Positions 1 through 64,000 of a stretch of 64,000 nt of DNA are shown piece by piece. Each line of letters begins with the position of its first letter. The first letter of the stretch is position 1. Under the pieces are notes generated by a model. The model did not search any database and was not told the DNA's origin. It was given only the letters and a program-made list of their open reading frames with translations. Source of the stretch: Strix aluco (lineage: Eukaryota; Chordata; Aves; Strigiformes; Strigidae); the NCBI RefSeq assembly GCF_031877795.1, contig NC_133932.1:137938841-138002840 (forward strand), given 5' to 3'. A program made the position numbers and the translations under genes.

Positions 1-1439
1 GAAGGGGAACGTGGGACCAGGGCAGCTTCACCCCTTTGCCAGAAGGAGAAATGGCCGGGGGGTGTTGGGGACACAGTCGTGACACAGAGGGGGACGGAGA
101 CCCCGCGAGCTGCTCCCCTCAGCAGCGGGACTCTGGGGCCGGTGTGGGGCAGGGCTGGCCTGGGGGATTCCGGGGAGAACGGACATAAAAGCCCTTACGG
201 GGTCTGTGGGCAGGGCCCGGCGTCCCCCCGAGAAGCACAGACAAGGTTCCCCCTGCAGCGACCGCGCTGGTTGTCCCTGTGCCCTCTCGGGGCCAGGCTG
301 CAGGTCCAGGCTCCCGGTGCTGCCCGCTCACAGCAGCGCTGGAGCCTCCTCGACCTTCCAGCCAAGGCCCATTTTTTAAAAATCCCATCCTCATTTCTGC
401 CTGAGCAAACCAGAAACCTCAGCTTGGCGCTGGGCATACGCAGAGCAGCCGGTAGAGACAAGCTAGCCGGTTTTAATTATTACCCACAAGCTGAATATAT
501 TTGCTGCTCCCCGCTGCGTGACACGGCGCCCCCCCCACCCCCGCTGAGCAGAGGTAATTTTCCGAGCACATCTGCATTTTGAGAAGATCCTTCCACGTGC
601 CCCGCTCCTCGGAGGGGGAGAGCACTTGCTCGCAGTCCTGATAACATCCTGCCCGGCGCAGCAGTGGCCGCAGTGGTGGGGCTGGTGAAATTAGAGAGCT
701 CATTTTTTGTTTGAGGAGCGTTTCTCTTCCGCACCCTTTAACAGCCCCAGCTGCCTCCCCGCTAGGTATTGCCAGGACGTTTCTAAACGCCACAACGTTT
801 AGCACCCGGCATCTCTGGTCCCCTGCGCCACCCTTGCATGTCCCTCCCAGCAGCCAGCTCAGGTCACCTCCCTTCTGTCCCCAGGCCCGGCTGTGCCCGA
901 GGGTCCCAGGTCGTGCTGGCGCACCCATTACTCTGTGTGTGGCCCTATGAGGCCCCTGCGAAAGCGTCGCTCTCTGCCCTCCCGAAGCAGGAGATGAACC
1001 GTCCACGGGAGACAGAGAGTCTGGCAAAATTATGGGAAAAAGGCCGTGAGGGAGAGTTTCACTGACCGTGGGGCGGTGCCAAGCCGTGGGACAGGCCAGT
1101 GTGCAGCGACAGCCCAGCTACGCGCCTGCGCCGAGCCCCGTCTGCTCAGGGAGGTACAAAAAAAGGCAGCGGCCTGGGAAGGTGCCCGGGCTGCACCGGG
1201 GCCCTTGCTTTTCCCTCTGACCCCACACCCAGCCCATGGCTGCTCTGCGCACAGGAGGAGAGCCCCAAGCCCCGCTGGCAGAGCGGCAGCCCCAGAAGTG
1301 ACCTCCCTGTCACCGTGGGCGCTTGGCACCGTCCCAGCCACATTTCTCCCGGACACATCCCGAAGTAAGATTTCTCCTGGAGGCACAGCAAAGTCACATC
1401 TCCCTGCGCCTCCGATGCTGCCAGGCTCTGAGGTCCGAA
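1..1439. other. GC-rich intergenic DNA, nothing recognised
   Basis: The open frames here lie on both strands, overlap each other and have the composition expected of GC-rich DNA. I see no conserved domain, no splice-bounded exon and no repeat family. Confidence 0.5.
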
Positions 1440-1668
1440 ATTCCAGAATGATCTGGGTTGGAAAAGCCCTTGAAGCTCCTCCAGTCCAACCATGAACCTC
1501 ACCCTGACCGTTCCCAACTCCACCAGATCCCTCAGCGCTGGGTCAGCCCGACTCTTCAACCCCTCCAGGGATGGGGACTCCCCCCCTGCCCTGGGCAGCC
1601 CATTCCAACGCCCAACAGCCCCTTCTGCAAAGAAATCCTTCCTAAGAGCCAGTCTGAAACGCAGCACA
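1440..1668 (-). mobile_element. CR1 LINE 3' fragment
   Basis: Read on the minus strand this is the 3' end of a CR1 non-LTR retrotransposon. The plus strand shows the complement of the hallmark tail: a 'gggttggaaaagcccttga' run followed by 'cagtccaacc', then the 'agggatggggactcc' and 'gggcagcccattcc' blocks. Only the 3'UTR-proximal part remains, the usual 5'-truncated form, and it is clearly diverged. Confidence 0.85.
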
Positions 1669-1939
1669 AGAAGGGAGGGTCTCCTTCCCAGGCACCGGCC
1701 GAGCCCCGCAGAGCTTCTGAACCACCTTTCACCTGCTATTATTTAATTTCAAACTGAATTCTAGCAGCAGGACGGCTTTACCGCCTCTCGCCTTTTGTCA
1801 AGGCTGCGCTAAAACCCCCGACTCGGGAAGTTCCTCACTGCACGTCCAGGCCTCGGGGGCATCCGCGTCCACCCAGGGCTCAGCCCGGCAGTGCCCGTGG
1901 CGGCTCAGCCCCGCGGTGCCGGCGCTGCCCGGGCCGTGC

Positions 1940-2292
1940 TTTAAACAACCATTTTCAATATTCCTGCCTCCTCATTAGTCGATTCATCATTTTAAAACTT
2001 GCTCATCCCAACGCAATATTGACTTGTTTTTCCATTTCAAATGGCAGTTTGTTCTAAGAGTTAAAAATTTGCAGGTGCTTCTGCTGTAATTATTTCTGGT
2101 TCTGGCTGCAAGCGCCACTTGTTTTCATTTTCACTGGATCTTGTTTGCAAGACTTTAAAGAGCTTCATCTCAGCACATTATTGTTCTGGGGCTTGTTTTT
2201 ATTTTTGCATTTTGAGTTTTATTCTGTTATCTGATTTTTCCCTCCCAACACTGTTCTTTTTCTGCTTCATTATCCCTGCTCATTTACAGTCA
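1940..2292. other. AT-rich island, candidate conserved noncoding element
   Basis: About 350 bp of strongly AT-rich unique sequence set sharply inside GC-rich DNA. It contains a CATTAG homeodomain-type core, a TGTAATTATT block, an E-box CAGGTG near 2,073 and long T-rich runs. No coding frame or repeat similarity was recognised. Reading it as a regulatory element is inference from composition; an old degraded transposon is the alternative. Confidence 0.3.
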
Positions 2293-4115
2293 GTCCGCGT
2301 AGCTGAGGGTGATGCAGAGGAGGAACAATCCTGGGGAGCTGCAGAGGGACCCTGCCAAACCCCGAGCTCTGGAACTGCAGATGAGAGTCGATCTGCAGCA
2401 GCGTGGTGTGACGCACACAAGGGGGAACAGCCCCAAATTCACCCGCAAAACCCAGCTCTAACCCCCCAGCCTCGGGGTTCACCCTGCCCCCGTGAGCTCC
2501 CCATCCTTTTGCCCAGCTCCTTTTGCTCTCGGGGGAACGGTGGGTGCTGCGGCCAGGGAGCGCAGAGGGACGCCGGCCCCGTCGGGATGAAGGAATGAGG
2601 GACAATCCCACATCCTCGGGGAGGAGGCACCGGCCCCACACTGGGATTCGGAGCACCGAGGCGTGGGGCAGGGTCCCACGCAGCAGTGGGGCACCAGACC
2701 CTTCCTGCCCCCCCGGGCAGGTTTCCCAGGGGTGGGCCCCATCGACGCGGCCCCGCGGACCGGTGACACGGGGCTCCACGGCCACCAGCCCTGAGGCTCT
2801 AACAGAGGGGCGTGGGGACGGGACGCGAGCGGGGCAATAATTTCCATGGGATACTGGGGATACGGTGCGGGTGGTCAAGCAGCCACCCCTGCAATTAATG
2901 TCACCCCAGCCCCGGGCTGCGGCCCGACGGGGAAGCCGCTCTCAGCACCGAGCCCAGCACAGCCCAGAGACCTGCGAGACAAAGTGTCACTGACGCAGCA
3001 GTGACCGGCGAGCCCGGAGCGTGGGTTCAGACCGTGGACTCCACTGGCAACCCTGCGCCGTGGGGCCACGGGGGCTGCAGCAGCTCGGGAAGCGCCCAGA
3101 GCTGGGATCGGCCTCACGCCTCTGCCACGGTCGTGCTCTTCCCGTGGGGGCCACATCTGGCAGAGCAGAGGGATGGAGGGACCCTCGGCCTGAGCCCACG
3201 TGCTCCATCTTATGATCCAAGAATGAGAAGCCAAGATTGTAGGGACCCCTGTGAACCTTGGCCCCATCCCAACGCGCCGTGACAAGTCACTGCTCCCTGG
3301 CACAGTGGCACTGGGGGTACGGGGCTACTCCCACATCTATATCAGGGTGGCAGAGCCCAGCGGGGCTTCTCGTGGTGTCACCCTTGAAAGTGCAGGAGCT
3401 GCCCCCACGGTGGCCGCCCCACAGCTCCAAGGGGGTCACGCATGTGCCTGTCCCCAGGAGTTGGATGTTGTGGGCTGGTGGAAAATCTCCCCCAGGACCT
3501 GACCCGGCGCTGTCTTGAGCAACCCCCAAGAGGTGACGGGTGTTGTTGCAAGAGGTGAGGGACGTTGTCCCCAGGAGATGGGGGATGTTGTCTCCTGTGT
3601 CAGCGAGTGCCACTCTGAGCAAGTGGCAGGGGGGGTTTGGTGGCAGGGGAGGGGGCTACAGCAGTGGCCCCGGTCAGAAGCTTCTCAAAGAGACCGGAGG
3701 AGGTTGAAGTAGTAAAACTGGAGAATGCAGATAAGGTTTTTGCCACGAAGATACTTAATAAGCGGGAGATGCTCAAGAGAGCTGCAAGAGCCTGTTTTCG
3801 AGAACAGAGGGGCATGTTAGTGAATGGAGACAACCAGCGGACACCACGTCACATTGTGCATTCCAGGAGGAAAAATATCTATACCCGATCACTGTGTTCA
3901 GGTTTTTATTACAGGTTCCCAGCCCATTCGCCCTCCACCCGCCCCGGCAGCACAAACACCAGCAGAAGGCAGAGCCGTGGCGGGTGCCCCCGGCGAAGGG
4001 GACGATGGGGACGGTGCCAGGGAGGGTGTCCTGGCCCCGGTGCCACACGCAGCCACTCCCTCTCCTCTGCGGAGGGGACATGGGGCGGCTGTAGGACTTG
4101 GAGCAGTTCAGTCTT
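2293..4115. other. GC-rich intergenic DNA, nothing recognised
   Basis: Long overlapping frames occur on both strands but none shows a domain, conserved motif or splice pattern. No repeat family was recognised. Confidence 0.45.
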
Positions 4116-4280
4116 CTGCAAAGCTGAAGGTATCGCCTACAGCACGCTTGGAATTTCTTACAGCCATACAGATTTAATCTGTAATAATCAGGCTTTTAAG
4201 CCTCATATCCCAGTAAGTGCTGAGGTGTTATCTCCTAATTACTTCAGCAAATCTTAATTAGCCCAGAAGTATTATCTAAA
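4116..4280. other. AT-rich island with paired TAATTA cores
   Basis: This short AT-rich block carries two perfect TAATTA homeodomain cores (4,236-4,241 and 4,255-4,260) plus 'taatctgtaataatc' near 4,173. The density of homeodomain-type sites in otherwise GC-rich DNA resembles vertebrate developmental enhancers, but no conservation data are available here. Confidence 0.35.
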
Positions 4281-4859
4281 ATCCTTTCACCGGGGAAGTC
4301 ACGTCTCTGGGGACAGACCTGGGACAATAAGGGCAGAGGCCACCCGCTCAGACCCTGCGCAGACGAGAGGAGACCGTCCCCCACGGTGACACAGCCCCGC
4401 CACAGCCCCCTCCGTCCGTCCGTCCGTTCTGCGTTCCAGGCAAAGGGGGAAGAAGCACACAAAGTGCAATTCCAGGCTGGGGACAGAGAGCTAGGCAGTT
4501 CGCAGGCTCCTCGGTGGCGTTCGCTCTCTGTCGGGTTTGCGCCAAGCGCCGAATAACTCACAGAATGGTTTGTGTTGCTCCCGTCTTCGCAAGAACAGAA
4601 GCTCCAGCCTGCGCAGCCTCATCGCCCGTGCTCTGGGCGGGACAGCGGCGGCCTGGCCAGACGGTTCCCGCGTATAAATGATGAGAGCGGTGACGGCAAA
4701 ACCCGCCACCGCCCGCCTGGACCCAGCTCTCGTGGGCCCCGCTGGGCAGGGCGAGGAGGAGGAGGAGGAGGAATCAGCCCAAGGATGTCTAGAGGCTTTC
4801 CAGCACCTCCCGAGTCACTGGGAGCCTTGATGAGCTCCGCGGTGAGCTCACTCCGTGTC
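4281..4859. other. Intergenic DNA, nothing recognised
   Basis: GC-rich sequence with a short GGA-rich run near 4,752-4,772. No gene or repeat is supported. Confidence 0.4.
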
Positions 4860-5010
4860 AGCGCCACGATGCTTTTCAGTTGTCTCGTTTTAGGCATCTC
4901 GACAGGAAAATTTTGGCATATGAAAATGTACTTCGGGGGCGAATGAAAAATTACACCTACTGATGTCGCTTGGGCATTTCTAAAATAAGTATCTGTATTT
5001 TGTTGCAGTT
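4860..5010. other. AT-rich island
   Basis: AT-rich block containing CATATG and 'gaaaattttggcatatgaaa' near 4,910, ending in a polypyrimidine stretch with 'gttgcag' near 5,003. That resembles a splice acceptor, but no coding exon follows. Function unknown. Confidence 0.25.
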
Positions 5011-5329
5011 CCTGCAGCCTCCCCCTCCCCTTCCCGTAACGCCGGGACCTGTGGGCAGCGAGACCTGCCAACGCATCCCCCACGTCCCGGGGGTGGTGGC
5101 ACCAGTCTCTGCCCACGGGGAGCCCGGTGCCATCTCCCCATCGCTAGGAATGAAGAGAAGGAACCCGTGCAGGCTTCAGATAAGCCGTAAAAATACAAGG
5201 AGGGTCATGATGGGGGAGCTCTACACTGAGGTGTGGGGCAACATCAGCACTGGCAGAAGAAATGACTGCAGGGTTAGGAACAAAAGCGTGGAAATTGAGT
5301 GTCCTCGAGTGAAGGACTGGAAATGGTCA

Positions 5330-5690
5330 GAAATAAAATAGAGCATCGCTTAATAGAAGTGCAGAGAAGGGAATGGGATCAGTGATACGTGTGCGTCAGC
5401 CGTGCTGCTCTCAGGCTAAGGAACAAGATGAGAGCTGCAATGTCTGGCCTTAATTGAGAGCACCAGTGTAATAAATCTCCTAGAAACTCAACAAAAGAAA
5501 GACAACCACGAGGACTCCGATATCGAGAGATCTACGGAAAGAGGAGGGAGCCCATGCTGGCAGCGCAGCACTTCTCCACGTCTAGGAGATCTTCAGATTA
5601 AATTGAGTTAGCAAATTAAATTCCTCAACAAATAATGAAATACTGAGTACAGAAGCTGGTATTCAAACCTGAAGAGTTTAGTGCTAAATC
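5330..5690. other. AT-rich island
   Basis: About 360 bp of AT-rich unique sequence with TTAATTGAGA, 'gattaaattgagttagc' and 'caaataatgaaatac' blocks. Candidate noncoding regulatory element; no repeat family or ORF support. Confidence 0.28.
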
Positions 5691-6644
5691 TGCAGCAGCA
5701 GCTGCCCAGCCTGGGGGGGGACGGGGGGCACCGACCTCAAGGCTGTAGGCACACTCAGTGTCTCATGGAACAGCTCTTCAGGAGCTCAAACTGGGAATCC
5801 AACCTGGATTGGGCCACCAGGAGCTGCTGGAGGGAAGAGCAAACCCAGCAGCAGGCGTGGGGAGCTGTGGGAGAAGGAAATCCTCCGCGGCCGTCCAGAG
5901 GGTACACAAGGACGTGGTGCTGGGAGACTGCCCGAGGCGCAGCTCCAGACGGCCAAAGGCAGGACAGGGGGGAGCCAGCCCGGCTAAACGGGGGGGCGGG
6001 ATGGGCAAAGCACCGCAGGCACCTCCCAGAGAAGAAAAGAGGGGAAAACTCTGGGGGGCAAATGCAAGGCAGGCTGAAGGCCCCACACGGGGGGTCTGAA
6101 CCAGCCTTAGGCCCTTCTTCAGCCACCTCTGGAGCTGGGAGCACGGCAGAGAGCTCGCGGGATCAAGGGGTGGTCCTGGCCAAAGGGGCCCCTGGAGCAG
6201 GTGGGGTCTTTGCACAGCAAACGGGTGAATTACTTGCGTTTCTTGCTGATAGATCATTGCTTCCCCAGGAGAAGCCAGTCGAGTCCCCTGGCCGACCCTC
6301 CCCGGGCAGTGGGCTGCCTCCCGCACCCCTCGGTGGGTCGCACCGGCTTTAGGATGCCCTCGGGCAGCATCTTCCTCACGGGTCTTCCTCACGGCCTCAC
6401 CCTGAGGGTCTTCATCAGGATGAAGGGGAAAGCTGGCGTGAGCTACGCTCCCAGCCCCAGCGACCGGACCAAACTTGAGGAGAAAAGCCCAAACCCAGCG
6501 GGTCCCCTCCTGCCATCGTGTGTCCCCCGCGCGCAGCAGTGAAGGGGTGACCTGAGCCCAGCACCTCGCTGCGCCAGATCTCGGTGTTGAGCTCCACCCA
6601 GCAGCGTCCAACTCACCCGTGAGCCTCCCTCCCTCACCTATCTG
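5691..6644. other. GC-rich intergenic DNA, nothing recognised
   Basis: Overlapping frames on both strands up to about 300 codons are present but have no recognisable domain and no splice or start context. They are read as composition-driven. Confidence 0.4.
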
Positions 6645-7060
6645 CCAGGATGTATGTTCTATTGTGTCACCTGCAAAACAGTTTTGCTGCATCTGCTTTC
6701 TAATTAACACCGTTCCGTTACCAGCAATATTTTCCTGGTAAAAGGCAGGAACTGTATTTAATGAATTTAAACTGCCTGAGAACGTCCTTTTGACCTTTCC
6801 TGCTGCTGTTTTTCAAAACCTGCCTTTAACCTGCTCCTTGAGGAAAGACATTGCAGCAGACGCCGGGCGAAGCGCACCCGTCCCACCTCACCGTTGCAGG
6901 GAGGTCAACATCCCCCACCCTGAATTCAACCAAAAACATCTGCGGCATGCCGATAACCTCAGCACAAGTGACAGAAATACATCTGTCATCGCCTCGCCAC
7001 GAGAAAGCTTTTACTAATTTATTCATTCATTCTTAGTCTTTTAACATCGTTTGGTGCACA
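6645..7060. other. AT-rich island(s)
   Basis: AT-rich sequence with a CTAATTAAC core near 6,701, 'ttaatgaatttaaactg' near 6,758 and a TTTGACCTTT nuclear-receptor-like half-site near 6,789. A second AT-rich patch at 6,990-7,060 contains repeated ATTC units. Candidate regulatory element by composition only. Confidence 0.3.
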
Positions 7061-8904
7061 GTTCCTCGCAGAGAACAGAAAAGAGCAAAACCATCATGGA
7101 TCAATGACACAGACAGGAGGCGGCGTCAGTCTGGCCAATGAAACGCCCAGTTTCTGCCCCAAAGTCCGTGTGGGCTCTGGACAGAGCCAGGAGCTGCCCG
7201 CGGCGCCCCGAGACCTCCCCATGTTCACTCTCCCACGCTGATTTCAGCCCCAACGCTCTGCCGGCTCCTCGTGTTTTGACGCTTCTTGCGTGACACGTGA
7301 ATTGTCCCTGTCTCACATCGTCACAGGACGGGGAGGAGGCTCTGCCTGGGCAGGAGCGGCGCTGAAGTTTGGTCCCTTCTTTGGAGCCGTCCTGATAGAA
7401 ATCGCCTCTGGCACATGTTTTCGTTTCTATTATTCAGCCTTCAAGGAAACCAGATTTACACCAAATGAGAAACGAACGCCCCCCATTCACGTTCCTCTGG
7501 TCGGGCGTTGCCCCCCTTCTCTTTCTGCTGATCCCGCAGCCCCTGCCCAGATGACAAAATTTAAGCCAGAATCCCCCTCACCAAAAATCGCGGCCGAGGA
7601 CTGACGCCGATTTGCATAAATACCAGGAGGGTGCAGAAGAGGGAGCTCCCACCTTTGCAGATGGGAAGGACCCAGCAGAGCTGTCCTAGCGCGTCCCCCG
7701 CTCAGGGGACACTCGCACCCACCCCTCGCCAGGACGGGGCCGAGGCAGCTCGGAGCAGCTGGATCCCCCCAGCACCCCCAGCTCCGCAGCCCCGACCTTC
7801 TTCTGGTGGGCACTAACGCTCCTCTGAGACGAGCTCCCAAAGCGCCGGAGGCTCTTCCCACGCTGGCGATGGAAAGGGTCACTCCACAGACTGACAACAG
7901 CGCTCTGCGCAGGCTGCGGCCACCGTCCCCCCGTGGGGACACCGATGGGCGCTGCCCAGGAGAGCTGCAGCGCAGGGAGCAGCTCCGTGGCCAAAGCCAC
8001 CTCCGAGCCGGGGCGCGAGCAGCCGGGGCGCGAGCGCGGGGCCACACGAGCTCCGCAGCTACGAGCGATGCTTTTCCCTCTCCTCCGAGATTCCAAGTTT
8101 TATCTTTCGCCGCTGAGGCCACGGGAATCCTCCCGCCGCCCCGAAATGCAGTGAAGGACCGGGAGGGCGGGAGGAGCTGGGGAGGACAGTGACGTGACCT
8201 CGCAGGAAAGTCTCTGCGGCCCCCGCGTGTATCTCAGCGTCTGTGACATGCGGCCTCGCTCGGATCGCTCGGGTTTGACGCTTGGAAAAGGGAAATAAGT
8301 CACTGGTTTGGTGTGGCTAAAGTGCTCGTCCGCAGGCTGGATGAGACAGAGCCTCGACAGCGCCTCGCTGGTGGTTGGTGGCTCTTTATTTCTCCCAGTC
8401 TCGGTTTTCAGCGCGTGTTCAGATTTAGAGTGGAGGAGCAGAGCTGCCAAAAGCCCTCGGGCAGAGGTGAATCAACCAGCACCCGCGGGGGGGTTCAGCC
8501 CAGCGCCGCTTCTGACAGACACCGACCCTCAGCACCGTGGCTGCAGAACAGAAATTGGCCAAACTCCCCCCGAAGCGGGGGCGCTGGTGGACCGACGGCC
8601 GGCGGGAGCGTCGTCTCCCCAACCCTCAGCTCTCGCTATCTCCTCCCCCTCCCTCTGCCCGACAAACAGACAAACCCCAAAGACTCCGGAGCCCCCGCGC
8701 TGGCCGCGCCAGAGGGGCCGGTGCTGAGCACCAGGGGAAGGGTCCCGCGGATGGGCACAGCCGAGCAGCCGAGCCCGGCAGGGCAGGGGGACGCGCGAGG
8801 ACGAGCACGTGCGACGTTTAGAGATGGAGCTGGGAAGCTGCTGAAGGTGCTCGGCGAGACGGCGGGCGCAGGGCACCATCTCCCTGGCTGCAATCGCAGT
8901 GATC
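7061..8904. other. GC-rich intergenic DNA, nothing recognised
   Basis: GC-rich and CpG-containing with many overlapping open frames on both strands. No protein domain, RNA gene or repeat was recognised. Confidence 0.4.
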
Positions 8905-9175
8905 TGTCCTCTGAGTTTATTAAATCACCCTGGCTGCCAAAGGAAATATCTTTCATTACTCTGCAGTTTATTACTTTGATTTGTTGGTTTTTTTTTTTTT
9001 TACCCTTCAGCTGTGGTTTATATTTCTATTCAGGTACAAACTCTGCTTTTAAAGCCTGATAAAACACCAATGTACGCACTAGCCCAGCATGTTAACTGAC
9101 CCTCCAGCTGACAAAACACCTCCCTCATTAGGCACTGCACCTCATTAAAATAATAAAAATATCTATATAGATGGA
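8905..9175. other. AT-rich island
   Basis: AT-rich block with several TTTATTA and CATTA cores, a T13 run near 8,989 and an 'aaaataataaaaatatc' stretch near 9,146. Candidate noncoding element; the T run could also mark an old retroposed fragment. Confidence 0.28.
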
Positions 9176-9834
9176 CCTTGATACCATCATGGCCAAGCAG
9201 CCTCCCACAACAGCACAAGCTGCTGTTCTGCTGCGTTTCGTGCTGAGCCACCCACCTTTGAGCAGCACCCAGCAAACACCTCCTCGGGGGAGTCAGGGCG
9301 GCTGGGGGTGGTGCCCCCGAAAGCCGAGGGGCTGCGGGATCCCCCCGTCCCTGCCGAGCAGCACGGGCACGTGCTGCACTTCAGCCATCTCCAAAGCAGC
9401 GGGAGCGACGGCGGCGCTGAGCAAGCTGCGGCTTCGGCGTGGAAAGACGAGCGCAGGCGTCGGGGTCCTGCTCTGCAAATTCAGTTTATTTATTCAAAAT
9501 AAACCTGCAAAGTGGTGCCGAGGTTGGGGTTTGCCTCTGGAGAAGAGGCCGTGCTTCGCTGCCCACCTGCGCGGGTGATGAAAACGGGGGGTTCTCCCCC
9601 TTTTTGCAAGCACGTGGGCGCCTTCGGGAGGCACCTTCCAGGGCAGGTCCCCACCTCGGAGCCAAGCGAGGAGCTGGCGGAGCCACAAACACTCACGTAT
9701 TTGGAAACTTTGCGCTCAGAAACGGAGGTGTCGTGGCCCGTCTGAGGGCTGGCGAGTCGAGTTGACCTCCCGCGGCACCGGAGGAGGCGTTTTCTTTGTC
9801 AGCTGAAGCAAGTGCAATGCGGAACAACCGAGCC
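9176..9834. other. Intergenic DNA, nothing recognised
   Basis: GC-rich sequence with no supported gene, RNA or repeat. Confidence 0.35.
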
Positions 9835-9990
9835 TCCTGACGGGGGAATTAATTCCAAAATTTATCTGGAAAGCGCTGACCTTGAGAAAGTTGGATGCAG
9901 CGATAAAGTTGATCAAGTGCACCCTGAAACTGAAGCAATTAATGAAATTGCTGCTCGCGCGTCTCGGGGGTGGCACAGGCATCATTTATT
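9835..9990. other. AT-rich island
   Basis: Unique AT-rich block with GGAATTAATTCC (palindromic, near 9,845) and GCAATTAATGAAATTGC (near 9,936), both homeodomain-type arrangements. Candidate regulatory element by motif density. Confidence 0.32.
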
Positions 9991-10614
9991 CTGTGCCGGA
10001 GAGCAGCCGGCTCGCCTGGGGATCCATCCAGGGCCGTACGACAATGGCCGGCTCCCGGGGCCGCGGCCGGTGCCAGGCAGGTTCTCCCCTGCCAGGCAGA
10101 AGCCGGGCGGCCTCCAGCCGTGCCTCGGGGGGGCCGAGGGCTGCTCCCACCCCGCTGCCGGGGGGATGGGGCTCCTCGTCCACCCCCATGAGCAGGGGCA
10201 TCCTTCTCAGAGTGTGGGGAAGGGGTAAAAGGACAAAAAGCCCCAGTCCTGCTCCCAGAAGGTCACTTTGGCCTCTGGTGCCGTGCTTTTAGCATGAGGG
10301 AAAAAATCCAGAGTCTTGGTACGGCTCTGAAATGTGGGGGGACCCGTCCCCGGTGCGGCGGGGGAGGCAGCACAGGAGGGAGCACCAGCTCCCACAGACG
10401 GAGGGGACACGGAGCTCCTTCCCCGAAAAAGCCCCCAAAGCACGGCACGTCTGCGCAGGGCAGCTCGCCGGCTGCCATTGGGAGGGCTTGGGGACAGGAT
10501 TAAGCGGGAAGGCTGTCAAAGACAAGCTGTTCACGGGGCCATCTGCATGGGCAGCCGCTCAGCAGGGGCATCACGGCAGGGCTCAGAGATGGGTCAGGCC
10601 TCCCCCCATCCCAG
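9991..10614. other. GC-rich intergenic DNA, nothing recognised
   Basis: No gene, RNA or repeat supported. Confidence 0.35.
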
Positions 10615-10812
10615 ACGCCCTTATTCTCTAATGGAAGGAATGATTTGGTTGTTAAAAACAGGCTTGTTGGGATAATTCACACGACCAGCACATTAGCCCG
10701 ATAAATCTTCTTAAGGAAAGCGCAGGAGCGAAGGAGAAGGACTAATTGCTCTGGGGAATAAAGGCTGTGGTTAATCTCCCAAGGAGAAAATAATTAGGGC
10801 ATTAAGGCGTGG
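10615..10812. other. AT-rich island with several TAAT-type sites
   Basis: About 200 bp holding CTAATGG, GGATAATTC, ACTAATTGC, GGTTAATCTC (OTX-like) and AATAATTAGG motifs in close order. It is one of the clearest enhancer-like blocks of the left flank; function is inferred from motif density only. Confidence 0.35.
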
Positions 10813-11184
10813 GAGGGACCGAGGCTCATTTCGTCATCAAACTCGAAGGGCCGCTGCTTGCCAGTCCCACCAGCATCCTCCCAGTGTACACTGGGGCAAC
10901 CTCTGCCCCCGCAGCCCCCAGCCACGCTCGGGCCCTGCCCGGAGAGGTGCTCCTGGGGGCACCAGCACCCCCAGTGCAGCCCAAGATGGGTCCCCTGGGA
11001 AGAGGATGCTCTCAGATGAGAGAAGGGGAACAGGGAGGATGATGAGGGCGGTGAGGGGTCCTTTCTGGAGGAATATCCCTCAGAGAAGGCTGCGTGGAGC
11101 GGTCTGAGCGCTGCTCGCCTGGGTCTGACAGGCGTTGGGGAAGGTGTTCCCCGGCCACCACAAGCTGGGATCGGGGCTTCCTGC

Positions 11185-11600
11185 AGACCACAAAGCCGCA
11201 TTCAAAAGCTGAATTATGCAATTGGAAATGGCTCGAGGCCTGGGCCAACTCAAGACCAATTTCAGCAGGAAAATTGCTTTTTCACAGAAGTAACAATAAA
11301 CGTGTTTTTTCATAAAGTGCCCCTGAGCGTTTCCCCGGAGCTGTGCCACTGCCAGAGCACCCCTGAAGGAACAGCCTGCGAGGGGGAACCTTTTACTCCT
11401 TATGCAGAGAAAAACATCTTTTATTCAAAGCAGCAGAAGCGGCTCAGAGCCACTGGGCCAGTCCTTGCTGCTGGCTCGTGCTTCAGGCAACAACCCTGCG
11501 GCCAAGCAGCGACTGTTGTCCTCAGGTGATTCCCGCCCAGCTGCACTGTCTGTGATTAATGTCGTATTAATCTGTTGGTTTCCCTTCAGCTTAATCCCTG
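11185..11600. other. AT-rich patches at 11,185-11,315 and 11,540-11,600
   Basis: The first patch has an octamer/CEBP-like TTATGCAATTGG block and 'aagtaacaataaacg'. The second has 'gtgattaatgtcgtattaatc' (two TTAAT cores) and a GCTTAATCCC site. GC-rich unique sequence separates them. Confidence 0.3.
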
Positions 11601-11804
11601 CCCTCGGTAAATCCGGATGGAGCCAAGACACGGTCTAGGATCAGATCGGCTAATTCCTCACGCTGAACGGCCGCACGTCGTCCTCACTGCCCCCCACTGC
11701 CTGGAGTGCCTGCGCCGCCCGGCTCTGCTGAGCCCCAGGGCCATTCGCAGAGGAAAGGCCATGGGCTGCTCTCCAGGCAGCGTCCCCTCGCTGGTGGAGC
11801 GACT

Positions 11805-11978
11805 GGGAGGTGGTGGGAGCAGCTGGGGAGGTGGTTGGAACGGTGGGGAGGTGGTTGGAGTGGTTGGGAGGTGGTTGGAGCAGTTGGGAGGTGGTGGGAG
11901 CAGCAGGGGGGTGGTGGGAGCAGTTGGGTGGTGGTTGGAGCGGTTGGGTGGTGGTGGGAGCAGCAGGGGGGTGGTTGC
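11805..11978 (+). repeat. GGTGGT-type minisatellite
   Basis: Tandem G-rich repeat built from variants of 'ggtggtgggagcagttgg' and 'ggtggttggagcggttgg', unit about 18-20 bp and about eight to nine diverged copies. Long proline- or glycine-rich frames across it are artefacts of the repeat. Confidence 0.8.
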
Positions 11979-13470
11979 CCAGGACCACGTCCAGCAGCAT
12001 CTGACCATCCAAGGATGGAGACACCACGACCTCTCTGGACCACACAAACCGTCAACCCGGCGGGTGACCAAGGTTGGCCAAAGTTGCCACCAGAAGCGTT
12101 GGGGTGCCAGCAGAGAGCTCCTCCATCCTCCACAGCTCGGGGAGCGTGGGTGAGTGCTCGGGACCCCGCACCCAGACCGGCGGCTACAACCACCTACGTC
12201 ACGGTGGGAGAAACGTCCACTGGGGGGAAAAAAAACCACATCAAAAGCTACAGCAAGGGGTTCCCACCACGTACAGACTAACTCCAGCTCCTCACTGCCT
12301 CAGCCGTGACCAACCCCAGTGTCTTCTCTGAGGATCTATTTCACCGCTTACAGTTATTTGGTGAGAAAGAGGGAAATGCTGTATCTTAGGGCTCCCCGAG
12401 CAGAACACAATCCTGCGTATCGCTGTGAGACGAGTGATGTCCTGGGAAGAGTCGGCGGCTCTGAGCCTTCTTCACATCAGCAGGAGTTGGTTTCCCTCAC
12501 GTTTGCCCTCGGTGCTCACCCACAGCACCGGCCGTCAGGGGCTCCTTGCAGCCACACCCTGAGGATCGAGGTGTCAAACGGTGGTTTGCAGTGTTGGGAA
12601 CCCGGGTGCCAGGGAAACGCAGAGAACCGCGGAGCGAAGCTTCACGCGCGGATTTGAAATCGGATTGTTGGGCTGTTGCCATGAACAGCAGCAGCGCTGC
12701 TTTTCGAACATCTTCAAGAAATTCCCAGGGAGGTGCAATTTCTCCCTCGAAAGATCTCCAGACTGTCCCCAGCTTCCTAAACCCTCCAGACAAACAAACA
12801 GACCCCGAGCACGGAGCCGCAGGTCCTGGGCAACGTCCACAGGCGCCTCCTCCCGGGTGAAGAGCCGCGGCGAGTCGGCCCGAAGCCGGTCGATGGGAGA
12901 GCGAACGGCTCCTGCTCCGGGGGCTGAAGTGGGACCCCACACGCAGGCAAAGGCAGAGCGAAGCCGCGGTCAGAGTCAAGCGCTGAACTGCCAAGGGGCC
13001 AGAGGGCCACAGCTCGGCTACAGGCTCTGTGGGACGGCCCCGTCCCGACAGCCCCCCCGCCAACACACCCTCGAAAGGTGGTGGAAGCACATCCACCCCC
13101 CTTCCATCTCCTCCGTCCCGCAGCCCAGCAGCGCCCACGGGTGCTGCCCCACACCAAACTGGGGCAGATCTTCGCCCCGGCAGCTCCCCGACACGCCGCC
13201 ACCTCCAACAGCGATGTCAGCGCCGAGGCCACCCCGCACCCCGGCTCCGGTAAACCGGGCGCGAGGACGTTCCTGCCGACACCCAACCTCACCCAAGCTG
13301 CCGCGCTGCCGAGACGGCTCGGCGCAGACACGGCCCCCGAGCTGCGGGTTCGGCCACAGCTTCGCGCTCCGGCAGCCCCCTGCCTTGGCACACGCTGCCC
13401 TTGCGGGGGTCTCTCACTTTTTAGCTGCGAATAAGGAGATAACTGAGGGCTGAGCAGGTTATTGCTTCCA
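11979..13470. other. GC-rich intergenic DNA, nothing recognised
   Basis: Several overlapping open frames up to about 290 codons run on both strands with no domain, no conserved motif and no plausible splice structure. Confidence 0.4.
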
Positions 13471-13845
13471 CTGTTCAGTGTGAGGAGGAGAAGGCTGAGG
13501 GGAGACCTCATCACTCTCTACAGCTCCCTGAAAGGACGTTGTAGAGAGGTTGGTGCTGGTCTCTTCTCCCAGGGAATTAGTGACAGAACAAGAGGGAACG
13601 GCTTTAAACTGCAACAGGGGAGGTTCAGACTGGGCATGAGGAAAAAATGTTTCCCAGCAAGAGTGGTCAGAGAGTGGAATAGGTGCCCAGGGAGGGGGTG
13701 GAGTCCCCATCCCTGGGTGTGTTTAAGGGCCGTTTGGATGAGCTGTGGGGGGATGTGGGGTAGGGGAGAACTTTGTAGAGTCGGGCTGAGGGTTGGACTC
13801 GATGATCCCGAGGGGCTTTTCCAACCTGAAGGATTCGGTGATTTC
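13471..13845 (+). mobile_element. CR1 LINE 3' fragment
   Basis: Plus-strand CR1 3' region: 'gaggagaaggctgagggga' at the left, then the 'gggcatgaggaaaaaatgt' and 'gggatggggactcc'-type blocks, ending in 'ttggactcgatgatcc', 'ttttccaacctgaa' and one degenerate copy of the 8-bp tail repeat (gattcggtg). The subfamily matches the copies at 15,491-15,731 and 50,605-51,050. Confidence 0.92.
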
Positions 13846-15490
13846 GAGAGAGACAGCAGCAGGGGAGCAGCTGGCAAGGCCACGTACCAATATCAAGCCC
13901 AGTAAACACTTGAGCGAATTCCTGTTTTCCCCACCTCCTGCTCATTTCATACTCGCTCCCCCTCACACGGCCTCTAAAATCTGCCCCTTTACACCCGACA
14001 CCCATGAGCCGCCGCAGCAGCACCAGCCGGGAACATAAGCCACGGGCACAGAAACACGAGAGCGTTGAGCATCTCCAAGCGGGGGGCTCTCGTTTACTCC
14101 ACACATTTCCCTGACCGTGGCTCTGCCAGCGGCGCGCGGGGTTCACTGCCAACGGGCCCTTTCCGGCGCTCAGCCCCAGCCTCCATGTTGCATCATCCCT
14201 TTTGTTATCAGGACGCAGCCGGCTCTCCACACACCCACGTGCACCCTCGCTGCCCTTCTCCCCGCTGGGCACCTTCCCTGCGCCAAAGAAACGTGCCCCA
14301 GGACCTCAAGCAGCCTCGCCGGGGAGGAAGACGCCTCCTCTGGAAGTTTCCTCCGACTCTTGCAGGGAAAACCAGGGGAAGGGGTTGGGGTGACCCGGGA
14401 AGGCCCTTCCCAGAGCACAGCCTGGAGCCGTCACCGCTCTGAAGGCCGTGAGGAGTTTTCCACATGCGCGTCCTTACGAGAGCTCTCAGCACCAAGCCTG
14501 CAGCCTCAGCTGGACCACGGCCTCGTATAAATGATAGATAAACATGTTGTGCTGATTGCTCAGCTGCTGCTGCCCTACTTAACCGTGTCATCGTGCCCGG
14601 GCTGCAAATCAGCCGGGGAATGCGCCGGCCTTCTCCCTGCAGGACACTGCGGAGCGTGCGCCACTGCAAATCCACTTCAAAATCTGCGAGGTTTCCAAAT
14701 CTCAGATAGGAATGAGCAGAGGAAGGGCTTGGAGTCCATCTGAGGTCAAGATACGGGACTTCAGGCGAACAGAAAATTGCCCAGGATGGGAAAATAAATG
14801 GTTTGAAATCACAAGAGCTCTGGCTGTCTCCACCTGCTCAGGGCTGGGGGTGAGCCACAGAGCTTTGGGGGCGGACTGGAGCCGATGGGGTTTGAGCCTT
14901 CAGCTCTACTTTAGGCTTGGACTATTTGAATGAGCCTCAAAGCCTGAGCTAAGTTCATGCCATCACCACAAACTTCACCGGGGCTCAGGTGCTTCATGAC
15001 AATCTGTGATTTCCCAGCTATTGTCACGCAGGCCTGCGGGAGCCACGGGGACGGTCCCGCGTTCAGAGAGTGAAGTGCTTCAGAGCGGGGGAGGAGGTGG
15101 GAGCTGACGTGCGGGACAAGGAGCGATGGCGCGGAACATTCCCCGGCTGCTCTGGAGGTCCTGGCTGGCTTCCCTGTGAAGGCCGATGCCATGAGCAACC
15201 CGGGGGGCTCCCCCGCTCAGCAGGCTGATCAAAACGGGGCTCAGAGAAGCATTTTTCTGCTCTGGGCCCACCCCGGGTGGGTGAGACAAGGGGCAATTTG
15301 TGGGGGCAGGAGCTGGAACACAGGACGGGGCAAACCAACGGCCCGAACTGGGTTTTTAGGAGGGAGAAAGTCTGTGCTGTGGGGCTGCACTGGGAGATGG
15401 GCTTTTGAAACACGGGAACCTGCTGCCCTAAAAGTGGGTCCCTCTGTTGTTACCCCACTGGGGACAAGGATCTTTTCTTTTTTTCCTTTT
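13846..15490. other. Intergenic DNA with one short AT-rich patch
   Basis: Mostly GC-rich with no gene supported. At 14,520-14,590 there is an AT-rich patch with 'tataaatgatagataaaca', including a forkhead-like TAAACA. Nothing else was recognised. Confidence 0.35.
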
Positions 15491-15731
15491 TCATTCAGGT
15501 TGGAAAAGGCCCTCGGGATCATCGAGTCCAACCCTCAGCCCGACTCTACAAAGTTCTCCCCTACCCCACATCCCCCCACAGCTCATCCAAACGGCCCTTA
15601 AACACACCCAGGGATGGGGACTCCACCCCCTCCCTGGGCAGCCTATTCCACTCTCTGACCACTCTTGCTGGGAAACATTTGTTCCTCATGCCCAGTCTGA
15701 ACCTCCCCTGTTGCAGTTTAAAGCCGTTCCT
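15491..15731 (-). mobile_element. CR1 LINE 3' fragment
   Basis: Reverse-complement CR1 tail beginning with 'tcaggttggaaaaggccct' and 'cgagtccaaccctcagccc' and stopping abruptly after 'aaagccgttcc'. Same subfamily as the 13.5-kb copy, in the opposite orientation 1.6 kb away. Confidence 0.9.
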
Positions 15732-16661
15732 GGTGAATTATTCTCAGCACAACAGCCAACACTCCAGGCAGCAGCTGCAATTCAGCCACCCTGCGCCTCC
15801 GAGCAGGACAAGAGGCACCGGCAGGAGGGAGAAGCCCCCCCCAGATGGCACCAGTTGGGGTCTGCAAGCCCCCGGCCCCCCATTCCCCGCACGGGCTGCC
15901 CCTCCTGTCTGGCTCCCTCCAAGCTCTCCGCTCTCTCTGGACAGAACAGCCCCGGGCAGACGCTCCTCACTGCTACCAGACATTCCCTCCCGGCCGAGAG
16001 CGCCAAGTCGCCTTGGCCTGTGGTTCCTGGCCAAACTCCAGAGCGAACTCCCCTGGCTTCAGACAACCTTCACCCCACCGACACCCCCAGGGGCTGGGGC
16101 ACAGCCGAGACGTGGGCGCCTGCCACCCCTCTGCCGCCCCCCGCCAGCACGGGCACCCGTCGCCATCCCCGGGGCCCTTTCGGGGAGGGGGAGAGGTTCT
16201 CCCGCGCTGCTGACTCTGCACTGCCTTACGGTAAAAGGAACAAGCTTTTAGAAAACTCTTTTTCTTTTAGGATATTATCAACAGCAGGAATAATTAATAA
16301 ATATTACAGGTTTAATTCCTAGGATACAGGTGCTCTAGGAACAACACTGACAGTTCGATGCCAAGGCTGCTCGTTTGTCCGTCTCAGTCTCACGATGAAG
16401 TACCAAAAATCAGTCTTAGGTTTCAGTTTCAGTTTTAGACGTAACAAAAGATAAGAAATAAGTGATTAACTTGGGGTCAGCAATTTAGAAAGGCGAGGTA
16501 ATGAAAAGCTAGCCACAGAGTAAGTATATGTGAAATAGAACATTTTGAGTCTTTTTTCAGAAGTCTAAAGGTGAATTCTGATGAAGATCATTTAAGATGA
16601 GTAACCCCGACGACCCAAGAGTGCACCGGGGAGCAGCGGCGTCAGAAGAAGAGTCAGAACG
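15732..16661. other. Intergenic DNA, right half AT-rich
   Basis: 15,732-16,240 is GC-rich with nothing recognised. 16,241-16,661 is AT-rich and leads into the repeat copy at 16,662. It may belong to the same element, but the matching upstream part of the second copy (18,651-19,032) aligns only poorly by eye. Confidence 0.3.
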
Positions 16662-16860
16662 GAACGATGAGAATCAGCTGGAGCTGGGGAATATAACGGA
16701 CTTTGGTAATTGAGGGAGAATTAAGAGCTGAGAGTTCCTGGGAAATCACCAAAACCTTTTTGTATTGCAGAATGTTCTGTACAATCACAGATATAAAGGA
16801 CACTTTTTGTCGGCCATGGCCACTCCTGGAGGTGCTGGCCCAGCTCTGAGCCCAGAGATA
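16662..16860. repeat. Unclassified interspersed repeat, copy A
   Basis: About 190 bp closely matching 19,033-19,216. Shared blocks include 'gaacgatgagaatcagctgg', 'agctggggaata', 'tttgtattgcagaatgtt' and 'ggccactcc'. The match stays on one strand and in one order with small indels, so this is an interspersed element rather than a local tandem duplication. The family is not recognised; an LTR fossil or an internal retroelement fragment is possible. Confidence 0.6.
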
Positions 16861-17370
16861 CCCACAGGCTGGCGAAATTCTTTAACACTCACCCCAGGAC
16901 AGCTGCTCCTCGCCGAGGCGCAAAAACCCCCCTGTTCCCCAAAAAGCGCTGCGGGGAGCTCCTGGGGCTCTGGGGGATGGGGGGGGAGTTCTGGCAGCCC
17001 CACACCCCGCCTCGTGCCTCTGCGGCGCTGAGAAGAGGGGTGCCTGTGCGAGGGGCGCCCGTGCGAGGGCTGAGCTGCGCCAGGAACACCTTAAGCCACC
17101 AAAACTTCATCATCAGGGCTGTTGACAGTCCCCGAAAGATCTAATGAGACGTTAACAGGAGGGATGTCAGGAAGACAACAGACAAAATATTTAACGGGCC
17201 GCTGCTTTACAGCACTTAAAGCCTTGACTTTGTGCTTGGTCAAGCACAATTTGCTGTTGGTAAAATCCACTTTGGCTGCTCTCGATTGCTTCACCCGTTG
17301 GAGACTGGGATCACAAGAGGACACGCTCCACACCCCTTCCAGGCTGAGGCTGACCCGTCCGTACCCCAGA

Positions 17371-17764
17371 CCTGTGAGGACAGGCTGAGAGAGTTGGGGG
17401 GTTCAGCTGGAGAAGAGAAGGCTCCGGGGAGACCTTAGAGCGGCCTCCCAGGACTGAAAGGGGCTACAGGAAAGGGGGGAGGGACTTGTCATCAGGGGGG
17501 AGAGATAGGATGAGGGGGAACAGGTTTAAACTGACAGAGGGGAGATTTAGATGAGATCTAAGGCAGAAATTGTTCCCTGGGAGGGTGGAGAGGCCCCGGC
17601 ACAGGTTGCCCAGAGAAGCTGTGGCTGCCCCCTCCCTGGAAGGGCTCAAGGCCAGGCTGGACAGGGCTTTGGGCAACCTGGGCTAGTGGAAGGTGGCCCT
17701 GCCCGGGGCAGTGGGGTGTCACACATCTTTAAGGTCCCTTCCAACCCTCCTGTGATTCCATGAT
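17371..17764 (+). mobile_element. CR1 LINE 3' fragment (second subfamily)
   Basis: Plus-strand CR1 3' end with 'ctggagaagagaaggctccg', 'agatgagatctaaggcag', 'cacaggttgcccagagaa' and 'ggtcccttccaaccc', ending in 'tgtgattccatgat'. The inverted, closely similar copy lies at 21,071-21,510. Confidence 0.9.
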
Positions 17765-18650
17765 CTTCCCCAAAGCCAGAGAAATGGGCTGTCCCGGTAC
17801 CCGGTACGGGATGAAGTCTGCAGGTTGTTTGCCCCCCACCCAGCACGTCCTTGACCTTTTCCAGCTCAGTGCTCCTGGTGGCCCAACAGGGCTGGTTGGT
17901 GGCCCTGTTCCTGCCCAGTGGGGACAAGGCTCAGGCGAGCAGAGCTGTGGCAGGGAGGCTGCCCAGAGGGCGCGTGGCCACAGAGCGGTACCAACCCCGC
18001 CGCAGCTCTGCCCCGCTCGCCCTCGCACTGGTTTGGACTGGGAGGGGACGCGCTCGCCCGGTTTTCCCCAGAATTCCCTCAAAAAAACCCAGCGGGTTCG
18101 TGGTTTCAGAGCACGCTCGCTCAGCAGGTCGGGGGGGAATTTATCCAGGGAAAAAGGGCCGGAATAGGCACCGTCCAGCTATGTCAGCCCCGCTGGCTGG
18201 TCTGGAGAAGCAGCACGAGCGGAGGCCGCTGAGGGCGGGCGCAGGTTTGTCCCCAACCAGCTGTTCTCCAGCCAGTTGTTTGTCCCACAGGCAGCAGCAA
18301 TTCCCACCCCCCCAGGACGCGTCATGCACCTGCAGACAGGCCCAGCCGTGCTCTGCGCCTCACCGGGCCAACTGCAAAACGACCCCGAGCCAGCGGCCAC
18401 CACGGCCCAACAGTCGTGAGAAAGGCCGTGCAGGCACCGCAAGGAGGCCAACGTGCGGAGAGCTCCGGGTCTACCTAAACCGCATTGAGCACGCGATGCT
18501 GCAACACCTCGGCGCCTGGGAGCGTCCAGAGAAAGCACCCGATCACCCGCTGCGGGACAGGGGCGAGAGGAACGTCACTGGCACGAAACACGGAACAACG
18601 AGCAAGGGCCTAACGGAGCGAGAGTGGTAGAAGAATTTTAAATACAACCT
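17765..18650. other. GC-rich intergenic DNA, nothing recognised
   Basis: No gene or repeat supported; overlapping composition-driven frames only. Confidence 0.4.
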
Positions 18651-19032
18651 CTGGTATATTTGAAATAGATTTTAAGGCCCAGTGAAACGCGTTCAAGACT
18701 GAGGGATCTTGTAAGGCAGCCAGAACGCTGCTCCACAGGCCTGAGAACTGTTCTTAGCCTGCTGCTTGGATAGTCCCAACCCAAGGCTGGCTTAAAACCC
18801 AGTCAAGCTGCTCCTATAGAGACAGTTTTAACAAAGGAGGATTAATTGACTAAACACAGGTGCTTTGCTAGATTAAGAGAATTTAGTACATAGAAACTGC
18901 TCCCTCTACCCCAGCATTTCACAGAACATCCTGAAGTCTCTCAGAATTGCACGAGATGAAAACTAGTGGAAGAAAGATGAAGAAGATGATGACCCAAAAG
19001 ATGACCCTGAAACTGAAGTAAGAATTGGAACA

Positions 19033-19216
19033 GAACGATGAGAATCAGCTGGAGCTGGGGAATAAAATGGACTTTGGAAACCGAGGAAGAATTCTGAGAG
19101 TTCGGGGGAAAACACCAAAGACTTTTGTATTGCAGAATGTTATGTAGAATCATATACAGAGGGTGGTTTTTGTCAGGCACGGCCACTCCCTGAGGTGCTG
19201 GCCCACCTCCCTGCAC
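19033..19216. repeat. Unclassified interspersed repeat, copy B
   Basis: Second copy of the element at 16,662-16,860, same orientation, 2.4 kb away. The AT-rich DNA at 18,651-19,032 directly upstream may be part of the element. Family not recognised. Confidence 0.6.
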
Positions 19217-20544
19217 AGCCCCAGGTCCCCAAAAGCACCCGGCCCCCTGCGGACACCCCCTGCCACCTCCACAGAGGCAGACCCACGCTCTCTCGTCACC
19301 CAACGCTGCAGCTCATTAACCAAAAGCACAATTTTCTGGGTTTTTTCCTGCACCATTTCGAAGCGCTTCAGAACTCTGTCTCCAGCTGCCAGAGGAAACC
19401 CCCTGCCAGGCCGTCCCTGGTTGTCTCAGCTCTGAAGCTGCTTTTTTCCCTGGTTTTCTCACTCTCTGAAGCGACCGCAGCCTCCTCACGTTTCCTCTGA
19501 AGCAGCAAAATGGCTTTTGCCTCTTTCCTCGAGCAGAGGCTGGGTGCAGCCAGACAACGCCCCGAGGGAAGCCCCTCTCCGGCCAGGCGGGGTCTTACGC
19601 CTCATCCCCGCCATTTCCTCACGGACCCCACAACGTTCCCGCGTTTCCCGCCCGGGGCCATCGGAAGCACCTGCTCTTCAGCCGGCCGGACCGAGGGAAC
19701 CACCCCGCTGCCACCGCAGGGGCACGAGGCCCTTCCCGGGCAGCGCCCTCGCCCCAGCAGCTGCACAACGCCTGCAGAACCTGCCCACCTCAACCAGGAG
19801 ACGATTGCTCTGGGCTTCCTGCTCCTACTCGTCACAACTTGCTGCAAGGCTTCATCTTTAGTGTCAAACAGACGAGAAAAGAAAAGCTGGTTTATTTATT
19901 CACCAGCTCATGGATAACTTGCAGGGCAGAGCGGTACTTTTCAAGAGAACTTTGTACAGATCTCCACCTGATGCTGCTTCTCCCCTAAGAGTTTGAAAGA
20001 ACTTTGGAAACAATAAAAATAAAAATCCCTGAGGTCTCGCTGCCCTCTGTTCAAGACGTGACGCTGTAGCAAGCAGTGCGACAGCCCCAACAGCCACACA
20101 CTTACACACAAAAACATCCCAGTGACCAAAATTTAAAAATATTCCTGCCCCCCTTCACCCCTGAGCCGCTCTCCTGTGTCCCCGCCCGGGGCGGAGCCGA
20201 AGCCCTTAGAGCCGAGGTCGCTTGGCATCATCCACACCCCAACGCCGCGTACGTCCAGCTGAGATCTCCCCCGCTGCAGGTTTCTCCCCCTCATTCAGCA
20301 AACACAAAGGGGTTTTCGCTCCGCGAACTCGCCCGGCCCCTCCGCGAGCCCCTGTGACCCCTTGGCGAGGGGCTGCAGGACGGCTCAGCTCCCAGGAAGG
20401 GTTTGGAGCCTGCTCCTCGCCACCCCTCGCTCCCAGCACTGTCGCTCGCTCGCCCCCCACTAACTCCAGCGCCAGACATTCCTCTGCTAAAGCTCCCCCT
20501 GCACTCGGGCCCTAACGAGGCAGGTGACAACTAACAGAACAAAA
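19217..20544. other. GC-rich intergenic DNA, nothing recognised
   Basis: No coding, RNA or repeat feature could be supported. Confidence 0.4.
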
Positions 20545-20760
20545 CGCCTTTTGCCATAAAAGCCCTTATTCTCCCTCTAATCTCCAGACAACCGATTCAT
20601 TACAAGCTATCCTGGCCTGTTGGTTTAATACAACTTTATCTGCATCACAATCACATTAAATTATACTGCGGCCTTTATATAAAACTAAGACAAGACAGAT
20701 TTACTACCTCTTCTGAGGTGCCCTGCTGGTGCAATACATCTGTCAGGAAGCCATAATCAC
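20545..20760. other. AT-rich island
   Basis: AT-rich unique block with CCATAAAAGCCC (HOX/CDX-like), 'ccgattcattacaag', TTTAATAC and 'cacattaaattatactg'. Candidate conserved noncoding element, by composition and motif density. Confidence 0.33.
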
Positions 20761-21070
20761 CAAAAAAATCGAATTTAGGTCCCACCCCAATAATGTTGCC
20801 AACAGGTTCTGAAAAAGACCTTCAAGAAACACAAACCCCTGTCCAGACACAGGGTGTCTACCCAGAGGGTTCCCCGTTTTCCGCAAGCAGCACAGAAAAT
20901 GCTCTAGAGAACCCTTGTCGCGTGTGCCCTCACAGCGGGTCGTTCTTTGTCCCTCACGGCCTGAGACTGGGAAGAAATTCCCACCAAAACTCTTGTATTT
21001 AAATCTTCCCTCACCCAGAGGAACCCACTGTGGCAGGTACCCTACAAACCAAAGGGTTTTGTATCAGTAA
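20761..21070. other. Intergenic DNA, nothing recognised
   Basis: Mixed-composition sequence with no supported feature. Confidence 0.3.
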
Positions 21071-21510
21071 ATCACAGAATCCTCGTATAGTTTCGGAGTT
21101 TCGGTTGGGAGGGACCTCAAAGCCCATCCAGTGCCACCCCCCTGCCCCGGGCAGGGCCACCTTCCACTAGCCCAGGTTGCCCAAAGCCCCGTCCAACCTG
21201 GCCTTGAACCCTTCCAGGGAGGGGGCAGCCACAGCTTCTCTGGGCAACCTGTGCCAGGGCCTCACCACCCTCACAGGGAACAATTTCTGCCTTAGATCTC
21301 ATCTAAATCTCCCCTCTGTCAGTTTAAACCCGTTCCCCCTCATCCTATCCCTCCCCCCTGATGACGAGTCCCTCCCCCCTTTCCTGTAGCCCCTTTAAGC
21401 CCCGGGAGGCCGCTCTAAGGTCTCCCCGGAGCCTTCTCTTCTCCAGCTGAACCCCCCAACTCTCTCAGCCTGTCCTCACAGAGGGGGTGCCCCACACCTG
21501 CTCTCAGGAA
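21071..21510 (-). mobile_element. CR1 LINE 3' fragment (second subfamily)
   Basis: Reverse-complement CR1 beginning with 'atcacagaatcctcg' and 'gttgggagggacctca', then 'ccttgaacccttccaggga', 'gggcaacctgtgccagg' and 'ctcatctaaatctcccct'. It mirrors the 17.4-kb copy over nearly its full length. Confidence 0.9.
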
Positions 21511-22398
21511 AGGCCTCCCTGAAACCATTCCCTCTGCCTAAATCATCTGGATCGACAGTTTTCCCTCTTTCCCACCCAATTTGGCCACCACGCTGCTCCC
21601 CGGGCAGGCGCCCTCCCCCTGTGTTCCGCAGGGCTGCCCGTCCCCTGACCTCATCCCCCGCGGTCGGGGCGAGACCCCACAGTGTTACCGTAAATTAGGT
21701 CTCAAAAGAACCCTCTAAGGCTTAGTGTGAAGCTTTCGAAGGCCGGCGGTCTGTGCTGCAGTGCTGGGTTCACGGGGGATCGCTCCACCGAACGTGCACA
21801 CACTAAAACAAAAATTTACCCTTTCTATACCTTAAAGATGTGAATTTTCATACTTTTCCCAAGAAATCTCCACCTTTCCACCCATCTACATTATTGACAT
21901 CCTTACAAAATGACACTGCGCAGGCACGGGGGTCTCAGGTGGTTGCTGGTTGTTTGGGGCATTTCCCCCCTACTCCTTTTTCCCTTTTATGGTCATGAGT
22001 CTTTTGAGGACAGTTCCTTCTCCTCGGATGTTCCCCAACTCTGTTGTCCAGCCAAGCTGCTCTTCCTTACCCACCGTGTTTGGGTGTTCCTGCCAGGACA
22101 GACCTGCCTCAGCTCAGGGTATCTTCTCTGTGCGCTTTAACCACTCCGGCCTCGTTAAACGCAAAATTTAACATTGCTTCGTAAAACAATTTCTTAATAT
22201 GAAAGCTGTCACGAAACGCTCATCACTAATTGTTACAGGCCCCGACTCGCCGGCACCGGCAGGGCTCTCGACGAGGGTCCCCGGCAGCGCGACAGCTGGC
22301 GGGGGCCCGACGGGGCCTACGCGGGGCGGTGGGGAAGGGAGGGGACCCCGGGGTGAAGGGAGGGGACCCCGGGCCCCGCGGCAGGAGCCGGATGTCGC

Positions 22399-22400
<2 letters not shown>
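21511..22400. other. Intergenic DNA upstream of RPS11, nothing recognised
   Basis: Mixed composition, becoming a CpG island toward 22,240. The block near 22,330-22,375 contains two tandem copies of a GGGGACCCCGGG-type motif. No gene supported. Confidence 0.35.

Positions 22401-22434
<34 letters not shown>
22401..22434 (+). repeat. Poly-C homopolymer, 34 C
   Basis: Uninterrupted run of 34 cytosines about 150 bp upstream of the RPS11 start codon. The true length may differ because such runs are error-prone. It can form an i-motif, and a G-quadruplex on the other strand. Confidence 0.9.
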
Positions 22435-22435
<1 letters not shown>

Positions 22436-22489
22436 TACGTGTAGGCCCGGCCATACCCGTCCCCTCAGGGCGCCGGCGGAAATGACGTT

Positions 22490-22584
22490 AACAGGCCCCG
22501 CCCTCCCGTGAGGTCACTTCCGGCGCCTCGCGGATAAGCGGCGCCGCACGCGCCCCGCCGCCTCTTTCCGCCGCGCGGCCCAAG
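22490..22584 (+). promoter_or_regulatory. RPS11 promoter and 5'TOP leader
   Basis: A CpG-rich proximal promoter with an ETS-type CACTTCCGG at 22,515-22,523 and a pyrimidine-rich CCTCTTTCC tract at 22,561-22,569 that fits the 5' terminal oligopyrimidine start of ribosomal-protein mRNAs. TOP leaders put translation under mTOR/LARP1 control in vertebrates. The start site is inferred to lie within the tract, giving a leader of about 20 nt before the ATG at 22,585. Confidence 0.65.
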
Positions 22585-25429
<2,845 letters not shown>

Positions 25430-25463
25430 AAAACAAAAACGGCCCGTGGGGACACACGGGACC

Positions 25464-25469
25464 AATAAA
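25464..25469 (+). terminator. RPS11 polyadenylation signal
   Basis: Canonical AATAAA 35 bp after the stop codon, followed within about 20 bp by a GT-rich stretch. This gives the very short 3'UTR typical of ribosomal-protein mRNAs. Confidence 0.9.
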
Positions 25470-25489
25470 GCTTTTGTAAAGAGTCACCC

Positions 25490-28079
25490 GGGCGGGTGCT
25501 GGTCTGATATTTTGGGTTTTCTGTGCAGAAATGAGGAGGAGGCGCCGACCCTCAGCCCCTCCCCAGGAAAGCAGCTGCTGTTAGTCCCAGCTCCAGGACT
25601 GGCTGAGCCAGGCTTAAATCTGTGATGTGTGGGGAAACGGGGCCCAAGGAGAAAGCAAAGGGGACCCGGTTTTAGCTACGGGGCCTCTGCAGAAAGCGCC
25701 TCCCCAGGCGGGTGACAGATGGGGGTGACGTCAGGACGCGGTTTAGAAGAGCAAAGCCTCTTGGAGGCCGTCGCAGCATTCGGGCTCGTTTCTCAGAAAA
25801 AGCTGAAACGGGTCATTGTGGGCCGAGGGGCTGCCTGGCGCCTCCCCACAGGAGGGTCGGGGCTGGGGAGCGGCGGCGGCTGAGGGGCATGAGTCGATGC
25901 CACAGGAGCTGCTGCTCCGGCAGATGGTATTTTTTAGAAGTGACAGCTGCTCGTGGTGCCGGGAGCTGAAGAGTCCTGGAGGAAACTGATCCCGTGGTTG
26001 GGGGGGGAAGCCGGGAGGGAGCGGGAGGAGAAGCAGAGGTGGAGTGACCAAAATCTGGTGTTTTCACCCAGCAGCGGGGCCCCATGACTTCCCCAAGATG
26101 GTTGCGGGGTGGCCTCGTCGCTGTTCCCATGCGCCCAACTGGGCAAAATCTGCTGTGGGAGGGCTGGGGGTCCCCTGGTACCTGGGGGGGTGCTGACTGC
26201 GCTGGCCTGGAGGCATTACCAGTAAAGCCCGTGCCGTTACCAGCAAGGCCCAGCAGATCTGGGGACAACGCTGGTTATTGCCAGGTTCCGAGGCAGGATT
26301 TGATCTCTCGATGGCGGCAGGTTCAGGGTTTCAGACGCGCCGTGCTGCGCCCGGGGCCGGTGGTTTGACAGAAACGGCGCCTTTTGCTCCCAGAATTCCG
26401 AACCCTTCCCAACCCCTGGAACGTTCCCGTGCGTCACCCGGCTGTAACGGGGCCGAGGCCCTGGGCGGCGGCTGTGGTGGCGCAGAACCTTCTCTGTGAG
26501 AACGGCTCAGCCATCGCGGCTGCGCAGGGGGAACCTCCCAACCGCTCTGGTCCTTGGTTTGAAATATCGACCCGTCGGGACCGAGCGTCTGCCCGGGCCT
26601 GGCCCGCAGGCGGCTGCGACCCCCTGAACCCACGGCAGGGCAGCGCCGCCTCTTCCCGGGGTGTCCGGGGCAGCTCCTGGGGCGGGGCCCTGCGTGCGGC
26701 CGAGGGTGCTGGGGGAGCCAGAAACGGGGTACAGCCGCCACAGGGAGTGAGGGGCTGCACCCGCGGGGGGCCCGCACCTGCCTGGCACTGGTCCCTCGGT
26801 GCACAGTGCAGAGGGCTCCCAGCTACACCAAGAAACACCAGGTGCACCCTCAGAAACACCGGGTACACCCTCAGCACCACCAGCTCCACCCTCCAAAGCA
26901 CCAGCCCCCCCCAAAGCCTGGGCCTGGCTCCTGCCCGTCCCGGGGCGCTGGATCCGCCGGGCTGAGGGCGGCTCCTGCTCTGCCCACCCTGCTCACCCCG
27001 ACAGCTCTGGCCCCGGTGTCCCCTGCAGGGAGGCGAGGGGCAGCCCCTGCCCACCCCCCCTCATCCTCCCCCCTCATCCTCCCCCCTCATCCTCCCCCCT
27101 CATCCTCCCTCCTCATCCTCCATCCACCCCCAGGACTCTCCCCCCCTCCACACCCACTTCACCACCGATCGCTCCCTCGGCCCTTTCCACCAACAACAAC
27201 TTTGAGCCCTTCACGAACAATCCACCATCTTGGCGTGGGCAGCCCGGGGGGGGGGTGGGGGGCTCCGTCTGCTGCTCACACCTCGGGCGGGAGGGGGTTT
27301 ATAAACCCTCGTGCAAAATTTCTCCGAGTTTCCCCATTTCACGCAGCTGCTGCCGCCGGCCGGGGTGTTTTGCCTTGGCATTTCACAACAGGGGAAGAGA
27401 AGAACGTGGGGTTTGGGGTTTTTTTTACGTTTAGCGGCGGTTCCGTGTGAGTTAGGAAAGGAACGCTGTCGGCTGCGTGGTGGGGGGGGCTGGAAACGCG
27501 TCTGCGGGCTCCGGGGGACGGAGAGCCAAAGCCGGGAGACGCCGCCAACGCAGCCAAAGGGCTGAGTATGGCTCAGGAAGAACCGAGGGATGGTGGGGGG
27601 CGGATTAATTGAGCCGAGGTTAAATTTAACTGTGTGTGGGACGAGGCGTGCTCTGCCGACTGACAAAAATACGCTTTTCTGTAGAGCGGGATCGTGCCTG
27701 CTAGAAGCTAAAAGGGTGTGACACGGCTGCAAGAGGAGGGCAGCGACCTCCCCGGGCACCCGACGGGGCAGATTTCATGGGAGCTGAGCGCTGGAGCCGC
27801 GGCCGAGGGCAGTGACGGGCCTTTCCCTGCAGCTTCACCAGGGACGGTGACAAACCCCCGCGGGGTCGCAGGACAACAGGGGGAGGTACCCACCAGCTCG
27901 CGGGGGGCAGCGGGAGGAGAGACCCCATGGGGGGAGCAGAGACGGTGATTCTGGAGCAAAAGAGAGTTTAAATTGGTCGCAAATCAATCTGAGCTGGTAA
28001 TCAGGAAAAAAAAAAACCTCTCAGCAACAGGGATGTGAGGTCTGGAAGAGCCTCCTGGGGGTGGCGGGGCAGGAACCCC
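25490..28079. other. Intergenic DNA between RPS11 and the assembly gap
   Basis: GC-rich with no gene supported. It holds a degenerate ACACC-containing repeat at 26,815-26,905 and a 13-bp 'ctcatcctccccc' tandem repeat at 27,057-27,120. None of the NHL-repeat exons expected downstream of TRIM3 is found here on the minus strand. Confidence 0.5.
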
Positions 28080-28279
28080 NNNNNNNNNNNNNNNNNNNNN
28101 NNNNNNNNNNNNNNNNNNNNNNNNNNNNNNNNNNNNNNNNNNNNNNNNNNNNNNNNNNNNNNNNNNNNNNNNNNNNNNNNNNNNNNNNNNNNNNNNNNNN
28201 NNNNNNNNNNNNNNNNNNNNNNNNNNNNNNNNNNNNNNNNNNNNNNNNNNNNNNNNNNNNNNNNNNNNNNNNNNNNNNN
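28080..28279. other. Assembly gap, 200 N
   Basis: A run of exactly 200 unresolved bases, probably a placeholder for a gap of unknown size. It truncates the TRIM3 NHL domain on its right side. The exons for most of the NHL propeller and the 3'UTR must lie in it or be misplaced. Confidence 0.98.
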
Positions 28280-31200
28280 TGGGGGAGAAGATGCTGACCC
28301 AGCGGTTGTCGTAGTCGGCGATGATGATGTCCCCGTTCATGTCCACGGTGACGCCGGTCGGGCGCTGGAGCTGCCCGGGGGAGCGGCCCCGCACCCCGAA
28401 CCGCAGCCGGAACTGCCCTCGTTGGAAAACACCTTTTGGGGAGAGGCGGGGGGGGGCTCAGCCAGGCGGGGGGGGCCGTGCCGGGGCCGGGCGGGGGCCG
28501 CGCTCCTACCTGCACGCACTGTTATTGCTGTCGGCCACCACGATGCGGCCGCTGCTGGAGGTGGAGATGCCCTGCAGGTTGGTGAACTCGCCTTCTCCCG
28601 GCCGCGGCTCCCTGCGGCGCAGGCGGGGGTCAGGGGGGCCCGTCCGCCCCCCAGGGCCCCCCCCGCCCCGCCCCGCCCCGCGCTCACCCACGCGGAAGAT
28701 GAGCTCGTCCTCGATGGGGTTCTCCTTCTTCTTGCCGCTGCTGTACAGTGCTGGAGGGCGGCGCACGGCCTTCTGCCGGATGTGGCCGCTGCTGGGGGAC
28801 TTGACGCGGCGCTTGACGTCGTCGGGGGATGGGGGCACGTCAGAGGCCTTGACGGCGCGACGCGGAAGGGGCTGCCGCGGATGGGCTGCCCGTAGAGCAG
28901 GATGGAGAGGAGGAAGTCGCCCTCGGCGCGGGGCGTGTAGAGCAGCTCGTATGTGCCGTTCTTGTTGTCCTGCACCTCGGCCTCGGCCAGCGGCGCCGTC
29001 GGGGCCGTCACCTGGAAGCGGAGGCTGGCGCTGCCGCTGCGCACCAGCTCGCCGTCCTTGTCCTTGGTGGTGACGCTGAGCGAGGAGGCTGCCCCACCAC
29101 GGCGTGCCGCAGCCCCTCGCCCGTGGCCACCGTCTCGTGGGCCGTGGCGCTGGTGGTGATCAGCACGCCCAGGTTGAGGATGGACTTGCGGACGCCCTCG
29201 GTCTCCACCACGTAGTCGAGCTGCGCGTTCTCGTGGGGGTGCTCGGGAAGGCGCGGCTGGCCAGCTCGCTCAGCCGCTCGCTCATCTGCTTCCGCACCAG
29301 CAGCACCTCGGGGGCGGTGCCGTGGTGCAGCGCCTGCTCCGTGAAGGCGCAGCTGCTGAGGATGCTCTCCTGCCCTGGCGCAGCGCGTCAGCTGCGCCTG
29401 CAGCACCTGCCGGGACGGGCAGCGTCACCCCGCTGGCACCGCGCCCCCGGCCACCGACACGGCTGTGTACAGGCCCCGCCGCGGCACACAGACCCCAACA
29501 CGGCTCCTCAGGACCCCCGACATGGCCCCACCACAGCGCACCACGCCCAGAGCCCAGCTGCCCACAGCAGCGGTGTTGCGCTGCCGTGGGTCACTGTGCT
29601 GTGGGTCACTGTGCCGTGGGTCACGGTGCTGTGGGTCACTGTGCCGTGGGTCACCGTGCCATGGTGGTGCTGTGGGTCACCGTGCCGTGGGTCACCGTGC
29701 CATGGGCTGTGGTGCCCTTGAGTCACCATGCCATGGGTGCCATGGGTCACGGTGCCATAGATCACCGTGCCGTGGGTCACTGTGCCGTGGGTCATGGTGC
29801 CGTGGGCTGTGGTGCCGTGGGTCACCATGCCGTGGGTCACCGTGCCACAGGCTGTGGTGCCATGGGTCACCATGCCGTGGGTCACGGCGCCGTTACCTTC
29901 TGCTTGGCCCCGCAGGTGGCCTCAGGTCCCGCACCAGCACCCCCCGGCGCTGCCGCAGCGCCGCCTCCAGCTCCTCGAAGGTGCCGCCGATCTCTGACAC
30001 CGCCTGGTCCTTGCGCTCCGCCAGCTGCTGGCTGATCTCCGACACCAGCCCCACGGCCGCCGCCAGCTGCGGGAGCCTGCGGGGAGCCGCTGTGGGGTGG
30101 GCGCCGCCGGAGGGAACCCCCGGCCCCCCCAGACCCCCCCGGCCCGTACCTGCTCCTGACGGCGTCCAGCTGCTGCTGCAGGGCCGCCTTGTGCTGCTCC
30201 ACCACGTCGCGCAGCGGCACCGTGACGTGCTCCCGGTGCTCCCCCTCCGTGCACTCGCGGCACATCGCCGTCTCGCAGGGCTCACAGTAGAACTCCATCA
30301 CCTGCGCACGCCCGCTCAGGGACCCCCCCACGGACCCCTGCAGCCCCCCAGATCCCCGAGCACCTACAGCCCCCCCCAGCCCCCCCATGGACCCCTGCAG
30401 CCCCCCGCTAGATCCCCTGAACCCCTCCAGCCCCCCCCGGACCCCCAACCCCTGCAGATCCACAGATCCCCCAGCCCCCCTGGACCCCCTGAGCTCCCCC
30501 AGCCCCTTGCGGCCCTCCCTGGACCCCCGCTAGTCCCCCAGGACCTCTGCAGCCCCCCCCCCAGCCCTCCCTGGACCCCCATAGCCCCCCCAAGACCCCC
30601 CGCAGCCCCCCCCAGCCCCCCCCGCCACCTGCCGGGGTGACCCACCTTGCCCTCGTGGTTGGGGCAGGAGAGGGGCTGCCCGGTGACGGCACTGACGGGG
30701 TCGAGGCCACGGCCGGGGTGGGGGCCGCAGCTTGTCGGGGTCGCGCTGCAGCACCTCCATCAGGTTGGTGATGAAGAAGTTGTTCTGGAGGGCGGCGACG
30801 CCGCGCTCGGGCAGGATGGAGGTCTGGCGGCACACGGGGCAGGACAGGGTCAGGCTCTGGGGCGGGATATAGTTCTGGAGACACCTGGGGCGAACGGGGA
30901 CAACCAGAGGGTCAGGAGCCGCACGGGGCGGGGCAGGGGGCACGTGGACGGACGGACGGACGGACGGGAGGGTGGGGGTGGGGTGTGGGGCAGCAGCGGG
31001 GCGGGGGATGGAGGGCAGGGTCTAAGATGGACAGATGGATGGACAGGAGGGATCTGGGGATACAGGCCAGGAGCAGAGGAATGGGGCTGGAGGAGCAGGC
31101 AGGGAGCAGGATGGACAGACGACAGACAGGAGGGACTGTGGTGTGTGGGGCAGCAGCAGAGGGAGGGGTTGGGGGGGCAGAGAGCAGGACAGACGGACAG

Positions 31201-32336
31201 GAGGAGTCAGGTACATGGGGCGGGAGCAGGAGAACGGGTCTGGAGGGGCAGGCGGGGAGCAGGACGGACAGACGGACGGACAGGGGGGCTGCACCGCAGC
31301 AGACTGGGGCACAGGAGCAAAGCGCAGGGCTGGCACGACAGACGGACAGCGGGACGGACGGATGGACGGACAGGAGGCTCCGCTGCGGCACACTGGGGCG
31401 CGGGGGCCAGGAGCAGAGGGAGGGGGCTGGCGGGACAGATGGACGGATGAGCAGGAGGGCAGCCCATGGGGGTGGGGCTGGGCTGGCCGCACGGCCGGAC
31501 AGCAGGACGGATGGACAGACGGACGGACAGGAGGGGCAACGATGCTATGGCACAGCCGGGTGCAGGAGCGGGGGCGGGGGGCGGACAGACGGCAGGACAG
31601 ATGGACGGGACCTGCCAGAGCCCGGAGGGGTGGACAGACACACAGACGGGGAGGGGAAGGGGCTGGGGGGGCGGGGGGGGCACAGAGAGAGCAGAGATCA
31701 GCGCAGAGCCCCCCCTGACCCCCAGCGGATCAGCCCACGGCGGGGGAGAAGTGGGGGGCGCAGAGGGGGGGGCAGGGGGACGCAGGGGGGTCCAGCTGCC
31801 CACGGCGGGTGTTGGGTGAGGGGGGGGCTGAGGGGGGGCGGCTCTGCTCCCGCTGCAGGTTGGGGTGCAGGGGGGGGCAGGGGGGTACAGGGAGGTGCAA
31901 TGGAGGTGCAGGGGGGTGCAGGGGGGTGCAGGGGGGCTCAGGGGGGTGCAGGGGGGCACAGGGGGGCTCAGGGGGTTCAGAGGGATGCAGGGGGGTGCAG
32001 GGGGGTGTGGGGGGGTCAGGGGGTGCAGTGCTCGCCTCTCGCAGAAGGGGTGCAGGGGGGCTCAGGGGGATGCAGGGGGGGCTCAGGGGTTTCAGGGGGG
32101 GTTCAAGCGGTCTCGGGGGGCAGCGCCCACCTCTCGCAGAAGGGGTGCAGGGGGGTGCAGGGGGGATGCAGAGGGGCTCGGGGGGTCCCGGGGGCGGCGC
32201 CCACCTCTCGCAGAAGGTGTGCAGGCAGGGCAGCACCTTGGGGTTGCGGTATCGGTCGAGGGCAGATGCTGCAGACCAGGAACTGTTTGTCGATCTGTCG
32301 CACCACGGGGCTGGCGCTGGGCTCCCGCCGGGCCAT
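28280..32336 (-). CDS. TRIM3: TRIM3 (RING-B-box-filamin-NHL E3 ligase), 3' end lost in gap, several frame disruptions
   Basis: Brain-enriched TRIM-NHL ubiquitin ligase. Seven exons are visible: 32205-32336, 30646-30884, 30150-30301, 29897-30076, 28688-29406, 28510-28611 and 28280-28432 (cut by the gap). They encode MARREP...[14 protein letters not shown] (RING), [12 protein letters not shown], a B-box ([11 protein letters not shown]), coiled coil, filamin repeat ([11 protein letters not shown]) and the first NHL strands ([26 protein letters not shown]). Identity over TRIM2 rests on residue choice and on ARFIP2 as neighbour. All splice sites are intact, but about ten one-base indels break frame, near 32260, 30730, 29920, 29375, 29246, 29088, 28860, 28591, 28519 and 28416. 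Each sits in a short homopolymer and the correct frame resumes right after it. Consensus error near a contig end is likelier than a pseudogene. Confidence 0.92.
29577..29888 (+). repeat. 15-bp minisatellite in TRIM3 intron 4
   Basis: About twenty copies of a unit close to 'gtgccgtgggtcact', with variants such as 'gtgctgtgggtca' and 'gtgccatgggtca'. It is open in several frames on both strands, producing spurious threonine/histidine or tryptophan/valine repeat ORFs. It abuts the splice donor of TRIM3 exon 4. Confidence 0.92.
30310..30640 (-). repeat. CCCC-rich degenerate minisatellite, TRIM3 intron 2
   Basis: C-rich direct repeats built on 'cccctgcagccccccc' and 'gacccccc' variants fill the intron between the RING/B-box exons. 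No coding content. Confidence 0.7.
30940..31690 (+). repeat. GGAC/CAGACGGACGG minisatellite, TRIM3 intron 1
   Basis: Starts with a clean (GGAC)n run at 30,943-30,968 and continues as a diverged tandem array of 'acagacggacgg' and 'gggcaggagcagg' units. It fills more than half of the intron between TRIM3 exons 1 and 2. Confidence 0.85.
31855..32200 (+). repeat. GCAGGGGG minisatellite carrying copies of the exon 1 splice junction
   Basis: Tandem 'gtgcagggggg' units fill the intron right after TRIM3 exon 1. Two segments, 32,027-32,055 and 32,121-32,150, repeat the end of exon 1 plus its splice donor (plus strand 'cctctcgcagaagg'). The true junction is at 32,197-32,228, so duplicated exon ends lie inside the intron. 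Confidence 0.8.
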
Positions 32337-32339
32337 GGC

Positions 32340-32790
32340 GGCGTCCCCGGCCCCTCAGCCTGCGCACGGGGGGCGGCGGTGACCCACGGCGACCCACGGC
32401 CCCCCACAGTGACCCACACCCCCCATGGTAGAGTCCCCAGCCCCATCAGCCTGCACACGAGGGCAGTGGGGCACGGCCCGTGGCGACCCACAGCAACCCA
32501 TGGCCCCCCATAGCGACCCACAGCCCCCCGCGGCCACCCATGGCCCCCCACAGTGGCCCACAGCCCCCCATGGCGACCCACGGTCCCCCACAGTGCCTCA
32601 CAGCCACCCACGGCCCCCATAGCCCCCCAGAGTGACCCACAGCCCCCCAGGCCGCCCGTGGCACCCCATAGTGACCCACGACCCTCCACAGTGACCCACA
32701 GCGACCCACGGCCCCCCACAGCCCCCCGCGGTGACCCACGGCCACACAGAGCCCCCACAGCTCCCCACGCCGCCCCCCCCCCCGGCCGCC
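32340..32790 (+). repeat. GACCCACAGCCCCCC minisatellite upstream of TRIM3 start
   Basis: Tandem array of about 20-bp units such as 'gacccacagccccccatgg' and 'gacccacggccccccaca', starting just upstream of the TRIM3 ATG and running into its putative 5' region. It could lie in the 5'UTR or first intron. Confidence 0.85.
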
Positions 32791-32799
32791 CCTGCCCCC

Positions 32800-33401
32800 C
32801 ACCGTGGCCACGGTCCCGGGCGCAGCCCCACACCCCTCTGACCCACAGCTCCGCCCTGCGCCCCACAGCGCAACCCCCCCCAGCCCCACTGACCCCCCCC
32901 AGCACTCCCCATCCGCCCCCCCCGCCCCTCCCGAGCCGGGGTCCCCGCCGCCGCCCCCCCGCGGGGCCCCGCACCCGGCGGACGATGGCGGGGTCCCCTC
33001 CGCCTCCCGGGGTGCCCCCTCCGGGGTGTCCCCCCCCGGCCCCGCTCACGGCGCTGCGGCGGCCCCGCGCTCCAGGCCCCGGCCCCGCCCCGGCCGCCAT
33101 TGTGCGGCACCGCCCGCCCCGACGGCACCGCCCCCGCGGCACCGGGCACCCGGGCAGGGACGGGGGGACACGGCGGAGGGGGGGGGACACGGCGGGAGGC
33201 GGGGGGCACAGCGACGCACACACACACACGGGGGGGGCAGCGGCAGCCCCGGCCCGCGGAGCCGCAGCGGCTGCGGGGCCCCGCCGAGATGCTGCGGGCA
33301 CGGCCCGGCCCCGCATCCCGCCCCCGCCGTGTCCCGGGGTGTGCCCCCCCCTGCTGTGTCCCCCCCCCGCCCCGCCGTGTCCCCCCCCCGTCCCCGGCCC
33401 T

Positions 33402-33405
<4 letters not shown>
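32800..33405. promoter_or_regulatory. CpG island, putative TRIM3 promoter region
   Basis: Dense CpG sequence with many GC boxes about 0.5-1 kb upstream (minus orientation) of the TRIM3 start codon. It includes a GCCGCCATT (YY1-like) near 33,094. No upstream noncoding exon can be placed confidently. Promoter status is inferred from position and composition. Confidence 0.4.

Positions 33406-33439
<34 letters not shown>
33405..33439 (+). repeat. (TG)n microsatellite
   Basis: Pure TG dinucleotide run of about 17 repeats. Confidence 0.95.
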
Positions 33440-33443
<4 letters not shown>

Positions 33444-33814
33444 TGTCCCTGCACCCCCCCCCCCCGTCCTTGTCCCCAACGCTGCGCCCACCCCCCTTGT
33501 CCCTGGCCCCCACCCTTCCTCCCCACCCCCCTTGTCCTTGCGTGTCCCCCCCCCCCCGCCCATCCACGCCCCCCCCCCCCCCCGTGCTGCCCCTGTCCCC
33601 CCCCACCCGCCGGGGCCGATCCCGCCCCCCCCCCATATCCCCCTGCCAGCCCCCTCCGCGCAGCGGACACAACCCCCGCCCCCCCCCGCGTGGCCCCCCC
33701 GAGCGTGTCACCCCCACTCACCCCCCACGCAGCCCCCTCCTCGCTGCAGCCCCCCCCGCGGGCCGGCCCCGCGCATCCTCGGCCCGGCCCGGCGCGGCAG
33801 GACTGCGCCAGGGA

Positions 33815-34085
33815 TGGGCAGGGCAGCAGCTGCCAGCCCGGGCCGCACCACGGCCGCGCGGGGGGGTCACACGCTTCCACCACCTCCCCGCTCCCCACGG
33901 AAAACACACACCCCCCCCCGCGGACCCCCCACTCGGGAACGGCGACGCGTCCGCCGTTCCCGAGTGGGGGGTCCGCGGGGGGGGGGGTGTCCGCGTGTCC
34001 GCGGAGAGTGGGGAGGGGAAAGAGGGACCCACCCCCCCCCCAGCGCGAATGGTTGGGTCCGGGCTGTGGCTCTGCAGTGGGGGGG
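33815..34085. repeat. Inverted duplication with perfect 34-bp core arms
   Basis: 33,911-33,944 and 33,952-33,985 are perfect reverse complements separated by 7 bp. The core includes 'cactcgggaacggcg'. Outside the core the similarity continues imperfectly to about 130 bp per arm: 'gcagctgccagcccggg...' on the left against the reverse complement of '...tccgggctgtggctctgc' on the right. It would form a very stable cruciform or hairpin. No terminal-repeat transposon was recognised. Confidence 0.75.
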
Positions 34086-36600
34086 GCTCCGGGCGCGCCC
34101 CCGCTGCATCCCGGGGTACCCGGCTGTCGCCACGGCAACCGCATCCCGCCCCGCTGTGTCCCCCCTTAAAGTGGGGAGGGGGGGGCTGGCGGACCCCAAA
34201 ATGAAGGGGGGGGGTCCCCTTGCACGGACACGGGTGGGTCCCCGTGGGTGTCGTGGCCTTGAGGGGGGGGACACGAGGGGGACACACACACACACACACA
34301 CACTGTCCCCAACCGCCCCGAGGGACCGGCTGGGCGGGTCGCGGGGGTCTGGGGGGGTGATGGGGGGGAAGCCACCCCCAGTGCTGGGTGACAACGCGGG
34401 GGGGGACCCCACGGAGGATTTTGTCGCCTTCTGGCCCCCACGGAGGGGCGTTATGGGGTGGGGGGGGCGGGTGGGCAACCTGGGGGGGGGGCAAAGGCAA
34501 GTCGGAGGGTTGAGCTCGGACGGTTCACGCGGGGTGGGGGGGGGGGGTGACAAGTGACCCGGGGCAGGCACGGGGTTGACACAATCTGGGGGGGGGGTGA
34601 GCAGCCTGGAGTGACCCCACCGCTGCCCCTGCCTCGAGCAGGGGGGGACACACACCCCCGGCCCCCCCCCCGGTTCCACTCCCCATCCCGGATCACGCTC
34701 CAGGCAGGATCGGGCCCCCCCCGTATCCCCCAGCCGGGACCAGCAGCCCCGCGGAGTGGCCAGCGCTGGCCGGGAGGTGGCCAGCCCGGGCACGGCCCCC
34801 CCGGGGGGGTGACGGGGTCCCGGCCCCCGCGTCGCCTGGCACCGGCCCAGCGACAAAGGGCGCAGTGAGGGGCGGGGGGACGCGGCCAGGGGCCAGCACC
34901 GCGCCGGGGGCCGGGGGGGCAACGGTGGGGCTGGGGGGGGCCGGTGCGGCCGCTGAGCGGAGCGGGGGGGGGGATCCTCAGCAAAAACCAGACGGGGAGG
35001 GGTAAAGCAGAGCCTGGCCCGGGCGGGGGGGAGCGGGAAGGGTCCGTCCGTCCCCGCGTCACCCCGGCCCCCCCCCCGCCCCCCCGGCGGGTGCCACCCC
35101 CGGGCAGGGTCCCCCTCGGGGACACGGGGACGCTCTCGCCGCCAGGCCGGGGACGTCCGGGAGGTTCTTCTGCACCTCCTGGGGCGGGAGAGGGGCGGCG
35201 AGGGACCCCCGGGGGGGCACCCCCAGCGCCGGGGCTCCCCGTCGGCGCGGCGTGTCCCCTCGTGTTCCCCCCGTGTCCCCCTGTGTCCCCGGCCGGGACG
35301 GCTGCGGGGACTCGAACCGCCCCCCCCGAGGACAAACCCCCCCCCCCCCTCGAGGGCGGACGGGGCTGGGGGGGGGGGCGGGGACGGGGGGTCCGGGCCC
35401 GGGGACACGGGGGGACACGGGGACACGCAGGTGCCACACAGGGGGGTGCCCCGGCGAGCCCCGCTCCGGCGGTGGCCGCCCGCGGCTCCCGGGTGCTGGC
35501 CCGGTGGTGGCCACCCGCACGCGGTCGGTGGCCGGGCCGGGGCCTTCAGTAGCCGGCGGGCGGAGGAGCCGCCGCAGAGCCCGGGGTGGCCCGGGACAGC
35601 CCGGCTGGGCCTGGGCACGGCCCCTCTGCGGGCTGGTGGCCACAGCCGGGACAGAGCCGGGGCGGCAGCCAGGGGAGGGACACAGGGACGGTGGGTGCTG
35701 CCGGGGTCGGTGGGTGCTGCGGAGGGGCAGGGCGGGGCCCCGCCCGGAGCCGCCCGAGGGCCGGTGGGAGCCGCGGGGGGGCACCAGGCAGCACCTCCCG
35801 CTCCGGACCCCCCGCCGGGGAAATCCCGCACCAGGATCGGCCCCAACGCCCAGACGGGTCTGGGGGGGGCCGCGTCCGGTACCGGTGACCCCCCCGACGG
35901 GGTAACACCCCCTCCCCTCCCCGGGGGGCCCCGCGGCAGCACCCCGCACCGGTGTGCGGACCGCGGGGCGGGGAGGGGGGGGGGGGGGGGAGGCAGGTGC
36001 CCGCAGCGTCCCCCCCCCGCCGGGACCCCTGGGGACAAGGGGGGGGCACACAAGGGTGTCTCCCCCCACCCCTTCGTGTGTGGGACCCCGGGAGTCCCGT
36101 CCCCGGGGGGTGCAGGTTGGGGGGGGGGGGGGTGGGACAGTGCCCCGGGGGTGTCAGGGGGTGTCCGGGGGTGCCCACTGGGGGGCGGAGGCCCCGGGGG
36201 GGGGGCGGCGGGGCGCGGTCGGTGGGGGGGGCACCGGCCACCCTCGCTGCTCAGCCCACCCCGTCCCGGCGGAGGGGGGCGGCGCCGGTGGCCGGTGGCC
36301 TCGTCGGGGCGGCGGCACCCGGGGAAGGGGAACCCCGCGGCGGGTCGGGTGACCCCCCCCACCCCCCCTGGTACTACCGGCAGGACCGAAGTGACAGTGC
36401 CGAGACCCCCCCGGACCCGCCGAGCCCCCGCTGCGGGGCAGGGGGAGTCGCTCCCGTGAAGGTGCAAGGGGCAGCGGCCGGGGGCCCCGGGGAGATTTTC
36501 GGGGAGCAGCGGGGTGTGTGTGTGTGTGTGGCAGGAGCAGAGCCCCCCCAGCCCCCCCGGAAGCTCCAGCCTCGCCTCCCCCCTCCCAGCCCCCCCCTCA
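34086..36600. other. GC-rich, CpG-dense intergenic DNA between TRIM3 and ARFIP2
   Basis: Contains an (AC)n microsatellite at 34,282-34,303 and many G/C homopolymers. Very long frames (up to about 900 codons on the minus strand) are composition artefacts: proline, glycine and arginine rich, no domains, crossing microsatellites. No gene supported. Confidence 0.5.
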
Positions 36601-36637
36601 GCCCCCCGCAGCTCACACACCCGCAGATCCGTACCGC

Positions 36638-36643
36638 TTTATT
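36638..36643 (-). terminator. Candidate ARFIP2 polyadenylation signal
   Basis: AATAAA on the minus strand about 920 bp downstream of the ARFIP2 stop, with no closer canonical signal seen. The implied 3'UTR (about 36,620-37,559) includes a 24-G run at 37,029-37,052. Confidence 0.6.
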
Positions 36644-37028
36644 CTGGGGGTTACAGAAGTCGGGGGGGGGCAGAGGGGGGGGTCAGACCTTCACCAGGAA
36701 ACGGGGCAGGGGAGGGGGGGGTCAGGTCCAGACATTAAATTACCGGGGATTAAATTAGCAAGAAAAACAAACTTTTGTCTGAGGAGAAAGTGCCCAAGTG
36801 CTGCGGGGGGGCCGTGGCCGGCGTTTGGTCCTGGGTTCGAGCCCCCCCAGCTCCCGCTGCCGGGGTGTCACGGCCCCGCACCCGCCAGCAGCAGCCCCCC
36901 AGCCCCGGGGGGGCCACACCCCCGACCCCCCCCTCCAGCCCAGGGAAAGGGGGTCCCCAGGGCTGCCCCCCCCCCCGTGCTGGGGAGTGTAGTGTGATGT
37001 GGGGGGGGGGCCCCCCCAGGTCGGCTTT

Positions 37029-37052
37029 GGGGGGGGGGGGGGGGGGGGGGGG
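37029..37052 (+). repeat. Poly-G homopolymer, 24 G
   Basis: Uninterrupted G run inside the presumed ARFIP2 3'UTR (C run in the mRNA sense). Length may be inexact. Confidence 0.85.
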
Positions 37053-37559
37053 CGTGGAGTGCAAGAGCAGCTGCCCGGGGAGCACCAGGGGGGAGATGGA
37101 GGAACCCCAAAACTGGGAGGGAAGGGGGAGCCCCGGCTGGCAGCCACGCCCCCCCCGGGGATGGGGGGGGGCCAGCCGCCCCTTCTCTCAAATTAACGCT
37201 GCTGGCGCAGGGCAGCGGGACCCCGGGTAGGGGGGGCTGGTGGAGGGGATCACTCCCATCCTGCCCCCCGGGAGGCTGAGCGGGAGTTGGGGGGTGTCTC
37301 ACCCCCCCCACAGCAGGCAGGGAGGTCCGGGGCGCTCGGCCCCAGCCAGGAAGGTGTCTGCTGCCCCGGGGGGGGGCTCCCGCGGTGCCGGGGGGGTCCG
37401 TGCGAGGGGAGCTCTGCCCCAAGGGGGGAGGCGGGATGGGGGGAGCCCCGGCCCCCCCCCACACACCCTTCCCGGTGCCCGGCAGGGCCCAGGCCGCGTC
37501 CCCCCCTCACCCGCGGCCAGAGCTGAGGTCCGTGGTGCCCCCGGGGGGGCGGGGGGGGC

Positions 37560-40500
37560 TCACTGCTCCTCCAGCCAGGAGGGCTTCTCGGCACCGGGGG
37601 TCTTCAGCTTGATGTTGAACTGCTTGAGCGTCTGCTCCAGCTGCTGCTGGTTCCCGGCGAAGTAGGCGGAGATGGCGTTGTGGAAGAGCAGCAGCTGCTT
37701 GTGCATCACCTTGATCTGGGGGGGCCGGGGGTCAGACACGGACGGACGGACAGACCCCTGCCCCAGGAAGGGGCAGGAGCAGGGACCCCCGTGCTGTGCC
37801 CCGTGAACCTTCCCTGTCCTGCGGCTCCTTCCCAGCCCCACAGGGCCCCTTCCCCAACCTGTGACCCCTTCCCAGCCCCACACAGGCCCTTCTCAGCCCC
37901 TTCCCAGCCCCACAAGGCCCCTTCCCGGCCCCACAGGGCCCCTTTCCCATCTTACAGCTCCTTCCTGGCCCCACACAGCCCCTTTCCTGCCCCCTCCCAG
38001 CCCCTTCCCCATGCTGCAGCCCCCTCCCAGCCCCACATGGCCCCCTCCTGGCCCCACACGGCCCCTTCCTGGCCCCCTCCCCACCTTGTTCTCCTCCAAG
38101 AACTTGAGCTTGATGGCCACGTCCGCCCGCAGCTTCTCGTACTTGTCCTTGTGGCTCTGGAACTGGCTCTGGGCCGCGTCCAGGCGGCACAGGGTGCCGG
38201 CGTCGCGAGGGCCCATGCTCAGCTCCTCCAGGTCTGTGCGGTACGCGTCGTACTCCAGCCTGGGGGGCACGGCGGGGCTCGGAGTGACACCCTGGCCCCC
38301 CACATCCCACCGGCAGGAGCCCAGCCCCGCCCCGGCCCCTGCCGACATCCCACCTGGCCGTCTCGTACTGCTTGACCGTCATCAGCGTGTCCTCCATCGT
38401 CTTGTTCACCAGCGTGTTGATGCTGGAGACGAAGAAGTTGACGGCCCCCAGTAGCGTTTCTCCGTTCTTGCAGAGCAGCTTCTGCGTTTCCGCGTTGTAA
38501 CCGAACTCCTCCTGGAGAGGAGCACGAGTCCGGCTCCGGGACAGCGAGGGGGAATCCCCCCCACTCCTCCCACCACCCTCCCGGCCCTGGGGGCTCCGCG
38601 TGGCTCCATGTCCCAGCCTCTTCATGAGGCTAAGTGGGGCTGGGAAGGGGCCGTGTGGGGCCCGGAAGGGCTACAGGATGGGGAAGGGGCTGAGAAGGGG
38701 CCATGTGGGGCCATGAAGAGGCTCCAGGACAGCGAGGGGACCCCCCCCCAAACTCCTCCCACCACCCTCCTGGCCTCGGGGGCTCCACGCTGGCACTGGG
38801 ACACGGCCCTTCGTACTCCCCCCGGCCCCATGGCCTTCACCCAGCACCTTCCCCGCAACCTCCTGCTGCCCCCGCGGCGCTGGGGAGCCGAGAGCCACCC
38901 CAGCTGCGCACACACTCCCCTCCCCACCCGCGAACCTGCAGCTCGGGGGATTTCTGGCTGAGGTCGGCGAAGGCGTCGCCCAGGGCGTGCTGCGTCTGCA
39001 CCAGGCTGTAGAAGTGGTTGGTGAGCGCCCGCGCCAGCTGCAGCACGCACTCGTACTTGCGCTTCGTCTCCCGCAGCAGCTCGATCTGCGTCTCCAGCTC
39101 CAGGTCCACGGTGCGGGAGCCACGGCCGAACCGCTCCGAGATCAGCTGCTTGGTGCACTGCGGGGCGAGGGGGGGGCGTCGGGGGGGGCCCGGTGCCCCA
39201 AAACGCTCCCCGGGGTGCCAGGGCGGTGGGGGGGACGCACCTTGTATGTGTTGATGCCCCATTTCTTGACGATGTCAAACTTCTCCACGGCGATGCCGCG
39301 GACGACCTCCTCCCCCCCGGCGGGGCTGGGGTGGGGCTGGTGCAGCCCGGAGCCTGGAACGGACACAGCCCCCCCCGCGGCGCGGCTCAGCGGGGCCCCG
39401 CTCCCCTTGAAAGCCACGGGGCACCGCGGCTGCGCCCGGAGGGCTCAGGGCACCGCGAGGAGCCCACGGGCAACAGACTCACGGCCTGTGAGCGGCACAA
39501 AAACTGCTGCCAGCTCTGCGGGGGGGTCCCAGGTGCTGGCAGCGGCCCCGGCCCTGCCTCTCGCCAGCCCCGGCTCTTGCAGACGGGCCCCTCGCAGCGC
39601 CAGGCGGGCCGGGGGAGAGCGCAGGCGCCCGGGGGAGGCACAGGCGGGCCCCTCGCTGCAGGATCTCCCGCATCGGGCACCCCCCAGGGCTCTGGCAGCG
39701 CCATCCTGCCCCCTCTGCCCCCCCCCAGCCCCAGGACCGAGGCCCTGGCGCGGCGGCAGGGGGAGGCGAGCACTGGGCAGAGCCCGCGGCTCCGTGGGGT
39801 GGCTCCCAGGGATGCCGGCACTGCCTGGGCGCCCAAAGGTGGGGTGGGGGGGCCTGTGGGGGGGCAGCTGGGGGGCTGGGCGGCCGCAGTACCTGCTGAA
39901 GCAGCGGCCCGGCTGGCCATCCTGCTGGCGGCAGAGGCGCTGGGGCAGACGGACGGTCCTCGGGGTGGGTGAGGTTGGACAAGAGAGCCTGGAAAGGGAG
40001 GGGCTGCGGGCGCTGAGCGGAGAGGGGCGAGGGGAGATGGGGAGGGGGGGTGTGCAGGGCAGGGGCCAAGGATGAGTGCGGGCAGGGCGGCAGCGGGGGA
40101 GAGCAACGGGAGCTGATGAGTGCGACAGGAAGTCAGAAGACGGGGCTGGACAAACGGATGGACACCTCCCACGCCGGGGATCCCTCCCCCCCCGCCAGCT
40201 GGGGTCACCGGGCCCCCCTGCAGCTGCCTGCGAGGAGGAAGAGGAGGAGGAGGAGCTGCCTGGGGCAGAGCCTGCTGAAATGGGGACAGCGGAGGAGCGA
40301 GGCGGCTGTGCCGGAGCTGCCCCGTGGCACTGCCACAACCCCGGGACGGCCTCGGCACTGGGCAGAGGATGGAAGCGGCAGTGCGGGGCTTGGAGCCGCC
40401 CAGCCCCGCTCCCGGCGGCACGACACCAGCCCCGGAGCTCCCCGGCACCAGGGAACGGACGGGACGCCGCTGTCTTCCTCGCCGCCAGAGGAAGGACCCG

Positions 40501-41005
40501 AGAGCTGCCGTGGCGCCCCGAGCCGCAGCCCCGGGGGGTCCCATGCGCCCGGCCCGGCCCTCCCGTGTGCAGGGAGCACCAGGTCAGCGCGACCCTCAGG
40601 GCCCCGCAGGGAGGAAGAGGAAGGAGCCACCGTCCCCCGCAGTCGGGGCTGAAGGCTGAGGTTCTGCCTGTGTCGGGCTCCCCGTCCCGAGCGGCCCCAC
40701 TACCTTTGATGGCGCCGGTGGGGATGATGCCCTCGGCCGTGCCCCCGTAGCCGCCGGAGACGATGCTGGTCTCGTTGAGGTTGGGCCCCGACACCATCAC
40801 CTGCTGCAGGTCCTGCAGCGGGGGGGAGCGCGGGCAGCCGGGCCCGGAGGCAGCACCTCCCGAGGCCCCGCGCCGCTGGGAAGTGTCCCCCCGCCCCGGC
40901 ACCAACCTGCTCCAGGCCGTCGTCCTCGGGCAGGCTGCCGGTGTCCCCGTTGCTGCTGATGGGGATCTCCATGGTGGCGGCCTTGCCCAGGATCCCGTCC
41001 GACAT
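37560..41005 (-). CDS. ARFIP2: Arfaptin-2 (ADP-ribosylation factor interacting protein 2), complete, seven coding exons
   Basis: Membrane-curvature-sensing BAR/AH-domain protein of the trans-Golgi that binds Arl1, Arf and Rac GTPases and phosphatidylinositol 4-phosphate. Coding exons: 40907-41005, 40704-40812, 39241-39353, 38936-39157, 38354-38511, 38085-38259 and 37560-37715. All have GT-AG borders, phases fit, and there are 343 codons against about 341 in human. The start [15 protein letters not shown] is the family N-terminus. The amphipathic, lipid-binding helix is [15 protein letters not shown] (residues 93-107). The AH/BAR coiled coil runs from about 115 to 320 with conserved [21 protein letters not shown] and ends [10 protein letters not shown]. 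The linker [14 protein letters not shown] is short. No frame break was seen. It is head to head with TIMM10B, as in human 11p15.4. Confidence 0.97.
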
Positions 41006-41945
41006 TCTCCGGGCCTGCCGGGACACGGCGCTGCGCTGGAGCCCTGGCACTGCCCCGGCCCCCACCCACCCCCCGCCCCGGGACACCCAGGGCCCAGCCG
41101 CGGGGCCGCTCCTGGCGCAGGGCCCGGGAGAACCGAGCCAAGAGCCACGTCCGCAGCCCGGCCCCGCACCGGCCGCGGGGGGGGGAGGCGGCGGGGGCCG
41201 CGCTGTGCCCGGACCGGTCCGAGCACATTCCAGCGCGGGCGGTGCCGGTGTCCGCGCTCGCTCCGTTACCCGGATCCCGGGAGGGGCCCCGGCCGTGGGG
41301 ACGCTGCCGCCCTGCCGCGAACCCCTGCCCCGCTCCAGGGAAAAACGCGGCCGGGCCGGCACCTGCGGCCCCGGTGCCCGCCCCCCGCCCGCTCCCCGGT
41401 CAAACCTCCGCCGGCCCCGGGGACCCCCCAGCGCCGAGAGGCCGCCTGCGGCCCGCTCCTCCGGGGCCACGGAGCCGCCCGGGGCGGGCTCCCGGGAGAG
41501 GGGCCGGGACCCCTCCGCGTGCCTCGTCCTGGCCCCGGGGGCAGCGGGGACGGCCGCGGCCCCCGCCCGGCTGCTCCGCCCTCGGCACGGCCCCCCCGGG
41601 CGCGGACCGGGCCCGGCCCCGGCGGTCGCTGCCCCGCAGGCCGGGCTCGCCCGGCCCCTCCCGCCGCCCGCTCCCGGCCCCGGCCCCGGCCCCACCCCCG
41701 CCCACCTGCGCCCCCGGCCGGGCCCGGGCCCCCGCCCGCAGCCGCGAACCGCCTCGGCCCGGGACACGCCGGAAGTGGCGTCACGGCGCGCGCGGGCCGC
41801 CGGGAGATGGACCGGACGTGACGTCACCGACCGGAAGCGGCGGCCGGAAGTGGCGCTGCCCCGACCGGAAGCGCCGGGCCCGGGCCCGGGCCCGGGGAGG
41901 GGGGGGGGCGACCCCGGGGGGGGCCGGGCCGGGCCGGGCCGGGGG
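41006..41945. promoter_or_regulatory. Bidirectional ARFIP2/TIMM10B promoter
   Basis: A CpG island of about 940 bp separates the two divergent start codons. On the TIMM10B side it holds four ETS/GABP-type boxes (41,768-41,777, 41,831-41,837, 41,844-41,854 and 41,865-41,872) and a perfect palindromic CRE TGACGTCA at 41,819-41,826. A CCCGGG tandem run follows at 41,878-41,898. GABP plus CREB sites are typical of divergent housekeeping promoters, and of nuclear genes for mitochondrial proteins. ARFIP2 may have a noncoding first exon within this region. Confidence 0.7.
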
Positions 41946-42527
41946 ATGGAGCCGGCGGGCGAGCACCAGCAGCAGCTCCGCAGCGTGAGGGCGGCGGGGC
42001 CGGGGGGAGCCGGGAGGGGCTGGGGGGTTCCGGAGGTTCGGGGGGGTCTGGGGGATGCCGGGGGGGGCCGGGGAATTCCGGGGGTTCCGGGGGGTGTCGG
42101 AGCGTTGGGGGGTCCCGGGGGGTTCCGGGGGGGCCTTGCCGGGCAGTGGGCTGACCCTCGCCCCGCCCGCAGCTGCGGGACTTCCTGCTGGTCTACAACC
42201 GCCTGACCGAGCTCTGCTTCCGCCACTGCGTCTCCAACCTCAACTACCGGCTGCTCACTGGGCGCGAGGTGAGGCCCCGGGGGCGGCCGGCGGGGCTGGG
42301 GGTGCCCCTCGCCGCCCTGACCCCCCGTCCCGTCCCGTCCTGTCCCGCAGGAGTCCTGCCTCGACGCCTGCGCCGGGAAGCTGCTCCGCGCCAACCACCG
42401 CCTGGTCAGCGCCTACGTGGCGCTGATGCCCGCCATCGTCCAGCGCCGCGGCCAGGCCGCCCGGGAGGGGCCCGGGGCACCCCCAGACCCCCGGGGCGAC
42501 CCCTCGGCGGGGGGTGCGGGCACGTAG
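41946..42527 (+). CDS. TIMM10B: Mitochondrial import inner membrane translocase subunit Tim10B (Tim9b), complete, three exons
   Basis: Small Tim chaperone of the mitochondrial intermembrane space that joins Tim9/Tim10 at the TIM22 complex to insert carrier proteins. Exons 41946-41984, 42173-42268 and 42351-42527, all GT-AG, encode 103 aa, the human length. The twin CX3C motifs are C28-FRH-C32 and C48-LDA-C52, flanking a helical hairpin ([15 protein letters not shown] and [19 protein letters not shown]). These cysteines form the two disulfides made by MIA40. The C-tail ([15 protein letters not shown]) is proline-rich and divergent. The start ATG follows the ETS/CRE promoter by about 70 bp and begins [12 protein letters not shown], keeping the glutamine-rich start of the family. 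Confidence 0.97.
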
Positions 42528-42651
42528 CGCAGGAGAAGGAACGTCCGGGCGCTGCGCGGGGCTGCTCCGTGCGGGGGAACACCCGGGGGGGTCCCCGCAG
42601 CGCTGGGCTCCTGCTCCAGGCTGTATCTCTAGGGAAGCGTTTCCTAGGGCT

Positions 42652-42657
42652 AATAAA
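42652..42657 (+). terminator. TIMM10B polyadenylation signal
   Basis: AATAAA 125 bp after the stop codon, followed by a T-rich and GT-rich stretch. Confidence 0.88.
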
Positions 42658-42956
42658 ACATTTTTTCGTTAACGTCTTGCTGCTCACGCGGGGAGGGAGT
42701 GGCACAAGGGACTGGGCCCCCGGCCCCTTCGCCGAGCCCCCGCCCCGGTGGCACCCGCGGGAGTAGCGCCCACGTGGCTCCGGGTTTCCCAGGTCACCGT
42801 TCATTTGTCCGTTTTAGTGACCGTTTTGCAGCGACGGGTGTACACGCGCTCGGCCCTGGCCCTGGGCCGCGAGGACGGGGCAGGGACCGGCGAGAGGTGC
42901 TTCGCTCCGGCGCTGCCACGCTGGGACTGCTCGGGGCAGGGCGGGGGAGAGGCCGA

Positions 42957-44562
42957 GGGGTTCATGCCTGCTTTGCCTCCGTCGTCAGGAGACCCCTTGT
43001 TCTCAGGGTGTCCAGCACGCTGGGTGAGCAGGATGAAGTCCCCGTAATCCCAGGGGAAATGGTTAGAGACCTGCTACCCCCCTCAGACACACACGTCCAC
43101 GGGGCTGATGGGACCCGCCCCGGGGTGCTGAGGGAGCTGGTGGAGCTGCTCACCCAGCCGCTTCCCATCGTTTACCACCGCTCCTGGCTCACCAGGAAGG
43201 TCCCAGCTGACGGGAAAATGTGGCACCTGCCTACAAGAAGGGCCAGAATGAGGATCCAGGGACCTACAGGCTGCCTGCCCTCGAGGTCAGGGAAGGTTGT
43301 GGGGCAGCTCTTGTGGCACGTACAGGACAACGGGGGGACCAGGCCCAGTCAGGGCAGGTTTGTGAACGGCAGGTCCTGCCTGACTGACCCGATCTGCTCT
43401 GATGAGGTGACCCGCGCAGTGGGCGAGGGAAAGGGTGGGCGTGTTGTCTGCCTGGGCTTTAGTAAAGCCTTGGACACCGTTTCCCACAGCGTCCTCCTGG
43501 AGAAACTGCTCGAGGCTTGGACGGGCATCTGCTGGGTCAAAAACCGGCTGGATGGCCGGGCCCAAAGTGTGGTGGTGAAATGGGTGGAACCCAGCTGGTG
43601 GCTGGTCACAACTGGGGCTCCCCAGGGCTCGGTGCTGGGGCCAGCTCTGTCCAGTATCTGTGATCTGCATGAGGGGATCGAGTGCCCCTTTGGTGAGGTC
43701 ACAGACAACACCCACTTGGGTGGGAGTGTTGATCTGCTGAGGGTGGGGAGGGTCTGCAGAGAGATCTGGACAGGCTGGAGCGATGGGCTGAGGCCAACTG
43801 GGGGAGTTTCACTAAGGCCAAATGCCGGGTGCTGCCCTTGGGCCACAACAACCCCCAGCAGGGCTACAGGCTTGGGGAGGAGTGGCTGGAGAGCTGCCAG
43901 TCAGAGAGGGACCTGGGGGGATTGATTGATAATGAGCCAGCAGTGTGCCCAGGTGGCCAAGAAGGCCAATGGCATCCTGGCTTGTGTCAGCACTAGCGTG
44001 GCCAGCAGGGACAGGGAAGGGATCTTACCCCTGTGCTCGGCACTGGTGAGGCCGCCCCTCGATTCCTGGGTTCAGTTTTGGGCCCCTCACTCCAAAAAGG
44101 CCATTGAATGACTCGAGCGTGTCCAGAGAAGGGCAACGGAGCTGGTGCAGGGTCTGGAGCACAGGTGTGATGGGGAGCGGCTGAGGGAACTGGGGGGGTT
44201 TAGTGTGGAGAAGAGGAGGCTGAGGGGAGACCTCATGGCCCTCTGCAACTCCTTGACGGGAGGTTGGAGCAGGGTGGGGGTCGGTCTCTTTTCCCAAGTA
44301 ACAAGTGATGGGATGGGAGGAAAGGGCCTCAGGTTGAGGCAGGAGAGGTTTAGGTTGGATATTAGGAAAAATTTCTTCACTGAAAGGGTTGTCAAGCACT
44401 AGAACAGGCTGCCCAGGGAAGTGGTGGAGTCACTGTCCCTGTATTTAAGACCTGTAGATGTGGTGCTCAGGGACATGGTTTAGTGGTGGCCTTGGCAGTG
44501 TGAGGTTCGTGGTTGGACTCGATGATCTTCTCCAGCCTGACCAACCCGTGACTCTCTGGTTG
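42957..44562 (+). mobile_element. CR1 LINE, 5'-truncated, with reverse transcriptase remains
   Basis: A 1.6-kb CR1 running from the ORF2 reverse transcriptase into the 3'UTR. Recognisable RT pieces include GFSKALDTVSHSVLLEKL, TGAPQGSVLGP and a degenerate catalytic box reading VTDNTHLGG where CR1 has FADDTKLGG, so the second catalytic aspartate is gone. The endonuclease and ORF1 regions are missing. The downstream reading is interrupted by stops and frameshifts. The tail ends in 'ttggactcgatgatctt' and 'ctccagcctgaccaac', without a clear 8-bp repeat. A dead copy of moderate age. Confidence 0.95.
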
Positions 44563-44879
44563 TAGCACAGCCCCTGCCGGGTGGGGAGGGCTCAGAGCAG
44601 CGCTCCCAGCACACTGGAGAGGTCCCGTTCTGGCAGGGTGACACCTAAATCATCGAATCATAAAAATCTGCCGGTTTGGGTGCAGCGCTCGCAGCCTGGG
44701 GAGGAGGCACCTCTGGGATCTCACGGGCGTGTGTGAACAGCGGGTGAGAGCGCGGGGGGCTGGGCCCAGGCTCTCTGCGGTGGTTCCCAGTAGCAGAAGG
44801 GAATCACAAAGCCGCCGAGGCTGGCGGGTACCTGTGGGGGTCCAGCCCCTGCCCCCCCAGGGCCACCCCGGGCTGGGTG
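44563..44879. other. Intergenic DNA, nothing recognised
   Basis: GC-rich sequence between two CR1 remnants; no feature supported. Confidence 0.35.
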
Positions 44880-45035
44880 CCCAGGCCTGGGGCGAGGTGG
44901 CTTTCGAATGTCTCCGAGGATGGAGACACCACAAACTGAAATCCAGGAAATTCCACTTCGGAAAAACTTTTCCACGGCGAGGGTGGCCGGGCACGGGCGC
45001 AGGTTGCCCAGGGAGGCTGCGGGGTTGCCGTGGGG
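44880..45035 (+). mobile_element. Old CR1 fragment
   Basis: Blocks such as 'aatccaggaaattccacttc' and 'caggttgcccagggaggctg' resemble CR1 3'UTR, but divergence is high and the left boundary is unclear. Another possible minus-strand remnant lies around 45,300-45,425. Confidence 0.5.
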
Positions 45036-46289
45036 CAGGTGGCCAGCACCCAGCACACCACGAAGGGGAAGCGTCAGCGACAGATTTGAGCTCCTGGCAG
45101 GCGCGGCGGCGGCGTTGCAGCGTCCTCGTCACCTGGGCTCCTGGAACGGCGTCACGAGCGGCCGCTGCATTTACGGAGCCGCCCATGCCCCGGCGTCCCC
45201 CGAGCGGCGTCCCCCGAGGCGGTGGGTGGCCCGACAGGGAGGGGTCCCCGCAGGGCCCAGCCCCGGGCAGGGGGCCCAGGGTCGCGTCCAGGCAGGTGTC
45301 AAACATCCCAAGGGATGGCGCTTCCCCTCGCCCCGACCCTGCTGTGACCTGGGATCGCCCTGATGGTGAAGAAGCTTTTCTTGAGGGTCCACCAGCAACT
45401 CTCCATGTTCTGGTTCAGCCCCGCGGCCTGGGCTGGGCCCAGCTCCTGGCACAGCCTGGCTAAACCCGCAGCCAGCTCGGAGCAGAGACTCCCCGGGCGG
45501 CAGTGGGGCGGGGGGACGGTGACCGGCGCAGCCCCCGAGCTGAGCCGGGCTGCGACCCCCCGGCCCCTCTGAGCACCGTCTGCTCGACGCCTCCCGGGCT
45601 GCTCCGCAGAGCCGCGGCGGGCCCCGGTGGCCGTGGGTTCCTGCCCCGTTGGGTCCGTGCGGGGGGACGAGTCCTGCCCAGGACACGGGACGGCTCCAAA
45701 GGCTGCGGGAGGCGACTGGGGCCAGGACCGGCTCCTGCGAGAGGCGTCAGGTCCGTCCGGAGCAGGGCTGGAACCGCACTGGCCGTCTGCGCAGCTCCCG
45801 GCTGCGAGCTGCTGCCTGCAGGATGTTCCTCCAGAGGCTCCAGGTTCCTCGAGGGTTTGAGGTTCCTCCAGGGGCTCAAGGTTCCTCCTCCAGGGTTTGA
45901 GGGCGTCACGGCTCCGTCTGCCCTCTGGACAGAGCGGGACGGGAGAGCAGCTCCGTCCTGCAGAGCCACTCGTTCCCCAGGACCCAGGGGGGGCTGCACA
46001 GGCTCTAGTTCTGGCCACGATTAACCAAACTTTGGGGCGTTTTCTGAATTCTCAGTCGTCCGCGGTTGGTTTAACTCCTCTCTTACCACCCCTGACAGGC
46101 AGGGGGGTGCTGCCCCGCACCACCCCCAGTCGCTCGGGGTCAGGAGAAGCTGCTGGGACGAGCAGTGTGAGAAGGGCCGGAGGTGGCAAATACAGCGGGA
46201 ACTCGGCCCCCCCCCCCCCGGTCTGTTTGTCGTCCCTTTGAAATACGAACTCCAGTCACTGAGCACGGCCCTTGGCACCCGGCGTTTAC
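45036..46289. other. Intergenic GC-rich DNA
   Basis: No gene supported. A short direct repeat of 'ggttcctcgagggtttgagg'-like units lies at 45,840-45,900. Confidence 0.4.
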
Positions 46290-46441
46290 TGGGGAAGGGA
46301 AAGGTGGAAAGGGGAGAGGGGAAAGGGGGAAAGGGGGAAAGGGGGAAAGGGGAAGGGAAGGGGAAAGGGAAGGGGAAAGGGGAAAGGGAAGGGGAAAAGG
46401 GAAAGGGGAAAGAGAAATCGGAAAGGGAAGGGGAAGGGGGG
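46290..46441 (+). repeat. Polypurine (GGGGAAA)n tract
   Basis: About 150 bp of almost pure purine on the plus strand, made of GGGGAAAG and GGGAAAG units. It is capable of triplex (H-DNA) or G-quadruplex formation. Lysine/glycine/arginine-rich ORFs across it are artefacts. Confidence 0.93.
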
Positions 46442-49118
46442 GCAGGGACTGCTGCAGCGCAGTTCCCCTCTCTCCCGCAGTCACCGTGGAGCTCCCATCT
46501 GCCACGTTTAAGCTGTTGCAGATGCTGAAACCCAAAGCGCGCTGGAGCCTTGTCACGTAACAGCGGCTCCTCTGATATTTTTCCAGGGCCTTCCTGGCCG
46601 CACGTCCTGCTGCTGGCTGACGGCCCAGACCAACATTTGGCACTTTCTTCCTTCTCCCGCAGCCGGATTCGTGCCCGGTCCTCAGCCCCTTCCCCGGGGC
46701 ATCTCCTCTGCTCCCGAGCCGGGCCCTGCCGTCAGCCACTCCACGGACTTTTCCTCTTCTGCCAGCTCAGCTCTGAAGCCCTGGGCACGCCCCTGCCCCG
46801 CCACACTCATGTCACCGCTCCATGTCCGGCCACGGCTCCTCCAGCCGGCGCAGCAGCCCCTCGCCTGGGCGGGGGACAGGGACGGGCCTGCACCCCTGGC
46901 CAGCGCCTGAAGGGAGGGCGAGGAGAGCCCAGCCTGCTGCGAGACACAGGGGCGACGTCCCCAAACACAGAGCCCCAGCAGGGCCCCAGCATCACATTTG
47001 CTTCCAAATGCCACGGTTTGGACGGCGATGGTTCCTTGAAAAGCTCCTCTGCTGCGCAGAGAAAGGTGAAGATAGGGCGAGCAGGTGACGTTATCCTTTC
47101 TGCTTCTCCCTAAGGCTTTCAGAAGGGCTCAGAGTAAAGACAATCTCCTTTCTCCCTCCAGTCCCCTCCTCCGTCGGGCCAGACCTTATCCTCAGTGACA
47201 CGGAGCAGGACGGCGTCACCTGAGAAACATTTTCTAGTGCTGCCAGGTGCAGCCCCAGGCTGGAGCAGAAGCCCCCGGCTGCTGCTGGGAGGGGACAGGG
47301 CAGGAGCCAAACCCCGTCCCAGCTCCAGCTGACATGTGTCACCTCCCTGTGCTCGGGGACAGGGACAACCTGGGCGGGCGATGCCGTTTGCAGGCTGCCC
47401 CAGGCGCACGCTGATGCTCGGAGGGGAAAAGGCTGACGTGGGGCGCGGGGACGGCGCGGCGACGGTGTGACGGCTGCTCCCCGCTGCCCACGGACCCCGC
47501 TCGGACGGACTGGGGCGGCCGGTCCCAGCAGGCAGCAGGTCTGGCAGCCAAGGGCCACCACTTGCCCACAGAGACCCCACGGGGCCATTGGGGAGCCAGA
47601 GCTCTGGGGGACGAGAGCGATTTCAGTGCTCAGGGGCGGTCAAAGAGCAAATCAAGGGTTAGGAGAAGGAGCAAAGGCCACAGCGAGGACTAAAGAAACC
47701 TCCTTACAGTCCCTTTCAGCCTGGCAGAGGGCTGGAGGGTGGCGAAGGGTGGGGGCACGCGACAGGCCAGGCTCCCCCGGCGGGGAGGACCCTGCTCCGA
47801 GCGAGCGGGGCAGGAGTCGCTCCCTCAGCCCGTCTCCGAACGCGGCTTAACAAAACCTGCCCGGCGCAGGGCGCGTCGCTGAGGTCTGCTGCTGTCAAAG
47901 GCGTGTTTGGTTCTAGAAACGCTCAGCATCCTTCTGAACTTCTTATCCTTCCTTCCAAGAACCAGCAGCTTCGCACTTAAAGAAACCGGAAAACATTTTA
48001 CAGGTTTCTTCTGTCTGAAAAATTCCCTCCTGATGAGTTTCACGTGGGCTTTCCCCCGCTGCGGGAAGAGTCCGTCGTGGTGTCAGCTCCCTGCCGGCCC
48101 CAGCTGCCCCGGCTCGCGGGTGGGGAGGCAGCGGAGCACATGCCGGCCCCGAGAGGGACCTGCAGCACCGTTTGGGCTGAAATGCGTGGCTGAAAGCGTT
48201 GCAGGCGCGCCAGTGATGGTTGGTTCTGTGCTGCATACAGACGGAGCCCTCCCGTGACGGGACAGCGTTTCTCCCACGGGTTGCAGCCTCTTCCTCGGAG
48301 AGCGTGGTCCCGAGACACCCCTGACAGAGCGAGGCGCTGTGACGGAGACGCTGGGCTCTTTAACAGCGGTTACATCGTTTTCCCATGGGCTCGCATGGGT
48401 GTGAATCCCCGTTCCTGGTCAGATTGCCGACGGAAAGCCTCGGCAGGGTGCGGGAATCCTGGGGGCAGCCCCGCAGCCCGGCAGCTGGCAGGACAGCGGA
48501 GGGGACCCGGGGGTGTCTGTCAGCTTTGCAGGTCCCAGGCTTGCGTGGAGCCACTCCAGGCACCAGAGATTCCTCCTGCCGTGGCTGCGGGCTCGCCGCC
48601 CCACGCAGCAGACCCACCGTCGGTCCGGCGTCGCTTTTCTCCCGGTTGATTTTCCCCTCTGCTGCCCTGAGCCTCCCCAGACCCCCGTGGCTCCCGCCGA
48701 GGAGGAGCCGCCCCCTCCCCGTGCCGTCCCCCCCGGCACAGCCGGTGCCACGTGGCCCCGTGGGGTGTCGGACCCGACCCCCGTGCCCCCCGCGCGGAGC
48801 CAGCTCTGACACGTTACGCTGCGGTCAGGGACTGCCCAGCCGCCAGCACGGGCCCTCTTGTCCCTGCCCATTGCTCGGCCCAGCGCTACACACCTTGTGT
48901 GGCTCCTGCCTGAGGGCGAAACCTTCCCGAGCCTCATCGATGTGTGGTTGTGCTGCGGGAGACGTTTCCCTCTCAGGATACAAGTGCACAGACCAGGACT
49001 TGTACCCAAAGCGTGGCTGACCGGTTTTATGGACTCTTCATCACACTGGTAACGAGGTGTTCTTCCAGGGGTGCTGAAGAGGGTTCCTAATTGCTTCCAT
49101 AGATAACAAAGTACCTCC
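46442..49118. other. Intergenic DNA, nothing recognised
   Basis: Mixed GC-rich sequence with no domain-bearing frame, RNA gene or clear repeat. In human, DNHD1 lies between TIMM10B and RRP8, but no dynein-heavy-chain-like exon was seen here. Confidence 0.4.
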
Positions 49119-50014
49119 ACAAGGGATCTGGATGATGGGATCAACGTATCCCGATGACGTTTGCTGATGGTGCCAGGCTGAGCGGGCCAGTGGACACTCC
49201 AGAAGGGAGAGCCACCCTGCAGGAAGACCTGGCTGGGCTGGAGGAGGGGGCTGACAAGAGCCCTCTGAAGTTCAGCAAGGCCAAATGGCAGGTCCTGCAC
49301 CTGGGAACACATCATCCAGGAGCGCAGCACAGGCTGGGCTCCACCCGGCTGGGGAAAGGGACCTCGGGGTCCTGGGGGACAACAAGCTCAGCAGGAGCGA
49401 CCAGGGTGCTGCTGCAGTGGCAAAGAAATCCAACGGGTGCTGGGCTACATCACCAAGGCATCACCAGCAGAGATAACAAAGTCATGATCCCACTCTGCTC
49501 AGTGCTGGCCAGGCCACACCTGAAATTCTGTGCTCAGTTTTGGTCCCTGCTGTGCAAAAAAGCTGTAGAGGCTGGAGAGGGTCCAGAGAGGAGCCACAAA
49601 GATGATCAAGGGACTGGGCAGCCACGTGAGGAAAGGCTGAGAGAACTGGGTTTGTTCAGCCTTGGGAAGAGATGGCTGAGGGGAGACCTTGCATCCGTGT
49701 CCCAGTACGTACCGGGTGGCTGCAGAGCAGCTGGAGACGCCTTTTGTACAAGGAGTCACACGGAAAAGACAAGGGGTGATGGGTCCAAGTCACTCCTGGG
49801 GAGATTCCGATCAGACACAAGAGGAACGTTTTTCACACTGAGAACAATCAGCCACTGGAATACTCTCCCCAGGGACGTGGCAGATCCCCCAGCACTGGGC
49901 ACTTTTAAGATTCAGCTGGACAGGGGGCGGGGCCATCTTGTCTAGACCACGCTTTCACCAAGAAGGGTTGGACCAGATGATCCTTGAGGTCCCTTCCAAT
50001 CGGGGGTTCTATGA
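49119..50014 (+). mobile_element. CR1 LINE 3' part
   Basis: About 0.9 kb of plus-strand CR1. It enters in the RT domain just before the catalytic box ('gatgacgtttgctgatggtg'), continues through 'ggctgggctggaggaggggg' and 'cccagtacgt', and ends in 'ttggaccagatgatccttga' and 'ttctatgat'. It belongs to a different subfamily from the 43-kb copy (the tail uses GGACCAGATGATC). Frames are broken. Confidence 0.92.
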
Positions 50015-50604
50015 TAAAGAGGAGTTGGAACCATTGCAGAGGTCTCTGACAAACTCCTCCACCAGGAAAGATGTGTTTTGCCCATAAACAATGTCACAGA
50101 AAATTAAACCAAGAGCGCTGGCATCTGCCCAGGCTTTCGAGCGTGTGTGTGGGACAGGAACTAAGAGGCTTTTCTTGAACTCTGTTCCTCTGCCACTGAC
50201 ATTTTGCAGCTGCCTTTGAAAAGGCGAAACGATCCAGAACAGTTTAAAACAGGGGCCCTGGTGATTTATATTATTTTGGAGAAATAATTTACCCTAGAGG
50301 TAAGCGGGCAGATTTGTTTGGCCACCTGCTGCCGAACCACTGGCTGCCACCAGCTGACGACGTGTCCCCGCGCCCTGCACAACCCTCGGGGGCTCGTGCA
50401 GCCCATCAGCGCCACGGGCACAAGCGCCCACGGGCCCCGGCGGCGCCGCTGGGGGGGGGTTATCGTGGCCATCCTCAACTCGTGACCCGCCCAGGGCTGC
50501 CAGAGCTCACCCTGCGGCTGGTTTCTTCCATCCTGGCGTCTGGAGCACAGCACGTCACGTCTCCCCGGGCTTTTGGCTCAGCGGATCCCGCGATAGCTGG
50601 GATC
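50015..50604. other. Intergenic DNA, nothing recognised
   Basis: No feature supported. Confidence 0.35.
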
Positions 50605-51050
50605 ACCGAGTCCTGCAGGTTGGAAAAGCCCCTTGGGATCATCGAGTCCAACCCTCAGCCCGACTCTACAAAGTTCTCCCCTACCCCACATCCCCCCACA
50701 GCTCATCCAAACGGCCCTTAAACACACCCAGGGATGGGGACTCCACCCCCTCCCTGGGCAGCCTATTCCACTCTCTGACCACTCTTGCTGGGAAACATTT
50801 TTTCCTCATGCCCAGTCTGAACCTCCCCTGTTGCAGTTTAAAGCCGTTCCCTCTTGTTCTGTCACTAATTCCCTGGGAGAAGAGACCAGCACCAACCTCT
50901 CTACAACGTCCTTTCAGGGAGCTGTAGAGAGTGATGAGGTCTCCCCTCACCTTCTCCTCCTCACACTGAACAGTCCCAGCTCCTTCCATCGCTCCTCACA
51001 GGGTTCACTCTCCCGGCCCTTCCCCAGCCCCGTTGCCCTCCTCCGTCAGC
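50605..51050 (-). mobile_element. CR1 LINE 3' fragment
   Basis: Reverse-complement CR1 tail nearly identical over long stretches to 15,491-15,731 and to the reverse of 13,471-13,845. Shared blocks include 'cgagtccaaccctcagccc', 'aaagccgttccctcttgtt' and 'gctgtagagagtgatgagg'. The close match suggests a comparatively young subfamily. Confidence 0.93.
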
Positions 51051-51134
51051 GCTGGGTTTCACCCCGAAGCTGCTTCCCACGCACACAACTGCAGTGTCCC
51101 CTCTCCAGCTCCCACAGCCGCACAGCTCCGCGGA

Positions 51135-51480
51135 GGGAGACCCTGCAACCCCCCCAGGCAACCTGTGCCGGGGCGTCACCATCCTCACACTAAAAACGCT
51201 GTTTAAATGGAACTTCTAACATATATATATTAATTTTTTTGTGCTCGTTGCTTCTTGTGCTTTCACTGGTTGCTACTGAGAAGAGTCTGGCTCTGTTTAC
51301 GCCTTCCCTTCTATTACACAAATTATTTATACGAATGGATGCGAACACCTCACGCCTTCTCCTCTCCAGGCCGAACAGTCCCAGCTCTCCCCCTTTCCTC
51401 AGAGCAGAGACGCCCTGGTCCCTGCGTCACCTCCTGCCCGGCACCGGGCTCTCTCCAGTGTGTCCATCTCTCTCGGCTGG
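51135..51480 (-). mobile_element. Older CR1 remnants
   Basis: Minus-strand CR1-like blocks 'aggcaacctgtgccggggc', 'caccatcctcacactaaaaa' and 'cttctcctctccaggccgaa' are spread over about 350 bp with a run of unrelated AT-rich sequence between them. Probably one degraded copy interrupted by other DNA. Confidence 0.6.
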
Positions 51481-53400
51481 ACAAACCATCTGCTCAGGAA
51501 AACGAGACGTGGCCTTTCTGCAGCTCCGGTCTCGGTCATTCCTGCAGAGGGCTCAGAGCTGGAACCTGGAAGCGTCGCGGGGCGGGGGCACAGGTGAACC
51601 CCTGCCGCGCCCCCAGAGGCCCTGCGAGCCCCTGCAGGCCTGCCCACGCGGGTTTACGTGTCTGGTGGCCACGTGCACCCACACACCCCTTCTACGAGCT
51701 GTTTTACTCGCCCCCCACCCCAACCAGGGGCCCCCCACCCTCTCAAGGCCCACAATTTGCTGTTCTACTCACACTTTTCTTGGAGTCATTTTGCTGGTCG
51801 ATGCTCGATGGGAGCCCCTGGGGCTTTCCGCATCCCGCCGGCACTCGGAGGGTGTTTGTGTGAAACGCCGAAAGGCTCCGAGCGCTGGCGAGGCAGAACT
51901 TCCCTCCCGCCCCCTTCCCTTGCCCTGTGGCATCAGGGATCGTGGCCTGGAAGGATCCACGTGGAAAGGGCAAACTCTGGGTTTTACGGGAGGCGCAGAG
52001 CGTGTGGGTGGGACGGTCCGAGGGGGGAATTTTCTGGGCGGTAGCACTTGGGTACAGGGGACGCAGCCGAAGGCACAGCGGGTCCGGGGGGGCTCCCCGT
52101 GCTCAGCGGCCGCACGCGGATGGTTCGTGCCCCACCAGCAGCTGCTCTCGCAGAGGCGACGGGTGCAGGAATGTGTTTGTGTGGAGGTTTGTGCGGAGGC
52201 TGAGCCAGCGCACGCACCTGTGGGCGACCGCCCCAACACCGGGGACGCTCCAGGTGACACCACGACGGCCAGTGCCTGAGGGCTTCACCTTTCCCAACCG
52301 GCTCATGACATGGAAGAGCTTCAAACTAGGTTCAAAGGGGGAAGGGATAAAACGGCATTTACTGGTGATAAGCTACGGGGTGGCACGGCCATGTACACAG
52401 GACGGAGCGTTCCCGAGGGCTGTCACTCTGCCCTGCCGTGCGCCTCGTCAGTGCGGGGGGGTGCGGGACCATCGCACGCTGGGGGAAAGGGAAGGCTGGG
52501 AACAGACGAGCTGCCGGCAGTGACAGCGAGCTGTCCTCGGCAGGCTGGGGATGGCACCGGGTCGCAGGCCACCCCGTCTGCCCGAGGACGGGGGACTCCC
52601 GAGATCCAGATGTGCACCCACAGCTCCGCAGCCCAGCGGAGACACCCCCAGCACGGTCCAGGGCTGGCAGGAGGAGCTGCTGGCAGCCCGGGGCTGTGCC
52701 GCGCTCTCCCATCCCCTCCGCCCCCCCCGCACACCCCGCAGGAGCAGCCCCGAGCAGGGCGGCAGCAGGACCTACAGACACAGGGACAATCTTCTCCCAC
52801 ACGGACAATCCCGGCCCAAGCCCTGACCCCGCCGGAGGAGCAGGGAAGGCTCCCGGCCCCACCGCACCAAGCGGAAAAGGTGCTGAGCCGCCGGCCAGGC
52901 CCAGGGCAGTGGCTGGAAGCCCCATGGCCGCTGCCAGCTGGTTTGCCCCTCCCTGGGCACAAGGGCAGCGCAGCCCGGGCCGCCTTCCCACCGCTCTGCC
53001 CCCGGCAGCCGCAGGAACTCCCCACCACGACACAGCCCCAGCGAGCTCAGGCCCTGTCCCATCTCCCTGCGTCCGGCCCCTTCCAGGTGCTGCCCCCAGC
53101 CCCGTCTGCTCCCCCGGGCTGGGTCAGAGCCACGCAGAAAAAACAAACCCTGTCTACTCCCAGCGCTGCTCCCCCCCAGCATGGGGGTTACACCATCCCA
53201 GGCCAGGATCAGGCCGTGCTGCCCGTGGTGCTGCCCCCCGAGATCTCCCCAGCGCCTCACGCCCGCGGCTGTGCCTGGGGGTCCCCGAGGTTGGCGACAC
53301 CGAGGAAAGCCCCTTCCCTCCCCCCCAGAGGGGACGGGCTGCAGCCACCAGCTGCTGCCCCGGAAGGGACAAGCCGGAGGAAGGGCAGGCCCCAGGTACA
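51481..53400. other. Intergenic GC-rich DNA downstream of the FBXW7-like gene
   Basis: Plus-strand frames of 350-380 codons occur but are proline/alanine rich, domain-free and partly antisense to the FBXW7-like 3'UTR. No gene supported. Confidence 0.45.
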
Positions 53401-53412
53401 GAAATAAATCGA

Positions 53413-53418
53413 TATATT
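53413..53418 (-). terminator. Weak candidate polyadenylation signal for the FBXW7-like gene
   Basis: AATATA variant signal on the minus strand about 215 bp after the stop codon, in an AT-rich patch. No canonical AATAAA is seen on this strand in the next kilobase, so this is only a candidate. Confidence 0.3.
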
Positions 53419-53633
53419 AGCGTGTACAAAACATGCTGCTTCCTCTGTACAGTGCCCCAGCCGGGCGCAGGCTCCCCCCGGGGAGGTCACACATATATAA
53501 ATAAGGCCCAGACGGCTGCAAACAGTATTTACAGCCCGCGGGGGGCTAGCGCCTGCTCTGGGACCAGCCCCACCAAGACCAGCTGCTAGGCCCAGCCCGC
53601 GGGATCCTCCAGCCCGGCCCGGCCAGGCCAGGC

Positions 53634-56600
53634 TCATTTCAGGTCCACATCGAAGTCCAGAACCAGCAGCTTGGTCTCCTCCGTGCCGTTGCGGCTGCCC
53701 ACGGCGCAGACCAGCTTGGTGTTGGAGGCGCGGATGCGCCACACCACGCCCCCGCTGCCCCCACTCTCCAGGGCCACCAGGTTGCGGACAAACTCGCCCG
53801 TCTTGAGGTCCCAGAGCTTGACGGTACCGTCATCCGAGCTGGTCACCACGAACTTGGAGCTGAACTGCAGGCAGGTGACGGCGCTCTGGTGCTTGCTGGG
53901 CCCTGGAAGCAGAAGGACCCGTCAGTCCTGCGCTCCCACCCCAACGTCCGGCTTCTCTGGAGCACCCGCCACTGGGCAGCGCCTGCCCTGCCCCTGCCCC
54001 TGCCCCACACCTGCCCGGCAGCTCCCAGCAGCACTGGGGTGGGAGCGGCTGCGTCCCGCGCTCACCCTGCAGCGTCTGCAGACACTGTCCCGTCTTGATG
54101 TCCCAGATCTTGACCGTGGAGTCGGCGTTGCCGGAGACCAGGATGTTGTCCCGTAACTCCATGCCGCTGGTCAGCGACTGATGCCCCATGAGGGTGTGCA
54201 GACAGTTTCCGCTCTCCACGTCCCACACTCGAATCGAGGTGTCCAGAGAGCCGCTGACGATGTGCGTCCCGTCAAACTGCCCGGGGAGACACGGCTCAGC
54301 GCGGAGCGCTCCGGGCAGGGCCTCAGGGGCTTGGGCACGGCGGAGGGACGTGCTCACGTACCCGCGGGCTAGTCGGGGCGCACGCGCGTTTGCCGGCACT
54401 GTCCCCCCCTCTGGGAGATGGACGTGGGGACGTCGGGGCAGAGCGCGGGAGGGAAGGGGGAGCCGGGTCTCACCTGCAGGGAGTAGACGCGATTGGTGTG
54501 TCCCTGCAGCGTGTGCGTGCAGCTCTCGCTCTCGGGGTCCCACACCTTCACCGTGTAGTCGTAGGCGCCGCTCACCACCTTGTGCCCGTCGTACTGCACG
54601 CAGCGCACGGCCGCCACGTGCCCCATCAGCACGTGCAGGCACTGCCCCGTCTCGATGTCCCAGAGGCGCAGTGTGGCATCCCGCGAGCCGCTCACCACCC
54701 TGCGGGCCAGGGCAGCGCGTCGACGCCGGGCCTCGCCCAAACGGGGTAACCCCGGACACTGCCCCAGGAGCGGCCCCGACTGTCCCCCCACACACACAGC
54801 GGCTCTCAGCGAGAGCTCTGACACCCCCGAGCCCGGAGCAGCCCCCAATCCCGCCCGTACCTGTTGCCGTGCAAGTGCATGCAGCGCACGGTGGAGGTGT
54901 GCCCGTACAGCGTGTGCACACACTCGCCCGTGTCTGCGTTCCACACTTTGAGCGTCCGGTCTGTGGAGCCGCTGATGACGACGCTGTCCCTCATCTGGGA
55001 CGACCACACGCCCCCGGTGTGGCCGACCAGCGTCTGCACGCACTGTGGGGAACAAGAGCCGGGTCTGGGGAAGGCCGAGCTTAGCGGGAGGGAAAAGCGA
55101 TGTGGGATTTCCTCTGGGTGAGGGACGGGCCAGCCCACCCCCTGCAGAGACCCTGGCCCCGCCGCAGGCTCCTCTCCACAGTCACAACCCCTCACTGTTC
55201 TACTCCCAGGTGAGTTCCTCACCCTCCCGGGCTCTGCAGGGTGCTCCACGCTTGCTGACTGCCCATGAAAGCGCACGCACGGCCAGCAATTCCCCTTTTG
55301 TTACTGCACCCACCGACCTGTAGCTAAAACTGTCCTTCCCTCTGCTCCTGCGGCCACGGGACCCACCTGACCCTCTCCCCATGGCAAACGCACCTCAAAG
55401 GTCACTGTTGCCTCTCACTCCTCCCCCTGCCCCTGCAGCCACTCGGCAGAGCAGCCCCGTGACGCGACCGGGGACAAGCGCTCACCTCCCCCGTGACGGC
55501 CGACCACACCTTGAGTGTGTTGTCGTCGGAGCCGCTGACGATGCGGTTGCCGCAGAACTGCAGGCAGGTGATGACGTGGTCGTCGTGTCCCTTCAGCACC
55601 TGGATGGAAAACACCACGTGTCAGTGGTGAGGTGAGGGCAGCCCGGCACAACTGCGGGCCTCAAACGCCTTCGAGAACGGTGGGGGAGCAGCAAGTGCCG
55701 AGGGGAGGAAGGAGAGGGCAGCGAGGGGGAAGAAGGACAATGGGGTCCCTGTAACACCCACCATTCCCTGCTGCTGCTCCACAGGGCAGCAGCAACAGCC
55801 AACTGGTGGCTACTGCTGGGGGACAGTGGGCTACCTGGGGACTATGGATGGGCCTTGTGGCTACTAAGTCCACACAAGCCATCGAGCTCAGAGCTGACGT
55901 TCTGTCCTAGGCCAAGAATGGGCCCACTGGCATGTTTAGGACCACCAGCTCCATTTTCCACACAGAAAAGCTGCACCAGCTGCCGCCTCCCCAGCATGGC
56001 GACGTGTGACGAGGGCAGCAGGGGCGGGCAGAGATCAGGCAGGGCAGGCAGGACCCCGCGGAACGGCCCAGCACGAGGGCAAGCGGCAGCTCGGTGTGAA
56101 AACCGAGCCCAGAGCCGCCTTCTGTGGCCACGTGTTAAACTTTCCTCAGGCAGGGGGACACAGGGTGGGTGTCCCCGTGGGCAGAGCGCTGCTCACGGGG
56201 TGCAGAGCCCAGGGTGTGGGGGTCTGGGAAGGGGCTGCCCGCTCTCTGCTGCTTCCACCCCGTCCCAGCTCCCCTCGCACAAAGCTCCAGAGTCCGGCTC
56301 TCAGCACGGACTCCTGAAAACACCCACCTTGGGGGCTTTAAGCTCCCCGCTGCGCCAGTTCATGTCAATTTTGTGCTGCCGCATGAAGGCAAATTTCCAG
56401 GGGCTGTACATGAAGCCAGGGCTGAGCAGGCGCCGCTTCCGCAGGTTCAAGGGCTCCTCGATGCCTGCGGGGGAAAACACAGCGGGATCACGGGGTCCTG
56501 CCCGTGCCCCGCGCAGCCCTGAGCTGCCGATCCCAGCCCGCGGAGGAGGGGGCTTTACCTTCCTCACGGCACTTCTCTCTCCAAAGCAGGTTATCTTCAG

Positions 56601-59600
56601 CCAAGACCCTCCAGTAGCGACAGGTCTGGGCGGCACGGAGCAGGTCCCGAGGCTCCAGGAACGAGAGGACATAGAGTGCCAGCTGCAGGGGCGGCAGCCG
56701 AGTCAGGCGCGGGCCCCCGTGGCCGGTAACGTACCCAGTGCCGGGGCCAGCCCGTCCTCGCCCTGCCCTCGCCTCACCTCCTTGGGCAGCAGGGAGATGA
56801 AGTCTCTCTGGAACTGGGGCTCAATCACCTGCATCATGTACTTGATCTGGGAGGGCTCGCAGCGATCGATGAGCTCATCCAGAGCCAGGAGCTTCTCTGG
56901 GCCGCTCCAGCGCTGAGGAGAGGGGATCAGTCCCTCCCCTGTGGCCCTGCGCAGCCCCCCGGCCCCTGCCCCGACCCCAGCGCGGGCTCCACAGGCCGGG
57001 GGGGCCGTGGGAACAGCGGGGGCTGCGCTGCCCGGAGCCCGGAGACCAGCCTGGGGGCTCTGAGTCCCTCCACTGGAACACGGGCTGCGTGACAGCGGAC
57101 AGAGCAACAGCGCTCCAGGACGAAGGGCAGCACGAGGGGGCTAATGCCACTTCTGCGTTCCTTTACTCGAGGCAAAACTCACTCAAAACCCACCGTGGGA
57201 CCCAAACCCGGCTGCGGCGGGTGTCACGCAGATGGGTTTCCCAGGGCTCAGCTCCCCTCCCGCGGCCCCGCAAACCCAAAGCTTCTGGGAGGCTGGCGCT
57301 GGGCGAGGGTCCCTGCCGGCCTACCTGGAAGGTGCGGAGCCAGTCCTGCAGCTCGGGCGGGGGGGCAACCGAGGGGATGCGGCGGCGCCGGGCCTGGCCC
57401 GCTTTGGCGTTGCGCAGGTCCCCGAAGGTGGTGGTGGGACTGGGCGTGCAGGGGCCCAGCGTCCTGGGGAGAGACCAAAGCGATGGTGAGACACGCCAAT
57501 GCCTCTCCGGGCGGTTCTCAGACACCGTCAGGCACCAGCTCGAGCCTCCCCCCAGCCAGCCCCCCCGTCGCTCCCACCGGCAGACGCAGCCCCTCAGCCC
57601 AGCGGAACAGCAGAACCGGGCGCCGGCCGGGGGCACCCCGAGGGCACGTGGACCGACCCCCAGCTCAGGCGGGACCAGCCGGGCGGCTTCTGCGTCCCGC
57701 TGAGGACGGAGACCCCGGGGCCTCAGCCAACGCCAGACGACTGAGGGGGGGAGTGGTGGAAGGAGCCCCCCCAGCCCGGGCCAGCCCACGGCGCCGAGCG
57801 CTCGCCTCACCTGCTGTACTCTGAGCCCTTGCACAGCTTCTTCCCGGGGGACAGGGCCCGGCCGTCCAGGCCGTGCTCCGACTTCCTCTTCATCTGCGGG
57901 GAGAAGGCAAGTCAGGGCGGGCGGCAGGGGGCCCACTGCGTGCTGGCTGGGCCACGGCTCTTCTGCCAGGAGCGACGGAGCAGGAGACCCAGGCTAGCCA
58001 GCCCCCGGGCCCAGGCTCACACTGCGGGGGCAAGCAGTGGCCACCCGAGCTCTAGAGCTGGCTAAGAGTTAAATTCTGTGGGGGAAAGGGAACCTGGTCC
58101 TTCCAAAGGGAATATTGGACCAAGTCAGGCAGAGAGCTGCACCGCGACAAAAGCGTGGCTGAGAAAAGCTGCCAGTAGCCCTGCTCGGCCCCGCTGCGGG
58201 CACGGCTCGGCAGGGAGCAGGCAGAGCTGTGGCCCGACCTCGGCACGGCAGCAGAGCGCACCGACACGGCTGCATCGAGGGAACCTACATCCCTCCAGCT
58301 CCGCACAAGAAGGGGAAGGTGGGGAGAGCAGGGTGGCCACCAGCCAGGGCTGGCAGGTGCCAGAAGGCGAGTGCGGGCCTCCCCAGCCCGGGCCGGGAGC
58401 GGGGGGCTCCTTCCCCCCAGGACCTGACCCGGGCGGCAGCCACAGCCCCCGCAGGCCTCCTGCAGGCCCCTGCCCGACCCCCCAGCGGCGTCCTGCTGCC
58501 CCAGTTCAGGCTCTGCCGGGGACTGGCACGGCCGGGGACTGCCAGCAGTGCTCAGACGGGCCAGGACGGTGCCGCCATCGCCAGCCCCCGCAGCCAGGCT
58601 GTGCTCAGCCGAGGGCCCCGGGGCTCCCTGGCGCATCCCGGGGTCCGCAGCAGCAGTGGCAGCCACACACCCCCCCTGCAGTCGGAGCCTGGAGTGTTAT
58701 GACAGCCCGTGGCCCGCTCTGGCCACAGCAAGCAGAGGGCAGCTGTAGGCTTCGAGGCCACCGGCCACCAGGACGGGACCACAGTGCCAGCGTCAGCTCG
58801 GGCCTCCTGGGGCCAAGCCCTGGCCTGGGGCCGTGCTCGCAGCAGCGTTACCTTGGGCCGAACGTGACGGAGGAGGCCGCCGTCCTCCGTCCGCTGCAGG
58901 TAGTCTATCCAGCGCTCCCCGATGGTGTAATAGAAGTAGACGTTGCTACCATCCTCCCCTTCCTCACTGTAGCAGCTCCCCTCTTCCTCTTCTTCCTCCT
59001 CCTCCTCCTCCTGCTCCCTGCAGACTGTGGAGCTGACCGGCTCCTGTGCCCCTCGCCCACTGGAGCCGTCGGCCTCAGGTCCTGACCCGGGGCTCCCCTT
59101 CCCAGAGCGCTCGGGCTCCCAGGGGCCTGAAACATCCTCCTCCTCCTCCTCAGCCACCGCCTACAACAGGGGGAGAGGGAGAGGCAGTGTCAGGCCTGCA
59201 GCTCTGCGCCCCAGCTCTCGGGGTGCCCGGGGCCACGCGGGGGAGCCGCCAGCTGCAGCAACGGCCCAGGGAGGGAAGAGGAGAGGGTGAGCTGAGCAGA
59301 GCCAGAGAGGGGAGCGGCACATGGAGCCGGGGCACTCTCTGGGGGGCCATGGGGCAGCCGCGGGGCAGCTGGTCACTCCCCAGCCCCAGAGGGAGCACAG
59401 CGTGCGGCGGCCGCCCCACGACCCGGCCGAAAGCGGCGCCGGACACCACCCCAGCTCCTCTCTGCGCCACCGGGAACAGCCCCCCGCAGCGCGGCGCCCG
59501 TGCCCAGGCGGGACCCCGCGTCAGAGGAGGCACATGGCAGCCTCCCACCCCGCGCCGAGGCCCCTTTGCCCTCCGGCGATGGCCAGGAACCTGCCGGCAC

Positions 59601-62600
59601 CTTCCTGCCCAGAGAGGGCAGTGCTGTGAGTAACACCCCAGCACCAACACAGAAACGTTCGGTAATTGCTTGGAGGAAGCAGAACAACGCCCCTGCATCA
59701 CCCCGGAACGAGGAACTGTTTTCCAATACACTAATAAAACACCTCAAGCAGCAGCCCGGGATAATTTGCACCTCAGAGGCCTGGGAGCAGCACAGGAGAT
59801 CACCAGCCCACAGCAATTAATTTTGGTAAATCCTGGAACACAGGGAAAACTGCAAAGACCAGGGGAGTGTGCGAGTTGTGCCAAAACCGAGGAAGGCAGG
59901 AGAAAAGTGAGTGTTTACAGAGCCTGACATCGGGCAACCGAGAGGCCAGTGGGGGATTCAACCAGTAAAAGATAAATGACAGGAAGGTGCTTTGTACCAG
60001 CTGATGGGACTTTATGAAAATAGGGCTTTCCAAATAAAACTGAGTTTATTCCTTGAAGCGTTACATTTGGTTAAAAAAAGCAATTCCATAGGTCACGCCG
60101 ATGAGATGCACTCATACACCTGTAAGCGTCTGACCAGGGCACAGGCTTCTGGTGAGAAGGGGGACGCTGGTGGCGGCTTAGATCAAGAAAGAGCCCATGA
60201 GCAGACCTCAAAATGCACCTGTTGACGGGAAACTGCAGATTTTCTGCTGATGGGCCTAGTGCAGGCCTAAAGGGGGGGTGTGGAAAACCACAGCCGTCAA
60301 GATTTGTGTTATTTGTAAGATGGAAGCAGATAAAATCTTTTCTGAGTAAATTTCAAGCCTGACGCTCGGGTGGGCAGCAAGGACAGGACAGTCCCACATT
60401 AAACACATTTCAGTGCGCCCGGAGGCAACGTTCTCCACCTAAAGACAGGGAGGGCAGGGAGCCAGCCCGGGACTGCGTGTCCTCCAAAGCAGTAACTAGG
60501 GAGGACCGAGGGGTCACACTCGGCACAAGCTTTGGGCTCAAAAGCCTGAAGAGGGAAGAAGTGTGAGCAGGAGAGCAGTGCTACCCCCAGGCTGCCCTGG
60601 ACGCTCAGTCCTGCCATGCCCAATCCACGTTTTCAAAATGCTTAAAACTTGGAAGATACCGCTCAATCTCCTCCCCCAAACGATTCAAAATCTGGAGAAA
60701 ATATTTTAGAGGAGAACAAATGGAGAGGTGATTCGGTCACAATGCAAAAAATACCCGTGGGGAAGGGAAAGCCCCAGTGCTTTGCAGGGCTCTGCCCAGC
60801 ACTGCCACGCTCCCCGCAGCTGCAGTGGGTTTATCGACATCTAGAAACGAGGCCTCGGTTCAGCACCTGCCCCTGACGAGTCCCCAGCCCGCGGGCAGAC
60901 TGGTCACCGCTTCACACGCCCAGTTCGACGGGGCCCTGTCTGGCAGGTTGGCCGGGAGCGGGGTCGGGCCCTCGGGCAGAGCTCTGAGCCCACAGCCCGT
61001 CCGGACACACCTTCTCGGGAGGGAGCCCCGAACCCAGGCGCCTCCTGCCCTTTCCCTGGCGTCTGCAGCGGGGGGTCACACCTCGGTCTGATGGTGACAG
61101 ACCTCGGGACGACACCTCCCTGTCGCCGACACCTCCCAGGCAGTCACGCCCCTCCCCACACCCCCTGTCCTCTGCCTGAGCTGCTCTTGGCAGGTGGATT
61201 TCCTCAGCCCCCAACAGCTCCATGACGGGGCAGAGCTTGGCAGGAGACACGGCCTGCTGGGCTGCCGGGCCGGGGGAAGAATCTCTCTCCACACCCAGTT
61301 GTGGCCTCCAGTGACGAACCACGAGTGGAACGGCAGGACTGCTGGCAGCAGCCCCCAGGGTGGCGGCCGCTCGGGGCAGGGGGGCGGCAGGGAGCCTCGA
61401 GGGCCTGGTGTTTCTCTCAGGGCAGAGGCATCACAGCAGCCAGAGCAGCTCCCGGCCGGGCTCCGCACTCGGGGGCCGCCACGGCCTCCGCAGGGCACCC
61501 CAAGGCCCGCTGGGCCCCGAGCACCTTGGCCCCCCACCATGACGCTCCCCCAAGCTCCCCCCTTATGGGGAGACTGCGGACAGACCGCGGGGCTGTGACA
61601 GGGCGCAGCATCCCCAGGGCCTCCCGGTGCCCAACGCAGGCACACCCCCTGCTCTGTCCCTGCCCAGCTACCCCCAGCGTGAGAACCCCCCGGCTCCGGC
61701 GCTGCTGGAGGGGGATCACGCCAAGCGGGGAGGCGGGGGAACCCCACCTTTCTTTTCCTACCTGCGGCACAGGAGCTTTACTGTCCCCCTGCAGAGCAGG
61801 GCTCCCCCTCGCAGCTTCCTCATTGCTCGGCCTCCTCCTGCAAGTCATCCGCTGGCTGTTCAGCTCCAAGATGCGGGTGGTGATGCCTTTGACGTGGAGG
61901 AGATCATCGAGGGAGTTGAAGCCCTTCAGTTCCTGCGAGAACAGACGTAAGATGCGACACAGAGCCAGGAAACCCAGGGACCAGCCTCCAAGCAGGACCA
62001 AGCTTACTCACACCCTCCTCAGACAGGCTCTTTCCTGGCCGGTCCAGACCCACCAGTTTGCACCTCTCAGACCCACCAGCTCCCTTTAGACCTTCAGGAG
62101 AAAGAGCTGGGGGGGGCACAGCAAGGCGATCCCCTTGTACTGCAAGTCCTGGCTGCCGCTGCCTGCCAAGGTAAGGGATTCCCCTGCCCAAAACAGCCCT
62201 TCCCGTGGAACCTCGCTGTCCCCAGCGGCAGCAGGCAACAGCCCCCCCGAGCTGCTCCAAACCCAAAGGCCAGAAGCTCAGACAGGGGGGTTGTGCCTCC
62301 CAGCTGAGCAGCACCAAGGCTGGGGCCTTCCCTGCCCCACGCAATCGCCCTCGTCTGCAGCTCCAGAGAACGGGATGAGCCCCGGGCTCCTGCCGAGCGT
62401 GTGCGAGGACCCCCGGTGCTGCAGAACACAGGTCAGGCACCGCCCAGCCCCGCGCTCCCGCCGGCCGCTGCTCCCCCCTCCGAGGGCCCAAACCCCCGAG
62501 GGCCGGCCCAGCCGTCACCGGGGCAGAGGGGCGCAGCGTGGGGAGCGTCCACCGTTCTGGCTAACGGCGTCAGGGCCGCGACGAGGCTCCCACCATCCTC

Positions 62601-63764
62601 TCAAACCCGTCGTGCATCATTTTAAGGCGTTTCGGCCGCCTCTCCCCTGCAAGGGCTTCACCCCACAGCCCGGCTCCAGGGACAAGCCCCGTTCCCGTGA
62701 GCCCGCGCTCACCTGTTCTCCCACCGCCGGTCCCCGCGGTTAACGCCTCTCGCTCCTCCGCCCCCCCGTGTTTACATTCCTGCCGCGTTCATAACCGGTG
62801 ACCCTGCCCCTCTCAGCCTCCTCTTTTCCAGGCCAAAAAAAGTGGAGCTCCTCCAGCCCTGCCCTGCCCAGGCAGCCTCCCCTGCCCCGCTTCCTCCTGC
62901 GACACCGATGCCGGGTCCCAGCCGCGATCTCGCCGGTTCTTCGCAGCGTTAACGGCAAAAAAGCGCCGTTAATGTCGCGGTCTCTGCTAAAGGCAGGTGC
63001 AGCCCGAGATCTCGCGACCCTTCCCAGGGCCGGGCCCGTCGCCCGCCGGCCCCGCCGCTCCCGAGCGCTCCACCGAGGGCAGCGGCGGGATCTCCAGCCC
63101 AGCGCGGCCGCACCGGGCGGGCTCCTGCCCCTTCCCCCGGGAACTCGCGGGGTTTCTCCGCTCTTCGCACGCAACGTCGCCGGCCGCCAGCCCCGGGGCT
63201 CTGCCCCCAACCCCAGCGACGAGGGACCCGCCGGGCCGGGCCGCCCGCAGACGGGCGGGGCTCCCCGGGAGAGCCGCCCTGCACCGGGGGCCGCCGCCCG
63301 CTCCCCCCCCGTGCCTGCGGACGGACCGGCGGCTCCCTCCCCCCGCTCCCCTGCGGCAGCCCCAGGCGCTGCGCCCGGAGGCGGCCGCTCGTCCCGGGGG
63401 GGGCGGCCGCAAACGGCCCCGCCTGCCCGTCCGCGGAAGCCGGGGGGAAGCAGCGCTGCCGCCCGCGCCGGTACCGGCCGCACCCGCCCCGGGGCCGGCG
63501 GGTCAGCGGAGGCGGCCGGTTGCCCCGGGACGGGCGGCCCCGCCTGAGCCCCGGCACCCCCAGCCCCGCTCCCGCGGGCCCCGCCGCCCCCGCCCAGGCC
63601 CGGCCGCGGCACGGGGCCGCCCCCGCCCGCACCTCTCTCTTCCGCACGATACCGCGGGCGCGGCGGCGGCCGATGCCGCTGAGCGCCCCCTCCAGCTCGG
63701 CCACGCCGGCGCGGTTGATGTCCAGCTTCCCCCCGCCGGGGCCCGGCCCGCCCGGCCCCGACAT
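53634..63764 (-). CDS. FBXW7-like: FBXW7-like F-box/WD40 protein with N-terminal helix-hairpin-helix, complete, 13 exons
   Basis: Predicted substrate receptor of an SCF ubiquitin ligase. Exons: 63633-63764, 61762-61932, 58852-59160, 57811-57893, 57325-57463, 56778-56912, 56559-56682, 56328-56464, 55486-55599, 54861-55042, 54474-54699, 54066-54276 and 53634-53902. All are GT-AG and phase-compatible, giving 743 aa. Residues about 13-75 form a ComEA/EEPD1-like helix-hairpin-helix ([19 protein letters not shown], then [13 protein letters not shown]). Residues 102-204 are acidic with E10 and a tyrosine-rich end. [19 protein letters not shown] resembles the FBXW7 NLS exon. The F-box is about 314-360 ([19 protein letters not shown]). 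Eight WD40 blades run from 411 to VLDFDVDLK at the C-terminus. Phosphodegron arginines equivalent to human R465, R479 and R505 are present (R501, R515, R541). It lies beside ARFIP2 and TRIM3, so it is an FBXW7 ohnologue. The two 5' exons are assigned by phase and strand, not by transcript data. Confidence 0.88.
59161..61761 (-). other. FBXW7-like intron 2
   Basis: A 2.6-kb intron, GC-rich at both ends and AT-richer at 59,640-60,760. No repeat family, RNA gene or alternative exon was recognised. Confidence 0.5.
61933..63632 (-). other. FBXW7-like intron 1
   Basis: A 1.7-kb intron, CpG-dense toward exon 1. Long composition-driven frames are present on both strands; nothing was recognised. Confidence 0.5.
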
Positions 63765-63850
63765 CCCGGCACGAACCGCCGCCGCCGCCGCGCAGGCCCC
63801 GCGCGCACTGCGCAGGCGCGGCCCCGCCCCGCCCCCGGCGCCCCTGGCCC
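63765..63850 (-). promoter_or_regulatory. FBXW7-like promoter squeezed behind RRP8
   Basis: Immediately upstream of the ATG lie a (GCC)n run (63,778-63,792), an NRF1-like GCGCACTGCGCAGGCGC block (about 63,803-63,819) and GC boxes (63,820-63,834). Only about 55-60 bp separate this block from the RRP8 polyadenylation signal, so promoter and upstream 3' end nearly touch. Confidence 0.6.
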
Positions 63851-63906
63851 CGCCCTCGTCGCCCTAGGCCCCGCCCCCAGAGCCCTGACCGTGCGGATCC
63901 AGCGGC

Positions 63907-63912
63907 TTTATT
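63907..63912 (-). terminator. Polyadenylation signal of the upstream RRP8-like gene
   Basis: AATAAA on the minus strand, about 50 bp after the stop at 63,965-63,967. Confidence 0.8.
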
Positions 63913-63964
63913 GGCAGCTGCGCGGCGCGGGGCGGGGCCTCCCGGCGTGGCCCCGCCCCCGCCC

Positions 63965-64000
63965 TCAACGGCGCTTGTAGCGGCAGGGCCGCAGGCGCAG
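63965..64000 (-). CDS. RRP8: C-terminal end of RRP8 (ribosomal RNA-processing protein 8 / nucleomethylin), cut by window edge
   Basis: The last 11 codons and stop of a minus-strand gene, reading LRLRPCRYKRR. The ending PCxYKRR resembles the C-terminus of the Rrp8 SAM-dependent methyltransferase family, which makes m1A in large-subunit rRNA and sits in the nucleolus. The polyadenylation signal follows. Position supports the call, since RRP8 follows TIMM10B (and DNHD1) on human 11p15.4 on the opposite strand to TIMM10B. With only 11 residues visible, the assignment rests mainly on this motif and gene order. Confidence 0.68.
   Translation of the reverse strand: MRLRPCRYKRR

Follow-up and report, generated by a model that had tools for sequence, protein, structure and literature searches.

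An ancient FBXW7 paralogue with an N-terminal helix-hairpin-helix module in the Strix aluco genome and other jawed vertebrates

Few tumour-suppressor ubiquitin ligases have received as much study as FBXW7 (FBW7/hCDC4/Ago), an SCF substrate receptor, and work on it has mostly been done in mammals. EEPD1 combines two helix-hairpin-helix (HhH) domains with a DNase I-like nuclease domain; one report refers to them as DNA-binding domains (PMC4684289). ComEA is a bacterial DNA-uptake receptor. In a study of this receptor, K164 is the best-conserved of the residues studied, its alanine mutant cuts transformation by more than 2 log, its counterpart touches DNA in the authors' model, and K199 is another critical lysine (PMC9747964). 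Here we describe a gene, called FBXW7L below, that shares features with all three.

The window analysed, a 64,000-nt stretch of the Strix aluco genome, almost certainly holds an FBXW7L gene in which an HhH module precedes an F-box/WD40 receptor. The gene is intact, lies on the minus strand and encodes 743 amino acids in 13 exons, with a stop codon at 53634, no internal stops and GT-AG borders in all 12 introns. Exon 1 (63633..63764) contains the start codon and HhH hairpin 1 (residues 1-44), has an in-frame stop upstream and ends at a GT donor; the start codon matches that of homologues P0001, P0002 and P0016. Hairpin 2 (residues 45-101) is encoded by exon 2 (61762..61932; AG/GT borders), which has only one match in the owl's own genome. 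Exon 3 (58852..59160; residues 102-204) adds an acidic linker; its stretch 58852-58944 encodes a conserved NVYFYYT..RWIDYL..RPK segment for which the Pfam search matched no family. The MKRK exon, exon 4 (57811..57893), is the first one in common with FBXW7. It is followed by exon 5 (57325..57463), exon 6 with the dimerisation domain region (56778..56912), exon 7 with the F-box (56559..56682; PF12937, 59.3 bits), exon 8 with the linker to the propeller (56328..56464) and the WD40 exons 9 (55486..55599), 10 (54861..55042), 11 (54474..54699), 12 (54066..54276) and 13 (53634..53902, including the stop codon). The original prediction had described two hairpin signatures in two phase-0 exons that read into the acidic and MKRK exons of an F-box/WD40 receptor. 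Both signatures are present, its exon bounds are exact to the base, exons 1-4 all start in phase 0, and the frame is open through all 13 exons, which places module and receptor in a single gene.

The assignment of the two 5' exons to the ComEA/EEPD1 type of HhH was borne out by the profile search that had been proposed for residues 1-101. Pfam PF12836 (HHH_3) matched with an E-value of 4.2e-13 and 49.6 bits (gathering score, 27), spanning profile positions 5-61 of 65, and the nearest solved structures were EEPD1, the best PDB match, and ComEA (2.1e-7 and 2e-5, respectively). A chance motif is ruled out by a score this far over the cut-off. The same profile gave 61.7 bits with a hemichordate FBXW7-like protein and 50.6 bits with chimaera FBXW7L. 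With TIGR00426, the ComEA HhH repeat, owl FBXW7L scored 52.8 bits, 0.3 below the cut-off of 53.1. FBXW7L resembles EEPD1 in having a ComEA-type HhH near the N-terminus, but there is one such domain instead of two, and no nuclease domain was present among the best 25 of 46 Pfam matches listed; FBXW7L is therefore not a member of the EEPD1 family, which requires two HhH domains and a DNase I-like domain. Of 142 proteins searched with an HMM of the FBXW7L module, 35 reached at least 77.7 bits, namely the owl protein and 34 database clusters. In an alignment of 22 homologues, the most frequent residue of a column made up a mean fraction of 0.82 for residues 13-75, 0.41 for the linker (76-150, with 48 of 75 columns filled enough to count) and 0.96-0.97 for the F-box and propeller.

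The receptor part is that of FBXW7. F-box and WD40 propeller follow in FBXW7 order and take up the C-terminal 430 residues, and identity of the owl protein with gerbil FBXW7 is 304/337 in the WD40 region, 44/47 in the F-box, 40/72 in the linker and 32/38 in the columns taken to be the D-domain. In gull FBXW7L (P0001), 445 residues (298-742) form a gap-free alignment with the human FBXW7 of structure 7t1y (E 2e-282). Twelve of 12 checked propeller positions are identical in nine sequences (owl, five other FBXW7L proteins, hemichordate, hagfish and gerbil FBXW7). The phosphodegron pocket, which we take to consist of R465, R479, R505, S462, T463, Y519, Y545 and R689 in FBXW7 numbering, is the same in all nine, including owl FBXW7L and gerbil FBXW7. 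FBXW7L differs from FBXW7 in its N-terminus, where the HhH and the YFYYT..RWIDYL segment are not FBXW7's own, and also in locus and tree group.

These last two differences correct the original prediction, which had taken the gene to be FBXW7. The canonical FBXW7 of the owl genome is on another contig (C4:49.82-49.92 Mb), and the tree puts FBXW7L and FBXW7 in two separate groups with supports of 100/99 and 100/98. An isoform or orthologue of FBXW7 is ruled out by the distinct locus and the separate tree group; FBXW7L is a separate ancient paralogue, conserved across jawed vertebrates. The survey of birds, crocodiles and turtles suggested with the original prediction, carried out at the protein level, yielded the architecture not only in birds and turtles but also in squamates, newt, caecilian, lungfish, sharks, rays, chimaera, platypus and echidna; crocodilian FBXW7L was not seen among the database matches listed. 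Neither therians (including placental mammals) nor ray-finned fishes were represented among these matches. From this distribution, the architecture extends far outside birds and dates back at least to the common ancestor of the living jawed vertebrates, perhaps further. We found no support for a cryptic HhH exon at the locus of canonical FBXW7: an HHH_3 search of the owl genome (E up to 10) gave seven matches, none within C4:49.82-49.92 Mb and the nearest (18.8 bits) 3.6 Mb off, in a search that is weak for split domains, as FBXW7L exon 1 itself reached only 23.3 bits (E 0.09) and exon 2 was missed. A double match at C1:155.40 Mb is EEPD1, as judged by eye, and another match is located at C3:34.23 Mb. 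We found no description of an HhH-bearing FBXW7 paralogue in the open-access literature. A report there on fbxw7 ohnologs deals with the synteny of canonical Fbxw7.

The HhH module may be ancestral, since the hemichordate FBXW7-like protein (P0140) also has one at its N-terminus. That the hemichordate protein and jawed-vertebrate FBXW7L gained the HhH independently is possible, if on the unlikely side. The hemichordate domain is about equally similar to one ComEA (47.7 bits) and to the best FBXW7L (48.9 bits), and it is the one invertebrate example among the best 120 of 795 matches. On the other hand, both modules are N-terminal, a Cys after the HhH domain is common to the two, and the FBXW7L-module HMM scores the hemichordate protein at 57 bits and pieces of EEPD1 and ComEA at 27-38.

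Comparison with ComEA and EEPD1 at the level of single residues bears on what the module may bind. Like ComEA, FBXW7L has a two-hairpin HhH with G-x-G in hairpin 1 and a basic residue at the K164 position; the G-x-G and an Arg at this position, found by counting along the ComEA structure-database sequence piece, are present in all 35 FBXW7L sequences. The first HhH domain of EEPD1 has a Val there, and the hemichordate protein has Glu at residues 37 and 41, where FBXW7L has Arg. Hairpin 2 reads G-I-T (29) or G-V-T (5) in the 34 readable FBXW7L sequences and thus lacks the second glycine of GxG, while the K199 position is mixed (S 17, R 10, others) with no conserved basic residue. These two missing features, together with the score below the TIGR00426 cut-off, distinguish FBXW7L from ComEA, as does its nature as a eukaryotic ligase receptor. 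Net charge of the HhH is modest: +5 in owl, +6 in lungfish, +2 in sawshark and -1 in the hemichordate. With a charge of -20, the linker is strongly acidic and would be unfavourable to nearby DNA. Fold family and the conserved hairpin-1 residues together suggest that FBXW7L may bind DNA, with some ComEA features missing.

We lean toward a mechanism in which FBXW7L would act as a DNA-tethered SCF receptor for DNA-bound phospho-substrates. The F-box would bind SKP1, the dimerisation domain would pair two receptors, and the WD40 propeller, whose pocket is the same as in FBXW7, would bind phosphodegrons. The acidic linker would join this receptor part to the N-terminal ComEA/EEPD1-kind HhH, of which hairpin 1 (GIGRRRAR) is predicted to grip the DNA backbone without sequence specificity. 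Held in this way, the ligase would be concentrated on DNA and ubiquitinate FBXW7-type phospho-substrates bound there. A DNA-local ligase of the FBXW7 type is plausible in view of FBXW7 itself, which poly(ADP-ribose) brings to DNA breaks, where it acts (PMC8573206).

The main competing explanation, which we consider rather unlikely, is that the HhH does not grip DNA but binds protein or RNA, as an adaptor that brings the ligase to, e.g., a repair or nucleolar complex. Pasteurella ComE1 is reported to bind fibronectin, and also DNA, through two HhH motifs (PMC2601033), hairpin 2 is degenerate in FBXW7L, and human FBXW7 gamma is nucleolar (PMC8573206). RRP8, the gene next upstream, acts in rRNA processing, neighbourhood being weak evidence. 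Hairpin 1, however, retains the full GxG and, at the position where ComEA would contact DNA, a basic residue that does not vary, and EEPD1, the closest animal relative by sequence, is a DNA-repair nuclease (PMC4684289). With a second receptor that is old and strongly conserved, has the same degron pocket and a DNA-binding-type module and was not found in therians among the matches listed, the mammalian picture of FBXW7 would be without an ancient arm of the pathway. As FBXW7L was not found in placental mammals among the matches listed, humans and mice may lack this old, possibly DNA-tethered branch. FBXW7L would also allow a direct test of whether fixing an FBXW7-type ligase to DNA alters the substrates that are destroyed.

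RRP8 adjoins FBXW7L on the same strand, 200 bp upstream. The 3' end of its coding sequence (63965..64000, minus strand) reads ..LRLRPCRYKRR with the stop at 63967-63965, and a presumed RRP8 poly(A) signal, AATAAA, is found at 63907..63912 (minus strand), about 140 bp ahead of the FBXW7L ATG. The public annotation that fits the owl contig names the locus model RRP8 (P0005), and RRP8 sequence precedes the FBXW7 part in 20 of 141 proteins. The RRP8-chimeric models, annotated in birds as 'ribosomal RNA-processing protein 8 isoform X..', use FBXW7L from exon 2 onward in 19 of 20 cases (18 bird clusters and one lizard cluster), without exon 1 and its hairpin 1. The join is made from the penultimate RRP8 exon in 14, from an earlier exon in 3 and from RRP8 sequence in another frame in 2; the twentieth model, P0060 from a manakin, reaches the MKRK exon via other sequence, without exon 2. 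Such models could mean that the main product in birds is an RRP8-FBXW7L read-through with RRP8 exons replacing hairpin 1 and that the HhH form is minor, which we regard as very unlikely. The fusions are annotation models, not shown transcripts, all 19 exon-2 joins lose half of the HhH domain, and the 14 penultimate-exon joins skip the last RRP8 exon. In transcription-induced chimeras, the usual join is from the last-but-one exon to the second exon, and these 14 joins fit this pattern. Furthermore, proteins of lungfish, shark and newt all retain hairpin 1, which suggests that selection acts on the HhH form. No RRP8-FBXW7 link or avian RRP8 read-through chimera was found described in the open-access literature.

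One evolutionary scenario can be put forward tentatively, though it is rather unlikely to be right: the ancestral deuterostome FBXW7 would have been DNA-tethered; after the vertebrate gene duplication FBXW7L would have kept the tether, while the copy that became human and mouse FBXW7 lost it; therians and ray-finned fishes would then have lost FBXW7L; and in species that still have FBXW7L, RRP8 read-through, by dropping hairpin 1, would turn a DNA-bound ligase into a free one.

That exons 1 and 2 belong to a different gene, or were mis-joined through a prediction error, is hardly conceivable and was rejected: RRP8 does lie directly upstream on the same strand and lends its name to P0005, but 34 database clusters from several vertebrate classes have the module ahead of the FBXW7 part, P0001 and others begin at the same ATG as owl FBXW7L, RRP8 has its own last exon with a stop at 63965 before exon 1, and exon 2 continues into the MKRK exon even in the chimeras that contain it. 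Since public annotation lists FBXW7L as RRP8 or FBXW7, avian and reptilian work on one of these two may mix genes.

FBXW7L belongs to a known receptor family and carries an ancient, DNA-binding-type helix-hairpin-helix (HhH) module that appears to be undescribed in the open-licence literature. The gene is already in databases as FBXW7-like or RRP8, and the HhH domain is among the precomputed Pfam hits, yet no published description of it was found in that literature; we therefore count it as an undescribed member of the family. The two 5' exons of the original prediction exist and lie where they had been placed. Exon 1 (63764-63633) and exon 2 (61932-61762), both on the minus strand, read into the acidic exon (59160-58852) and then the MKRK exon (57893-57811), the first exon shared with FBXW7. 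Nine further exons follow, and the gene ends at 53634. All 12 introns have GT-AG borders with a consistent reading frame, the 743-residue product has no internal stops, and the ATG is preceded by an in-frame stop. Exon 2 has a single match in the owl's own genome, namely the window copy.

The HhH nature of the encoded segment was borne out by a profile search, in which Pfam HHH_3 matched residues 13-70 significantly (49.6 bits, E 4.2e-13, cut-off 27). The predicted ComEA/EEPD1-type fold agrees with the nearest solved structures by sequence, EEPD1 (9yi2, 2.1e-7) and ComEA (8dfk, 2e-5), but the ComEA HhH model TIGR00426 scored 52.8 bits, slightly under its cut-off of 53.1. Because of these scores and structure matches, the module is classified on its sequence as a ComEA/EEPD1-like HHH_3 domain that is formally outside ComEA. 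Elsewhere in the genome (C3:34231031-34231174), a 68-residue open frame gave a 72-bit HHH_3 match to profile positions 18-65; its place differs from those of both EEPD1 and FBXW7L.

According to a ComEA study, DNA is contacted by hairpin backbone nitrogens plus side chains, and transformation falls by >2 log in K164A and K199A and only 2-4-fold in K193A and K197A (PMC9747964). The equivalents of K164, K193 and K199 were placed by counting along the ComEA sequence piece from the structure match. Like ComEA, hairpin 1 of FBXW7L (exon 1) has G-x-G in 35/35 sequences. The K164 position is Arg in all 35 and Lys in a hemichordate protein. At the K193 position, where 34 sequences have the column filled, 29 have Arg, four His and one Pro. 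Hairpin 2, encoded by exon 2, reads G-I-T (29) or G-V-T (5). This pattern suggests that the job of the module is most likely non-specific DNA binding, with hairpin 1 dominant. The K199 position is unconserved, the linker is acidic (charge -20), and the module may instead bind protein or RNA. Poly(ADP-ribose) brings FBXW7 itself to double-strand breaks, where it acts on XRCC4 (PMC8573206). With a putative DNA-binding module of its own, FBXW7L could possibly dispense with this route.

The ligase part was compared with gerbil FBXW7 (P0106, 707 aa), using domain and linker boundaries that we assume. The D-domain columns have 32/38 identical residues, the F-box 44/47 and the propeller 304/337, whereas the linker is less similar (40/72). 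Twelve propeller positions have the same residue in 9/9 compared sequences; these include the phosphodegron contacts R465, R479, R505, Y519, Y545 and R689, in the numbering that we take to apply. Gull FBXW7L aligns with human FBXW7 (7t1y) over 445 residues without gaps. Given the identical contacts and the gap-free alignment, FBXW7L should read the same phosphodegrons as FBXW7.

The original prediction had attributed the exons to FBXW7, but they belong to a paralogue. Canonical FBXW7 lies at C4:49.82-49.92 Mb of the owl genome, where residues 2-211 of the canonical protein also have a match; no HHH_3 match was found inside this interval, in a search that is weak for intron-split domains. In a tree of 30 proteins, built from the MKRK residue onward with the module left out, 13 FBXW7L proteins (chimaera and sharks to birds) form one group (support 100/99) and 15 canonical FBXW7 proteins (sharks to mammals) the other (100/98), with hagfish and hemichordate outside both. 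An FBXW7 isoform is ruled out by the separate canonical gene and the separate groups. Since each group extends from sharks to birds or mammals, the split is older than living jawed vertebrates.

The module itself may be older. P0140, a 730-residue protein of the hemichordate Glandiceps talaboti, has an N-terminal HHH_3 match of 61.7 bits followed by F-box and WD40 domains, and shares with FBXW7L a Cys directly past the HhH domain. It scored 57 bits on an HMM of the FBXW7L module, EEPD1 and ComEA pieces 27-38. A single origin is likely but short of demonstrated, because in the reverse comparison the P0140 module was about equally near one ComEA (47.7 bits) and the best FBXW7L (48.9 bits).

A survey of other species, suggested with the original prediction, gave protein-level matches to the module in birds, turtles and further vertebrates. 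Residues 1-204 retrieved 48 matches among 7305 candidates, from birds, turtles, lizards, snakes, geckos, newt, caecilian, lungfish and platypus; a search with lungfish residues 1-240 at an E-value limit of 0.01 (55 matches among 6072 candidates) added sharks, rays and echidna. A third search used an alignment of seven proteins (residues 1-409), with 795 matches among 8000 candidates scored; the best 120 of these 795 further gave chimaera and hemichordate. Among the matches listed in these searches (120 of 795 in the third), which are named by cluster representatives, there was no therian or ray-finned-fish protein with the module, and frogs and crocodilians occurred solely among canonical FBXW7.

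The module HMM, made from 22 FBXW7L proteins, was run on 142 proteins. Scores were at least 77.7 bits for 35 (34 clusters and the owl) and 51-58 bits for 22. The latter comprise the hemichordate plus two sets in which about half of the HhH domain is present, namely 19 chimeras with RRP8 and a pair of partial models. One fragment scored 12.8 bits, and 84 proteins, canonical FBXW7 and some FBXW7L models without the first exons, had no match. The coelacanth model P0057 (Latimeria) lacks the module and begins near MKRK, perhaps as an incomplete model; the echidna model P0053 lacks the acidic linker. Both have longer tree branches (0.28).

A second FBXW7L-specific conserved segment (residues 174-204, window 58852-58944; [25 protein letters not shown]) lies immediately ahead of MKRK. 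Its mean commonest-residue fraction is 0.75 and it has no Pfam match; it is shortened and diverged in two rays and missing from the echidna model.

RRP8 and FBXW7L stand in tandem on the same strand, RRP8 upstream (window 63764-64000 and L002:109-844, a sequence reaching past 64000), about 200 bp from stop to start. The penultimate RRP8 exon occupies 64703-64608, in window coordinates extended with L002; the RRP8 stop codon lies at 63967-63965, and an AATAAA at 63912-63907 precedes the FBXW7L start at 63764. RRP8 sequence is present in 20/141 database proteins, all annotation models of a putative read-through. In 19 of them, from 18 bird clusters and one lizard, the junction falls precisely at FBXW7L exon 2, so that hairpin 1 is absent. 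Fourteen junctions come from the penultimate RRP8 exon (LGFKSVSK joined to ELKGF, and variants), three from an earlier exon and two from RRP8 sequence in another frame. These models probably account for the RRP8 name on FBXW7L in many birds, where it is listed publicly as ribosomal RNA-processing protein 8 (clusters P0001, P0005 and others), which makes database names at this locus unreliable. The sole RRP8-containing model without exon 2, P0060 (Manacus vitellinus), runs from the penultimate RRP8 exon through other sequence to the MKRK exon region. Two open frames in the window, at 44112-44399 (+) and 50684-50995 (-), look like the 3'-terminal reverse-transcriptase portion of CR1-type bird retrotransposons.
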